This document shows positions 1 to 64,000 of a stretch of DNA of 64,000 nucleotides, piece after piece. Position 1 is the stretch's first letter; each line of letters opens with the position of its first letter. Below the pieces are notes generated by a model. That model worked only from the letters and a program-made list of their open reading frames with translations, was not told the origin of the DNA and did not search any database. Location: NCBI GenBank assembly GCA_947184155.2, contig CAMXCT020001465.1, positions 35,715 to 99,714 of the forward strand, in the 5' to 3' direction. This DNA comes from Cladocopium goreaui (taxonomy: Eukaryota; Sar; Dinophyceae; Suessiales; Symbiodiniaceae). The position numbers were made by a program, and so were the translations under genes.

Positions 1-565
1 TTTTCCCACATAATTTGAAGAAAACTTAGGCCCTTAGGCTTTGCGAAAAAACAATTTTTCAAGCTCCGAAAAATTGTTGTTTTTTTTCGCGCGTGCTTGG
101 ACTGCTTCCAATGCGGTGTAATTGTGAAAGAGCAGACTACAGGAAAACAACAAAACGACATATTGACAGACCCTGTTATATGCCCAAAAAGCCCCCCTCC
201 GAGATACGAACGTCCAACCTTCAAGCCTGAAGTCCACCACGCCACGCTAACCATTACGCGACAGGAGCCTTGCCAGGAAGGAATTTTGCTTTTCATTCTC
301 TCTCTTTGCTTTGGCTGCAAAGGGCTGGGTTTAGCACGGGTTGCAGTTGCGGAAAAACAATTTTTCGGGCTCTATATATTTTTTTTTTTTCGCGCTGCTC
401 TTATGACACTCAGAGACGCCCGGCTTCCCAAAAAAACAACTTTTCAGGCTCTGAAAGATTGTTTTTTTCCGCGCTATTCTTTGAAACTCAAAGAAGCCCG
501 GCTTTGCAAAAAAACAACTTTTCAGGCTCTAAAAAATGTTTTTCCCCAGATAGCTGGCAAGCTAT
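1..565. repeat. AAACAATTTTTC-type ~80-bp repeat, left block
   Basis: At least four diverged copies of a unit of about 80 bp. Each has a run like AAAAAACAACTTTTCAGGCTCT, then a T-run, CGCGCTGCTCTTATGA, and ACTCAGAGAAGCCCGGC. The same family reappears at about 5,900-6,165, so it brackets the satellite block between. No convincing gene is seen; the open frames here run through the repeat. Confidence 0.8.
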
Positions 566-609
566 AGGGGTTCTTACTTCTCAAAGGTGGGGTCTTCGGT
601 GGCGAACTT

Positions 610-2170
610 TTGAGCAGGGTGCTGTGCAGGGTGCTGTGCAGGGTGCTGTGCAGGGTGCAGTCCAGACTGCGGTGGCGATGTCTGGCAAAGGTGCTGTGCA
701 GGGTGCTGTGGAGGGTGCTGTCCAGACTGCGGTGGCGAAGTCTGGCGAAGGTGCTGTGCAGGGTGCTGTGCAGGGTGCTGTCTAGGCTGCGGTGGCGAAG
801 TCTGGCAAAGGTGCTGTGCAGGGTGCTGTCCAGACGCGAAGTTTGGCAAAGGTGCTGTGCAGGGTGCTCTGCAGGGTGTTGTTCAGAGTGCGGTGGCGAA
901 GTCTGGCAAAGGTGCTGTGCAGGGTGCTGTGCAGGGTGCTGTGCAGGGTGCTGTGCAGGGTGCTGTGCAGGGTGTTGTACTAGTGCGGTGGCGAAGTCTG
1001 GCAAAGGTGCTGTGCAGGGTGCTGTGCAGGGTGCTGTCCAGATTGCGGTGCAGAAGTCTGGCAAAGGTGCTGTGGAGGGTGCTGTGCAGGGTGCTGTTCA
1101 GACTGCAGTGGCGAAGTCTGTCCAAGGTGCTGTGCAGGGTGCTGTGCAGAGTGCTGTTCAGACTGCAGTGGCGAAGTCTGGCAAAGGTGCTGTGCAGGGT
1201 GCTGTGCAGGGTGCTGTGCAGGGTGCTGTGCAGGGTGCTGTCCAGACTGCGGTGGCGAAGTCTGGCAAAGGTGCTCTGCAGGGTGCTGTGCAGGGTGGGT
1301 GCTGTCCAGACTGCGGTGGCGAAGTCTGGCAAAGGTGCTGTGCAGGGTGCTGTGCAGAGTGTTGTCCAGACTGCGGTGGCGAAGTCTGGCAAAGGTGCTG
1401 CGCAGGGTGCTCTGCAGGGTGTTGTCCAGACTGCGGTGGCGAAGTCTGGCAAAGGTGCTGTCCAGACTGCGGTGGCGAAGTCTGGCAAAGGTGCTGTGCA
1501 GGGTGCTGTGCATGGTGCTGTCCAGACTGCGGTGGCGAAGTCTGGCAAAGGTGCTGTGCAGGGTGCTGTGCAGGGTGCTGTCCAGACTGCGGTGGCGAAG
1601 TCTGGCAAAGGTGCTGTGCAGGGTGCTGTGCAGGGTGTTGTCCAGACTGCGGTGGCGAAGTCTGGCAAAGGTGCTGTGCAGGGTGCTCTGCAGGGTGTTG
1701 TCCAGAGTGCGGTGGCGAAGCTGTGCAGGGTGGTGTGCAGACTGCGATGGCGAAGTCTGGCAAAGGTGCTGTGCACGCTGCTATCCAGACTGCGGTGGCG
1801 AAGTCTCGCAAAGGTGCTGTGCAGGGTGCTGTGATGGGTGCTGTCAAAGGTGCTGTGCAGGGTGCTGTGCAGGTTGCTGTGCAGGGTGCTGTTGCTGGGC
1901 TGTGCAGGGTGTGTGCAGGTGCTGTGCGAGTGCGGTGGGCGAATGGACGAAGCTTGGCGAAGCTGTGCAGGGTGCTGTGCAGACTGCGATGGCGAAGTCT
2001 GGCAAAGGTGCTGTGCACGCTGCTATCCAGACTGCGGTGGCGAAGTCTCGCAAAGGTGGTGTGCAGGGTGCTGTGAAGGGTGCTGTCAAAGGTGCTGTGC
2101 AGGGTGCTGTGCAGGTTGCTGTGCAGGGTGCTGTGCAGGGTGCTGTGCAGGGTGCTGTGCAGCGTGCTGT
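610..2170. repeat. 12-bp / 36-bp compound minisatellite
   Basis: About 1.56 kb built from a 12-bp unit (GTGCTGTGCAGG) and a 36-bp unit that adds CTGCGGTGGCGAAGTCTGGCAAAG-like sequence. Both lengths are multiples of three, so several frames on both strands stay open for hundreds of codons (GAVQ and TAVAKSGK in one frame, HPAQ in another). The peptides change identity with small indels (for example near 1,290), which points to repeat expansion rather than a protein. Confidence 0.92.
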
Positions 2171-5100
2171 GCTTTGGTTCCCACGTTGGGAACGGTCAGT
2201 TCCAGACTTTAGGAACCGGAAGTTTTTTGCAATGGTAACCTATGGTTCCCAGGTTGGGAAGCATGAGTTCCAACCTCTGGTAACCGGCAGTTGCTTGCAA
2301 TGGTAACCCATGGTTCCCAGGTTGGGAACCAGGAGTTCCAACCTCTGGGAACCGGCAGTTCCTTGCAATGGTAACCTGTGGTTCCCACGTTGGCAACAGT
2401 GAGTTCCAACCTTTGGGAACCGGCAGTTCCTTGCCATGAACCAAACGCAAAAATTCCGGTATAAGCAAAACAAAGGGTTTCTGTACCGGTCCATTAAACG
2501 AAACCATAAAGTTGTAAAGAAACTGTTTTCATATCATTTTGACACGCACCTTATTCGTGCAAAAACATTTTTATGCCGGCCCAACAGCCAAACGCAAACA
2601 TTCCGCTACCGGTCCATTAAGCAAAACAAAAGGTTCTGTTACCAGCTCAGTAAACAAAACAAAACAACATTAAGAACCATGAGTTCTAACTTTTTGCAAT
2701 CAACAGATCCTTCCACTGGTAACGTTACTTTTTCAGGCTTGGAACCATGAGTTTCAAGCTTTGGGAACCCACAGTTCCTTTCAATGAAAGCCGCTTAGCT
2801 TCGAAAACATAAATTCTAACTTCTGGGAACCGGCAATTCCTTGCAATGGTAACCTCTGGTTCCCAGGTTGGGAACCGTAAGTTTCAAGGTCTGGGCACCG
2901 GCAGTTCCTTGCCATGGTAACCTTTGGTTCCCACGTTGGGAACCATCAGTTCCAACCTTTAGGAATTGGAAGTTCTTTGCAATGGTAACCTATGGTTCCC
3001 AGGTTGGGAAGCATGAGTTCCAACCTCTGGGAACCGGCAGTTGCTTGCAATGGTAACCTCTGGTTCCCAGGTTGGGCACCATGCGTTCCAACCTGTGGGA
3101 AACGGCAGTTCGTTGCACTGGTATAACCTGTGGTTCCCACGTTGGCAAGCGTGAGTTCCAACCTTTGGGACCCGGCAGTTCCTTGCCATGAACCAAACGC
3201 AAACATTCTGGTACCGGTCCATTAAGCAAAACAAAGCGTTCTTTACCGGTCCATTAAGCAAAACCATAAAGTTGTAAAGAAAATGTTTTCCTATCATTTT
3301 AACATGCACCTTTTTCGTGCAAAAACATTTTTTTGCCGGCCCAGCAGCCGAACGCAAACATTCCGCTACCGGTCCATTAAGCAAAACAAAATGTTCGGTT
3401 GCCGGCTCAGTAAACAAAACAAAACAACATTAAGAACCATGAGTTCTAGCTTTTTGGAATCAACAGATCCTTCCACTGGTAACGTATGCTTTTTCAGGTT
3501 TGGAACCATGAGTTTCAAGCTTTGGGAACCCACAGTTCCTTACAATGAAAGCCGCTTAGCTTCGAAAACATAAATTCTAACTTCTGGGAACCGGCAATTC
3601 CTTGCAATGGTAACCTCTGGTTCCCAGGTTGGGAACCGTAAGTTTCAAGGTCTGGGAACCGGCAGTTCCTTGCCATGGCAACCTTTGGTTCCCACGTTGG
3701 GAACCATCAGTTCTAACCTTTAGGAACTGGAAGTTCTTTGCAATGGTAACCTGTGGTTCCCAGGTGGGAACCGGCAGTTGCTTGCAACGGTAACCTCTGG
3801 TTCCCAGGTTGGGAACCAGGAGTTCCAACCTCTGGGAACCGGCAGTTCCTTGCAATGGTAACCTTTCCCACGTTGGCAACAGTGAGTCACAACCTTTGGG
3901 AACCGGCAGTTCCTTGCTATGAACCAAACGCAAACATTCTGGTACCGGTCCATTAAGCAAAACAAAGCGTTCTTTACCGGTCCATTAAGCAAAACCAAAA
4001 AGTTGTAAAGAAACTGTTTTCATATCATTTTAACATGCCCCTTTTTCGTGCAAAAACATTTTTCTGCCGGCCCAGCAGCCGAACGCAAACATTCCGCTAC
4101 CGGTCCATTAAGCAAAACAAAATGTTCGGTTGCCGGCTCAGTAAACAAAACAAAACATTAAGAACCATGAGTTTTAACTTTTTGGAATCAACAGATCCTT
4201 CCACTGGTAACGTATGCTTTTTCAGGTTTGGAACCATGAGTTTCAAGCTTTGGGAATCCCTTACAATGATAGTTGCTTAGCTTCGAAAACATAAATTCTA
4301 ACGTCTGGGAACCGGCAGTTCCTTGCCATGGTAACCTTTGGTTCCCAAGTTGGGAACCGTCAGTTCCAACCTTTAGGACCCGGAAGTTCTTTGCAATGGT
4401 AACCTATGGTTCCCAGGTTGGGAAGCATGAGTCCAACCTCTGGTAACCGGCAGTTGCTTGCAATGGTAACCCATGGTTCCCAGGTTGGGAACCAGCACCA
4501 GCAGCAGCAGCAGCAGCAGCAGTGGTAACCTGTGGTTCCCACGTTGGCAACCGTGAGTTCCAACCATTGGGAACCGGCAGTTCCTTGCCATGAACCAAAC
4601 GCAAAAAATCCGGTACCGGTCCATTAAGCAAAACAAAGCGTTCTTTACCGGTCCATTAAGCAAAACCAAAAAGTTGTAAAGAAACTGTTTTCATATTATT
4701 TTAACATGCCCCTTTTTCGTGCAAAAACATTTTTATGTCGGCCCAACAGCCAAACGCAAACATTCCGCTACCGGTCCACTAAGCAAAACAAAAGGTTCTG
4801 TTGCCGGCTCAGTAAACAAAACAAAACAACATTAAGAACCATGAGTTTTAACTTTTTGAAATCAACAGATCCTTCCACTGGTAATGTTACTTCTTCAGGC
4901 TTGGAACCATGAGTTTCAAGCTTTGGGACCCCGCAGTTCCTTACAATGATAGCCGCTTAGCTTCGGAAACATAAATTCTAACTTCTGGGAACAGGCATTT
5001 CCTTGCAATAGTAACCTCTGGTTCCCAGGTTGGGAACCGTAAGTTTCAAGGTCACAAGGTCTGGGAACCGGCAGTTCCTTGCCATGGTAACCTTTGGTTC

Positions 5101-5890
5101 CCACGTTGGGAACCATCAGTTCCAACCTTTAGGAATTGGAAGTTCTTTGCAATGGTAACCTATGGTTCGCAGGTTGGGAAGCATGAGTTCCAACCTCCGG
5201 TAACCGGCAGTTGCTTGCAATGGTAACCTCTGGTTCCCAGGTTGGGAACCATGAGTTCCAACCTCTGGGAACCGGCAGTTCCTTGCAATGGTAACCTGTG
5301 GTTCCCACGTTGGCAACCGTGAGTTCCAACCATTGGGAACCGGCAGTTCCTTGCCATGAACCAAACGCAAAAAATCCGGTACCGGTCCATTAAGCAAAAC
5401 AAAGCGTTCTTTACCGGTCCATTAAGCAAAACCAAAAAGTTGTAAAGAAACTGTTTTCATATTATTTTAACATGCCCCTTTTTCGTGCAAAAACATTTTT
5501 ATGCCGGCCCAGCAGCCGAACGCAAACATTCCGCTACCGGTCCATTAAGCAAAACAAAAGGTTCTGTTACCGGCTCAGTAAACAAAACAAAACAACATTA
5601 AGAACCATGAGTTTTAACTTTTTGGAATCAACAGATCCTTCCACTGGTAACGTATGCTTTTTCAGGTTTGGAACCATGAGTTTCAAGCTTTGGGAATCCC
5701 TTACAATGATAGTTGCTTAGCTTCGAAAACATAAATTCTAACTTCTGGGAACCGGCAATTCCCCTCGCAATGGTAACCTCTGGTTCCCAGGTTGGGAACC
5801 TGTAAGCTTCAAGGTCTGGGAACCGGCAGTTCCTTGCCATGGTAACCTTTGGTTCCCACGTTGGGAACCATCAGTTCCAACCTTTTCTAT
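2171..5890. repeat. Satellite with ~0.7-kb higher-order units and nested ~67-bp monomers
   Basis: Five higher-order copies, anchored by CCTTCCACTGGTAA at about 2,710, 3,469, 4,198, 4,871 and 5,638 (spacing about 670-770 bp). Each unit carries several ~67-bp monomers with the dyads GGTTCCCAGGTTGGGAACC and GGAACCGGCAGTTCC, plus a second module containing ACCGGTCCATTAAGCAAAAC. About 25 GGTTCCCA dyads are present. It starts immediately after the minisatellite with no unique spacer. Short open frames here are repeat shadows. Confidence 0.92.
4499..4522 (+). repeat. (CAG)8 inside one satellite copy
   Basis: Eight perfect CAG triplets replace part of one GGTTCCCAGG monomer. None of the other monomers in the block has it, so it arose after the satellite copies were made. 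Confidence 0.9.
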
Positions 5891-5899
5891 CTGGGGTCT

Positions 5900-6165
5900 A
5901 TGCCGGTGTAATTTTCCACACTGCGCTTATGAAACTCAGAGAAGCTCGGCTTTGCAAGAAAAACAATTTTTCAGACTCTATTTTTTTTTTCACACTAACC
6001 TTATGAAATTCAGACAAGCCTGGCGTTGCAAGAAAAACAACTTTTCAGGCTCTAAAAAATTGTTTTTTTTTCCGCGCTGCTCTCATGAAACTCAGACAAG
6101 CCCGGCTTTGCAAAAAACAATTTTTCAGGCTCTAAAACATCATTTTTTCGCATGCCTCTTGTCAA
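5900..6165. repeat. AAACAATTTTTC-type ~80-bp repeat, right block
   Basis: Three more copies of the family seen at 1-565 (GCAAGAAAAACAACTTTTCA, CTCATGAAACTCAGACAAGC). They are in the same orientation as the left block, so the satellite block lies inside or between copies of this family. Confidence 0.8.
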
Positions 6166-6568
6166 ATCTGCCAACTCCACCTCGTTACCTCGTTTAAGCT
6201 CGCTCCAAATTGTGCAGATGCATGCAATACATAACTAAGAATGCCCTAAGAATTTGAGGGACCCTCGGCCTGTTGTGGTGTAAATTTGCCTGCATTAAAA
6301 AATTAGAATTTGAGGGACCCTGGGCCTCAAGCTTTCGGATTCTTAACCAGCGCTCGGGCTGTATTTAATATTAGATAATCAAAACCATCTAGCATCTTAA
6401 ATCTTAATTTATCTCATTGTTTTTTAGCCCAACATGCCCGCATAGTATTGCATCAACGCCTCGCATCATCTCGCATCAAAGAATCATTGAAATCAAGCGA
6501 CAGGAATAGGCAATGGACTCCTGAGGCTGTTTCTCCAGTAATGCTGGGAAGATGCTCCACCCATGCAC
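6166..6568. other. No gene seen
   Basis: AT-rich sequence between the satellite block and the first recognisable exon. A short phrase (GAATTTGAGGGACCCT) occurs twice, at about 6,249 and 6,306. Nothing else is supported. Confidence 0.5.
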
Positions 6569-6622
6569 CTGCTGCTGCTGTAGCTGCAGCAATTGGGCTT
6601 GCGCCGCCAGCGCCATGTGTGC
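6569..6622 (-). CDS. Gene A exon (MALAAQAQLLQLQQQQ)
   Basis: Eighteen codons ending CAGCAGCAG followed by donor GTGCAT; the acceptor is ATGAGAG. The peptide AHMALAAQAQLLQLQ is a Gln-rich helix. The neighbouring frame gives an Ala-rich peptide, so the frame is not certain. Confidence 0.55.
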
Positions 6623-9600
6623 CTCTCATGTGTCCGCTCCAATTCTTATTATGTAAGCATTTGCAATGGTCTGATGTTTGTCTCATTCAGACTCTGACCG
6701 GACACACAAAATTTATGAGTTTTTGTCAATTGGATCAAACATATGGACAATCCATTTGCCATATAGTTGACAACTAATGGATCATTTTGACAACTGACCT
6801 GCAGCACAACCCATTTGCTGATCACCTTTGGCCGGCCTGTTGAGCCTGAGCAATGGCCACAGGGGTCAAGGCTCCAGGCACCTGGCGCAGCTACCCATTA
6901 GGATTGTATAATCTATGGATTACTATGGGTTAAAATGGGATTACTTTGGATATAATACTGTACTATTGTAATGAATTTTGATTGAAATATTGATGCTAAT
7001 CTTGATTGATTCATATCTGCACGTATCATTGAATCCTATTGATTAATATTGATTAATATATTTACTAATATTGTATAGTATCAAAATGCACAACTGTCAA
7101 TCAAAATTACAGTTGCCTTCCAGTTGTATCGATGATTCTTTGGGTATCTGAAAAAAATCTTGCAGCGGAAAATACCTGGCTACGTCAACTGGCTGCATAC
7201 AAATGATCCTTGAAACTATCAGCCGCGTTTTGATATTTCACTCCAATCTTTCTGTTGGTCAACGTGTATTTTGGGTTGGTACAACGTTAACAGGGGTTGG
7301 CTCCAACCCGGCATCATGCTTTACTCATTACAACGGGATCTTCTTGCATTCCGTGTGCTTCTCTTCTCTTCAAGAACACAAAGGAGCTGCGTTTTCACCC
7401 GACATGGATATACCTATATATATGATATGATATGATATAATTAGATATTGGACTGGACTCCTGGACACATAGGATTTCCATGGATGGATTTGTGTCCAAC
7501 ATGACCCATGGTTGCCGCTTCCCCACCTGTGGCACCGGTGACCTCAGCTGACATGGAGTCATGGAGTGGCAACTCCAATAAATACATGGTCGAAAACCAA
7601 GGAAGAAAGTGACAGAAAGTGAGTATAGTATAGTCTAGTAATAGTCTAGTAAACTTATGTAAACTTAGTGAAACTAAGTGATTGGACATATGAACGAACA
7701 TGCTTCATATGCATTCATATTCACATGCCCATCATTTTGGATGGTGGGTGTACCACCGCGGTGAGCTGCGCACGGCGCCTCTTGCTCCTGTCATGGATTC
7801 CCGATTCAACGGATATCAACGGATTCCTGGGTGATATGGAATTGGGATAACACGGATAACACGGATAACACATCTACATGTGTTAAATTATTGTGTGTTA
7901 TCCAATAGGCATGATTTATTATATCTATTATCAATAGTTACAATAGTTGTTTTTTTGGGATAACACACAAGAATATATTTAATAAATGTAGATGGGGATG
8001 GGGATAGTACCCAATCCTATCAAAACGGGATTCACCTCCAAACTTTCCAACATCGCGAGGAGACTTTCATTATATTCGAGCACCGAGTGGCGATGGGACA
8101 AAACAAACCCAAACAATGTGGTAAACATCGGCGAACCAAATAACCATTAGTAAATGGTTGTAGGCCTACCAAGAAATGTCTTCAATGACCTAATAATGAC
8201 AATAATGATTGTCGATCCCCAATTTTACCAGAAATGAGCAGGATTCAAAACCATCCCAACTTGACGCTTTATGATCTTGAGTTTCCGACGTTCCATCCCC
8301 CATGGTTCCCCTTCCCATGAAATGCGCACATCACATCACTAATCCTAAATAGCACCAAAAAACAACACATTATGACATGAATATTTGGCTGTTCAGTCTA
8401 TATTTCACATCAAATTAGCCAACTATATTCAACCATAAGAATTCACTACAAAGACAAGCTTGACACAGGATGATCACTGTTGATATCCTGTTGATATCCT
8501 GTTCCAGATCAAGGTCCCTCCACCCCATTCCTCCGACCTGGGCAGGGGGCTCGGGGTCTGGCACGACCGGTTCAGGCGGCGCAGGGGCCTCCGGAGCCTC
8601 CGGTGCCTCGCTGGCTCCGCCAGGTAACGCCTTGGCCAAGCTAGGATGACGTGCCAAAAACATCCAAAACATGGGATGACTTGGGGGCGGAAAAGGTCTG
8701 ATTTCTGATGTTTCGAACTTTTTCAGGATCTTAAAGTTCTGAGCCGTTCTCAAATACTTAGGACTTAGAACGACAGAGAGCAGGATGGGCTGTTGATCCT
8801 ATGTAGTTACAAGAGTAGCTTTATGGCAAATCAATGTATAGATCTGCCGGCGCCAGCAAAATGACTCTGAACCAACAAAGGCTGACCACACCACGTTCCA
8901 CAGGCACTAAACATGGCACTGATTAAATACCCAAAATTATTCGATCCCCCAAAATTAGTGGATCAAAAATAAAATCATCCATAGCCACATGTTTTCATCA
9001 CGAATTAAAAGCCTAGTTGCAGACAACAAAGCCTTCGTGAGCTCATCTGCACTGGAAGAAGTAGTTCCTGTGTGCACATGATCCACGCAATAAGGAAACA
9101 TATTTGAGATATTTTGAGATATATATTTGAGGACGAGGGACTACAGCAAAGAGGACTGACAACGGGCAGGATAAAGCTGAAACAGTCAGAGAAAAAGATC
9201 CAAGAAGACTGTGGCTTGAGAATCTCAAATTGCTATGGCTGCTATGGTTATTGGAAGCAATGTTCATGGCTTTTTGAGCTGGTGGCATCTATGTCACTCA
9301 ACAGGTTGAACAGAACAATGATCAACCCGACCTGCTGCAGGTGGAGCCTGACATCAAAATGGCACGTGGAGATGTTTTATTCAGCCCTGACGCAGCACAC
9401 TTTGTATTTGCCGCATTCAATCTCAAAGTTGTTCAGCCGATTTGGCGTTGACAAAATGATCGTCAAAACATATTCCTATAGATATTCAAACAAATATAAT
9501 GCGACTATGTAAAAGTATCCTGCAGAATTCGAGGCGACACTTTCTGCAACTTAAACGATATCGCAACTAATTTGCAATATTTTGCAATGCTTTTGAACAT

Positions 9601-12600
9601 AACTTGCAATCGTTTTTACAGTATTCAATCATATTCAATCTATATAATATTCATTATATGTTGCTATAATAATAATATTCAAACATGTTTACAGTAGCAA
9701 GTTTCAGTTTCAGTCAGCCATATATTCCTCTGCCGAAACCACTGAAGCACAATCCACAACATCTGCGCCCGGACCTCTTCTCTGGGGGCTTCAGGCTGTG
9801 GCGGGGCAGGCTGCGGTGGCCTAAGGAGAGCCCGGTAGATGGGGATGGGGGCTTTATGGGGCTTTAATCATTGATTTTTCATGGGAATTGTTCACGATTT
9901 TCATTGTTTTTCCTATTATTAAATATGATTAAATCAAGTATTAAATTATTGTCAACCTCATTTTTGGGCATTTCTACTTTGACACTCTGAATCTGGAACT
10001 TTCTGAGCCCGAAGATTTGCTGCCAATCAACCACTCATTGGCATAGATTCCCAGCCATGGTCAGTTCCTTTTGTCTGGCTCTGAGCGCAGAGTGGATGAC
10101 TTATCAAACACAAAGAGGGAGATTCCTTAATCCTCTGCGATCAATCAACAAAGATCAAGAAACAAATTCCAAATATATACACATACGGGAAACAAAACAC
10201 ATGGTTATGTGTATAACTGTGTATATATTATATATATTATGTATAAATCAATAATATCATACATTATCATACATATATCGATATAGAGAGGTGTCCATTT
10301 CTCCATTTCTGTCTGAGCCTGCGACTCAGGGGATCCTTGCGCTTGTGGTTGCAAGTGCTGTTGCTCCTGGAGCTGCTTTTGCTGCAGCTTCATCAGTTTC
10401 TGCTGCAACCTAAGAAGATCTGAGGACCCAGCGCTCAGTCGTGATGTGTTTCTGCGCATTGTTTGAATCACACAGTGGTCTCCAAGAAACTCTGCAGTAG
10501 ACTCAATAGACAAACCCTGACAAAACATGTCAAGACAGTTCGACGAAGTTGGGTCATTTTCGTCATTTACACCATGTCGTTGCCCGCTTCTTATTTTGTC
10601 GCACATGCTCAAAGACATTCCAAATACCAATCCTGACGTGAAGCCCGCGTGCAAACGTCACTATGCACCCAGCTGCTCCATCATTCCGTGTGGCTGACCA
10701 CCAGCAACGTTCCTGGTAGTAACCGAATTGTATTGGTTGCATCTGCACTGGTGGAAAGCTGTGAAACGCCTTTACCAAATACACTCTCTAATCATGCTTT
10801 GTCATTCAGAGGGCTGAAAGTGAACACAGTCTTTGGGCAATCAATTGTTTCACCCATCCCATCCATTTCCCTGCAGGATTTTTGTAGGTACGAGTATATA
10901 AATTTAACACCATGGGTGGTACGCTTATCACATGGAGCTTCAGGTTCTGAGAACTTTGCATTTGACTTTGCATCTCTTGCATCAGCTGATTTCGCTCTGC
11001 CTGGGCAGCAAGCAACTGAAAGATATGAATGTCGAAAGCCTAGTGCCTGATGGTTGGCGATGGGGTCACATGAACTGGTTCAATGGGGACCATCATCATC
11101 TATTCTACCCTGCTGTTCACACCAAACCATCTGGTAGCTAGAGATGTCCATTCACCCCAAACATGGGAAAACCAAAGGTCTCAATCCAGCCCCAACTGGT
11201 TTTATCAAAGCCCAAGGACTCATCGCCAGTCATAAGATTTCAAACCCAGGCTCCTCGTGAATCTATGGATCAAACCAAATTATCGAACACTTACCAAATC
11301 CGCAAAACAACCAAATTATCGAAAAAAACATCTAATTATGAAAACTGACCAGAAGTTTTATCACTACCCCAAGTATCCTACTGTGTTCAAATCGTTCCTG
11401 CAGGGCCGTAGGGCCATTGGTTGGGCCATTGGGCCCCAAAAAAAACCGCCTGGTGCTGTGTTCGCAGCTGCTCTAAGGCCGACGACCTCAACGGTTGAAC
11501 ATCCCCAACGATAAGTTCTTGGGCAATTGATGGCGATTCATGGTTATTCATGGCTATTCATTGCTATTGGGATACAATGATTTTCAATATTAGTTCCATT
11601 TAGTTCCCCTACTACTCATGTGTACTCATGTTCTGGTTTATACCGAATCCAGAACCACTCTGCGAAGGGGACTACATGGGACTACCGCAACCTGTGACAC
11701 CACCAGAAACCACCAACCTTTGCCAGGAAATAACACTCAACAGCCAACACAACATGTATCAATATTCACCAAGCAAATACTAGATGATCGTCATGACAAA
11801 TAAGATATGATAAAATGATTGTCGCTCAATGCTAGGACACTAATTGCTCAATGCTGGCTGCTGCTAAACTTCTGCTCCTGAGCTTCCCGCCCATTGGCCT
11901 GATAAACACGTTGCCGCTAATGCAGTGGATGCAGCATGATGCAGCAGCATCTCTTGATCAAACGAGCAGGTCTTGAACTAGTGCACATTTTGCACCTTTT
12001 GCATGTTTTGTATTCTAGATCTGTGTTAGACTATTTCATATTATTTCATGTGAGATTACTTTGGATCGATTTGAAAACTGCATTGCGAAACAGCAATGAG
12101 CGCCTCTGCGGCCGGTAGCCTAGGTGAAATGTACAGCTAGAAAAGACACATAGTTCAATGATGTTCAATGGACAAATGCTAAAGGGAAAATCACAAACCA
12201 TCAAAAAACCATTGGGATCCTTGAGGTATAAATAGGTACAATATGGTACAATATTTTTGGACAAAGCCACTTCCCCGAAGCGAAGTGGCTTCAATGATGT
12301 TCACATTCCCCGCGAAAAATCTTCAGATCATTTGAGCTCATCATACCCAATAGATCCCAATAGGAATGGAATATGACAACTCGACCAATGAAACGTGTTG
12401 AAACCATCGACCAAACGATGTCAACAAATGTCTTCAGCAAGACCCATCTATTCTTGGTCAACTTTATCTTTGTCAACCGATATATGTTTCATCATGTTTC
12501 ATCCAAACAACTCATTTTCATCCAAACATGAGGTACCCGTAAATCCAACGGTTTATTCGTTTCCGGTTTCCCATTATTAGTATTTTTCTTTTCTTCGGAT

Positions 12601-15600
12601 GTACGGTATACCATGGTATACCTCATTTCTGGACAAAGCCAGGTGAAATCCATGCTGCTCACATACTGTGCTCCTCACTGTGTAGGCTCAGGCTTCTGTG
12701 TGGGCTCCGCTTGCCTCACAGTAGTTACCCTCTCCGAAACAAAATCCACAAACTATATCTACATATATCATCATATATCACATATAATCACATATATATA
12801 AACTCTATATATATATATACAATTATATACAACAAAATCAAGCAATCGTCCCAATCGCCACCGTATTTGATGCCTCTGTTGCAGTTGTTGCTGCAGCATG
12901 TGCTGCCGCTGTCGCAGCAGCAGCATCTGCTGCTGCATTTGCTGCTTCGCGATCAGTGGCAGCGGGCTTTGCATCTGCAACTGGATGGTGGCCACCTTCC
13001 CCGAAGCCGTGGGGGATGGGGGAGACCTCACCAAAACGCTACAATTGTGCTTCTAGGTCCTGCGATTTACATACAGCATGAAACTATACTATACTGTATA
13101 TGTTAAACTATGTTTGGCTTATAATTATAATTCATATTGTTTTTCCTAAATGATCTAAATGGAACATGACAATGAATTTCACAAATTACTTTGTTCCATG
13201 ATATTCCATAATGTTCAATTTGCATCGAACTGCCGTGGGGTCAGTGAGGCACCTGCTGCTGAATGACCTGAATCCTTGGCCCGTGCGTGCCGCTTCCATG
13301 CTACTTACAAGGTCCTTTTTTTGGCAATACCGGTAAAATATGGTAACATATTATAAATAAATGTACAAACTTGTATAAATAAATATAGATATTATATAAA
13401 AAAATGGTCCGTCTGTATTGGGTATGGTCAACCATAGTGAACTACAGAACCAACGTATCGCTCAGATTCCAGCAACATGGGCCATAGAAGAAAGCCCAAC
13501 AACAAACCACAACAAACCCAATCGCATTAAGCCTCAACTGGGAACAGTGAAAAGTTGTGCTTTTTCATTCAATACCACTCAAACTTGGATTCTGAAAGCT
13601 GGGAAACAGTCAAACCGGGGCACTCTTCGGTGGAGGACAATTTGCTCGACCAAGCTTGACCAATCCATTGAAGGACCCACGCGCATAAATAGAGAATAAA
13701 CCAATGTATCACTTTATAAACCCCCAGAGATCAGCCATCCAGCCATCCAACCAAAAAAAATCAACCATCAATCCCCCGCAGCAAGTGCAAGCATCTGCTG
13801 CAGCAGGGGATCATCTGCTCGCCTCATTGATCACAGCATAGCAAGGTCACCAGGAAACTACTGGTTGATTGTAGTTGCTTGATATCTCTTTCGTTTCTGA
13901 TTCTATACTTTTCCGAAAAAGGAGTTAGAAAACAATAATGCCAGTTGTGTGACAATGTTCTTCTTCAACCCAGACCCTCTTGTAGCGTGGACGGAATCAT
14001 TGCATGATGACTCTTACCACTGGTTTGCTGGCTTCTTTGGTTTGCTCTCTCGCTGCTCATACGGTATATGACTGCAAATCAGTATACCCAAAGCACTGCA
14101 GAAATCCTCCAAACGCCAAGTCTTTTGTCAAGCTGCGCAGAGTGTTCAGCTTCCTGCTCTGCTTGCGGCTGTACCTGCGGTACCTGCTGCGGTACCTGCT
14201 GGGGTACCTGGTGCGGTACCTGCTGCGGCGGTACCTGCTGCGGCGGTACCTGCTGCGGCGGTACCTGCTGCGGCGGTACCTGCTGCGGCGGTACCTGCTG
14301 CGGCGGTACCTGCTGCGGTGGTACCTGCTGCGGCGGTACCCGCGGCTGCTTCGGGACCGCTTGTGGCTGTGGCACGGGCTGATCTTCTGGCCCCTGGCAG
14401 CAGGATATGGGAATGGGCCCCTTGTCAAGGAATGAGGAATGAACATTGTTCAAGATGAAGAAAGCGAATCTTGTGTTGAGGTGATGGGTAAGTCGATCGG
14501 ACCATAAAGGACGATCAAGGCTGGTTGCAACTATATAGGCCTATTCAGTGCATGAAGCGCTGTACTCGCAAGACATGAAGTCAAGCGCAAGTGTTTTGGA
14601 CCAAAGTTTCAAAGCCTTTTCCTTAGAACAACATAGAACAACAAGCTTCTGTGGGCGGCCTCTGCGTGCTAGAATTTTGGGCCCCACAAAACACTTTGCA
14701 AGTCAACAGCCCACTGCTCCCAAACCTGACGCTCAAAATCTACCAAGAACAAATTGGATAAGCACATACGAAACAATACAAAACATGCCAGAAATTGAGG
14801 TCTCAAAAGCATGTCCGTTCTGTCCGATCACCCTGATCAGCTAACCTTCGGCGGCTCCTCATTCTCAAGCTGCTCCATCTCTTGTTGCAGCTGTCGCTGC
14901 TGATGCTGCAGCAGGTTGTGCTGGTTCTGGATCTGCGACCACGGCGAAAGCTGTCATGTTTTTTCGTGCCAAGCTCGGCGACATCAATCCATTTTGCGAA
15001 AGCTTGAAGTCCTTCTTGCTATGTCCAAATATACAACATGTTGTAACATGTTGTACTTGCTGCAGCTCATTAATGCGTTCCAATCGAAGTGGATGCAATT
15101 CACAACAGCAACAGGATGACATGTTGATGCGATTGCCATCACGCCATCCAACCTGTTGCTTTTGGACAGGTGATTGGACCTTGAGACAATCTGATTCAAG
15201 CTGATAGCATGTGCTATCACCAATATACATCTATCATCTGACTTTAGCTGAGCTTCCCTCATCACACAACAACATGACTGCAATGATGTATATATATATA
15301 TATACGTATATATACTATATTATTAACATTAATCACGAATTATTATTATTACTAATATATATTAATATTATATACACATTTATAGCCTCTGGTAGGAGTG
15401 CAAGAATGTGTATCTGAGAATGGCTGCTACGGTGCGCTTCACGGCTGAAATCGGGATCCCAGGCTGAGTTCCAATGTCGAACCTGCGATCATCCAGTTCT
15501 GCATGGAGAGTGCTAAACGGATCAAACGTGCAAAACATGTGCAAACGCTCAAGAGCATGTATCATCATGCATCAACTTGCGACACATTTTTCAACAGACC

Positions 15601-18600
15601 TTGTAACAATCATGAATCATGCAACAAACAGTCTGCCTTTACAATCACTAAAAAGGACATTACCAAAATCTGGGGTTCCTTCGGCAGCTCATCCATCCTA
15701 TGCTTTTGTCTGAAAATAGAGTACTCCATTCCATCCTCTGCCCAAATGTTTGGTTGAATGTTCCTCAAGAATTGAAGGCCAATGATTCCATTGAGCCGAT
15801 ATCCAATGGTTTAACGCCAGATATTTCGCATCAAATTTGTTACATGTCATGAGCATCTTTTGCCATATCCATCTGTGTACGGCTCAAAATTGGGGTCCCT
15901 GGGTCCAAAATCTTCGGCCAAACCCGTCTGAACAGCGGTTGCTTCATAGAGATTCCCAGCTCATTGAACATGTTCATCCCCAATAAATTAAATTGTATAA
16001 CCGTATAACCGACTCATCATCAACCACCCATCCTTTTCCAAACTATAGTCAATTATATCCAATTTTTTGAGGATTAAAACAGGATTAAAACAGGTTTTTT
16101 TACCCCAAACGATGGGGGTCAAATCTCCACTGGTCAGGGCTCCCGGCAAGTTGCTCCTGTTGCTGCTGCAATCTCTCCAACTTCTGTTGCAGCTCCTGTC
16201 GTTTCGCGACGCCAGGGCCGTCATCGCCATTGACGCGCGGGGTTGCCTGGGCGCTGCCGATGTGTTCGTGGCAGCTTGGGGTATCCCAGCGCCGATGAAC
16301 CCATCATGTTTGGATTATTTATAGATTCTTGGTGCTTTTCCATTGTCATGTTAGATTGTCAAATCTCACACCCGTCACATCATTTCATCAACTGTATATG
16401 TAAACTGTAATATAGTACTATAGTGTTTAATGTATATAAATTAACAATAATTAGCATACAATTTAATGTATATATGTATATATACAATATACACATGACG
16501 GACATGCAATCGAGTAAGACATGAACTTGTTCCACAACCTGTATACCCACAACGTGTTGCCTCAAACAGGACTTCCTGCAACTGCTGTCCCGCTTGAAAG
16601 AAATGGCACTACTTCAAATTCTTCAGACCAGACAACACGTCGGCGCTGGGTATCCTGCTTCAGTTGACCTCGGGAACGGCGAGAAAGATGATTCACGGGG
16701 TGATCATGAAAACCATGCGATTGACAATCACTTCGTCCTTTCATGTCCTTTCTCTCTGAAAAGGAACGCTACAGTAGGCAGTATGGTAGTAACAGTGATT
16801 GTCCTACTTCCTTACCAGCCTAATGAATTTTGTCAACATCTGCATATTTTATGCCTCCAAAGGACCCCAAAGAGCTCCAATTTTTTTTGACATCTGCCAT
16901 GCACCGAGTTCGGTCCACGTCTGCCAGGGTGCGAGAGTTGCTTTTCCTGCTCTTGCTCCAACTCTTGCTGTATCCTTGGGCGCATCTCGGGCATTGGGAG
17001 AAGACCATGAAATTTTTAAACGCTGATGAATTTGCTCTTCCAGTAACGCATATAACAATCCAAGGAACGTAATATGACGTTTCTTCCCATAGGAAATGTA
17101 CACAAGATCGAATCCTGTCGGATAAACACGGCTATATCACTCATGTTATATATCACCAAATCCCACGGCCCAGATTCACGTTTCCCAATATGTTTCCCAA
17201 TACTGTATTCTCACATTTCCCGATATATTTCTCAATGTTTCCATGTTTCCGATTGTTTTTAACGAATATACTAATATACTATATAATATAATATATATAT
17301 ATAAATGGCTTTGTCTGACAATTTGTGTATACTTCGCAATGGTTCTTTTAATGGATCATTTTTACAAACCATCAAAGTTCGGGGTACCCTGTCGAAACAC
17401 TTTCCGTTGGGAACCCAGCTGTTGTCGTCGCTGTTGAACCTGCTGCTGCAGCAGTGCATGCTGTTGACTTAGCTGCTGCATCCTCAGCGTTTTTCGTGTG
17501 GCGTCCGCTAGCCATGGACAATTCCTCCCGGCAACCCTGAAAAAAATCAAAAAGTGAAAACCTCGTATAATATTTACAATTATGATACATGACTTTTCCA
17601 GACTTTTTAGGGATTATTATTACTAAATATATCCATTTAGAGATGGGTTTTCCCGTGAGAAATGTGGGTTTCCCACTGCTACAAGATCTCCCAAAATCCG
17701 GGGAATCGGGCTGCGCTTGTATCTGTGGCAACATTGCCGGAGGAACCAGCGACCTTGGTATCCACAGCTCCGAAAAAAAATCCAGCCCTTGGTCAACTGT
17801 GAGACAAACCAATATTATATGTAATTATATGATATTATATGTACATCTATGCCTCTAGGATAGGCTTGCATTTGATGTCCAATTCTGCTGGTGCCTTTGT
17901 GATTTTCGCCAAAAAGGCTAATGCCATGGCTGCTAAGTGATATTTGATGCTGAATTCCATCACATGTCGGATTCTGCTGACTGTCCATGTACTCAATCGC
18001 CCACTTACATCCACTTACCACTGTCACCAGCTCACAGTTCGTCTTCTATCACGTTCTGCTTGACGATCGACAGAAGCTTCCTTTGCTCAACTTAGTAAAT
18101 CTCTGCATCATAGAATTGGATTATGGGAAAATTTACAGGAAAGCCCTATATTTGATGGTAAAAACCATGGTTTCCTGTAAATTTTCCCTTAAACCAATCC
18201 AGTGACTGCACTAAGGCTCAAACTGCTGCACCTGCTGCTGCAAGTGCTGCATCTGTTCCACCAACCGTGCCTTTGGCAGGACTTTGTGGTACTTTCAAAC
18301 ACTGAAAGCGATAGATATGTCGGTATTAATAATGTCAATGTATATAATATGTATAATAAATATGATTAAATCTGAACTACTATTATTATCATAAGTATTC
18401 TGTTACATGTTAATACATGTTATAGATGTATTCATCATGAGAGAATGATGTTGCCCAGTTCTCACCCCCAAATCCCTGACCTCTGCTTGGGTTTGAAGCA
18501 AATGTTGGCCACGGGGATTGCCCGTCTAGAAGCTAAGCGCGATGCCATCTGCTCCTCAGCTCGCTTCTCCAAGTCTTGCTGCTCTTGTAGTAGCTGACGC

Positions 18601-21142
18601 CTCAACAAAGTGTACTGCTTGGAGAAAAACATAGAAAAACCATTGATGTCAATGCAGAGTATAGTGTAGCTGTAGACAGCCATGAAACAATGTTCGAAAC
18701 CCTCTGTCATTCCAATATACTGGTTGGTCATTAGGGATTCCCATCATGATGATCCCCAAATTCCAGTGATGATCCCCAAATTCTATCAAATTATTGGATA
18801 TTCTAACCCCTTACAGCATCCACTTTTTTGATGGTCCTCAGTGCCCAACTCCCTTGGTGCTGGGGCTGCTTTGGCCGGCCTCAGCTGCATCAAAAATCAC
18901 GGCTGTTCTGGTAAAAAAAAAACACGGAAATATATGGCTAACATTGGCTAACCATATGGAAATATATGGAAATGATGGAAATTTAATGAAATTTAAAACC
19001 TCCGGAGATCTAGATGATTTTCCCAATTCCAATGCTCATTTATAGGGGAATTCACATTGCAATGTTTGAGTACCGACACTCAAATCCAAAGGGCCCTTGC
19101 TGCCCTTGCTTTTGGCAAGGTTGAACCATGCTGAACCAGTGGAACACACAGTGAAGCCGGTTCCAGTGGAACACAACTGAGACTCAGACGGCACAACACG
19201 CGGTGGCACCTGGATCTGGAAACATCCACGGGGATACCATCTCCAGCAACCCTTCCTTTAGGCGACGGCAAAAACATTCCGAAGTGATGGGACATTCATC
19301 AAACGCTAATGATCAGATGCTACTGTAATTTGTCACACTTGTGATAGCCAGAGCTTGTACCTCGACATGTTGAAGAGTCCATGAAATTTGGCGACATGTG
19401 CCACACATAGACCAACAAATCATGGTATATATTGGTATTGGTATATCATGAACCACCGTTGCCATCCACTCTAGGTGTCCCTGCCACTTGGGCGGCCTTT
19501 GGCACCTGGGGCGCTCCCAAGTCTTCAAAGGATATTAGATGGACGCTTCGTGTTCGCATTGAAGATGAACAGATTTGTAGGCGTATTCACCCAGTTTGAG
19601 TTTGAGACTATGCCGAATTTAATCTATTGGTTATAAGTTATAGATTTTCCCATGATCAATCATTTATGTTTGTCAATTCCCCTAGTTTGAGAGCCAAATG
19701 ACTCCACGCCTGGCCACTCCTTTGCGGCGCCAGCGGCGCCAGCGGCGCCGCCTGCGGCGCCGGCGCCTGGACACCAGAGCAAGCGCCTGCAAGGCAGGGA
19801 TCGTGCAGATCTTACAGCATCCTAATAGTCATACTACTGATAATACAAATCTAAATATTAAATAGTATCTTAAATAGCGGCTCATGTCACAATTCACCGG
19901 TCTGTCAAAACTGCCGATGAGTTCAGCCCTACCAGGCCTTGATCTCCCGGCCCTTCTTCCCAGGATCGCTTTGGCCTGAGGGCTTTGCAGTGACAGGATG
20001 CTCCTTTCGTCTTTGTTACCTTTGTATGTATTGAAAACTACAGCTAAAGCACTTTACCTTATTCAATTTCTAATGTGGAATAGGTTGTTATGTTGTTTCT
20101 ATGGCACGCGGCTGTTTCAACCTCACAAGCATTACCAAAGACCCAAGAAAATAATCCTTGTTCTTCTTCAGCTGACATCCCTCGCAAATCATTGAAAGCA
20201 AGCGACATCCGCAACGCTGATTGGTGGATAAACTAGTGACGTAGCTGGCGGCCATCCCACCCTTCTCCAAACGATCTAGGGCAACGACACAGCTGGAAAG
20301 GCCCCCTGACAACGCCAAGCCATGTGGGACTCTCTCATTCTGATACGCAACGCGATTTAGAGATCATTGACCTTGTGCCATGAGAAAAATAGAAACATAT
20401 AGAAACATTCCCTGCATTGCTCACTGGTTTTCCTTCAATTTTCCCATTTCGGATTAACAAAGCTAGTGATGGCAAAGCGCCAAAGTAAGGCATGGCAGAG
20501 CCGCCATTTTGGATCCGACCCTGGAAGTGGATGTCGTGTCAAAATTGTGGTGCACTTTTTGGGACCCCCAATTTGGGGTGTTTGTAGATATAGTAAATCC
20601 ATGTAAATCCTACGGTATTGAACTTGGGAATTTGGAATGATAGAACAAACTAGAACAATCGAACAACCTTATATTGTGGGAGATAAACAAAATATAACAA
20701 AATACAATCCCCATCTCCCTGCACTGTGGATCACTGTGGATCTGCAGCAAACCACCGAGGCCCTTGCCGGTGCAGAACCAGGAGGTGGTGTACCTCGTCA
20801 CAGCTGGGCAATGCCGGCAGTGCAACTAGTGGGTGAACTTCGTAACCAACCAGCAACCAAAGGGGATTTACCGGCAGAAAAATGATAAATCTATATAATA
20901 TGTGTACGTATATATTATACATGTAATACCAAGGGTAAATAGGGACCTAAGTGTCCAACAACTGTGAAGATTGACACACATGAAATTAGTATGATAGACC
21001 ATACCAACACGTTATCAAACATCGGTGGTGTAGTCTTCACCATCAAATCCATTGGTCAAACGATCCCTGCCTATGGATTTCGGTGCAGCTGCAGCTTGTG
21101 CTTCGGCTGCTCTCTTGCGAGCCTGAGACTGAGATACAACGA
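6569..21142 (-). CDS. Gene A: unidentified Gln/Pro/Ala-rich coiled-coil protein, multi-exon span
   Basis: A run of about 22 short minus-strand open segments (31 to about 300 bp), most bounded by an AG acceptor and a GT or GC donor. They share a composition quite unlike the AT-rich sequence between them: Gln- and Glu-rich helices (LQQQQEQ, EQEQEK, QQMQQQ), Pro/Ala/Glu linkers and one (VPPQQ)n repeat. This suggests a long scaffold-like or nuclear/RNA-associated protein, but no catalytic domain is recognised and no function is assigned. Whether all exons belong to one gene, and where it starts and ends, cannot be seen. The first exon may lie above 21.1 kb and the last below 6.6 kb. Weak further exons may exist near 11,852-11,898, 12,679-12,714, 13,786-13,835 and 19,185-19,260. 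Introns are AT-rich with (TA)n runs and small foldbacks. Confidence 0.6.
6826..6890 (-). CDS. Gene A exon (LRQVPGALTPVAIAQAQQ)
   Basis: 65 nt, acceptor TGGGTAG, donor AAAG/GTGATC. It reads LRQVPGALTPVAIAQAQQ and continues with AGQ. The composition matches the other gene A exons. Confidence 0.65.
7757..7787 (-). CDS. Possible gene A micro-exon (EQEAPCAAHR)
   Basis: Ten codons between acceptor ATCCATGACAG and donor GTGGTA. Very short, so support is limited to the splice signals. Confidence 0.4.
8538..8640 (-). CDS. Gene A exon (Pro/Glu/Ala linker)
   Basis: 103 nt, acceptor GTCATCCTAG, donor CAG/GTCGGA. It reads LAKALPGGASEAPEAPEAP and then PPEPVVPDPEPPAQ, a disordered acidic proline linker. 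Confidence 0.7.
9743..9820 (-). CDS. Gene A exon (PPQPAPPQPEAPREEV)
   Basis: Acceptor CTCTCCTTAG; the open frame reads PPQPAPPQPEAPREEVRAQ. The donor is uncertain: GTGGTT at 9,742 or an earlier GTCCGG near 9,774. Confidence 0.6.
10319..10410 (-). CDS. Gene A exon (coiled coil LQQKLMKLQQKQLQEQQ)
   Basis: 92 nt after a good acceptor (GATCTTCTTAG). It reads LQQKLMKLQQKQLQEQQ with leucines at heptad-like spacing, then QPQAQGSPESQ. The best donor is GC (CAG/GCTCAG). Confidence 0.75.
10932..11015 (-). CDS. Gene A exon (LLAAQAERNQLMQEMQSQ)
   Basis: 28 codons in phase 0, acceptor ATCTTTCAG, donor CAT/GTGATA. It reads LLAAQAERNQLMQEMQSQ and then MQSSQNLKLH, a helical Gln/Met-rich segment. Confidence 0.75.
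12264..12291. repeat. Perfect 10-bp stem foldback
   Basis: AAGCCACTTC and GAAGTGGCTT are exact reverse complements around an 8-nt loop (CCCGAAGC). It lies in an apparent intron of gene A. Confidence 0.7.
12605..12622. repeat. 18-bp perfect palindrome GGTATACCATGGTATACC
   Basis: Self-complementary over all 18 bases, in apparent intron sequence. Confidence 0.8.
12862..13026 (-). CDS. Gene A exon (polyglutamine-like helix)
   Basis: 165 nt, acceptor TTTTGGTGAG, donor ACG/GTGGCG. It reads GKVATIQLQMQSPLPLIAK, then QQMQQQMLLLRQRQHMLQ and QQLQQRHQI. Strong Gln/Leu periodicity predicts a coiled coil. Confidence 0.75.
13253..13300 (-). CDS. Gene A exon (HGSGTHGPRIQVIQQQ)
   Basis: Sixteen codons, phase 0, acceptor TTGTAAGTAG, donor CAG/GTGCCT. 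Confidence 0.6.
14115..14420 (-). CDS. Gene A exon with (VPPQQ)n repeat
   Basis: Acceptor CCTTGACAAG, then GPIPISCCQGPEDQPVPQP followed by about eight VPPQQ repeats encoded by a 15-bp unit (GGTACCTGCTGCGGC on the plus strand) and a tail QVQPQAEQEAEHSAQL. The donor near 14,114 (GTTTGG) is a guess. The 15-bp period keeps the frame. This is a proline-glutamine tract, likely disordered. On the plus strand the same DNA would read as Cys/Gly/Thr repeats, which I reject. Confidence 0.7.
14846..14950 (-). CDS. Gene A exon (SPWSQIQNQHNLLQHQQR)
   Basis: A clean exon: acceptor ACATGACAG, exactly 35 codons in phase 0, donor AAG/GTTAGC. It reads LSPWSQIQNQHNLLQHQQRQ and then LQQEMEQLENEEPPK. Confidence 0.85.
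15057..15158 (-). CDS. Gene A exon (HPLRLERINELQQ)
   Basis: 34 codons in phase 0 between acceptor CTGTCCAAAAG and donor CAA/GTACAA. It starts QQVGWRDGNRINM, includes four consecutive cysteines, and ends ELHPLRLERINELQQ. Confidence 0.7.
16131..16274 (-). CDS. Gene A exon (KRQELQQKLERLQQQQEQ)
   Basis: 144 nt, acceptor TACCCCAAG, donor CCA/GTGGAG. The frame gives ATPRVNGDDGPGVA followed by KRQELQQKLERLQQQQEQ, a strong heptad coiled coil. An alternative frame is open over part of the exon but has biased composition. Confidence 0.7.
16905..16985 (-). CDS. Gene A exon (RIQQELEQEQEKQLSHPG)
   Basis: 27 codons in phase 0, acceptor AATGCCCGAG, donor TCG/GTGCAT. A charged Gln/Glu helix, then HPGRRGPNS. 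Confidence 0.7.
17388..17536 (-). CDS. Gene A exon (QQLSQQHALLQQQVQQRR)
   Basis: Good acceptor TTTTTTTCAG and donor AGG/GTACCC. The favoured frame reads LADATRKTLRMQQLSQQ, then HALLQQQVQQRRQQLGSQ. A second frame is also open (GCREELSMASGRHTK...), so the frame rests on similarity to the other exons. Confidence 0.65.
17683..17767 (-). CDS. Gene A exon (LWIPRSLVPPAMLPQIQA)
   Basis: 85 nt, acceptor TTTTTTCGGAG, donor CTT/GTAGCA. It reads LWIPRSLVPPAMLPQIQA and then QPDSPDFGRS. Confidence 0.65.
18125..18188. repeat. Foldback element, 18-bp perfect stem
   Basis: GGGAAAATTTACAGGAAA (18,125-18,142) and its exact reverse complement (18,171-18,188) enclose 28 nt containing CCATGG. It sits about 45 bp into the intron following the exon at 18,232-18,281 and could be a miniature inverted-repeat or introner-like element. 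Confidence 0.75.
18232..18281 (-). CDS. Gene A exon (LPKARLVEQMQHLQQQ)
   Basis: 50 nt, acceptor CCACAAAG, donor CAG/GTGCAG. Without splicing the frame hits a stop a few codons later (QQFEP-stop), so the donor matters. Confidence 0.65.
18481..18614 (-). CDS. Gene A exon (LLRRQLLQEQQDLEKRAE)
   Basis: 134 nt, acceptor CTCCAAGCAG, donor GAG/GTCAGG. It reads YTLLRRQLLQEQQDLEKR, then AEEQMASRLASRR and AIPVANICFKPKQR: a charged coiled coil followed by a basic segment. Confidence 0.82.
18824..18884 (-). CDS. Gene A exon (LRPAKAAPAPRELGTEDH)
   Basis: 61 nt, acceptor TTTGATGCAG, donor AAA/GTGGAT. An Ala/Pro linker; other frames stop or are less plausible. Confidence 0.55.
19457..19522 (-). CDS. Possible gene A exon (LGAPQVPKAAQVAGTPRV)
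   Basis: Acceptor CCTTTGAAG, possible donor ACG/GTGGTT. The peptide resembles the Ala/Pro linker at 18.85 kb. Confidence 0.5.
20177..20339 (-). CDS. Gene A exon (GGLSSCVVALDRLEKGGM)
   Basis: 163 nt, acceptor TGCGTATCAG, donor GAT/GTCAGC. It reads NERVPHGLALSGGLSSCV, then VALDRLEKGGMAASYVTS and a Cys-containing end (CGCRLLSMICEG). This is the least Gln-rich exon of the set and might belong to a different gene. Confidence 0.65.
21071..21142 (-). CDS. Gene A exon (VSQSQARKRAAEAQAAAA)
   Basis: 72 nt, acceptor ATACCAGAAAG, GC donor (TAG/GCAGGG). A basic-Ala helix; this is the most upstream exon I can assign to gene A. Confidence 0.6.
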   Translation of the reverse strand, partial: SLYLSLRLAREQPKHKLQLHRNP

Positions 21143-21309
21143 CTTTCTGGTATCCAAAAGAGGTCCTTGAAAAGGAGGCTGGTTTAGGTCATATTGGATC
21201 CATATGGAGCACTTTAGCCCTCTGTGCCCAGTGTGTTTTCACCTTAATGTTGGACGCTGATTAGTGGCCAGGTTCGATTGTGGCAATTTTTCCCAAATTA
21301 TTCTGAACC

Positions 21310-22018
21310 CATATATTGTTTTCAGGGTTTCACTATTGTGGCAAGAAAGTTTGGGAGACCATTTTTTTTGACCAAAAAACGGCCTCTAATTGCTGAGAGG
21401 CAAACTTTTTTCCAAAAGCATTTGCCAAATTCAAATGCCAAGCATTTCCCAAGGAGCCGATCCCTTATTAAACCCTTATTAAAGAACAGCTTTCCACAAT
21501 TTTCCAAGGCCCTGGACCAGGAGAGGCTCCATTTCACTTTAGCAGGTTTGTTCGCTGGGTTCACTATTGTAGCAAGCTTTGCCAGAGCAAAATTCAAACT
21601 CCAAGCCTTTCCCAAAGGAGCCAATCCCTTATTAAACCCTTATTAAAGGACACCTTTTCCACAATTTTCCAAGGCCCTGGACCAGGAGGGGCTCCATTTC
21701 ACTTTAGTAGGTTTGTTGCTGGGTTCACTATTGCAGCAAGCTGTGCCAGAGCAGCTCCTGGAAGCCCAGAAGAGAAGCAAGCCTTTTCCAAAAGCAATTG
21801 CCAAATTCAAACTCCAAGCCTTTCCCAAAGGAGCCAATCCCTTAATAAACCCTTATTAAAGAACAGCTTTTCCACAATTTTCCAAGGCCCTGGACCAGGA
21901 GGGGCTCCATTTCACTTTAATAGGTTTGTTGCTGGGTTCACTATTGCAGCAAGCTGTTGCCAGAGCAGCTCCTGGAAGCCCAGAAGAGAAGCACGCCTTT
22001 TCCAAATTCAAACTCCAA
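21310..22018. repeat. ~160-210-bp tandem repeat, four copies
   Basis: Units share CCAAGGCCCTGGACCAGGAG (about 21,507, 21,671, 21,881), GGGTTCACTATTG and TTATTAAACCCTTATTAAAG. The last copy breaks at CTCCAAGCCTTT, exactly where the 9-bp array begins. Confidence 0.85.
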
Positions 22019-24415
22019 GCCTTTAAATACTACAACTACTGCAAGTACTACAAGCACTACAAGTACTACAAGTATTACAAGTACTACAAGTACTACAAGC
22101 ACTAAAAGTACTAAAAGCACTACAAGTACTACAAGTACTACAACTACTACAACTACTTCAAGTACTACAAGTACTACAAGCACTACAAGTACTACAAGTA
22201 CTACAAGTACTACAACTACTACAAGCACTACAAGTACTACAAGTACTACAAGTACTGCAAGTACTACAAGTACTACAAGCACTACAAGTACTACAAGTGC
22301 TACAAGCACTACAAGTACTACAAGGACTACAAGTACTACAAGCACTACATGCACTTCAAGTACTACAAGTACTACAAGTACTACAAGTACTACAAGTACT
22401 ACAAGTACTACACGTACAACAAGTACTACAAGTACTACAAGTACTACAAGTACTACACGTACTACAAGTACTACAAGTACTACAAGTACTACAAGTACTG
22501 CAACTACTACAAGTACTACAAGCACTACATGCACTTCAAGTACAACAAGTACTACAACTACTACAAGCACTACAAGTACTACAAGTACTACACGTACTAC
22601 AAGTACTACAAGTACTACAAGTACTACAAGTACTACACGTACTACAAGTACTACACGTACTACAAGTACTACAAGCACTTCAAGTACTACAAGTACTACA
22701 AGCACTACAAGTACTACAAGTACTACAAGTACTACAAGTACTGCAACTACTACAAGTACTACAAGTACTACAAGTACTGCAACTACTACAAGTACTACAA
22801 GCACTACATGCACTTCAAGTACTACAAGTACTACAACTACTACAAGCACTACAAGTACTACAAGTACTACAAGTACTACAAGTACTACAAGTACTACACG
22901 TACTACAAGTACTACAAGTACTACAACTACTACAAGCACTACAAGTACTACAAGTACTAGAAGTACTACAAGTACTACAACTACTACAAGCGCTACAAGG
23001 ACTACAAGCACTACAAGGACTACAAGTACTACAAGTACTACAAGCACTACAAGTACCACAAGTACTACAAGTACTACAAGTACTACAAGTACTGCAAGCA
23101 CTACAAGTGCTACAAGTACTACAAGTACTACAAGTACTACAAGTACTGCAACTACTACAAGTACTGCAAGCACTACAAGTACTACAAGGACTACAAGCAC
23201 TACAAGCACTACAACTACTACAAGCGCTACAAGGACTACAAGCACTACAAGGACTACAAGTACTACAAGTACTACAAGTACTAAAAGTACTACAACTACT
23301 ACAAGCACTACAAGTACTACAAGCACTACAAGTACTACAAGCACTACAAGTACCACAAGTACTACAAGTACTACAAGTACTACAAGTACTGCAAGTACTA
23401 CAAGTGCTACAAGTACTACAAGTACTACAAGTACTACAAGTACTGCAACTACTACAAGTACTGCAAGCACTACATGCACTTCAAGTACTACAAGTACTAC
23501 AACTACTACAAGCACTAGAAGTACTACAAGTACTACAAGTACTACAAGTACTACAAGTACTACACGTACTACAAGTACTACAAGTACTACAAGTACTACA
23601 AGTACTGCAACTACTACAAGTACTACAAGCACTACATGCACTTCAAGTACAACAAGTACTACAACTACTACAAGCACTACAAGTACTACAAGTACTACAC
23701 GTACTACAAGTACTACAAGTACTACAAGTACTACAAGTACTACACGTACTACAAGTACTACACGTACTACAAGTACTACAAGCACTTCAAGTACTACAAG
23801 TACTACAAGCACTACAAGTACTACAAGTACTACAAGTACTACAAGTACTGCAAGCACTACATGCACTTCAAGTACTACAAGTACTACAACTACTACAAGC
23901 ACTACAAGTACTACATGTACTACAAGTACTACAAGCGCTACAAGTACTACACGTACTACAAGTACTAAAAGTACTACAACTACTACAAGCACTACAAGTA
24001 CTACAAGTACTACAAGTACTACAAGTACTACAAGTACTACACGTACTACAAGTACTACAAGCACTACAAGTACTACAAGCACTACAAGTACTACACGTAC
24101 TACAAGTACTACAAGTACTACACGTACTACAAGTACTACAAGTACTACAAGGACTACAAGCACTACAAGCACTACAAGTACTACAAGCACTACAAGTACT
24201 ACAAGTACTACAAGTACTACAAGTACTACAACTACTACAAGCGCTACAAGTACTACAAGTACTACAAGTACTACAAGTACTACAAGTACTGCAAGTACTA
24301 CAAGTACTGCAAGTACTACAAGTACTACAAGTACTACAACTCCTACAAGCACTAGAAGTACTACAAGCACTAGAAGTACTACAAGTACTACAAGTACTAC
24401 AAATACCACAAGTTC
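22019..24415. repeat. 2.4-kb ACTACAAGT (9-bp) array
   Basis: Over 250 copies of a 9-bp unit with recurrent variants (ACTACAAGC, ACTACACGT, ACTGCAACT, ACATGCACTTCAAGT). Because 9 is a multiple of 3, several of the six frames stay open over most of the array (TTS, QVL, KYY repeats; VVL on the minus strand), giving two open frames above 800 codons. Variant combinations recur in blocks (around 22.34-22.95 and 23.46-23.97 kb), showing higher-order duplication. Not treated as coding. Confidence 0.95.
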
Positions 24416-24429
24416 ATCGGCAAAAAAAG

Positions 24430-24610
24430 ACTTTTTAATTAGGTTTCAATTGTAGCCAATTGAAATCCTTACTTAAGTGAGGATTTGTTTCCTGGGAAGA
24501 CAATATTTGACCTTCCGCTTTAAAGAGAGTACAGCTATTGTTGAGGGGAGGGGGGGGCCTCACACTAATCAGGAACCAACATTAAATCATAGCCAATGCA
24601 ATTTCCAGCA
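24430..24610. repeat. Dispersed repeat fragment, copy 1
   Basis: ATTGAAATCCTTACTTAAGT and GGGGCCTCACACTAATCAGG also occur at 26,467-26,585, separated there by a different spacer. Confidence 0.65.
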
Positions 24611-24942
24611 AATGATGTCCCAAATTATGGAAATACTTTTGCACAGGCCTCAACAACACTATTTACATCCACTTGCTACCATTCACCTATAGCCATTCGA
24701 GAAGAAAGAAACACGGTGTTCAATCAAGCAACCAATGGAAAAAAATGAAACCCCATTCCTACTGGTTGAACCGTGTGAAATCATGTGAACTCCCAATTCT
24801 TAATTGAAATCCCAATGTTTGTTTGGTTGAGTCGCTATTTTCAGTTGTTTGATATTGTTAGAATCACAATTTTGACATTTTTTGGGGTTATGAAATTCCG
24901 TGAATGCTGCTGGGAAAATTGCATTTACCCAACGTTTTCAGC

Positions 24943-25001
24943 CCTTGAAAACTGCCTCCTCCATCATCTTCGCCTCCTTTTCCTCGCGGGCAGCTTTGGA
25001 C
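24943..25001 (-). CDS. Region B exon (SKAAREEKEAKMMEEAVF)
   Basis: 59 nt, acceptor TGCATCCTGAG, probable GC donor. A charged helix that could equally belong to gene A. Confidence 0.6.
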
Positions 25002-28000
25002 CTCAGGATGCACCCTGGCTGGCCAAGACTTCGGGTCCCATAGGTCCATAGGTTGTAGAATCTACTAGGCTCTACCTCTACCAGGATCAACTCATGGTCA
25101 ACCAGGATGAAGGATCAATCGGATCAATGCAACATCAAACATGATCAATTAGGAGCTCAAGATCACCTGGAATCAACTCAAGGGTACCGGAAAATGGCCA
25201 TGAACTCGCAGTTGTACTCGGTTGCCCTGCACACCAAGTATCATAGATCGTTGCCTCGATGCGAATGGGAGCTGACGTTGACGGTGACATTTCAGTGCAG
25301 AAGATTCAAACATCAGGGGTCAACGGAGCCACATGTTTGTTCACTTTGAGTAGCCAACCATCCAATTTTGCAGATTGGTTGTCTCTACGTATACCGCTGT
25401 CACACAGCATTAAAGTCAAAGGCGGAAAAACATCCACTGGAGGTGGACCATTTAGAGTCAGAGCCATACTGAGTGACTGATCCTGCACAAGCGTGTGTGT
25501 GTATATATTATATATAAATATGGAGGTTTCCTGAAATAGGGTACCCCAAATCATCTATGCTTGATTAGGATTTTTTATTGGAAACCATCCAGCTATTGGG
25601 GTAGACCCCATTTGCTGCCTCCTGGTGTCTCCAGTACCTCTGAGTCCCCCGAACTCTTCGCACTTTCGCTCGTAGGTGTCCAGGAGATTCTGCGCTTTCT
25701 TGGGCTGCAATTCTCTTGACCTGCCAAGAGGACAGCACACTGGAAGCACAAAAATATAGATTTATGTCATTTATGTCTCCATGGATTGGTTCAAGGGAAC
25801 AAAAAAACAGCAAACCATGGATTTACCAACTGAACAAAATAGGATATAGGTTGGGGGTTTCGTGCACATTTTCCCTTCAACCAATGCTGGGGATTAACCA
25901 ATCACCAAAATTAATGTTTGCCTCTGATTAGAAGCTTGGTACCCTATTGTGAGAAATTTCTTGCTCCTAATTCAGTAACATGCTAATTGTTGGGGGGAGC
26001 CTCTATTGTGAGAAATGTTTTCCAGATTTTGTTTTTCAAATTTTATTTTTTTCCAAATGCTTTATTGTTTGTTTGAAACTAATTAATTTATTTTTATTTT
26101 AATTTTAACTATTTTTATTTTATCTATGTTTATCTTATTTTTTTATTTTTACTTTTTACTTTTCTATTTTTATTTTAGTTTTATTTACTAGTGTTTCATT
26201 TTTTCATTGTTTCCTTTCTTATTTTTTTTTATTGCTTTCTTTTTCATTAATATATTACCATATGAGTGGCTCAGTTACTCAATAATATAATTGTCTGGAT
26301 GGTACTCTATTGTGAGCACCCACTTTTGGGAGTGAAAAAAATTGAAAGTAAATTAAAAGTAAATTGAAATCAATTGAAAGTAAATTGAAAGTAAATTGAA
26401 ATCAATTGAAAGTAAATTGAAAGTAAATTAAAAGTAAATTGAAATCAATTGAAAGTAAATTGAAAGTAAATTGAAATCCTTACTTAAGTTGATTGACCAA
26501 AAAATTGTTGAGGGGGTGGCCAAAAAAAGTGCGAGTTATAGAGTATCCTCAAATTGTTTGGGGGGGGCCCTCACACTAATCAGAGGCACACATTAACATA
26601 GATCCAAATAATCCAGCATTTAATAACAGTCTTCCACCCCTCCATTTGGCCAGGTCTATTTCTGTTGGGGGATGGTATCCCCAAAGACGAGGGGCACTTT
26701 TATATGGGATACAGTAGGTCAAAATTAGGGTACATAGTTGTCTCAGGGGTTCAATAAATGAGGGTTCTCCGATTTGTTAGACATGTGTTCATATTGTTCA
26801 TGGCCAACTTGCGGTGTCCCTCATTCTTGGCCACAGCCAGACCCTATGTATATCATTGTATAATATTGATTGTATATATATATATAAATATATAATATAT
26901 ATAAATATATAATATATATATATATATCTATTGGTGAAGAGGGGACCACAGCCAGATCCTTTAAGGGGCCATAATTTTGGCGGGTACCCAGATCCGGCAT
27001 CTGGGAAGCCTCTTGAACAAAGCTCTGCTGACGGGCTCCTTAAGAGGCAACACCTGGAAGTGGATTGCTGCCACACGTGGAAAACAGCACGTTTCAAATG
27101 GCTTGTATAGAGCATTTTTTCATATTTTTTCGAGGTAGAAAAGAAACTCTAGAACATTTGAAAAAACTGTGACTGTGACCTATTCCGACATGGAAAACCG
27201 CTTATCAGCAGGAGCTGTTATGAGCGCATCATAGCGCATCCACAGTCATTGTCTACCTGCTTGCGGCTTACACTTGATATCACTTGATTAACGTAGACAG
27301 ATGTGAGGTGCCTTTCCACTGGCTCGTCATGGATCTCTCATTCAGAACCGGACAAACGGGCAAACGAAATCCAATGCAAAAGCAGGGTTCAACAATGGTT
27401 CAACATTAGGAAATCATAGAATGTCATAAGATGTCGTAAGGTTCTCCTTTCCAATCAGTGCATCTATGTTTTTTCAACTCCAGTTCTTCCGATGCCTTGG
27501 TATTTCCAGGTCTCACCGACACCGTGGGTCCTGTGGGACTGAACCTGGAGCATGGTCACACCGCCGCGAATTTGGATCATCGATTTTCAACTGGAGCAAG
27601 GATCTACATATCATATAGGGCATGAGGGGAATGTATGGAATGTGTCAGATCAATCATATAAGTTGCCAGACAGAAGGCATCAATAAAGCATGAATTGGTC
27701 TTATTTTCATATGAGTACACGAGAACATCATGAATTGGAAAACAATCACGCCATATCACGCCAGAACGTTGCTGAATGTCAATGTCAAGGAAGGCTTACG
27801 ACAGAAGGTGACACAACTGGGTTTGCTGGGCCACCAGGCCTGTCCACCAAGAAGCACCTCGAGATTTCCACGGGTGTCATGATATGGTCGATCTCAGCTA
27901 CAAACAATAATCTACATATTGGCAAGTTGGCCTATTTCCCCATCTATGGCAAAATATTTTAGGACCGAACAAGGTCGATTCAAATGATAGAACACATTAC

Positions 28001-31000
28001 TTTCAGATCCTGTTGGCCTGTAGTTGATTAAAAAGCTTTCGACTTCAGGTGAGTGGTTCTCAATTCTCTTTTCCCATGATTTCTTTCCCCTCTCCACAAA
28101 TACAATAACAAATAGCCGCCATCGTATTGGTGTCCAATTCTTCAAACTCTTGCCTGTTTAGGGCAAAAGTCCATAGTCATGGTGTACGTCTTAATTAACC
28201 ATAAACTATGCAACCAGTTGTCAATGCATCTTTTTTCTTGTCCAAGTCATGCATATATATATATGACATACATACATTCCGGCAATCAGTGACAATAACA
28301 ATCGTTGAGGCAGTTGGTCAAAGGAAGTCTGTGGCTTTCCATGCTGACGTCTCACATGCCAGGCATCCCTACTCTGGCCACAATGACAGCAAATCTGCCA
28401 GGTCACTATGATCCTGCATCTTGGAAGGGTTGAACACGGTGGCTATGGATATGTAATGATATTAATATGGATGATTATATTATATGTAATGATATATATA
28501 TATGGATGATTTATATATATAAATGTTGTCAAAGGATCCCTAAAGGCAATTGACAACATTTTTTTGTCCAACTGCCACATTGTGCTTTGGATCTTTGGAA
28601 AGGTTCGCGAGTTTATCCCACGCTTTGGCGTCGTTGATCGCTGTCCTACGCCCTTCTTCGAGCTCATTGTAATGCTGATGGGCAATAGGCCGGTTTTTGG
28701 ATGCAACTTGGCCTTTATGGATTGTGTTCACATAGTCTATCACTTTGCCAAATGATGGCGGAAGGTATTAACATTTTGGCTCAAGAAACATGGTGTTGAG
28801 GAGAGTGGAGGAGGTCACTCATTTGTAGGTTCAGATAATTTCCCCGACAATTTAGTTTTTCTTGTCGTGGCATCACCTAACACGACACCTCCAAGGAAGA
28901 TCAAGGAAGTGTCTTATCAACCGTATCATACCGTATCAAGTGCATCAACTTGGACGCATTTGGACGCCACCAAATCCCACAAAGATGCCAGCGGTTTCAA
29001 AATCGACAGACTACAGACCCAAAGCCAGCCTCAATACATTGGGTAGGAGACCGAATTAGAGGTAGCGCGGCAACCGACGCTTTTTTGCAGGACGACGACG
29101 TGATTGCAGCGATAAATTTCATATATGCATATTCAAACGTGTATATATATATAATATCATTATATGTTCATGCAGCTCCTGCTGTCAATGCCATTTGTTC
29201 TAGATTGGAAAATCACTGACGTAGAGTATGGTGTGTAGAAACTGAAATTGCCTCCCTTATAACTGGCCTCTCGAGGTCGCAACACAAAGGGATTTCACAA
29301 CATCTTGGGGGCCACAATCCCCATACCAGCAAGCTTTCCTGTGGTCCTATGGTCCAAAAATGGAGCCTCCATCCACCAAAAATATCCAAAAATGCTAGTC
29401 TAGGGAAAAATTGAAGGTTAGTGCATCCACTCTTTTAAAACTGTTTTAAACATACAAATAAGATCTCATGGTCTTTCATAAGCACGCCCTGAAACTGTGC
29501 TAGCTCCTGCAAGCCCAGCCGGCTCCTTGGTGCAGTTCACATCGCATGAATTCACAGAGTGCGATGTAAGATACTCTATGCCACTATGCTAGATGTCAAA
29601 AACCATGCAATTCTGGGGTGTTTGGTACTTACAAATACTGTAATATCTGTAATTACCCTAATTGGCTCTTTGGGCTCCAGTCAGCTCAAGCGAACTTCAA
29701 GGGCTCAAAAGTCCTTGAAATGGTGCGCCAATTTCATCCAATTTCACGCTTCCCGGAACGGCAACAAATTCATTTTGCAACCATAAATGGTACAGCTTGG
29801 GATTCAAAATTCAAACCCCGCCCCGTCAACGGCGCCGGAGCTGTGGCAGGGCACTTTTCAAAGACGATGCCGAAAGTGCGCTCGAAGTGCCCTGGGAGCT
29901 CCTGAAAGGAACAGTGGATTGGAAGGGACACAATTGATGGACTATCACTGGATTGGATTTGTTTTGAAAAATCTACCACAAACCATGGTGTTTTTACATC
30001 GAAATATAGGGTTTTCCTTTAAATTGTCTCTTCAAACAAGTCTGGGCGATTGTGTTTAAACCTGAACATTGTCATGACGTGACATAGTTTTCATGTCATT
30101 AAACCAACTCGACTGCCCAGACTCTGAATCACAGCGTTTTTTTTTATGGTAAAACATCATTTTGGTGATGTGACTCATCATTACCATATGGATCCATATG
30201 GCCTTAAACAAATCAAGACCCACCAAGACTGTAAATCTCTGGATTGGTGGGGCAATTGCTGCCACCAGTCCTTCAGCCCCATCCACGGTCTGCCAGATTT
30301 CAGGATCGTCCGACGCGCAGCCTATCCACAAGGCGCTGTGTTGCCCAGCAACATCAATACCTCATCACTATTTCATCATTGTGCAAATAGATACTAATAG
30401 TCTAATAGCTAGTGACTAGCTACACTGGGACGTGAAAGTCAGTGCATATGTGGAACCAAGGTAAAAACTGCATGGGACGCCGCGCATTCAGGAAGTCAAA
30501 CAAGTCAATGCAACTAGGTCTAAAACACCATGGGACGCACTATGTAGAAGTGTTATTTTTAGATCCCTGGCAATGCACTTTTCTATTGCCAAATTTTCCA
30601 AATCCCCATCAGGACGCGTGTGCACAGTTATGCCCCATAATCTTAAAAATATATACCAAATTTTCCAAATCCCCATCAGGACGCGTCTCCACACATGAAT
30701 CTCAAATATGTCTGAATGTCTGAATAATAATCTGAAGGAATGTTTCTGGTGGCTTTCCTGAAGGAATTTGATAAGGAATGGAAGACTTCGGGATTCGAAT
30801 GTTGCTAAGTGAATGTACAGTTGCAAATCTCATCCACGTTCTCTGCCCTGGCACACCGCTTACGCCAGACAAAATCTCTTGCTTCTCTGCCCAAAAACCG
30901 CGCCTTGCCCAGAAGCAGCAACACAAGCAACAACAACAGCAGCAGCAGCAGCAGACCATTGCAAAGCCTTTCCAAAACCTCTCCGGGCTGGGTTTTGACT

Positions 31001-34000
31001 GGCTGCAATTTTAACGAGGTCCGAACGAGGTGCAAACGAGGTCCAAACGAGGTCCGAAATCAGATTTTGGGAGACTGACCCCCTAAGTCTCCTGACAAAC
31101 TCTTTGGTAGCCACACGCTTTCGCATTCTTTTCATAACAGTTAGACTCAAGCGCTTCCAGCGGTGGAGCAGAAGAGGAAACCAAGCCAAGCAGCAGCTGC
31201 AGGCAAGAGCAAGGAGAGAGAAGAGGAGACAAAGGGCGAGTAAGGGAGACAGAGGGGAGACAGAGGGGAGACAAAGGGACGCAAGCTTGGCAAACAAGTA
31301 TACAATTGCCACGACTTTCATCTTTGGGAGTATAGTGGGTAAACCCAAAAAGATATGACAGGTAAGCGTCGTGTGCCTATGCGAAGTGCCAAAAAATACA
31401 TCAGTAAGTTAAAGTGATAGGCGCTGCCCATGCGGGCCATTCCCCATAGGCACTTGTTATAACATCGACCCAGTATTCGTCGGTGTTTGTATGAATCTTG
31501 CACAACAGAGCGAGCCACAAGTGATGTACAAAACTCCCAAAACACAAGGGAATAGCTACAACCATCTGCATGGTATCCATGAAAAACTCACGATAAACCA
31601 TCAATTGGAGAAAACACAAACATGCTAAACACCAACTGGACGCAACATCGCACCGACTTCCAGAAATTTCTCCCCCACCTAGGACGCACATTTCATTGAA
31701 ACGCTTTGACTTCCACAACTAGGAGTAGTAGTCTTCAGCACAATGATCATGAGATTATATACATACTCTATATATATCACGCTCTTATTTACATGGAGCC
31801 ATATATATATAATATGATTATATATGATTATATACGGATGTATATTGTGAGAACGCCTGGCCACTTCCTCCAAAACCCAGGATACATTGTCAAACCTGCA
31901 TGGTGGTGGTGACAAACTTCACGAAATTCTCGTAGTCCTCTTTGCCCGACCTGTCGCAATATTTTCAGATGCACAAAAAACACAATGTGGAATATTTTCA
32001 GACGTCGCAATATTTTGCAATATTTTCAGATGCACGATTGGACCCTCCCTTACTAAAGTAATCTACGCTTATTTTGACCGTATCTCACATATTTTTTGAC
32101 ATCCCAATCATAAAGTATCATAAAGTATCCATTGGACTCCGTGGACTGGCTCAAACACCCCAATGCCTGTCCAATGCCTAGAATTTTGCCCTGCCTCTGC
32201 TCGACCGCCTTTCCTTCGCCTGGCACACGCTTGGAGTCTGTGTTTCGAAGGTGAAGGGTTGATCCTGCCTGAGACCAAGCCACAAACACACACCTATGGG
32301 CCTATGGTGATTCTGTTTTTGAAGAAATGGAAACCAATGAAGGATCTGGATGTCGAGAGTGTATGCTTTTGACTCAAGAGTGAGGAAGTGGTTAGCATCC
32401 AAAACGCACATCCTACTGAACACTTTGCGGAAAGCTCCGTTTGCTCACTGAGCAAGTCCTCAAGAAATCTCCGGATGATGAGAAAGACGATGAGTATGAG
32501 TATGACAGTATGACAGTATGACAGTATGACAGTATGACAGGATGATAGGAGGACAGGATGATGCTGATGATGATATTATTATTAGTATTTATTAGTAGTA
32601 TTTTGTCACGGTGACGAACAACGCCACGCCCTTGGATTGTCTCATGGAAAGGACATCACCATGTGCTGCTCTGACCGCTACGCAGCTCTGCCTTGAGCGC
32701 CCTTACCGCCCTGAGGAAGGAGAGGAAGGAAAAGCGATGACCACGTGTGGAGCGTGCCATATACATTGATTACGGATCACCTAATACTAGCATGAAATCT
32801 TTCCAAAGGTCTTCCATAGGTTTGCAACAACAAGCGAGGGCTACACACCTTGAATCAAAAAAGTGTCAAATATAAATAAAGCCACTGCAGCAGCCAACTG
32901 ATTGGAGCAGCCTCAAGACCCAAACATGCGTGTGCGCAAATCGCCTTGGCCTTCCATTCGCTCTCACCTGTGACCGATCGGCAAGTCTTGGTGTCACCGC
33001 AGTGTGGGGAATGAAACCCGCTGGATCTCCCGCCTTTAGGCTTGCCAGGCACCGTGCTTTGCGGCGCGCTTGGGTGCCTTGCGGTCAGTGCTCAACATGG
33101 GAAACTCACTGAACTATCAGATTTGGGTTTGCGACATCAGAAACTGGACACAACCCCCACCTGCATGTTGTTGATGACCAAGCAATTTGCCAAAGACGCA
33201 ACTGGGTCTATAGCTTTACTCAAGAAACATAAGCTTTTAGAGGTGATTAGCCTCCAGCAATGGGAGATATTCAGGACTGCCCTGTAGAAAAAAACGTTAC
33301 TGGTGTTTCCTTAAGCGAAAATCCACTTGCCACGCCTGAAAGCTGCTATTATCTCTTTGCCTTTCCCAGCACCTCATGACAAGTAAGATGTTCCGGAAAG
33401 ACATTTTCTGCTTGGTGGTTGAGCTGAACAAAATCCTTGTCGGCATCCCAAGTATGCTTGAACCACTTGAACAAATCAACATCAATTCGAAGTTTTCCAA
33501 CTTTTTTCCAACCACCAACTTTTTTTGTCATAGTTGGAAAACCACATGGGTATGGATCAATACCTATTAATACCATTTTTAGTGGGATGAACATCCATTT
33601 ACCAGCTATTTTGATGTGAACTACAGGGGTACAAGGGTTTTGACACACTGCCACATCGTTTCTGTGTCTTCACATGTGACACCCCGGGCATCCCCGGGCC
33701 AGCACCTTCAGCCATGGATCCCATAGATCCCACGGCTTCAGCATCCTGGGGAATGGTCCATCGCACAAAACCCGATTTTTTGTGATGCCTTGATGCACAT
33801 AGGCTATGAAAATGTCATAACATGTCAATATTATTATTACTACTATTATTATTATTACTAATATATATATATATTACATATATATATATACATAATATAA
33901 TTATAATATACACATGTATGTTCCTGAAATCCTGTGCTTTGATAATCTTAATATCTCTTGATCACATTTAAGGCTTTGTCCAGGAATACGGCACCAAAAT

Positions 34001-37000
34001 CCAGTTGTTTTCATTCCCCCATTAACATTTCCAATTTGGGGTATACCATGGTAATCCATGGTATATCCGTATATCCCATTTGTAAACAAACCCTTTACTC
34101 GGTGTGGTTTGGTGCCTCGGCTTGCCATGGCTGTCCCCACCACTCATCTTCATCGTAGCCTGAGAGGGCAGGGATCTACCCGTAGATGACAAACCAACCT
34201 TTCAATTCAGAAATTCAGACCAAATCTTAAGTTGTTCCTCACCTGCCCCCTCCTGTTGCTTCAGCTTCAACAAAAGTCTCCAACTTCTTTGTCCAACTCA
34301 AAGAGGTCAAATATCTTTGTCCAACAACCCAAAATTCCCCACTTTGGTGTCGCCTCCCCAACTCGTGTTGCCCCAGCTGGCATCGCCCCAGCTGGCGTCG
34401 CCCCAGCTGGCATCTCCCCAGCTGCCTGAGGGCATGACAAGCACCAAAAAGTGCCACCATTTCAGATTTCTTCAATCGCATCCCCAGATCTTGATCTGCT
34501 TCTTGAGAAGTATAGAGTCAAAATCCAGCTAAGCACGCAAAATTCCATTCCAAGCTTTTCCAGAGTCACCTTTCCAACTTAGAATCTTCCATTTTCTTCC
34601 AATTTCACCATAGTTCACCATAGTTCACCTCCCTGAAGTTCCGAACAGTCCGACACAACCGTCGTCAATTGCATCACACCAGGCCTTTGCTGCCCCAGGG
34701 CCTCCAGCACTGAGAAACGGCTGAGAAACGGGGAGAAAAACATCACACTCAAAAGATCTCGAAAGACCAACATACATTGACATAGTTGGGCCCATGCCCA
34801 TGACTTTGCAGAACTTTCCTACCCGTCACACAGTGAAACAACATAACCGGAAAATACCGGAAACAACTCCGAGGAATTCAATAGATTCACCAGCCACACA
34901 CACAAAGTACGCAGTCACAGGGATAACGTGTTCAGCTTTTGTCCCTGACTGCTTCACTCTGGAGATCCGCGCTGCATCCGCAGGAGGCAAAATTCGGCAA
35001 CTGACGTCTGAAGATGTCTGCTGTTCTTGTGTCTTGGAGGTTGATGGGGTTGATGCGGCTTGATGTGGAGTTTGGTGAAGTATGGTCCGGTATGGTTATG
35101 TGGGCTGTGAAATGCTCAGGAGTTCTATCCTGGAAAATCGAATCGTTGGATCTGCTTGGAAGTTTGAAAATACGTGGAAGACTGTCAATGGGGCTCTTTT
35201 GGTGGTTGATTCCTGATTTGCAGCTTTGGATGTTGATCATTGTTTATCATCAAACCTCCATAGAGGAAATCATCAATCGGCTTCTCATTAATGGCTGCAA
35301 AAAGCTGGCTCAGCTGTATCCCAGCTTGAGCCACCAATGAAACGTAACAGCTTCTGACATGAGGCTCTTCATATTGATGCTGAAACTTTGTCCGCAATTG
35401 TCCATGTTGTTTCTGCCACGGTTATGCGAACCCATGAAAAGCCAACTCAAGTGATGTCACCATTGCCGGAACTGTCACAAAATCCATGTGCTGTATGATG
35501 CTGTATGATGCTGTATGATGCTGTATGATGCTGTATGATGCTGTATGATGCTGTATGTATGTCATGGGTAAGTAATGACTTGCCAACTGCTTTTGATTTT
35601 TAGATTTTCACCATGCAATGTGAAAATCCCCGCATCCGCCCGTGTCTGTCAGCGGGCAGCCGGGTGATCTTTACTCATCGTCAAGCATATCCGGAGGAAC
35701 CCCCTGCGCCGACGCACGGGGGGGGGCATACAGGAAAGTGCAGCTTCTAAAGTGTCTGTCTTGTGGTGCATGATTTGGCCACAAGAAAAAACAAACAATA
35801 ATCATCAATAGTCTATAAATAGTCTATAAATAGTCTATATAATCATCTATATGATCATCATGTTTCATCTCGAAGAGCAAAAACAGGGAATCCAACATCC
35901 CATGGTTTATCATTAGCTCACCATTGACGAATGGGGTATGGGCACACCCCAAATTAATCCAAATGATGGATTTCCCATTTTTGTTGATCAATTCCAAATT
36001 TCTTGCTGGTTAAAATCTCCATATCCATCCATATCCATCCAGTTCGACACTGGTGAAAGTCAACTCCGAAGCATTGTCGATTCCGCCTGAAGCCATCTTC
36101 TCGCTGTGCATCTCGATGACGCTTCGGATCAGGGGTACCTTAGGTATTGGAGGCATCGTGTGCAGTTGGTTCCCTACGATCCAGAGCTCAGAAGATTACA
36201 GATTTATGGACTATTTATGAACTATATAAACTATTTACAGACTATTTACAGACTATTTACAGACTATTTACTGTATAAACTATTTCTAAACTAATTATTT
36301 ATATTGATTTATATAGAGAATGTTTATCAATATCGATAATGTACTGAAGCATACTGAAGCTAATTTGGCATTCTTCATCGCTACGAAGTGAGAACCTCTA
36401 TCTGCTGATCAATCACTATCTTGTCAGTGTCAGAACAAGCATCGTTCTCAACCCTCCAATGGAGCTCGACATCTGAGCGGCACGTCGTGGTGTGTTGTGG
36501 CAGTTTTGGCCCTCTGCAGCTCTTCCACTGCAGCATCTCAATTCCAATAAACATATGATGTATAAGTCTCTATATATATGGAATTTGATGATGGGTTGAG
36601 AAAGTACGCCCCTTTGCTGTAAAGTACGGCCCTTTCAAAATAACCAGGTTTTTGATATGAAAACCAAGTTTTTTGGAAAGACCTACCGTTTTGGAGGTCT
36701 TTGGAGGATGCAGGTATATATATATATATTATATACATACATACGTGATGGCCCTGCAATCCCAATCAAATATTGAGAACTATCTGAAATACAATATCCG
36801 CAGGATGGAACTAGCTAGGCAGTGAATCAATTCTTATCCTCAGCAGTTCCCCCATAAACATCGCCAATCTTAGATACCCTCCACCATCAATACTGTACAC
36901 TGTAAATCATATCGAAATCAAACTACACATTCAGCAGTCCCATTCAGCCCATTCATGGTAACATCCTCAAACTTTGCTGCCAATTTCCCCCCATTTTTAC

Positions 37001-40000
37001 CATTTTTCATGGTTCACTGGTGACTTCCCGGGCATCGTCCAGCGTTCGTCGCTCTTGGCGTTCCACATCTACACTCTTGGCGTCCTTCCGCTCCACCCGG
37101 CGACTACGAACGCCCGAAACCTGCGGCTTTTCCCAGGTCGGTGACCAGGTTGGATTTCTCGGATCTGACTCCATAACTCTTTGGATGTTTGGGGGGTGTA
37201 AGCCATTAATCATCCATATTAAAGACCCCCATTAAATGGAATGACCCCCATTAATCATTCCATATCATTCCATTAATCGTTCTATCACATTCTATAAGCC
37301 ATTTTGGCTGCTGGTGGCATCCCGGTGAGATCGAACAACTTGCCCCAGGTTTCTATTGACGAAAACGTCTCGAATATCAATACTGCAATGGGTCGCAAAG
37401 TATCATACAGTACTGCATCACCATGAATTAGTTCTTTCAAATCAACCTTGGTAGCTGTCTGTTCAAACAACTACCACTGCTTCTCATTGGATGAACCCAT
37501 TTGGCTAAGTGGTTTACCCATGATGCCATGGAGCTCCCCACTGCAAAAACAAGCCCCCAACTTTCAAAGACACAACCTTTCCCACATGTTCAAAAACATC
37601 GCCTTCAAAATGGATTCAAAAAAAATCTAAAAAAGATAATAATATCTTTTGGATTTATAAGCAGATTCATGGCTTTTTTTTCCCACAAGATTTCACAACC
37701 CCTTAGGAGCCCTTGGACGACGATCTTTGACCTGGACAGGCTCGCGCTCTTCGCCGGAAATCTCGCTGGGCACCTCGATGGAGGAAGCCTGCCGCGATAC
37801 GGCACTGCAACGGCAGCAAGGATCCCTTCAACCCATTTTGGGATCCATGGATGATGTGGGAATATCTGTATATATCCTCTATATATATATATATATGCAT
37901 ATATGTAATGTAGTATAGATACGTGATAATATCTTCTGTGAGAACAAGGAGTCTCATCAGAGGGGTTCTCATCAGCTTGGAAACAAATTAAAACAAATTG
38001 ACAAATTATAAATCATTTTGAAACATTAGATTTCATTAGATTTCATTAGATTAAATTTCAATGATAATCATGTTTCATACCTGTTTTTGGGGCAAACATG
38101 ATGTGACATATGCTGTGGCCCTGGTAGCCATTGTGGCCCCACCTCGACCTCCCCTTCTCATACATTCTGATGTGACATAGTACTGCACTGTCTTTCTGGC
38201 CAATGTAATAAGAATATCAAAAGATTGACTATGTATTGAAATACACTATTATCAAGTAATTGGTTGTGACGCACTGTACTTGTCTTGTTTAAGCATGTGC
38301 TATATTCACTCGCAGCTATATTGTAAGCACTTGGCACTTTTTATTTGTATGTAGATGCAATTCTCCTCAAAAAAATGTTTCAATATATTGTAAAATTTTC
38401 TGATAAAGTCTGCCAAAAAAAAGGACATTGCAGCAATACTAAAATTAGTCTACACAGACTAAATCAAATACTAAAATTTGGCGCAGGAGGTGCCAAAATT
38501 TGTATATTTTTTTTAATTTTTTTTAATTGTTGTTATTTTATTTTTATTTTTTATTTTTTTCTATTTTTTTCTTTTTTTTTCTATTCTATTCTATTTTTTT
38601 CTAATTTTTCCTAATGTTTTCTATTTTTTTCTAATTTTTTCAGTTTTTTCTAATTTTTGGCATTTTTTGTTTTTTTTTTATGTATACTTTTGTTTTTGTA
38701 ATTTGTTCCGCAACCCTGGAGGGGCTTCCCCTCTTGATGTGCCAGGATGTGCTCCTGGGGGCAATCACACGTAGAGTGGAGTTTGCTTCGGAGTCAACCA
38801 CCGTGGAGAAATCACTGGGTCCTGTGCACAATTGTTCACAGTTTGTAAGCACCAACTGGGGTAACTGTAATTGTAATAAAATTGGCCCTTGCCAGCAATC
38901 CCTAATATCAGAGCAACCCTCGACCCCAGATGTGATTAAGTGTTAAAACAACTTGTATTTAATATGCATCATCATTACAAAGATTCTATCTTAATAGTTC
39001 CATCATCATTTTGGCAGGGTTCAATGTCAAACAAAGTAGAATATAGACTGAAAGAAGTAGAGGTGCAGCAAGCAGGGGTCATTGCAAACAATGTTCTAGT
39101 CTGTTTCAGACTTGCCACCTAAGACTAAGTACAGCACAACCTAGCACAGAAAAAAAAAGTGATGGGCACGGAGTAATTTGTTTTTATTTGTTTTAATTTG
39201 TTTTAATGTTTAATCATGTGTTTCAATGTTTTGATATTTTTTGATATTTCAATCATATTATTTTAAATATGATTTATAATTTTTCATTCTGGCCAGCCAT
39301 GGCTGATGAGATACCCTTTGATGGGGTACCCAAGCCTGACAATTGATAATACACAAAAAATATATGCTGTATTATAATATTTATTATATGATATGTGAAA
39401 TATCATGAAATATATTGAAATATATGATTTGGTTTGTGACATGATATTACCAACATTTACCCACAACATCTAGTTATCCAATCTGGCAATGTAGCAATCA
39501 ACAATTTGAGTGACGACAGGAGTCGGGATAAGTTGGGGGATCGCACATGATACAACCGAAACAAATCATCTACAAAGGAAGCGTAAGGATCAAACCGGAA
39601 ACCTAAGCATAAAACAAACCAGGCATTGGTATGACCAATTTTGTGGATGAGGTGACTGGAACCAAAGCTTCACAAGGGATATTTCATCAAGAAATGACTG
39701 GTGATACTGAACCTGGGGAAAGAGTTGGCAATTTGCGGGTCAAACCACTGGTAGCCTGTAGTGACACTGTACGTGACTATAGTGACCATCTCAAACATAT
39801 TCACATACTAGACTTTGCACGACTTTGCCAAGATACTATACTATACTATACTGGAATCCTCACAAGACTAATTTTGACGTTACAAGTAGATTGTATTCAC
39901 CCATATTCACCCATACCCACTTGGCAAACAACCTCTGTAGACCTTTCTATTTGCTTCGTTTAGTTTCATTCCACGGCCGGCCCTGCTTTGTCAACTTCAA

Positions 40001-40221
40001 CGATGGTGACCCAGTCGCGGATGGTCTGAAGGACATTCGAGCAAACCTGAAGTCAGCTGAGAGGCAACAGTTCAACATCACCTGTGGATGGAATGACCAC
40101 ATCTGAGAAAATCGACACCAAACAAATCTCAAGATCCTTTCATATCCGACTTCAATGCCATCTCCTTTCAGTGTCAGAGAAGTTGTGGTTGTCTGAGCTG
40201 CTGGCGGCATCCACTTTGTAC
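24943..40221 (-). CDS. Region B: about 22 exons of unidentified protein(s), span
   Basis: Minus-strand open segments of 50-170 bp with recognisable splice sites, spaced 0.2-2 kb. The peptides are of ordinary globular composition, unlike gene A, and I recognise no family. They may form one large gene or several head-to-tail genes; dinoflagellate genes are commonly in unidirectional runs. Several exons show in-phase open frames exactly from acceptor to donor. Possible extra exons lie near 28,300-28,400 (a Cys/His-rich ICCHCGQ peptide) and 29,480-29,540. The longer gene-free stretches (33.5-34.3, 37.8-39.9 kb) are AT- or T-rich with short tandem repeats. Confidence 0.6.
25638..25720 (-). CDS. 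Region B exon (QPKKAQNLLDTYERKCEE)
   Basis: 83 nt, acceptor CCTCTTGGCAG, donor AGAG/GTACTG. It reads SRELQPKKAQNLLDTYER and then KCEEFGGLR. Confidence 0.82.
26040..26250. other. T-rich tract
   Basis: Long runs of TTTATTTTTATTTT-type sequence; no coding potential seen. Confidence 0.7.
26337..26477. repeat. AATTGAAAGTAA minisatellite
   Basis: About twelve imperfect units of TTGAAAGTAAA with the variant TTGAAATCAA, ending in the CCTTACTTAAGT phrase shared with 24,460. Confidence 0.85.
26467..26625. repeat. Dispersed repeat fragment, copy 2
   Basis: Shares TTGAAATCCTTACTTAAGT and GGGGCCCTCACACTAATCAG with 24,430-24,610. Confidence 0.65.
26988..27053 (-). CDS. Region B exon (LKEPVSRALFKRLPRCRI)
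   Basis: 22 codons, phase 0, acceptor CCACTTCCAG, donor TGG/GTACCC. It reads VLPLKEPVSRALFKRL and then PRCRIW. Confidence 0.78.
27800..27892 (-). CDS. Region B exon (MTPVEISRCFLVDRPGGP)
   Basis: 31 codons, phase 0, acceptor GTTTGTAGCTGAG, consensus donor GTC/GTAAGC. It reads IDHIMTPVEISRCFLVDR and then PGGPANPVVSPSV. Confidence 0.82.
28001..28139 (-). CDS. Region B exon (RWRLFVIVFVERGKKSWE)
   Basis: 139 nt, acceptor AGTTTGAAG, donor AAA/GTAATG. It reads NWTPIRWRLFVIVFVERG, then KKSWEKRIENHSPEVES and FLINYRPTGSE. Confidence 0.72.
28579..28742 (-). CDS. Region B exon (EGRRTAINDAKAWDKLAN)
   Basis: About 164 nt, acceptor TTTGGCAAAG, probable donor AAT/GTGGCA. It reads IDYVNTIHKGQVASKNRP, IAHQHYNELEEGRR and TAINDAKAWDKLANLSKD. 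The composition is clearly protein-like; no family recognised. Confidence 0.78.
28772..28785 (+). other. 14-nt match to the 3' end of the dinoflagellate spliced leader
   Basis: CATTTTGGCTCAAG is identical to the last 14 nt of the conserved dinoflagellate trans-spliced leader as I know it. It is on the plus strand inside a minus-strand intron and no plus-strand gene follows, so it may be a relic of a dead retrocopy or chance. Confidence 0.4.
29794..29901 (-). CDS. Region B exon (LPGHFERTFGIVFEKCPA)
   Basis: 36 codons, phase 0, strong acceptor TGTTCCTTTCAG, donor GCT/GTACCA. It reads ELPGHFERTFGIVFEKCP and then ATAPAPLTGRGLNFESQA. Confidence 0.78.
30184..30201. repeat. 18-bp palindrome CCATATGGATCCATATGG, copy 1
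   Basis: A perfect palindrome, identical to the one at 54,291-54,308. Confidence 0.8.
30224..30335 (-). CDS. Region B exon (CASDDPEIWQTVDGAEGL)
   Basis: 112 nt, acceptor GGGCAACACAG, donor TTG/GTGGGT. It reads ALWIGCASDDPEIWQTVD, then GAEGLVAAIAPPIQRFTV. Confidence 0.72.
31896..31950 (-). CDS. Region B exon (SGKEDYENFVKFVTTTMQ)
   Basis: 55 nt, acceptor ATTGCGACAG, donor CAG/GTTTGA. The peptide SGKEDYENFVKFVTTTMQ fills the exon. Confidence 0.78.
32159..32264 (-). CDS. Region B exon (LHLRNTDSKRVPGEGKAV)
   Basis: 106 nt, acceptor GTCTCAGGCAG. It reads STLHLRNTDSKRVPGEGK, then AVEQRQGKILGIGQALG. The donor GTGTTT is approximate. Confidence 0.7.
32501..32540. repeat. 8-bp AGTATGAC tandem repeat
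   Basis: About five units, intronic or intergenic. Confidence 0.85.
32660..32710 (-). CDS. Region B exon (AVRALKAELRSGQSST)
   Basis: 51 nt after a long pyrimidine tract and acceptor CTCCTTCCTCAG; donor ATG/GTGATG. Confidence 0.68.
32968..33090 (-). CDS. Region B exon (PGKPKGGRSSGFHSPHCG)
   Basis: 123 nt, acceptor CATGTTGAG, donor ACAG/GTGAGA. It reads LTARHPSAPQSTVPGKPK, then GGRSSGFHSPHCGDTKTC. Basic and Ser/Pro-rich. Confidence 0.65.
33373..33465 (-). CDS. Region B exon (WDADKDFVQLNHQAENVF)
   Basis: 31 codons, phase 0, acceptor TTTGTTCAAG, donor GAG/GTGCTG. It reads WFKHTWDADKDFVQLNHQ, then AENVFPEHLTCHE. Confidence 0.82.
34043..34064. repeat. Dyad ATACCATGG / CCATGGTAT
   Basis: A 9-bp perfect stem around TAAT, reminiscent of the palindrome at 12,605. 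Confidence 0.65.
34285..34425 (-). CDS. Region B exon with PAGA[TM] repeats
   Basis: 47 codons, phase 0, acceptor ATGCCCTCAG, donor GAA/GTTGGA. It reads AAGEMPAGATPAGAMPAG, then ATRVGEATPKWGILG and CWTKIFDLFELDKE. A 15-bp DNA repeat encodes the PAGA units. Another frame is open but Arg/Gln-biased. Confidence 0.7.
35256..35379 (-). CDS. Region B exon (SLVAQAGIQLSQLFAAIN)
   Basis: 124 nt, acceptor AAAGTTTCAG, donor GAG/GTTTGA. It reads HQYEEPHVRSCYVSLVAQ, then AGIQLSQLFAAINEKPID. Confidence 0.82.
35497..35556. repeat. 10-bp CTGTATGATG tandem repeat
   Basis: About six units. Confidence 0.85.
36051..36186 (-). CDS. Region B exon (VPLIRSVIEMHSEKMASG)
   Basis: 136 nt, acceptor AATCTTCTGAG, donor ACCA/GTGTCG. 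It reads LWIVGNQLHTMPPIPKVP, then LIRSVIEMHSEKMASGGI. One of the most convincing exons of the region. Confidence 0.85.
36226..36278. repeat. 11-bp ACTATTTACAG tandem repeat
   Basis: About four units, in the intron just upstream (in transcript sense) of the exon at 36,051-36,186. Confidence 0.75.
36453..36527 (-). CDS. Region B exon (EELQRAKTATTHHDVPLR)
   Basis: 75 nt, acceptor AGATGCTGCAG, donor GAGG/GTTGAG. Confidence 0.7.
37018..37178 (-). CDS. Region B exon (basic/acidic, RVERKDAKSVDVERQERR)
   Basis: 161 nt, acceptor AACATCCAAAG, donor ACCA/GTGAAC. It reads VMESDPRNPTWSPTWEKP, then QVSGVRSRRVERKDAKSV and DVERQERRTLDDAREVT. Confidence 0.83.
37289..37458 (-). CDS. Region B exon (DTLRPIAVLIFETFSSIE)
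   Basis: 170 nt, acceptor GTTTGAACAG, donor AAT/GTGATA. It reads TATKVDLKELIHGDAVLY, then DTLRPIAVLIFETFSSIE and TWGKLFDLTGMPPAAKMA. A globular, partly hydrophobic segment; no family recognised. Confidence 0.84.
37700..37804 (-). CDS. Region B exon (QASSIEVPSEISGEEREP)
   Basis: 105 nt, acceptor GCCGTTGCAG. It reads AVSRQASSIEVPSEISGE, then EREPVQVKDRRPRAPKG. The donor GTTGTG is approximate. Confidence 0.8.
37805..39974. other. Gene-poor stretch
   Basis: AT-rich sequence with a T/TTCTATT-rich tract at 38,505-38,670. Two open frames look mildly protein-like (38,680-38,946 and 39,631-39,800, plus strand), but I found no splice signals or family to support them. Confidence 0.4.
39975..40025 (-). 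CDS. Region B exon (TIRDWVTIVEVDKAGPA)
   Basis: 17 codons, phase 0, acceptor TGTCCTTCAG, donor GCC/GTGGAA. The plus strand is also open here, but the minus exon has the better splice signals. Confidence 0.78.
40165..40221 (-). CDS. Exon (YKVDAASSSDNHNFSDTE)
   Basis: 57 nt, acceptor TTTTCTTGGTATAG, apparent GA donor (AAAG/GAGATG). It may belong to the end of the PPCS-like gene or to the next gene. Confidence 0.55.
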
Positions 40222-40343
40222 CTATACCAAGAAAAGGTTGCTGGGGCTGCTGGGGCTGGTGGGGCGGTGGAACATGGTGCAGGGTGGTCATTTGGTACCC
40301 CAAACATCGGAAAAACTTGGTCGTTCCCTCGGCCTCACATGAC

Positions 40344-40408
40344 CTGGAGCACTTCTTCAACGCTCCAGCAGCTTTGGCCAGGAGGATGTTGGGATTGGTC
40401 CTTAGACA
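40344..40408 (-). CDS. PPCS-like exon (NPNILLAKAAGALKKC)
   Basis: 65 nt, acceptor GTTCTCTCAG, donor CCAG/GTCATG (an alternative donor lies a few bases on). It matches the family's ...TDP.I...A..AL.. stretch. Confidence 0.72.
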
Positions 40409-43069
40409 CTGAGAGAACTTCCCCAGATTGAAAACTTTCCCAGTGGATCCCAGTGGAACGTTTGGAGAGACTCCCAGGATGTTTTAGGGAACTTGCCTTC
40501 CAAAGGATTTCTTCTCCAGCTTTGGAATGCTAGGGACTCAAACTTTGGAAATTTTGGAAAAACAAATCCCGTTGGAAATCCAAGGAGCATTGCAGATTCG
40601 CTACAGCCAGGCACGTCTGTTTCGTTTATATCAAGCTGTCGATGGTGCTATTGGGTGCGCGGCTCTAACTTGAAAGACAAAATGAAGGCCTGGCTGTAGG
40701 GTGAAGAAGGGTGAAGCAGGGTGAAGCAGGGTGGAGTAGGGTGAAGGAAGGTGAAGATGGGTGCAGGAGAACCCTCGGCCCAGCAAACCTTGAACAGTGA
40801 ATTACTTTCTTCGAGTGATCCCCACCCTGAAACAATATTCTGACATAGTTTCTGACATAGCATCTGGAAGTATATATATAATATATATGGCATATGTATG
40901 CATATCTATTCTGACATTCTATCTGACATTCTTTCTGGCATATACTTTGAAATTCTATCTGACATTCTATCTGGCATTTATTCTGACATACTTTCTGGCA
41001 TTCTCTCTGGCATGTGTTCGGGTCCAGCCACACTCCACAGCATCCGCAGCTAGCGAGGAAGAAGAGAAGGAGAGGAAGAAGGAGAGGAAGGAGAGGAAGA
41101 AGAAGGAGTTGCACCTTTGTTAAAGTCTAGAGACCCTCAACTGGCAGGTGGGGGAAAACTAAATTGAAGCAAACAAACTTACAATTAACAGAACCATAAT
41201 CTGATGAACTTTGTGTTTGTATAGCTGAACAAGTATACAGGCAACCTGAAGAAGCTGTTCAGCGAGGCTACTTTGGCATAGAAGAATCTTGGTTGAAGGG
41301 ATCCTCACAGTGGATATCCTGCTTGTTTCAGTCAAACTGCAAACTTCAGTCCATAAGATGTTTAAGTAGGGCCAGGGCCTAAGCCAGTAGTTTCTGGGGC
41401 CTATTTTATTTTTTTCGGAAATGGGATGACATCAGATTACAGATTACAGCAATTGTTGTTAGATGTTAAAAGCACTCTGCTGGACATAGACACGCCAGCC
41501 AGGTGGCAATAAAAACTGCCCCGCCTGCGGTGCCCAAAGGCGCACGGCACCCAGCCTCACGCGGTGGCAACATGGCAACGTGATGCCAGTGGTCTCAGTT
41601 TAACCATGTTTAACCGGTCCCCCCAATGGCTTTGTCCAACAACAACAATATTTTTCATATGTTGATATATGTTGTGTACCCCAAAATCCCCAAAATCCAC
41701 TGGCTTATCTCTTCCCCAAGATTTTCATGGCAATTTCGGGGCATACCCCCTTTCTCAGGACAAACCCATGTGATGTGACCCTTGAAGCCCTTTTTAAGAC
41801 CATGGACAATCTTGGATAAACTGCAAATAACCTGCAAACAACTCAGTAATTAAGCTACAAGTATAAGTATTGTACTCAACCAAGTTTTGCTGAGAGACCT
41901 CGTTCCTCACGACTGAGCCCCTTGCAACTTTGGGACGTTTCGCAACTGTACAGTGAGGCCATCATGAGCCTCGTGGGGCCAGCAATTACAGTAGCTGGGC
42001 AGCTGATTGAACCCAAGCCAATCATGAACTGGGATGAAATTGGTATGGGTCAAAACTCTTGGACCCCAAAATGAATGATAATGAATGGTTTACTCAGGTT
42101 TAGTACTATAAAGCAGATGTACAACTCCTTTGTACGCAATGTTGACGCATATCCAGATCATAGTATGAAAGGTGCCATTTCGTTTGCTCTTCTGGCGTCA
42201 TCTAAAATCATTGTCAGGCAGTATAGCTGTTCCACTTGATGCCACTTTGAAGTGCGGATAGATTTACTGGGCATGGCTGAAAGGATCCTGGGCCCAAACT
42301 CGACTCTGGATCTTCTCTGTAGCCATCTCTGATTCAGGCCTGGGGGCTGCTGACCCCAGAAGTTTGCCGTGAAGATAGTGATCTTTGAGTGCAAAAACAT
42401 CTGGGGCATCACTAAAGTTCCAAACACAACCATGCATTTCAGTACTGTATATTTCATGTAATTAGAAGTTTTGACTACCCTTATTATTGTATATATATAT
42501 ATAGTAATCTAGTGCCCACGAAGCAATATAATATTCATACTTCTTGGTTGCATCTACTCTGGTTTTATCCGGTAAGTGGATTATATCTCCGTTCCTGACT
42601 ACTTAACATAATCAGCATGGTATATTTACCTCCATTCAATCAAATAATCATCAAAACGTGCTATATGTATGTAAATATGCCACACATGGATGATACAGGT
42701 ATCTCATAAAATCCTGTATATCCATATATTTATTAGCCATATGATCAATGACATTCAACTACCATCACAATGTAGCCAAAGTCATATGGGTAAATGATGG
42801 TCAATGATTTCAGTTGTTTGTACCCATTGCAGTAGGGTTTTTCTGATTGCACTTGTTTCCATTTACCCTCTGGTAAACTAACATAACTATGGAAAATCAC
42901 AATTTTTAATAGGTAAATCAACTATAAATGGGCCATGTTTAATAGCTATGTGTTAAATTACCAGAGGGTAAAATTTCTCAACTGCCGCAGAGATTCCCCA
43001 ATTTCTCAGAACCAAGGGACACATAAAAATCCGAGACCGCCGCAGCCAGAAGGATGGTGGCAGCGGTGC
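40344..43069 (-). CDS. Phosphopantothenate-cysteine ligase-like gene (partial, multi-exon)
   Basis: Four short exons spell, in transcript order, the conserved core of phosphopantothenoylcysteine synthetase (PPCS/CoaB). They read ATILLAAAVSDFYV (43,013-43,069), EMATEKIQS (42,288-42,328), GLTVQLRNVPKL (41,919-41,969) and TNPNILLAKAAGALKK (40,344-40,408). In the family these correspond to the LAAAVSDFYVP signature, the EMPEHKIQS segment, the ...VPK strand and the ETDP...A..AL region. The enzyme joins cysteine to 4'-phosphopantothenate with nucleotide hydrolysis in CoA synthesis, normally in the cytosol. The N-terminal dinucleotide-fold exons and the segment between VPK and TNPN were not found with confidence. 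Identification rests on motif recall, not a search. Whether the gene is intact cannot be judged. Confidence 0.75.
40697..40760. repeat. GGGTGAAGCA-type short tandem repeat
   Basis: About six imperfect 10-bp units. Confidence 0.75.
40845..41012. repeat. 12-bp TTCTATCTGACA-type repeat
   Basis: Imperfect units with variants TTTCTGGCATAC. The 12-bp period keeps minus frames open (CQIE/CQKE), which I read as a repeat artefact. Confidence 0.75.
41919..41969 (-). CDS. PPCS-like exon (AHDGLTVQLRNVPKLQG)
   Basis: 17 codons, phase 0, acceptor GCCCCACGAG, GC donor (GGG/GCTCAG). The plus strand reads a tempting SPLQLWDVSQLYSEA frame, but the minus peptide fits PPCS and its neighbours. Confidence 0.75.
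42288..42328 (-). CDS. PPCS-like exon (MATEKIQSRVWAQ)
   Basis: 41 nt, acceptor CCTGAATCAG, apparent GA donor (CAG/GATCCT). A GT donor 20 nt later would break the match. Spliced to the upstream exon it gives VSL-E-MATEKIQS. Confidence 0.75.
42862..42972. repeat. Foldback with 15-bp terminal inverted repeats
   Basis: TTTACCCTCTGGTAA (42,862-42,876) and its exact reverse complement (42,958-42,972) flank 81 AT-rich bases. It has the size and form of a miniature inverted-repeat element, in the intron after the 43,013-43,069 exon. Confidence 0.78.
43013..43069 (-). CDS. PPCS-like signature exon (TILLAAAVSDFYVSL)
   Basis: 57 nt, acceptor CACCCTACCAG, donor CTTG/GTTCTG. It encodes TAATILLAAAVSDFYVSL, the most diagnostic motif of the family; A-V-S-D-F-Y is near invariant in eukaryotic PPCS as I know it. 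Confidence 0.82.
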
Positions 43070-43543
43070 CTGGTAGGGTGGATTCGAACATGGGGGTCCC
43101 TACTTGGGGAACATACATTTTCAGGCATATTTCAGGATATTATATTTCGTGATATCTGAAGATATTTCAAGAGATTTGAAAAAGGAATCAACTGTGTTTA
43201 CCCAGTAGAGAGGGTTATATATTCCTGTGAAGAAACATTGGGCATGTAGCACTCCTCCTTTACGACTGTCAGCTCTTCTACCACTATGTTCAAACTGCCA
43301 AATCCACTACGTAATGTCCGTTAAAAACAAGGATTGTGCGGAGTCCTGCACATGTCCAAGCAAAGTCAAAGTACTCATTTTCAATTGTCACCTCCAAAAC
43401 GATCCAAAAAAACATCATTGCAGAAGCTCGAGTCACTAGTAGGCACTCAGATTCAGATCCACCTGCATCTGCTACTGCTTGTGAGCACTCACGCAGCCTC
43501 GGCCAAATACAAATATACTGACGGACCCATCAGTCGGCTTCAC

Positions 43544-43581
43544 AGGCTTTTGTGGAACATAGCTGACCGATCCATGAGCCG
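43544..43581 (-). CDS. Possible exon (RLMDRSAMFHKS)
   Basis: 38 nt, acceptor ATATGTGAAG, donor CCT/GTGAAG. A longer open frame in another phase covers the area, so this is tentative. Confidence 0.4.
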
Positions 43582-43916
43582 CTTCACATATGCACAGTAT
43601 TGGCATTTGTTCCAGGAAATTTGACGAAGCGTTTGGGTTCTCAACGGGCAAACAGCTTTCAATTCTTGGAACTATGTAGATGCAACCGGCTCTCTTGCCC
43701 TTGATAAGCAAACATATTGTGCTAGTGGTGCTTCGGCGCACAAGACCTTTTCCCCAAGACACAAAACCATGATTTGTTCAATGTCACATTTGCTGGTTAA
43801 AAACTAATCTTACCAAATGTGAGGCTTTCCTCACCCATCACACCAGTCAATCTAGTTCCAGTGTCACATCACTGGGTCGCCGTGCAGAAACAAATAATCA
43901 AAGATGGTGTTAAAAC

Positions 43917-43952
43917 CTATGGCCAACAGCCGCTCCTCCAAAGGGGCACCAG
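43917..43952 (-). CDS. Possible exon (GAPLEERLLAI)
   Basis: 36 nt, good acceptor GGTTTCTTCCAG, donor ATAG/GTTTTA. It lies within a 130-codon open frame (43,910-44,302) that I think is fortuitous. Confidence 0.5.
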   Translation of the reverse strand: MVPLWRSGCWP

Positions 43953-44135
43953 CTGGAAGAAACCACTTCTATCAACTTAAGTCCAATAAATTCATCACAT
44001 CTCTTCCCATGAAATTGGTTAATGGGATGTTTATCATTGAATTTATCGCTGTTTGATGCATGGTCCCAATGGTCCCATATTGGCAAAATCCATGGTGTCC
44101 TGAATGTCGGAAGGAGGTTGTGTGCAAGCACTCGC

Positions 44136-44176
44136 CTGAATGAAGACATGGTCACTGCTTCACCCCCGGGCAGCAT
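44136..44176 (-). CDS. Possible exon (MLPGGEAVTMSSF)
   Basis: 41 nt, acceptor TTAAAGTTCAG, GC donor (TTCAG/GCGAGT). Confidence 0.5.
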
Positions 44177-44839
44177 CTGAACTTTAAGGGCCCTATTTTG
44201 GCGACTCCCAAACTCGTTCCCCTCTAATATATAGTTGTTCGCAGGGGTTCCTACTTGGATTGGATCTGAACAATCCCAACAAACCAAGTGTTTTTTTCCC
44301 AACTTGAACCATCATTCCTGGTTTGAATCCCCATGAATAGTTCTGGGTCAATTTCCGTATTTTTTGGTTCAAATCACCCGTGTTTGACAGCTACAATCAT
44401 CAATGACTGTCATCCATCAAACAACTAGCATCTATATTGGTTCTCTCCCCATACTTGTTTACAGTTAATACCTATATCCTAATATAATATCCCAATCGTT
44501 AATGGTAAAAAAACAGTAATTAATACACATACCCAACGGGGGCTTCGAATTGGTTTCCTGCCACAGGAAGCCCCACCTGTAGCAGCTCCAAAGGAGCCTC
44601 GGAATCGATGCCCAGGTGCCAATGTAAAACCATCAATCAATATGGATGTATAAATAAAGTATATACAGAAATCATACTAACGACAATACAAGTAGATCAT
44701 AAGAACGCTAGTAAGAAAAACATCATGCGCAGGCAAATGAATACATAAAATATAAACATATATATATATAATTAATTATATATATACAGTTACGTAACAT
44801 ATGGTAACATGATATATTAGAAGCTTGTGCCATCTCAAC

Positions 44840-44929
44840 TTTCAAATCAAAACGGTCTTTTCCCTCCTCGTTCAGCTTCTTCACAATCTCCGTGGCATAA
44901 GGAAAGTTGGACCCTGCACCGCGACGGGA
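44840..44929 (-). CDS. Exon (NFPYATEIVKKLNEEGKD)
   Basis: 30 codons, phase 0, acceptor TCACCCCGAG, donor AAA/GTTGAG. It reads SRRGAGSNFPYATEIVKK, then LNEEGKDRFDLK. It could be an upstream part of the PPCS-like gene or a separate gene. Confidence 0.75.
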
Positions 44930-45119
44930 CTCGGGGTGAGCCGCAACCATCGGTGTTTAGACAACATGTCTTCTTTAAAAGGGTTTGTCCAAACATGGGA
45001 TATACATGGGGTATACTGATTAATCATTAATTTGTCATATCATATTCACTCATATTCTATACAGTATAATAATATATCCGCCGACCCCAGCAATCTGCAG
45101 GGGGAGCGCGCCCGAGAAA

Positions 45120-47786
45120 AAGCTTTTCCAGGATTCCGGGCGCTTTCCAAGAGCTTTTCTAGTGGCTTCAGAAAGCAACGTTAGGCACTAGCCTGCCTCC
45201 AAATGCCTCGCGGCGCCCTTGCCACGCTTTCCAAGAGCTTTTCTAATGGCTTCAGAAAGCAACGTTAGGCACTAGCCTGCCTCCAAATGCTTCGCGACGC
45301 CCTTGCGAAAGGCTGTTGCTGCATTCTGGGGGCAGTAGCCTGGCTTGAGGCTTTTGCGGCATTCTGGGCGCTTTCCAAGAGCTTTTCTAGTGGCTTCAGA
45401 AAGCAACGTTAGGCACTAGCCTGCCTCCAAATGCCTCACGGCGCCCTTGCCACGCTTTCCTGGAAATTTTCTCAAAGCAACGTTAAGCACCAGGCTGCCC
45501 CGAAACGTGTCCCGGCGCCCTTGGCGGCCCAGCAGCGTGTCCTTTGGCGACCTGCCGGGCGCTTTCCTGGCGATTCTTTTCTGGTTTCAGAAAGCAACGT
45601 TAAGCACTAGGCTGCACCGAAACGTGTCCCGGCGCCCTTGGCGGCCCACCAGCGTCTCCTTTGGCGACCTGCCGGGCGCTTTCCAGGAGATTTTCGTCTG
45701 GTTTCAGAAAGCAACGTTAGGCACTAGGCTGCACCGAAACGTGTCCCGGCGCCTTTGGCGGCCCAGCAGCGTCTCTTTTGGCCACCTGCCGGGCGCTTTC
45801 CTGGAGATTTTCTTCTGGTTTCAGAAAGCAGCGTTAGGCACTAGGCTGCACCGAAACGTGTCCCGGCGCCCTTGGCGGCCCAGCAGCGTGTCTTTTGGCG
45901 ACCTGCCGGGCGCTTTCCTGGCGATTTTCTTCTGGTTTCAGAAAGCAACGTTAGGCACTCGGCTGCACCGAAACGTGCCCCGGCGCCCTTGGCGGCCCAG
46001 CAGCGTGTCCTTTGGCGACCTCGTCTCCTTTGGCGACCTGCCGGGCGCTTTCCAGGAGATTTTCTTCTGGTTTCAGAAAGCAACGTTAGGCACTAGGCTG
46101 CACCGAAACGTGCCCCGGCGCCTTTGGCGGCCCAGCAGCGTCTCTTTTGGCCACCTGCCGGGCGCTTTCCTGGAGATTTTCTTCTGGTTTCAGAAAGCAA
46201 CGTTAGGCACTAGGCTGCACCGAAACGTGTCCCGGCGCCCTTGGCGGCCCAGCAGCGTGTAGCAACGTTAGGCACTAGGCTGCACCGAAACGTGCCCCGG
46301 CGCCCTTGGCGCCCTTGGCGGCCCAGCAGCGTGTCTTTTGGCGACCTGCCGGGCGCTTTCCTGGAGATTTTCTTCTGGTTTCAGAAAGCAACGTTAGGCA
46401 CTAGGCTGCACCGAAACGTGCCCCGGCGCCCTTGGCGGCCCAGCAGCGTGTCCTTTGGCGACCTCGTCTCCTTTGGCGACCTGCCGGGCGCTTTCCAGGA
46501 GATTTTCTTCTGGTTTCAGAAAGCAACGTTAGGCACTAGGCTGCACCGAAACGTGTCCCGGCGCCTTTGGCGGCCCAGCAGCGTCTCTTTTGGCGACCTG
46601 CCGGGCGCTTTCCTGGAGATTTTCTTCTGGTTTCAGAAAGCAACGTTAGGCACTAGGCTGCACCGAAACGTGTCCCGGCGCCCTTGGCGGCCCAGCAGCG
46701 TGTCTTTTGGCGACCTGCCGGGCGCTTTCCTGGAAATTTTATTCTGGTTTCAGAAAGCAACGTGAGGCACTAGGCTGCACCGAAACGTGCCCCGGCGCCC
46801 TTGGCGCCCTTGGCGGCCCAGCAGCGTGTCTTTTGGCGACCTGCCGGGCGCTTTCCTGGAGATTTTCTTCTGGTTTCAGAAAGCAACGTTAGGCACTAGG
46901 CTGCACCGAAACGTGCCCCGGCGCCCTTGGCGGCCCAGCAGCGTGTCCTTTGGCGACCTCGTCTCCTTTGGCGACCTGCCGGGCGCTTTCCTGGAGATTT
47001 TCTTCTGGTTTCAGAAAGCAACGTTAGGCACTAGGCTGCACCGAAACGTGCCCCGGCGCCCTTGGCGGCCCTTGGCGGCCCAGCAGCGTGTCTTTTGGCG
47101 ACCTGCCGGGCGCTTTCCTGGAGATTTTCTTCTGGTTTCAGAAAGCAACGTTAGGCACTAGGCTGCACCGAAACGTGCCCCGGCGCCCTTGGCGGCCCAG
47201 CAGCGTGTCCTTTGGCGACCTGCCGGGCGCTTACCTAGAGATTTTCTTCTGGTTTCAGAAAGCAACGTTAGGCACTAGGCTGCACCGAAACGTGCCCCGG
47301 CGCCCTTGGCGGCCCAGCAGCGCGTCCTTTGGCGACCTGCCGGGCGCTTTCCTGGAGATTTTCTTCTGGTTTCAGAAAGCAACGTTAGGCACTAGGCTGC
47401 ACCGAAACGTGCCCCGGCGCCCTTGGCGGCCCAGCAGCGCGTCCTTTGGCGACCTGCCGGGCGCTTTCCTGGAGATTTTCTTCTGGTTTCAGAAAGCAAC
47501 GTTAGGCACTAGGCTGCACCGAAACGTGCCCCGGCGCCCTTGGCGGCCCAGCAGCGTCTCTTTTCGCCACCTGCCGGGCGCTTTCCTGGAGATTTTCTTC
47601 TGGTTTCAGAAAGCAACGTTAGGCACTAGGCTGCTTTCCTGGAGATTTTTTTCTGGTTTCAGACAGCAACGTTAGGCACTAGGCTGCACCGAAACGTGTC
47701 CCGGCGCCCTTGGCGGCCCAGCAGCGTGTCCTTTGGCGACCTGCCGGGCGCTTTCCTGGAAATTTTCTTCTCGTTTCAGAAAGCAA
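45120..47786. repeat. 117-bp tandem array, block 1
   Basis: A few diverged units with GCCTGCCTCCAAATGC are followed by about 18 units of 117 bp starting AAAGCAACGTTAGGCACTAG and ending TTCTTCTGGTTTCAG. 117 is 39 codons, so a plus frame (GTRLHRNV...PWRPSSVSFGDLPGAF) stays open. An 18-bp insertion (46,02x, 46,46x, 46,96x) and a 9-bp one are also in frame, but a 10-bp insertion near 47,060 and truncated units break it. Not accepted as a gene. Confidence 0.9.
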
Positions 47787-49290
47787 GAGCTTTTCTAGTG
47801 GCTTCAGAAAGCAACGTTAGGCACTAGCCTGCCTCCAAATGCCTCGCGGCGCCCTTGCCACGCTTTCCAAGAGCTTTTCTAATGGCTTCAGAAAGCAACG
47901 TTAGGCACTAGCCTGCCTCCAAATGCTTCGCGACGCCCTTGCGAAAGGCTGTTGCTGCATTCTGGGGGCAGTAGCCTGGCTTGAGGCTTTTGCGGCATTC
48001 TGGGCGCTTTCCAAGAGCTTTTCTAGCGGCTTCAGAAAGCAACGTTAGGCACTAGCCTGCCTCCAAATGCCTCACGGCGCCCTTGCCACGCTTTCCTGGA
48101 AATTTTCGCAAAGCAACGTTAAGCACCAGGCTGCCCCGAAACGTGTCCCGGCGCCCTTGGCGGCCCAGCAGCGTGTCCTTTGGCGACCTGCCGGGCGCTT
48201 TCCTGGAGATTCTTTTCTGGTTTCAGAAAGCAACGTTAAGCACTAGGCGGCACCGAAACGTGCCCCGGCGCCCTTGGCGGCCCAGCAGCGTGTCCTTTGG
48301 CGACCTCGTCTCCTTTGGCGACCTGCCGGGCGCTTTCCAGGAGATTTTCTTCTGGTTTCAGAAAGCAACGTTAGGCACTAGGCTGCACCGAAACGTGTCC
48401 CGGCGCCTTTGGCGGCCCAGCAGCGTCTCTTTTGGCCACCTGCCGGGCGCTTTCCTGGAGATTTTCTTCTGGTTTCAGAAAGCAACGTTAGGCACTAGGC
48501 TGCACCGAAACGTGTCCCGGCGCCCTTGACGGCCCAGCAGCGTGTCTTTTGGCGACCTGCCGGGCGCTTTCCTGGAGATTTTCTTCTGGTTTCAGAAAGC
48601 AACGTTAGGCACTAGGCTGCACCGAAACGTGCCCCGGCGCCCTTGGTGGCCCAGCAGCGTCTCTTTTCGCCACCTGCCGGGCGCTTTCCTGGAGATTTTC
48701 TTCTGGTTTCAGAAAGCAACGTTAGGCACTAGGCTGCACCGAAACGTGTCCCGGCGCCCTTGGCGGCCCAGCAGCGTGTCTTTTGGCGACCTGCCGGGCG
48801 CTTTCCTGGAGATTTTCTTCTGGTTTCAGAAAGCAACGTTAGGCACTCGGCTGCACCGAAACGTGCCCCGGCGCCCTTGGCGGCCCAGCAGCGTGTCCTT
48901 TGGCGACTTGCCGGGCGCTTTCCTGGAGATTTTCTTCTGGTTTCAGAAAGCAACGTTAGGCACTAGGCTGCTTTCCTGGAGATTTTTTTCTGGTTTCAGA
49001 CAGCAACGTTAGGCACTAGGCTGCACCGAAACGTGTCCCGGCGCCCTTGGCGGCCCAGCAGCGTGTCCTTTGGCGACCTGCCGGGCGCTTTTTTGGAGAT
49101 TTTCTTCTGGTTTCAGAAAGCAACGTTAGGCACTAGGCTGCACCGAAACGTGTCCCGGCACCCGTCGCGGCCCAGCAGGATTTTCTTCTGGTTTCAGAAA
49201 GCAACGTTAGGCACTCGGCTGCACCGAAACGTGTCCCGGCGCCCTTGGCGGCCCAGCAGCGTGTCCTTTGGCCACCTGCCGGGCGCTTTC
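47787..49290. repeat. 117-bp tandem array, block 2 (duplication of block 1)
   Basis: The diverged leader units of 45,150-45,470 recur almost base for base at 47,787-48,110, followed by about ten 117-bp units including the 18-bp-insertion variant. This points to a segmental duplication with an offset near 2.63 kb and later loss of units. Confidence 0.88.
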
Positions 49291-49309
49291 CAGGGGAGCG
49301 CGTCCGCGG

Positions 49310-50010
49310 AGCACCCCGCCGATACAGACTCCACACTCTACACTCCACACTCCACACTTTGACCTCCACACTCTGCACTTTACGCTCCACGCTTTACACT
49401 CCAGACTTTACGCTCCGCACTTTACACTCCCCACTTAACACTCCACACTTTACACCCTACACTTTACACTCCACACTTCGCACTTTACCCTCAACACTTT
49501 ACACTCCACACTTCACACTTTACACTCAACGCTTTACACTCCACACTCTACACTCCACACTTTACACTCCTCACTTTGTACTTTACACTTTACACTCCAC
49601 ACTTTACACTCCACAGTTTAATGTCCATGAAAACATTCCTCACTTTGTACTCTACACTTTACACTCCACACTTTACACTCCACAGTTGCATGTCCATTCT
49701 TTGCCCTTTACGCTCCACACTTTACATTCCACCCTCTGCACTCCAACACTCCACAACACATTACACTCCACACTTTACACTTCCCCCTTTTACACTCCAC
49801 ATTTTCCGCTCTACACTTTACACTCCGCCCTTTACACTCCACACTTTCCACTCCACACTTTCCACTCTACACTCGGTACTTGTACTCCACACTCCACACT
49901 CTACACTCCACACTCCACACTTCAGTCTCACAGTCTACACTTGACACTCTCCGCACTCACACTCTACACTCCACACTTCATACTTCACATTTTACACTCC
50001 ACACTCTACA
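49310..50010. repeat. 15-bp TTTACACTCCACACT array
   Basis: Imperfect 15-bp units (five codons, LYTPH / STLYT), so a long plus frame is open. Pure low complexity. Confidence 0.92.
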
Positions 50011-50027
50011 CATGGATCGAAAAAACT

Positions 50028-50060
50028 AACCCCTGTTCGGGGTTCTCCTTGTTCAGGAGA
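50028..50060. repeat. Double hairpin, pair 1 (TGTTC loops)
   Basis: Hairpin 1 is AACCCC-TGTTC-GGGGTT (50,028-50,044). Hairpin 2 is TCTCCT-TGTTC-AGGAGA (50,044-50,060). The two stems abut and carry the same 5-nt loop. The form matches the double-hairpin elements known from some dinoflagellate plastid minicircles and fungal mitochondrial DNA. Confidence 0.85.
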
Positions 50061-50089
50061 CTACGTACTGTTTGCTGAGCGCCCGACCG

Positions 50090-50121
50090 GCCCTTGTTCA
50101 GGGCTCTCCTTGTTCAGGAGA
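50090..50121. repeat. Double hairpin, pair 2 (TGTTC loops)
   Basis: Hairpin 3 is GCCCT-TGTTC-AGGGC (50,090-50,104). Hairpin 4 is TCTCCT-TGTTC-AGGAGA (50,105-50,121). The second hairpin is identical to that of pair 1, while the first differs on both sides of its stem and still pairs. Confidence 0.85.
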
Positions 50122-50520
50122 TGCCAGGGGTCGGCGGCAGGGGGCGGCAGCCCTTAAATAATATTTCAAAATATGTCAAATAACTGTCAACTATTGATAA
50201 ATATTGCTGGACATATATGGACATATGATACTTCAAATTAAATGGCCATGTTTAGCGGTATGCTCCATTTCACTCCACGTCCAGCACCAGTACAATAGTA
50301 CAAGTATCATGGTTTTGCCCGTGATACCCCCTTCAGTGTAACGCTTGAAACTCTTCAGTCCAACACAGGCTGCAATGGTTGATTTATGACAGCGGTGCTC
50401 TTCATTTGTCTTGGTCTAGGACCTTCTAGGAGAGCATCCAGCATTTGCTCGTGTTTGATTTGATTGTACCAAATTATACAACTTTAGCCTTATCCACCGA
50501 TCATCTTGGAGACTGTTCAG

Positions 50521-50733
50521 CTGAGAGAAACAAACACAGCTTCTCACTTCTCCCTGCATCAATTTTTCGACCGGAGAGTGCTGGCTGCGCACGGCTACGA
50601 GCTCTCCTGGCCACATCTGTGGAGGGAACACATGAGGGCCTGCGACCTTCGTACCTGTGCCAGCCTAGAATCGCAGTTTCCCATGTGGCATGGATTCATG
50701 GATTCTATGATTCCACGTGGTTTAGTTCGATAG
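50521..50733 (+). CDS. Plus-strand coding-like segment (HGYELSWPHLWREHMRAC)
   Basis: After acceptor GACTGTTCAG the plus frame reads LRETNTASHFSLHQFFDR, then RVLAAHGYELSWPHLWRE, to a stop at 50,731. The composition is good and no family is recognised. The minus strand also has short exon-like pieces here, so the strand is uncertain. Confidence 0.45.
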   Translation: MRETNTASHFSLHQFFDRRVLAAHGYELSWPHLWREHMRACDLRTCASLESQFPMWHGFMDSMIPRGLVR

Positions 50734-51578
50734 CTTCAGATGCTTTGAAGGCTCTGAAGGGTTCCAATCCACAAATAGGGTTTTGAACCGATTCAAGGCA
50801 TCCTGAGCCTCAACAATTGATACCACCTTGATCAATGCGACAAAGGAAGTCAAGGTGCAATCCTACAACTTCAACTGCAAGGGAAACTCAACCACCAGAG
50901 TCTCTTGGCACAACAGGTTTGAAACTGAAGAGTAACTGGTGCCATGATTTTCCCGTCATTGTCTGCTTGATGGTTTGTTTTTCAATCATGACCAGATTAT
51001 TTCATGATTAGTCAATCTAGTCGATCATCGTGTGCCAAACAAGGAACACACATGACATAACTATACTATATATAATTATATATATGTATATATATATATA
51101 ACTAGCCAGTCTTGCGGATCTTTTTGATTTCAACATTCATATTCCTGGTGGCCAACTACCCATATTTTCCCATTGGTTCACTGTCCCCACCAACGGGAAC
51201 TGATCCAACGTTTGTTCTCTTGAGCCTCTGCCCCTCGTGCTGCTCGCAGAACTTCCACGTCTGAACGTAGGTCCTGCGTCGGTGACAGATCGGTCGAAAA
51301 TAATCTCCGACTTGCGGTGTTGTGGCGAAAGCACTTCCGAGAATCAGTCCCACTCATCTTCTCACTATCATCAAAACATGCAAATAAAACAACGGAAATG
51401 GCTCTGGATCAAATGATCAAAATGAAACCGCCAACCGCATCATTCGCGATGATTTCTCAAGACCGGATCAACCTATGAAACGCAATCCATTCATTCCACC
51501 ATCACATCTATCAATACTATACCATTCTATATCCTTATCTATCCTTAATCGGATTCGCATCGCCGCGCCATGCCGCGC

Positions 51579-51678
51579 CTTGGAGGCATAGGCCATGGCT
51601 CCTTTGTTTTCTCTCACCGCCTTCAGCACCACCTGGCGCTCACCACGCAGAGCTTCAGAGGCAAAGTCCAGGGCGTGC
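51579..51678 (-). CDS. DUF4116 exon (ALDFASEALRGERQVVLKAV)
   Basis: 100 nt, acceptor AGGTCAAG, GC donor (AAG/GCGCGG). An almost complete repeat: HALDFASEALRGERQVVL, then KAVRENKGAMAYASK. Confidence 0.85.
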
Positions 51679-54600
51679 CTTGACCTGCAAGGCCGCCTGG
51701 ATCTTAAGCCCCAGAGTAACCCCGCCAAAAAAAATTGGGGAAGCACAGAATCATTTAAGTTGGACAAATTAGGAATTGTTGTCACAAGATTTGAGCAAAC
51801 TAGCACTACAATTTGCTAGGAGTTGACTTTTCTGCATTTTTGTGGAGGTTGAGTTAATATACAAACATAGCATAAACATGCTTTGGGAATCTTTGGGAGT
51901 GGATCAGTGTATTGCGGGGCCAGCCGGGGGTTCTGATTGAGCGGATGGGATTAATTGTTCCTCTCATCTGCCCCAAGCAAGGGGTATAATCCCAGCTTGT
52001 GGCTGAAGATTGGGAATTGGCCATTGGCTTTCTGAGAACGATGCCAGGAAAGACCTAGAAACAAATCTGCCAAACCGTTTGAGTATCGACTTTTTAGACT
52101 GTGTGAATATCCCAACATCCGATTGCTGTATAGAGAGCATGAGGATTCGGCATACTTGGAACAAATTCAAGTGCAATGGACACCATCTGCCATTCTACAA
52201 GATTTACGCATGACCTGAAAACAATGCCGCAAAAGGCTACCCCTGTCCTGTCGCTTTAATGCAGATTCATGTGCATACAAATGTTTGAATAAGCACCCAT
52301 CTAACTCCGATGATCATCCGTGTATGCTCACAAAACTTGCAATACTTCTATAGATTGATGGATATGTCCAACACGAAGCTCCGATTGAAGATTGTTTTTA
52401 AACAAAATTGGGGATGGTTTCCAAAACTGGTTATACATTGATGGATGATAAACAAACTCTAATGGTGATTCTATGAAATCCATTTCAGCTCCCGCAACCC
52501 GACTGGCAGCGGATTGCTATCAAGTTGCTGGCCGACTGCTTCAAGCACGACCTCATCCCCATCCCGCATCACCGCAGAAGCAAACACTGGGGGCCTGCTG
52601 TGCATGGACTTTTCCATACCTTTCCAGAGTCACGAACCTTCAAACTGTCAAAGTCTTGGCTCAATCAGTTCCTCCCAAATCGTATATGGGCCCGGCCATG
52701 GGTTGCCAATGGGTGAAAGGACCCACAAAGTTGGTTCTGTTTAGATATATGTTTAGTATAAACATATGTTTAAAGTAACACCGTATTGTGAAACCTTCCA
52801 ATTGATGGGTTGAAAAAGGTTGATAAATTTGACTCATCCCCGCATAGCTGCAGCAATTTCTTGGGACCCCCACTTCTTGGTCATTCCGCAGCCTCTGGGA
52901 TGCATACTGCAGAGCGCTGCCATTGGCTCTCACTGCGCTCAGGATGAGCTCCTCTCATTCGCCACTGGAGACTCAAATCTGGCACATCATTCCATTACCA
53001 TAACTACCGTTGCATCGATTTCGTTGCTGCTACCTTAACTCTGCAAAAACGAGCGATCTTTGCTGCCATGGTCATGGCTTGATCTGGCTGACAGTGAGGT
53101 CCCTTACTTCACCCAAATGTGTAGATGGATGGCGCTGGTTTATTAGCTGATGATACACTTGCACCCGAAATGTCAGCAAATTAGTTTGTTTTATATTTTT
53201 TATTTAAATGTATATGATGTTGCGTCCAATTATCTGTCATGATACCGGATTCCCCTGAATTTGGTAGGTCCAATCATCAGCCACTAATTTGATAGATAAA
53301 TCCACCAACTCCATCACCGTGCCGAAAAGACACCTACAAATCCCATGTTTTATCACCATTTGTCCGGCCATGAGGTGGGTAAGATCCTCCATTCTCCATA
53401 GGATAAATCGTGATAAATCCTTATCTTTCGTTATATGTTATAAAATCATATAAAATCCACCTTTGGTCTGGGTAAATCCTCTCTATGGGCCGGTATGGGG
53501 TGGTCCATTCCCCAGCTCCTTGTCATCCTGCAAGCTCTTGTCCGCTTGTCGGAGGCAATGCACGTCTTGCTGCACCGCAGCGGCCACGATCTGAAATGAG
53601 AAGAATCCAAGTTGGATACATGAGTCTTTAGACTTTAGATACATGTGTCAAACGTGAAAAGTATTGTGCGTTGGTTGAAAGCATCTCCGTTCAGCATCAA
53701 CGATGAAACACCGTCCTCACCGTCTTTGTGGTATCGAATGGCCGATCTGCTTCCCTGAATATGGTCTGGTTTTTTCGGTTGTACGTATGTTTGTTTCAAG
53801 CAAACCCACCAGAAACTTAAATGACTTAAATGCCTTGGCTTTCAAAACCACTTTGTTCCGCTCTCTCTGAACTGTGGGTACGTGTGGTCTTGCTGAGGAA
53901 TCCGCAACGAACAGAAATGTCTATAAATAGAAAGTTCAGTTCACGGAAGATCAAGGGAACCACTTTCCCAGAAGGATTCCTGACCAGGCGGCCTCACGAT
54001 CTGACAAAAGCTTCGGGGCTGCATAGCGCAAAGCGCCAAAACCCTGCACAAACAGAAGTCGCATGTCACGGCTACCAAGCAAGCATGAAGCGTCATCCTA
54101 AGGTTTTTGGTGACCGCTGCCAACATGTTCAAGAGGATGTGCTTCACCTTGTAATTACATTGGTGTAGTTGTATATAAACAAATACTGTAATATATCATT
54201 GCAGTTTTGCAGGATGTGGTAGGTTCCAGGGAAGGAATACCTGCCAAAACCAATGCCATTTATGGCGATCATAAACAATAGCCAATAGCACCATATGGAT
54301 CCATATGGCACGCATGGGCCCCCAATAGCTGATACATCCAATACATTCCACAAATAATCAGCTGGCCTTTTGCACACAGCTCAGTACCAACTCTCGATCT
54401 CCTCGGAGCTCCTGAACGTCACAATCATACAATGCCTGATTTGATGAGAACTAAAGCAACAAGAGTAAGACATCAAAGTCATGCCATGCCTTCTCACTGC
54501 CGTCAGTATATTTCCAAATCACATCATATGAGAAGCAAATAGAAATGAACCAACTCGATCCCATACTTTTCATCACAATATATACTATGATAATTATGTT

Positions 54601-57600
54601 GTCATGTTTCAAGGTATATGAAGCAAATAGGAGCAAAGCTTATCACTACTCTTAAGCTGCTGGACCTTCTGCACACCTTGGATTTTCTCTTGTCGTTTTT
54701 GGCTCGCAAAATGTTGGGGGCTCTCATACGTACTCATATCTTGCAAAACGCTGATTATGCATAATTATAACACATGTCATGACTCTACACATGTAACCAA
54801 TTTTAATGTAATTATATTATTAATTGTCTCCATATTCCGTTCATTGACCGACACACATCCAAACACATTCTCATACTACCTTGGTCCTTGGTAAACTTGG
54901 CAGCATATTTTGAACTCATCTGCTGGTGATCTCCTCACTTGCCAAGCGCAGGGCAGAGTTGCTCTGGGAGACTCCAGCCACAATGACCTGGGGATGGGCT
55001 GCATCCGCTTCCCACTGCAGGACATCTAAAGGCCGCCTCTCGGTCGTTGGTGAAGTGCGCGGGCAAAAACTCCAAGATTTCCCAGTTGCCTTTCACCTAA
55101 GAGACCACGAATACCCAAATGTCCAAGGCCATGGTTCAAATATGTGTAAATAATTCATAATAATTCCTGCATTTTGCTGCACTGTTGAGACAAGTCAGTC
55201 AGAGGCGGTCCCATGAAACTCTCATGAAGGCCCGTGACTGATGTTTCGCGAAACATATTCATTCATAATCTGTATAGAACATCTTCAGATCTTCAATGGT
55301 GCAACGAACCTCCATCCAGTTTGGCAACTCGTTGCCTTGTAAAATCATTGCAGTTGTTTTTTCTGCAACATGTCCCATAGCGCTAGCCTGAAATTGACCT
55401 TCAGGCAATCAAACATTCAAAATCGCTCCTTTTCTTCCTGCTTTGGAGATGATTTTCCCATAACAAAAATGGGATGTATTGCCGTGTTAAAAAGAACTCC
55501 CAACCTGGTGATGTGGCAGAATGGTCATGGAAATTCTCGTGGTATGTTGGGAATTGACCCATGGTCTCATCAAAATTGCGGCACCAATTGGGGTATCCAC
55601 CGTCACCTGAAATGCCTGGCATGCCCACATCCAATTCCACCCACTTTATCACATTCAATCATGGTTGCCAATCCAATCTTCAATGTGTTCAATCCATACA
55701 TTAAACACATATATATATATAATATAGTATTTCCATCCATGGTATATATATATATATATGTATATATATGTATATATATATATGTATACATATATATATA
55801 TATGTATATATATGTATACATATATATATATATATGTATAGCATATATATATAGTATATATATATATATGTATAGTATGTATATATATATATGTATAGTA
55901 TATATATATATCTATATGTATAGTATATATATATATTTCCACCATGTGTGTATGTTTAAAGATAGGGCTTGCGTCCCAACTTTGATGGCACCCACTGCAG
56001 CCATGCAGCTGCAGCCAGAATGAAGTCCCGATCAGCCACCAGCTCAGGCGCCAAAAATTCCAGGAACTTTGGTCGAAGACGCAAAGCCTGCTGGAAATGT
56101 CTGCGTCCGAATGGGGGTTTCTGAAAATGGGATACGCCCTCATTTATGGCCATTCTAATGGGAAAATTATGATAAACCACTATAGATTATTGGTGATGGA
56201 TCATGATTGGCCCCCAATCCTTTTTGACTCTATCGTGCAAGTTATGATTCTGAAGTACAATATGTTCATATTCACCACCAAACTCCAGTATAAGTAGCTT
56301 GATACCAAGGATGCTTGTCCATCAAAAAATGAACCTACTGTACACCATATTCTTCAGCCATGCAGACTTGAAGGTTTGGTTTGTATGTTCGGCGAAGATG
56401 TATATGATACATCCGCTGAAATTGAAGTCTGATTAGATCAACAGTTCTGGAAATTGTACCAGTGGGCGATCACAGGTTGAGAGATCGTCGCAACGTCCGG
56501 AGACAACCATTTAACACGTTGTCAGACTGTATGAAGCAAACATTATCAAACCAGCAACAAGAAGACACCAAATGGTGAGACCATGTGACCATGTGAGGCC
56601 GAACATGGCCGAACGTAAATATCAAGAGATATCAAGAGCAAAGCCAAATATCCCAAATCAGAATCAGAAATTTGACATAGAAAATCTCAAGTGAATTCCT
56701 TAGCTCCAAGACTCCCAGTGAATTCCAGCCTCCAGCATGACCTGACGATCTGCGTGAATGGCCTGGCGCTTGGTGAGCCAACGGGGGTGCTGCTAATCTG
56801 GTGATCGTGCCACCCATCCCAAACAGATCTTATGGAATATGAATTATGGGATCAACCATTCCAAAAATGTTTTTTTTTTTTTGCAAATGCAAAACTAAAA
56901 TGAATATAATCTATATATATATCTATATAATAACAATCATACAATAGTAATAGTCTGTTGCCACCGAACAATTTGTGGCACAATATAGTCTTGTCACACA
57001 ATAGCTAAAATGCAAAGCTTGCACACAAGGAGACCCCACGACTATCGATACCTGTCATAGCTCAAACAAAACCAGCCTTTGGGCAATGTCTCAATGGCTC
57101 AGGGTTTCTGCGCAGTGAGTCAAGCATAGCACTTCGAGCTGAAGAGCCTTGCCACATCTCCTCAAAACGGTGACCAGTTCAACTGTGAAAACAGCACGAC
57201 GAGAAAATAATAGGGATGGTGGGAGAGGTTAAATATGGTTTAATGATGTTTAAAGCCCTGCATAGTCACGATAGTCATGTGACATTGAACCACTATTCCA
57301 TTCTCAGGCTTCGAGACAGGTGTGGAATGAAACAAGGGTCTGTCAAAAGTAGCAAGAACACTCAAACCGATAAGTAAGTTCGTATATAAACCATATGTAA
57401 ACTATATTAAATCTGTCCTTTCCCATCACCCTCTACCGTACTTTACATTTGACTCTTAAATTGCTGAACTATGTTGAACATGCATGGATATGCCCAATCT
57501 AAACATCTTTGAGCATTTGAATGTTTGTATTTCATATGGCTCATATGCTTTCATAAGACACCTGAAAGCACCTGTTGCAATGCCAAGGAATGTTCGAAAC

Positions 57601-60600
57601 GGACAGAGGCCTTGTCAGATATCGTTAGCAACGTGCCTCTGGGATGGATTGCAGTGCCATGATGGATGCACTGAGAGCAGCAACCACCACCTAGCGGAAT
57701 CAAGTCTTGGAATGTGTTGGACTTGAAATGACAGCAGTAAAAAACAGTAAAAAGGCACCGCATAACCCAGTCGAGCCAATGTCGAACAAACATCAAAAAC
57801 AGCCGTCTATTGGCAGAATTTTCACAGTCCAGAATCGTCTTTCACATATGTGTTGCGGCCAGCAGTTCCAAGATGTTTGAGACTTGAACTGGTGAATCAT
57901 TCATTTTCCCGAACAGGTGAGCTTTTGTCCCTCCTGAATAGAAGCCTTTGTATACTGAATCCACAAAATACATCCTGGAGTCCTGGATAGTCCTGGGGCC
58001 AAGATCTATGATCTTAAGACAGGGACAAATGACTAGGGAGTTGTCCTGGGTCCTAACGCCCCATGGTTTCAGCGGCGCCTCTTCCTCATGGAGGAGTTCT
58101 TTGGAGGCGTAAGTGATGGCCTGGCAATGTCAGCTGTGGGGAGCTGGGAAGAACTGAAGCCGTAAACTAAACACACCCAGTAAATCCAAGTATCATATAT
58201 TATCATTATTTATCATTCATATATTCCATGATTTGTGTAGAGATGCAATCACTTGATATGTGGCTGTGGTAGTTGGCCACATCCCAGAACAGCCCGTGGG
58301 TTTACGATTTTACTGAGTTTTTCTTGCATATATGCAGAGGACGCTTCGGTGATGATAGCACGCTGGCAGGGAGGGATTAGAATTGAAACGACTCCTGGGA
58401 AACACATTTTCGATCAGTGTGAAGATGGAAGGCCAAAGAGTGCGTGACCCAGAGTTATCTGATCTAGTCTTCCAATTTTTTGTTTACGACAGTCTTTCGG
58501 ATGTCTTTGGCACCTGCAAGTCCAAAGGAGTTCTACTCAGCATTGAAGACAATTGCTGAAAGCTAACTAACTGGCTTGGAAAAAAAGAAACATGAGAACA
58601 AACAGTTTTGGATAAGAATAAGTGAAATCTGATGAAAACCTCAATTCCTATTTGGTCCAAAAACCCAGACATGTTTCCCCCCATGGAATTACGTGTTCAC
58701 AGGATTCACAAAGTTCTTGAAAACTTATATGATAGTTGGGGGCAACTGGATATGACGTTTGAACAGCAAATTACAGGGGGAACTACACATGAAAAAATCA
58801 ACCACTGCAATTACGCATTGCAAACCTTGGTAAGGTTATATAAAAGATTCCTCCCCAATGAAAATTGCGAATATTGAAAGCACTTGGAATCTGAAAACAG
58901 TCATGTCGTATCACGGTCCGCTGTGAACGGTGGACCTAGTTCGCTTTCAAGAATTGGAGCACAATAGACTGCCACACCACTGCGGATACCAAGCTGTGGC
59001 TTTAGTTTGTAGACCCAAAATTATGAAGTGAGTACATGTCTTGTCGTCGGGTAGCCGTCTGCAAACATGGCCATTGAAATTCAACCAGAACCGAACCTCA
59101 ATTCTTTGCAACAGCACCAGTGGGGATCTGGCTATTGATCACTAAACTGGTACCCAGTCGAACCTCAAAATTCAAAATAGCCATGATAGCTATGGCAGCT
59201 TCTCAGATACTATCGTGATGCACTTTGGACCCATCCCCATCAAGGTGATGGCCTCCCAATCTTGTTGCAAACCAGCCATGATGACGTCCCGATCCTGTTG
59301 GATGGTTTTTGGATGGTTGGCACCATGGTTTTTGGTCAGAAATTTAGGACAAAAACATCCGGAAATCCAGCACGAAATTCGCGTCCTTCAGCAACTCTTC
59401 AGGGACATAGTCAAGGGATATCCAATCCTGCAAGACTCAAGGGAGTCACAGTCCAGGGTGCAGGCTTGTTATCACAAGGGATGACATGCAAAACCACATT
59501 GCGCTAATCAGTAGACAGAAAAGGGGGCCATGATGACATGATGTCGACCATCCAGATCCATCAAATTTCATTAAAACCATGTTTTTTTCCGAAAACGCCA
59601 AACTGAACACTACAAAATCTACAACACACTTCTCCCAACTTCTCCCAATGGCCCAATTCCCATCCGGGCCATCGCCTGCTTCACCGCCTGCAGGACCACC
59701 TCCTTGTCCTTGCGCAAGTCCACGGCTGCGTGCCGCAGCTCGGGGCCACGGAGCTTCAGGGCCTGATGGCCCATGCCCATGGTGGGTTGAAGATGGTTGG
59801 GGTCGTCCCCAAAAAGCCATTGGTTAATCAACAGTACATGGGATTTAACATGATTCTATTTTAATGGTGAATCAACTGTTTCAACATGTTTCAACTGTTT
59901 CAACATCTTTTTACCATCAGAACTAATATGAACAAATAAAAAAACACCAGTACAACTGGGATTTAACATGATTTAACCCAGTGAATTGATTGGAATTTAC
60001 GACAAGAAAACATCAAAAACTATGGGGGGATGAAACATCAAACAATTGGGGATTTTTTGATTAAACATGGTGGTTTCACATGAGTTAAGCATCCAAAGTG
60101 GGGATGTGATCATCAACAATTGGGAATTATTCAACAAGATTGGGTGATATGGAACAAACAAAAAAGTCGCTCTCCATTCTTGCACATACATATCCGCTAC
60201 TGGCTGCAGACCTTGAGAACATAGTCGCGATCTGCTCGTTGTTCGGGCGTGCCCTGCTCCAGCAACTTTGGCAGGACAGGGACCATACCTGGGGTCAACA
60301 TGGGTCAATCCTGAAATGGGGCTACCCTAGGTTTCATCCATTTATTTATATATAGTAATAGGATTTTCATGGATTTTCCATTATGAATCATGTATTTTGG
60401 GGCACCACCATTTATGGAAATCCCCACATGCTGTGCTGCTGAGCCACGGTTGTCCCAAAGATCTTGGATCTGCTCATCGGGATAGCGGCCCTGACAGGTG
60501 CTGGTGACGTATCATCTTAAATGGGCCCTCACAAATGCATGCAGACATCAATGACATCAACAGCTATCAATGATATTTTGTGATTTTTCGTGATAACATC

Positions 60601-61146
60601 ACTGATGTTCATGATATAATCATCATCAAATCATTGATGTTATCAGTATATTACGTGATATTACGTGTATCAAATGTACATCCCCACTGCTCAACCTTTG
60701 GTTTGGATTGAAGTCAAAACTGGTGACTTCCAATTGTTCCACAACCTTCTGAATTTGGATGTCCTAACAGGATCTAACAGGAGTCTCTTCTCGCTACATC
60801 TTGCAAGGATGGACATGCCACCCAATTCTTTGGAGCTCGCCTTGTAGTATGTCCTCAATTCCTGAAATGTGTACGGTGACCTCACCAACAAAAACACTGG
60901 GGATGTCACTGCCATCTATGAAAATGACACAGAGAATTACACTAATTATAACTAATTACACTATTGACCTGCTGCAATGGTTGACGTAGCAGCACTTGAC
61001 GCATTTTCGTTTTTCATAACCAAGTGGCTTGTCATAAGGGTTCACCCGGCGCTCCACAAGCAGGCTCGAACTTGCCATGTCAACGGTCATCCGAAGGCTG
61101 CAGAAAATTGGCAACGGGGCTTGGGCTCAGAGATTCGAGGCCCTGC
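51579..61146 (-). CDS. DUF4116-repeat protein gene, about 20 micro-exons, span
   Basis: At least fourteen minus exons of 42-100 bp each encode a piece of the DUF4116 repeat (Pfam domain of unknown function; typical pattern ...LRxDREVVLxAVxQNGxALxYASxEL...). Examples are DRDVIMAGLQQDWE, AITYASKELLHEEE, ELRGDRELVLSCVQK and DLRKDKEVVLQAVKQ. Exons begin and end mostly in phase 0, and several use GC donors (CAG/GC, GAG/GC, AAG/GC). Introns are 80-1,300 bp. The family is known to be abundant in dinoflagellates; its biochemical role is unknown. Start and stop codons were not located. The order of exons suggests the repeat was broken by many intron insertions rather than duplicated with its introns. 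It may be one gene or two. Confidence 0.8.
52037..52218 (+). CDS. Plus-strand coding-like segment (RLFRLCEYPNIRLLYREH)
   Basis: An open plus frame ends at TGA 52,216. It reads KPFEYRLFRLCEYPNIRL, then LYREHEDSAYLEQIQVQW. Two other frames are also open, so this is tentative. It lies inside the apparent first intron gap of the DUF4116 gene's 3' part. Confidence 0.4.
52489..52716 (+). CDS. Plus-strand coding-like segment (WQRIAIKLLADCFKHDLI)
   Basis: After a good acceptor (ATCCATTTCAG) the plus frame is open for 75 codons. It reads LPQPDWQRIAIKLLADCF, KHDLIPIPHHRRSKHWGP and FPESRTFKLSKSWLNQFL. It ends at TGA or at a donor GG/GTGAAA. The minus frames contain stops. It may be a nested plus-strand gene or an old element; family unknown. 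Confidence 0.55.
   Translation, partial: LPQPDWQRIAIKLLADCFKHDLIPIPHHRRSKHWGPAVHGLFHTFPESRTFKLSKSWLNQFLPNRIWARPWVANG
52874..52953 (-). CDS. DUF4116 exon (ELILSAVRANGSALQYASQR)
   Basis: 80 nt, acceptor GGCGAATGAG, donor GAA/GTGGGG. A near-consensus repeat ending LRNDQE. An in-frame TGA just upstream shows the exon must start at the acceptor. Confidence 0.88.
53517..53590 (-). CDS. DUF4116 exon (IVAAAVQQDVHCLRQADK)
   Basis: Acceptor TTCTCATTTCAG. It reads IVAAAVQQDVHCLRQADK, then SLQDDKE. The donor (GC) is approximate. Confidence 0.78.
53993..54043 (-). CDS. DUF4116 exon (GFGALRYAAPKLLSDRE)
   Basis: 17 codons, phase 0, acceptor TGTTTGTGCAG, GC donor (GAG/GCCGCC). The plus strand is open for 95 codons here but lacks family support. 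Confidence 0.82.
54291..54308. repeat. 18-bp palindrome CCATATGGATCCATATGG, copy 2
   Basis: Identical to 30,184-30,201. Confidence 0.8.
54367..54411 (-). CDS. DUF4116 exon (ELRGDRELVLSCVQK)
   Basis: 15 codons, phase 0, acceptor GTGACGTTCAG, GC donor (AAG/GCCAGC). Without splicing the frame stops three codons later. Confidence 0.87.
54939..55014 (-). CDS. DUF4116 exon (QVIVAGVSQSNSALRLA)
   Basis: 76 nt, acceptor ATGTCCTGCAG, donor GCAA/GTGAGG. It reads WEADAAHPQVIVAGVSQS, then NSALRLA. Confidence 0.85.
55167..55237 (-). CDS. Probable exon (TGLHESFMGPPLTDLSQQ)
   Basis: 71 nt, acceptor CGAAACATCAG, apparent GA donor (CAG/GAATTA). Not an obvious DUF4116 piece. Confidence 0.55.
55710..55940. 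repeat. (TA)n / TGTATATATA microsatellite
   Basis: About 230 bp of TATATA with regularly spaced TGTATA and TAGTATA. It gives long Tyr/Ile open frames on both strands that are not genes. Confidence 0.9.
55992..56090 (-). CDS. DUF4116 exon (FLAPELVADRDFILAAAA)
   Basis: 33 codons, phase 0, acceptor GACATTTCCAG, donor TGG/GTGCCA. It reads QALRLRPKFLEFLAPELV, then ADRDFILAAAAWLQW. Confidence 0.87.
56730..56792 (-). CDS. DUF4116 exon (QAIHADRQVMLE)
   Basis: 21 codons, phase 0, acceptor ACCAGATTAG, GC donor (GAG/GCTGGA). It reads QHPRWLTKRQAIHADRQV and then MLE. Confidence 0.8.
57133..57182 (-). CDS. DUF4116 exon (ELVTVLRRCGKALQLE)
   Basis: 50 nt, strong acceptor CTGTTTTCACAG, donor GAA/GTGCTA. 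Confidence 0.8.
57633..57670 (-). CDS. Possible DUF4116 exon (ASIMALQSIPEA)
   Basis: 38 nt, acceptor GCTGCTCTCAG, donor GCAC/GTTGCT. Short, so the family match is weak. Confidence 0.5.
57846..57888 (-). CDS. Possible exon (QVSNILELLAATHM)
   Basis: 43 nt, acceptor GATTCACCAG, donor TAT/GTGAAA. Confidence 0.45.
58079..58120 (-). CDS. DUF4116 exon (AITYASKELLHEEE)
   Basis: 14 codons, phase 0, acceptor GACATTGCCAG, GC donor (GAG/GCGCCG). Confidence 0.87.
58632..58877 (+). CDS. Plus-strand 81-codon open frame (NYALQTLVRLYKRFLPNE)
   Basis: ATG at 58,632. It reads RVHRIHKVLENLYDSWGQ, then LDMTFEQQITGGTTHEKI, to a stop at 58,875. It sits in a large intron of the DUF4116 gene. The composition is protein-like; it is unknown and may be an element remnant. 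Confidence 0.45.
   Translation: MKTSIPIWSKNPDMFPPMELRVHRIHKVLENLYDSWGQLDMTFEQQITGGTTHEKINHCNYALQTLVRLYKRFLPNENCEY
59253..59294 (-). CDS. DUF4116 exon (DRDVIMAGLQQDWE)
   Basis: 14 codons, phase 0, acceptor CATCCAACAG, GC donor (GAG/GCCATC). It continues AITLM if unspliced. Confidence 0.86.
59374..59427 (-). CDS. DUF4116 exon (DWISLDYVPEELLKDANF)
   Basis: 18 codons, phase 0, acceptor AGTCTTGCAG, donor TTC/GTGCTG. It lies only 79 bp before the next exon. Confidence 0.87.
59676..59762 (-). CDS. DUF4116 exon (DLRKDKEVVLQAVKQ)
   Basis: 29 codons, phase 0, acceptor GGGCCATCAG, GC donor (CAG/GCGATG; a GT donor also exists after KDKE). It reads ALKLRGPELRHAAVDLRK, then DKEVVLQAVKQ. Confidence 0.88.
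60212..60265 (-). CDS. DUF4116 exon (PEQRADRDYVLK)
   Basis: 18 codons, phase 0, acceptor CCTGCCAAAG, donor AAG/GTCTGC. It reads LLEQGTPEQRADRDYVLK. Confidence 0.83.
60428..60490 (-). CDS. Exon upstream of DUF4116 run (RYPDEQIQDLWDNRGSAA)
   Basis: 21 codons, phase 0, acceptor CACCTGTCAG, donor CAT/GTGGGG. Confidence 0.8.
60822..60861 (-). CDS. Possible exon (ELRTYYKASSKEL)
   Basis: 40 nt, acceptor CACATTTCAG, donor TTGG/GTGGCA. It loosely resembles the ASKEL part of DUF4116. Confidence 0.5.
61085..61146 (-). CDS. Possible exon (LESLSPSPVANFLQPSDD)
   Basis: 62 nt, acceptor CCCTCATCAG, donor ACC/GTTGAC. The plus strand is also open with plausible composition, so the strand is not settled. Confidence 0.5.
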
Positions 61147-61200
61147 CTGATGAGGGACCAAACAACTTAGCATAGCGAGACCAAATGGAAGAAATCCAAA

Positions 61201-61470
61201 TGTCTTTTCCAGATTACATTCCTCGAGTCCCTCTCTATCTTTGAAGAACAAACACTGCACTCAAAGCAAGAGTTGCTTTCTCTTGAATGCTTTGCTGCCG
61301 CAGCAACACACAGCTTGGACCAAATTATCACGAGAATTGCAAACAATGGATACACCTGCTGCTCAGCAACTAAGGCCCTAAGCTTGAAAAATGAACCTTC
61401 CTTCAACCTTGACGGTTTCTTTTTTGCTATTCTGCAGCATTTATTAATAATGTTGGCTCTTACAAAATGA
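61201..61470 (+). CDS. Plus-strand open segment (ECFAAAATHSLDQIITRI)
   Basis: About 90 codons open to TGA at 61,468. It reads EEQTLHSKQELLSLECFA, then AAATHSLDQIITRIANNG and ends ILQHLLIMLALTK. The minus strand is open too. Unidentified. Confidence 0.35.
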   Translation, partial: CLFQITFLESLSIFEEQTLHSKQELLSLECFAAAATHSLDQIITRIANNGYTCCSATKALSLKNEPSFNLDGFFFAILQHLLIMLALTK

Positions 61471-61545
61471 TTCGCCACGCTTTTTACAAAATGGCATGGT
61501 TGACTAGAAACAAATCCTTACAAAATGCCTCCGTTTGTTACAAAA
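61461..61545 (+). repeat. Four spaced TTACAAAATG motifs
   Basis: TTACAAAATG or TTACAAAAATG occurs four times at 20-30-bp spacing immediately after the open frame above. Confidence 0.7.
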
Positions 61546-61969
61546 ATGCCCCTGTAATGGAACAGTGGAAATGTACACAGGGATGAACATTTGACTTCAA
61601 CTGATATTTCAGCTCCCAAAAAACAGCCATACCACCGGACGCCAAGAAAGGAGGAATCCTCAATCCAAATGGGAAGTCTGCATTGACCAATAAGTTCCTT
61701 TTTGTATATTGTTGTGCTGTATTTCCAAAGGCGTTCTTCTATACTTGTCCTTTTCCAATCGGAAAATCATACCATTGGACCATTGGACCATGGCCATCAC
61801 TGCAGGGCGCCTTTTCGGTGCAAAAAGATCACCGCATAGCCCGCTTCGAGGAATTCCTGCTGACGTGCGACACTCGATGTTTTTCGATGTTTTTCTTCAA
61901 CTACACAACAGGAACTCAACAGGAATCAGCTCAACATGCTCAATTTTTGCATTTGCACCTCTTTCACAC

Positions 61970-63652
61970 TCACATATTTTGCCCACTTGTGGTCGACCAG
62001 TCTGGTAGCCGTGTGGATCTAATGGAAAGCCGATTGGCACTTCGAAAATCTGCGGGTGAAACTGTAGTCACTTCGTCAGATATGGGTGAAACATCCAGCA
62101 TCTGCAGGTGGAAGTGGCTTGGCTTTCCGGACTCCTCCGCAACACTCACAGATGTGCTACGGGCCAACAAATAGGCACGGGGCCGACTGCCCGGAATGCG
62201 GAGCAACATGGCAGAAGGGAAGCCGGGAATTGCCCCATCCTCCACAGGAGGGCTGCGAGCTTTCTTAAAGAAGTCTTCCACGCGCGGCCAGTCATTGATG
62301 CGAATGAAATTCCGTAGGGTGGGCATCCCGTTCTCACGAGGATTTCGCAGAAATGAGAGGCTCACTTCCTCGATATCCATCCCTGGGCTTTCCTTGCTCA
62401 CCAAGAGGGTGGCCTGCACCAGTTCTTTGAGGGCTTCTGGGACTTCGATGGAACTTGCTTGAGAAGGCTCAGCAGGGCGCATCCCTTGAGGATGAACAGG
62501 GCACCAAGCAGGGGGAGCAGCAAGTGCATCAGGTGGAGCCAAAAATTGATCCGGATCGGCTCGCAAAGCCAATAGGAAGTAGTCCTGTCCTGCAGCGGCG
62601 AGGCTGGTGCAAAAAATATCTGTGGACACAGGGCCTTCCGCCCCCTGCAGAGCTATCCTCAAGCATGGTGGAATGCCGTCGCTCTCTCTTGGAGCTGTTT
62701 CACTCCGCAGGAACTGCAAGAAGTTTTGCCGCCCTTCAGGGTCCAGGAATAGGTCTAAGAAACTTGTGTCGGCTAATTTCTTTGGTGTTTTCAACAATCG
62801 TTCCAAGGAGCTTGCATCATCTACGATATTGTGATTGCGAGAGTCCAGCACCAAATCCCCATCGCAGACTCCTCTTAAGACTCTCCGCGAGGCCACCAAG
62901 AGGGAGGAAACATCTTGTGAATCCAGCTTACCTGCAATCTGCGATTGCATCGCAAGCACGATAAAGCTGACAAGTCCACAGGCAGCAGTGTGCGAGGCCA
63001 GAGTTGAAGCAAAGAACATGGGTTTGACATTCGAAAAACCAATCAATTGCAACTGTTTGTAAGTTAGCACCACAGCTCCAGAGATGTACACTGGAAGCGT
63101 CATCTTCAAATCAATGAAGATCACAGACAAAAGGACCATCGACACTGTTGAGATTTTTTCAGTGGCTAAGAACATCTCAAGGTCCGTCTCGTTGGCGACA
63201 CCACAAAGGTGCACAGCATAGGGGATAACAGAAGCAGCTTCCAGAAAGCGAATGTGGCTGGCACTTTTGATCTCCACCAAACCTGACTGAATCAAAGCGT
63301 GCACACCATAGCCGATAATGGTGCCTAAGAGTTGCACCCAGGATGCTTGACTGCCGATTGCCACCACTTGGTGCACGGCGGCCAAAGCAAGGGAAAAGGT
63401 GATGTGAATTGCCACGCATTGGACCATTCCGAACATCCCAATGCGAGCCCGCAAGAGCTCTTGCTGAAAACGCCGCTTCTTGTCCAGCTCCCTTTGGGTA
63501 ATGACATGCTTGTGCTGCCGGCACTTCTCCAACAGCCGTGACACCCCAAATTTCATATCAGATTTGGTCAAGCAAACATGTGGAATTCCCATGGCCATGG
63601 CAAACCACATGGCAAACCGGGATCCGAAGAACTTAGAAGGTTCCAGTTCCAT
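61970..63652 (-). CDS. Intronless multi-pass membrane protein with PAS-like cytosolic region (probable retrogene)
   Basis: A single 560-codon frame, by far the longest non-repetitive one in the window. The start ATG has an in-frame TGA 27 nt upstream, so the N-terminus is fixed. Residues about 12-28, 73-100, 104-127, 138-152, 167-206 and 212-236 are hydrophobic, suggesting about six membrane spans. A soluble region of about 320 residues follows. Within it, residues 250-370 (LRGVCDGDLVLD..., TSFLDLFLDPEGRQNFLQFL, FLLALRADP) and 430-505 (LRNFIRINDWPRVEDFF, AYLLARSTS) have the strand-helix rhythm of PAS folds. That is inference; the ligand and role are unknown. Every other gene here is split into exons under 310 bp, and a spliced-leader-like sequence lies 50 nt upstream, so it probably derives from a reinserted mRNA. 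It faces away from nothing obvious downstream; no poly-A tract is visible. Confidence 0.85.
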   Translation of the reverse strand: MELEPSKFFGSRFAMWFAMAMGIPHVCLTKSDMKFGVSRLLEKCRQHKHVITQRELDKKRRFQQELLRARIGMFGMVQCVAIHITFSLALAAVHQVVAIGSQASWVQLLGTIIGYGVHALIQSGLVEIKSASHIRFLEAASVIPYAVHLCGVANETDLEMFLATEKISTVSMVLLSVIFIDLKMTLPVYISGAVVLTYKQLQLIGFSNVKPMFFASTLASHTAACGLVSFIVLAMQSQIAGKLDSQDVSSLLVASRRVLRGVCDGDLVLDSRNHNIVDDASSLERLLKTPKKLADTSFLDLFLDPEGRQNFLQFLRSETAPRESDGIPPCLRIALQGAEGPVSTDIFCTSLAAAGQDYFLLALRADPDQFLAPPDALAAPPAWCPVHPQGMRPAEPSQASSIEVPEALKELVQATLLVSKESPGMDIEEVSLSFLRNPRENGMPTLRNFIRINDWPRVEDFFKKARSPPVEDGAIPGFPSAMLLRIPGSRPRAYLLARSTSVSVAEESGKPSHFHLQMLDVSPISDEVTTVSPADFRSANRLSIRSTRLPDWSTTSGQNM

Positions 63653-63701
63653 TATGTTCCATTGCAGTGGTCACAATCGTGGCAAGAGAATTTCTGAAGA
63701 A

Positions 63702-63716
63702 CTTGAGCCAAACGGT
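63702..63716 (-). other. Relict dinoflagellate spliced leader
   Basis: On the minus strand this reads ACCGTTTGGCTCAAG. The last 11 nt (TTTGGCTCAAG) match the 3' end of the conserved dinoflagellate spliced leader exactly, with a further CC one deletion away. It lies 50 nt upstream of the ATG of the intronless gene, in the same orientation. Confidence 0.75.
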
Positions 63717-64000
63717 GCATCCAAACGTAGTGGTCACGCGAAGAGAATTTCTGCATGTCGCTGCCAGCAGCGTCTCCTGGGTACAGAGAGCGCCTCTGGT
63801 TCCAGTGGAGAAGTTATCGATGAAACCTGGGAGCTCAAGGCGTGTCCGTGGTGAACGTCTGCTACAACCAGTATCCGGGAGTTCACAGACTAGTTGTAGT
63901 GGGAGTTGTTGAAAACTGAGTTTCAAGAAACTTTAACATCTTTAAATATCTTTATATATCTTTATATATCTTTATATAATCATTACAAACAAACAGCAAG
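63717..64000. other. No gene seen
   Basis: It contains a partial duplication (AGTGGTCAC ... GAATTTCTG at 63,666-63,696 and 63,729-63,752) around the relict leader, and a short TATCTTTATA repeat near 63,940-63,980. Confidence 0.5.

Follow-up and report, generated by a model that had tools for sequence, protein, structure and literature searches.

The open reading frame and its relatives

The window, which is the whole 64-kb stretch of Cladocopium goreaui DNA that we analyzed, contains an uninterrupted open reading frame (ORF) of 560 codons on its minus strand. A first-pass annotation had called an intronless gene of this length here, and the frame is present as described, with an ATG start. 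The features of the locus are listed below.

61970..63652, minus strand: uninterrupted 560-codon ORF with an ATG start, from the open-reading-frame list
62099..63652, minus strand: part of the ORF homologous to the family, residues 1-518, from alignment with relatives
61970..62098, minus strand: last 42 codons and stop, non-family sequence following a frame change at the missing ~100 nt
63041..63496, minus strand: first five predicted helices of a six-helix bundle, mapped from the P0001 model
62864..63022, minus strand: predicted sixth helix, continuing as a long helix ahead of the first PAS-like domain, from the P0001 model
62555..62863, minus strand: predicted first PAS-like domain, approximate limits, from the P0035 model mapped by alignment
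62099..62413, minus strand: predicted second PAS-like domain, approximate limits, without its last strand here, from predicted models
63702..63712, minus strand: TTTGGCTCAAG, an exact match to the 3'-terminal 11 bases of the dinoflagellate spliced leader and a putative relict
63713..63936, minus strand: flank upstream of the leader-like site, piecewise homologous by alignment to the N-terminal extension of P0002

A low-complexity filter kept 252 of the 306 stop-to-stop segments of at least 70 aa. With frames overlapping the locus set aside, the ORF (63652..61970) is about three times as long as the next filtered frame (187 aa). Some repetitive frames in the window exceed it in length. Long repetitive open frames lie at 610-2306, 21941-24455, and 45447-49012, with no evidence making them genes. 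The GC content is 0.52 inside the ORF and 0.45 across the window. Scanning 10 of the 252 filtered frames returned no Pfam match at E 0.01, and Rfam gave no match in the window at gathering scores. The annotation had described every other gene of the window as broken into tiny exons; these scans identified no second gene. A repeat scan around the ORF located a ATCTTTATAT array at 63938-63978 and one direct pair of 14 nt within the ORF. Direct repeats of at least 14 nt flanking the ORF unit were not found between 61500 and 64000. A 16-nt inverted pair with 88% complementarity (61549-61564 and 63655-63670) flanks the ORF, possibly by chance.

We identified 45 distinct relatives of the encoded protein, 26 by single-sequence search and 42 by profile search, with each search scoring about 8,000 candidates. 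P0021 is a Cladocopium goreaui gene model, P0035 is an MMETSP transcript, and two gene models carry the tag Skav, which we take to denote Fugacium kawagutii. No relatives were found in viral contigs, prokaryote genome contigs, or plasmids at the sensitivities used, and the family is apparently dinoflagellate. P0010 and P0012 are on contigs both listed as 308,104, and P0015 and P0018 are on contigs both listed as 259,131. Because the listed sizes are equal, the members of each pair are probably neighbors. The gene model s535_g8.t2 (P0030) contains a nearly complete member, aligned to residues 1-569 of the 582 in P0028. It also contains a triose-phosphate translocator (Pfam TPT, E 3.8e-73), by eye in two parts around the family member. 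Either two genes were merged in the model or one may be nested inside an intron of the other, and the arrangement gives a hint of family members moving as units.

The closest comparison is with P0001, which is identical to the window protein at 511 of the 518 aligned residues. Relative to P0001, the window copy lacks four codons near the N-terminus and two near residue 505. In P0001, the second PAS-like domain is completed by its last strand, and a tail, EQDLESI, follows. In the window, 62022-62102 matches P0001 residues 557-583 in a different frame, and the stretch corresponding to P0001 residues 525-556 is missing (about 100 nt, a length estimated from the protein). Since the frame differs from that of P0001 after residue 518, the window copy is truncated. 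Either some 100 nt were deleted or the assembly is in error at this point. No credible score for the missing stretch was obtained elsewhere in the window (best E 1.1). The tail motif, searched with a loose pattern drawn from the alignment, is present in 23 of the 45 relatives. Of the 22 that lack it, many are incomplete or have a changed frame, which does not account for P0033 and P0040. The core of P0005 is identical to the window protein at 371 of 374 residues. By eye, P0005 apparently lacks the ~100-nt stretch too, and it has further frame changes at both ends.

Predicted fold of the protein

The first-pass annotation had also read membrane spans and two PAS-like segments in the protein. 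Structure prediction supports this description, giving six membrane helices and two PAS folds. Simple hydropathy at 1.4 marks the first five helices only in part (residues 71-101, 108-126, 160-197, and 213-241). As expected of a PAS fold, the sheet in the predicted models has five strands, and helices lie between strands 2 and 3. When the whole model was searched with Foldseek the matches were weak (best E 1.5e-3), and the P0035 model restricted to the PAS part gave strong matches. The PAS reading of the C-terminal part is thus confirmed at the level of predicted structure.

Sequence libraries did not recover these domains. With an E limit of 10, Pfam assigned the window protein to no family, and none of the 11 families it listed for 26 relatives (E limit 1) is a PAS family. 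There was also no Pfam match to a cyclase domain in the window protein or its relatives; the C-terminal part is PAS-like instead. The family profile found no solved structure by sequence at E up to 1. An NCBIfam search with four proteins gave a single weak match (E 0.019) that falls far under the cut-off. The family product would be a membrane protein with six helices, a signaling-type helix, and two PAS folds. Judging from the fold, it would most likely serve as a membrane-anchored sensor or adaptor in which a signal passes via the long helix to the PAS pair, and the pair would bind a ligand or partner with another PAS protein.

The leader-like sequence and its upstream flank

Relict spliced leaders are an established mark of retroposition in dinoflagellates, as the first-pass annotation had noted (PMC6050394 and PMC12014239, in the text available from each). 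The available portion of PMC6050394 counts 22.3% of the genes of one Symbiodinium genome and 23.2% of those of another as leader-tagged retrogenes, finds relict leaders best conserved 50-100 nt ahead of the start codon, and proposes the leader end as a promoter. Lower frequencies appear in excerpts from other surveys: 0.68% and 2.31% of full-length transcripts in Polarella (PMC7245778), and 6544 cases in 37 of 43 species, with 21 per taxon in Suessiales (PMC12014239). Single-exon genes make up less than 12% of genes in symbiodiniacean genomes, according to the same part of PMC7245778.

The annotation had placed a relict leader 50 nt upstream of the ORF. The orientation and position of this assignment hold, as TTTGGCTCAAG has the same orientation as the ORF and ends 49 nt before the ATG, a usual spacing for a 5' UTR; the match itself is limited to 11 of the 22 leader bases, with G instead of T as the 12th. 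These 11 bases contain the 9-base word required by the search of PMC8045281. The 15-base relict form given in the accessible text of PMC12014239 is not present at 63702-63712. Under a first-order Markov model, the 11-mer is expected 0.073 times in the window when both strands are counted; for a single strand, the expectation per 100 nt is 5.9e-5. Simulated windows (n = 60) gave a mean count of 0.067. Because these expected numbers are so low, the position of the 11-mer right before the sole long gene is hard to call chance. Allowing at most one mismatch, the window holds three matches compared with 2.24 in shuffles, and 38 of 100 shuffles reach as many. There is thus no excess of one-mismatch leader sites over shuffles in the 64-kb window.

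Leader-like sequence also occurs elsewhere in the window. CATTTTGGCTCAAG at 28772-28785 (plus strand) matches 14 exact bases of the spliced-leader end and is longer than the match at 63702-63712, so the 11-mer was rejected as the longest leader relict of the window. The frame that follows this site (28881-29216) has no Pfam match. AGCCATTTTGGCT at 37297-37309 (plus strand) matches 13 internal spliced-leader bases without the leader end.

We compared the upstream flank with the N-terminal extension of P0002. The extension matches the window in three pieces that lie in different frames (63936-63886, 63844-63776, and 63725-63663), so its counterpart is unlikely to be coding in the window. The homology crosses the leader site and reaches about 220 nt further upstream. 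Homology starting at the leader was considered and rejected, as the match to P0002 extends to 63936. Because the homology runs past the leader site, no insertion boundary is visible there. In a recent retrogene, homology to other copies would end at the leader; with P0002 it does not, which is still compatible with an older event. Retroposition, if real, would therefore predate the window copy.

Leader-like sequence in the relatives was assessed as codon compatibility of protein N-terminal extensions. We tested 12 of the 15 extensions, leaving out P0030, P0023, and P0044. Three near relatives (P0002, P0005, and P0042) are compatible by codon with the same 11-mer and also with G at the 12th base. 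With one mismatch to the 12-mer, five of the 12 extensions fit (these three plus the distant P0015 and P0026), with shuffle fractions of 0.02-0.09 that are uncorrected for 24 tests. The remaining seven need two to four mismatches. For the 15-base relict, P0026 needs a single mismatch by codon, a fit that none of 300 shuffles equaled (again uncorrected for 24 tests); the distance of its leader-like site to the start depends on the start chosen. The annotation had named relatives without leader-like sequence at the corresponding position as grounds for refutation. By codon, the comparison favors the annotation in the three near relatives and more weakly in the two distant ones, but not in the seven extensions with two to four mismatches. 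If the remnant is real, these comparisons suggest that it is older than the split of the near relatives.

Intron-like breaks and the origin of the window copy

Several relatives align collinearly and then enter unrelated residues. Among the 12 relatives on contigs of more than 100 kb, seven are uninterrupted (P0001, P0010, P0012, P0014, P0016, P0021, and P0040), four have an intron-like break or insert (P0015, P0017, P0018, and P0044), and one changes frame (P0026). The uninterrupted rows include transcripts and gene models such as P0021, and ENA entries could be raw ORFs or spliced models. Three break sites recur: after PQG (P0006, P0007, and P0037), after VQ (P0015, P0017, and P0018), and at GQD (P0034, P0036, and P0039). 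In P0006, P0007, P0015, P0017, and P0018, about 390 or more codons are read before the first break. The window sequence at the three sites is CAAG|GG, GCAG|GC, and ACAG|GA, i.e., AG|G in every case. Dinoflagellate introns use GT, GC, or GA donors and often derive from introners (PMC11453091 and PMC9860276, available portions), and the AG|G break points would fit such introns. P0037 and P0008 are identical over 190 residues up to PQG and then diverge; they likely represent one gene in unspliced and spliced form (the latter possibly an intronless copy), which would fix the intron site.

Other changes were kept apart from the three break types. P0042, P0041, and P0038 terminate or diverge elsewhere and were not counted as breaks, nor was the insert in P0044. 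In this relative, which is near P0021, RRLG and KTSFLDLF are separated by an insert of about 48 residues, probably another intron site that has been read through. P0015 and P0018 share nearly the same intron-like read-through.

We placed the breaks on a midpoint-rooted tree of 40 rows, which left out six of 46 as partial or changed (P0026, P0038, P0042, P0043, P0044, and P0045). Each break type is confined to one small subclade. The window group (the window, P0001, P0002, P0003, and P0005; support 88/79, not starred) has none of the three, and neither do the rows outside the 27-row main group. Such a distribution resembles the gain of introns at a later stage more than a set taken over from a parent. 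The simplest reading of the sequences is that the family is intron-poor and gained introns later, with repeated loss as the alternative. On that reading, the intronless state of the window ORF was probably inherited and would not mark its own retroposition. The annotation had proposed a retrogene of an intron-bearing parent. The four nearest rows lack breaks at the sites examined, and since each recurrent break lies in one other subclade, no such parent is indicated.

We favor, with slightly better than even confidence, a composite model. The window ORF would be one copy, cut short at its C-terminus, from an intron-poor, multi-copy, apparently dinoflagellate family of probable membrane-anchored sensors or adaptors. 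The 11 bases upstream would be the eroded remains of a spliced leader, dating from an old retroposition among the ancestors of the subclade and inherited along with flanking DNA rather than produced by the insertion of this copy. Alternatively, the mRNA of an intron-bearing parent was recently reverse transcribed and inserted here with its leader. The correctly placed leader end, the presence of an intron-like break in relatives that are 74-78% identical (P0006, P0007, and P0037), and P0030, where a near-complete member is combined with the translocator as if uninterrupted units move, are consistent with this account. We nevertheless consider it quite improbable, given the flank common to P0002, the four unbroken nearest rows, a leader match that ends at base 11, and the lack of a flanking direct repeat of at least 14 nt within 61500-64000.

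The family may instead have been intron-poor from the start, with the 11-mer arising by chance or as a piece of conserved 5' sequence and no retroposition involved. The rows outside the main group lack all three breaks (under midpoint rooting), the 11-mer sits within the block conserved with P0002, the 15-base form is absent, seven of 12 extensions need two to four mismatches, and one-mismatch sites are not in excess. This account is rather unlikely in our judgment, because roughly 6e-5 such 11-mers are expected within 100 nt on that strand, relicts mark over a fifth of genes in some published surveys (PMC6050394, available text), and the codons of the distant P0026 allow the 15-base relict with one mismatch (0 of 300 shuffles as good, uncorrected for 24 tests). 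A further proposal, compatible with any origin, is that the window copy is a dying pseudogene that may have lost function, or the same gene as P0001 in an allelic or misassembled form. The codons and the ~100 nt missing relative to P0001 and the frame changes at both ends of the near-identical P0005 point this way; against it, 518 family codons are still open and 511 are identical in P0001. We regard this as a serious possibility that falls short of even. A more far-reaching reading, in which the six-helix tandem-PAS family propagated in dinoflagellates chiefly through leader-bearing mRNA copies, kept the leader end (perhaps as a promoter, PMC6050394), and had introns re-inserted at AG|G separately in each subclade, strikes us as improbable.

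Leader-tagged retroposition is already well described, and the window gene would contribute a single further case at most. Of greater use is the protein family itself, whose two predicted PAS folds domain libraries overlook. With uninterrupted and intron-bearing members, this family could reveal intron gain site by site.

We compared the locus to known systems. The adenylyl cyclases AC8 and AC9 and bacterial ImcA have six-helix membrane domains, and the match to these is no better than to helical bundles generally; the window family has no detected cyclase domain. PERIOD, HIF/ARNT, CLOCK:BMAL1, PpsR, FixL, and DosP likewise carry PAS folds in series. Single domains superpose tightly on PAS proteins and the tandem superposes loosely (rmsd about 10 Å or more). 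The window family differs from serial-PAS proteins in having six membrane helices in front, no Pfam PAS match, and no DNA-binding or kinase domain found. Like the single-exon genes of Polarella and Symbiodiniaceae, the window gene is a single exon from a multi-copy family, but no tandem array was seen in the 64-kb window. Compared with DinoSL-tagged retrogenes, the leader match is 11 bases rather than 15, no parent was found among the relatives, and the upstream flank is common to P0002. The window shares with those retrogenes (PMC6050394, PMC12014239, and PMC8045281, in their available text) an ORF that is uninterrupted and has, in its 5' flank, a match to the spliced-leader 3' end, here 49 nt from the ATG.
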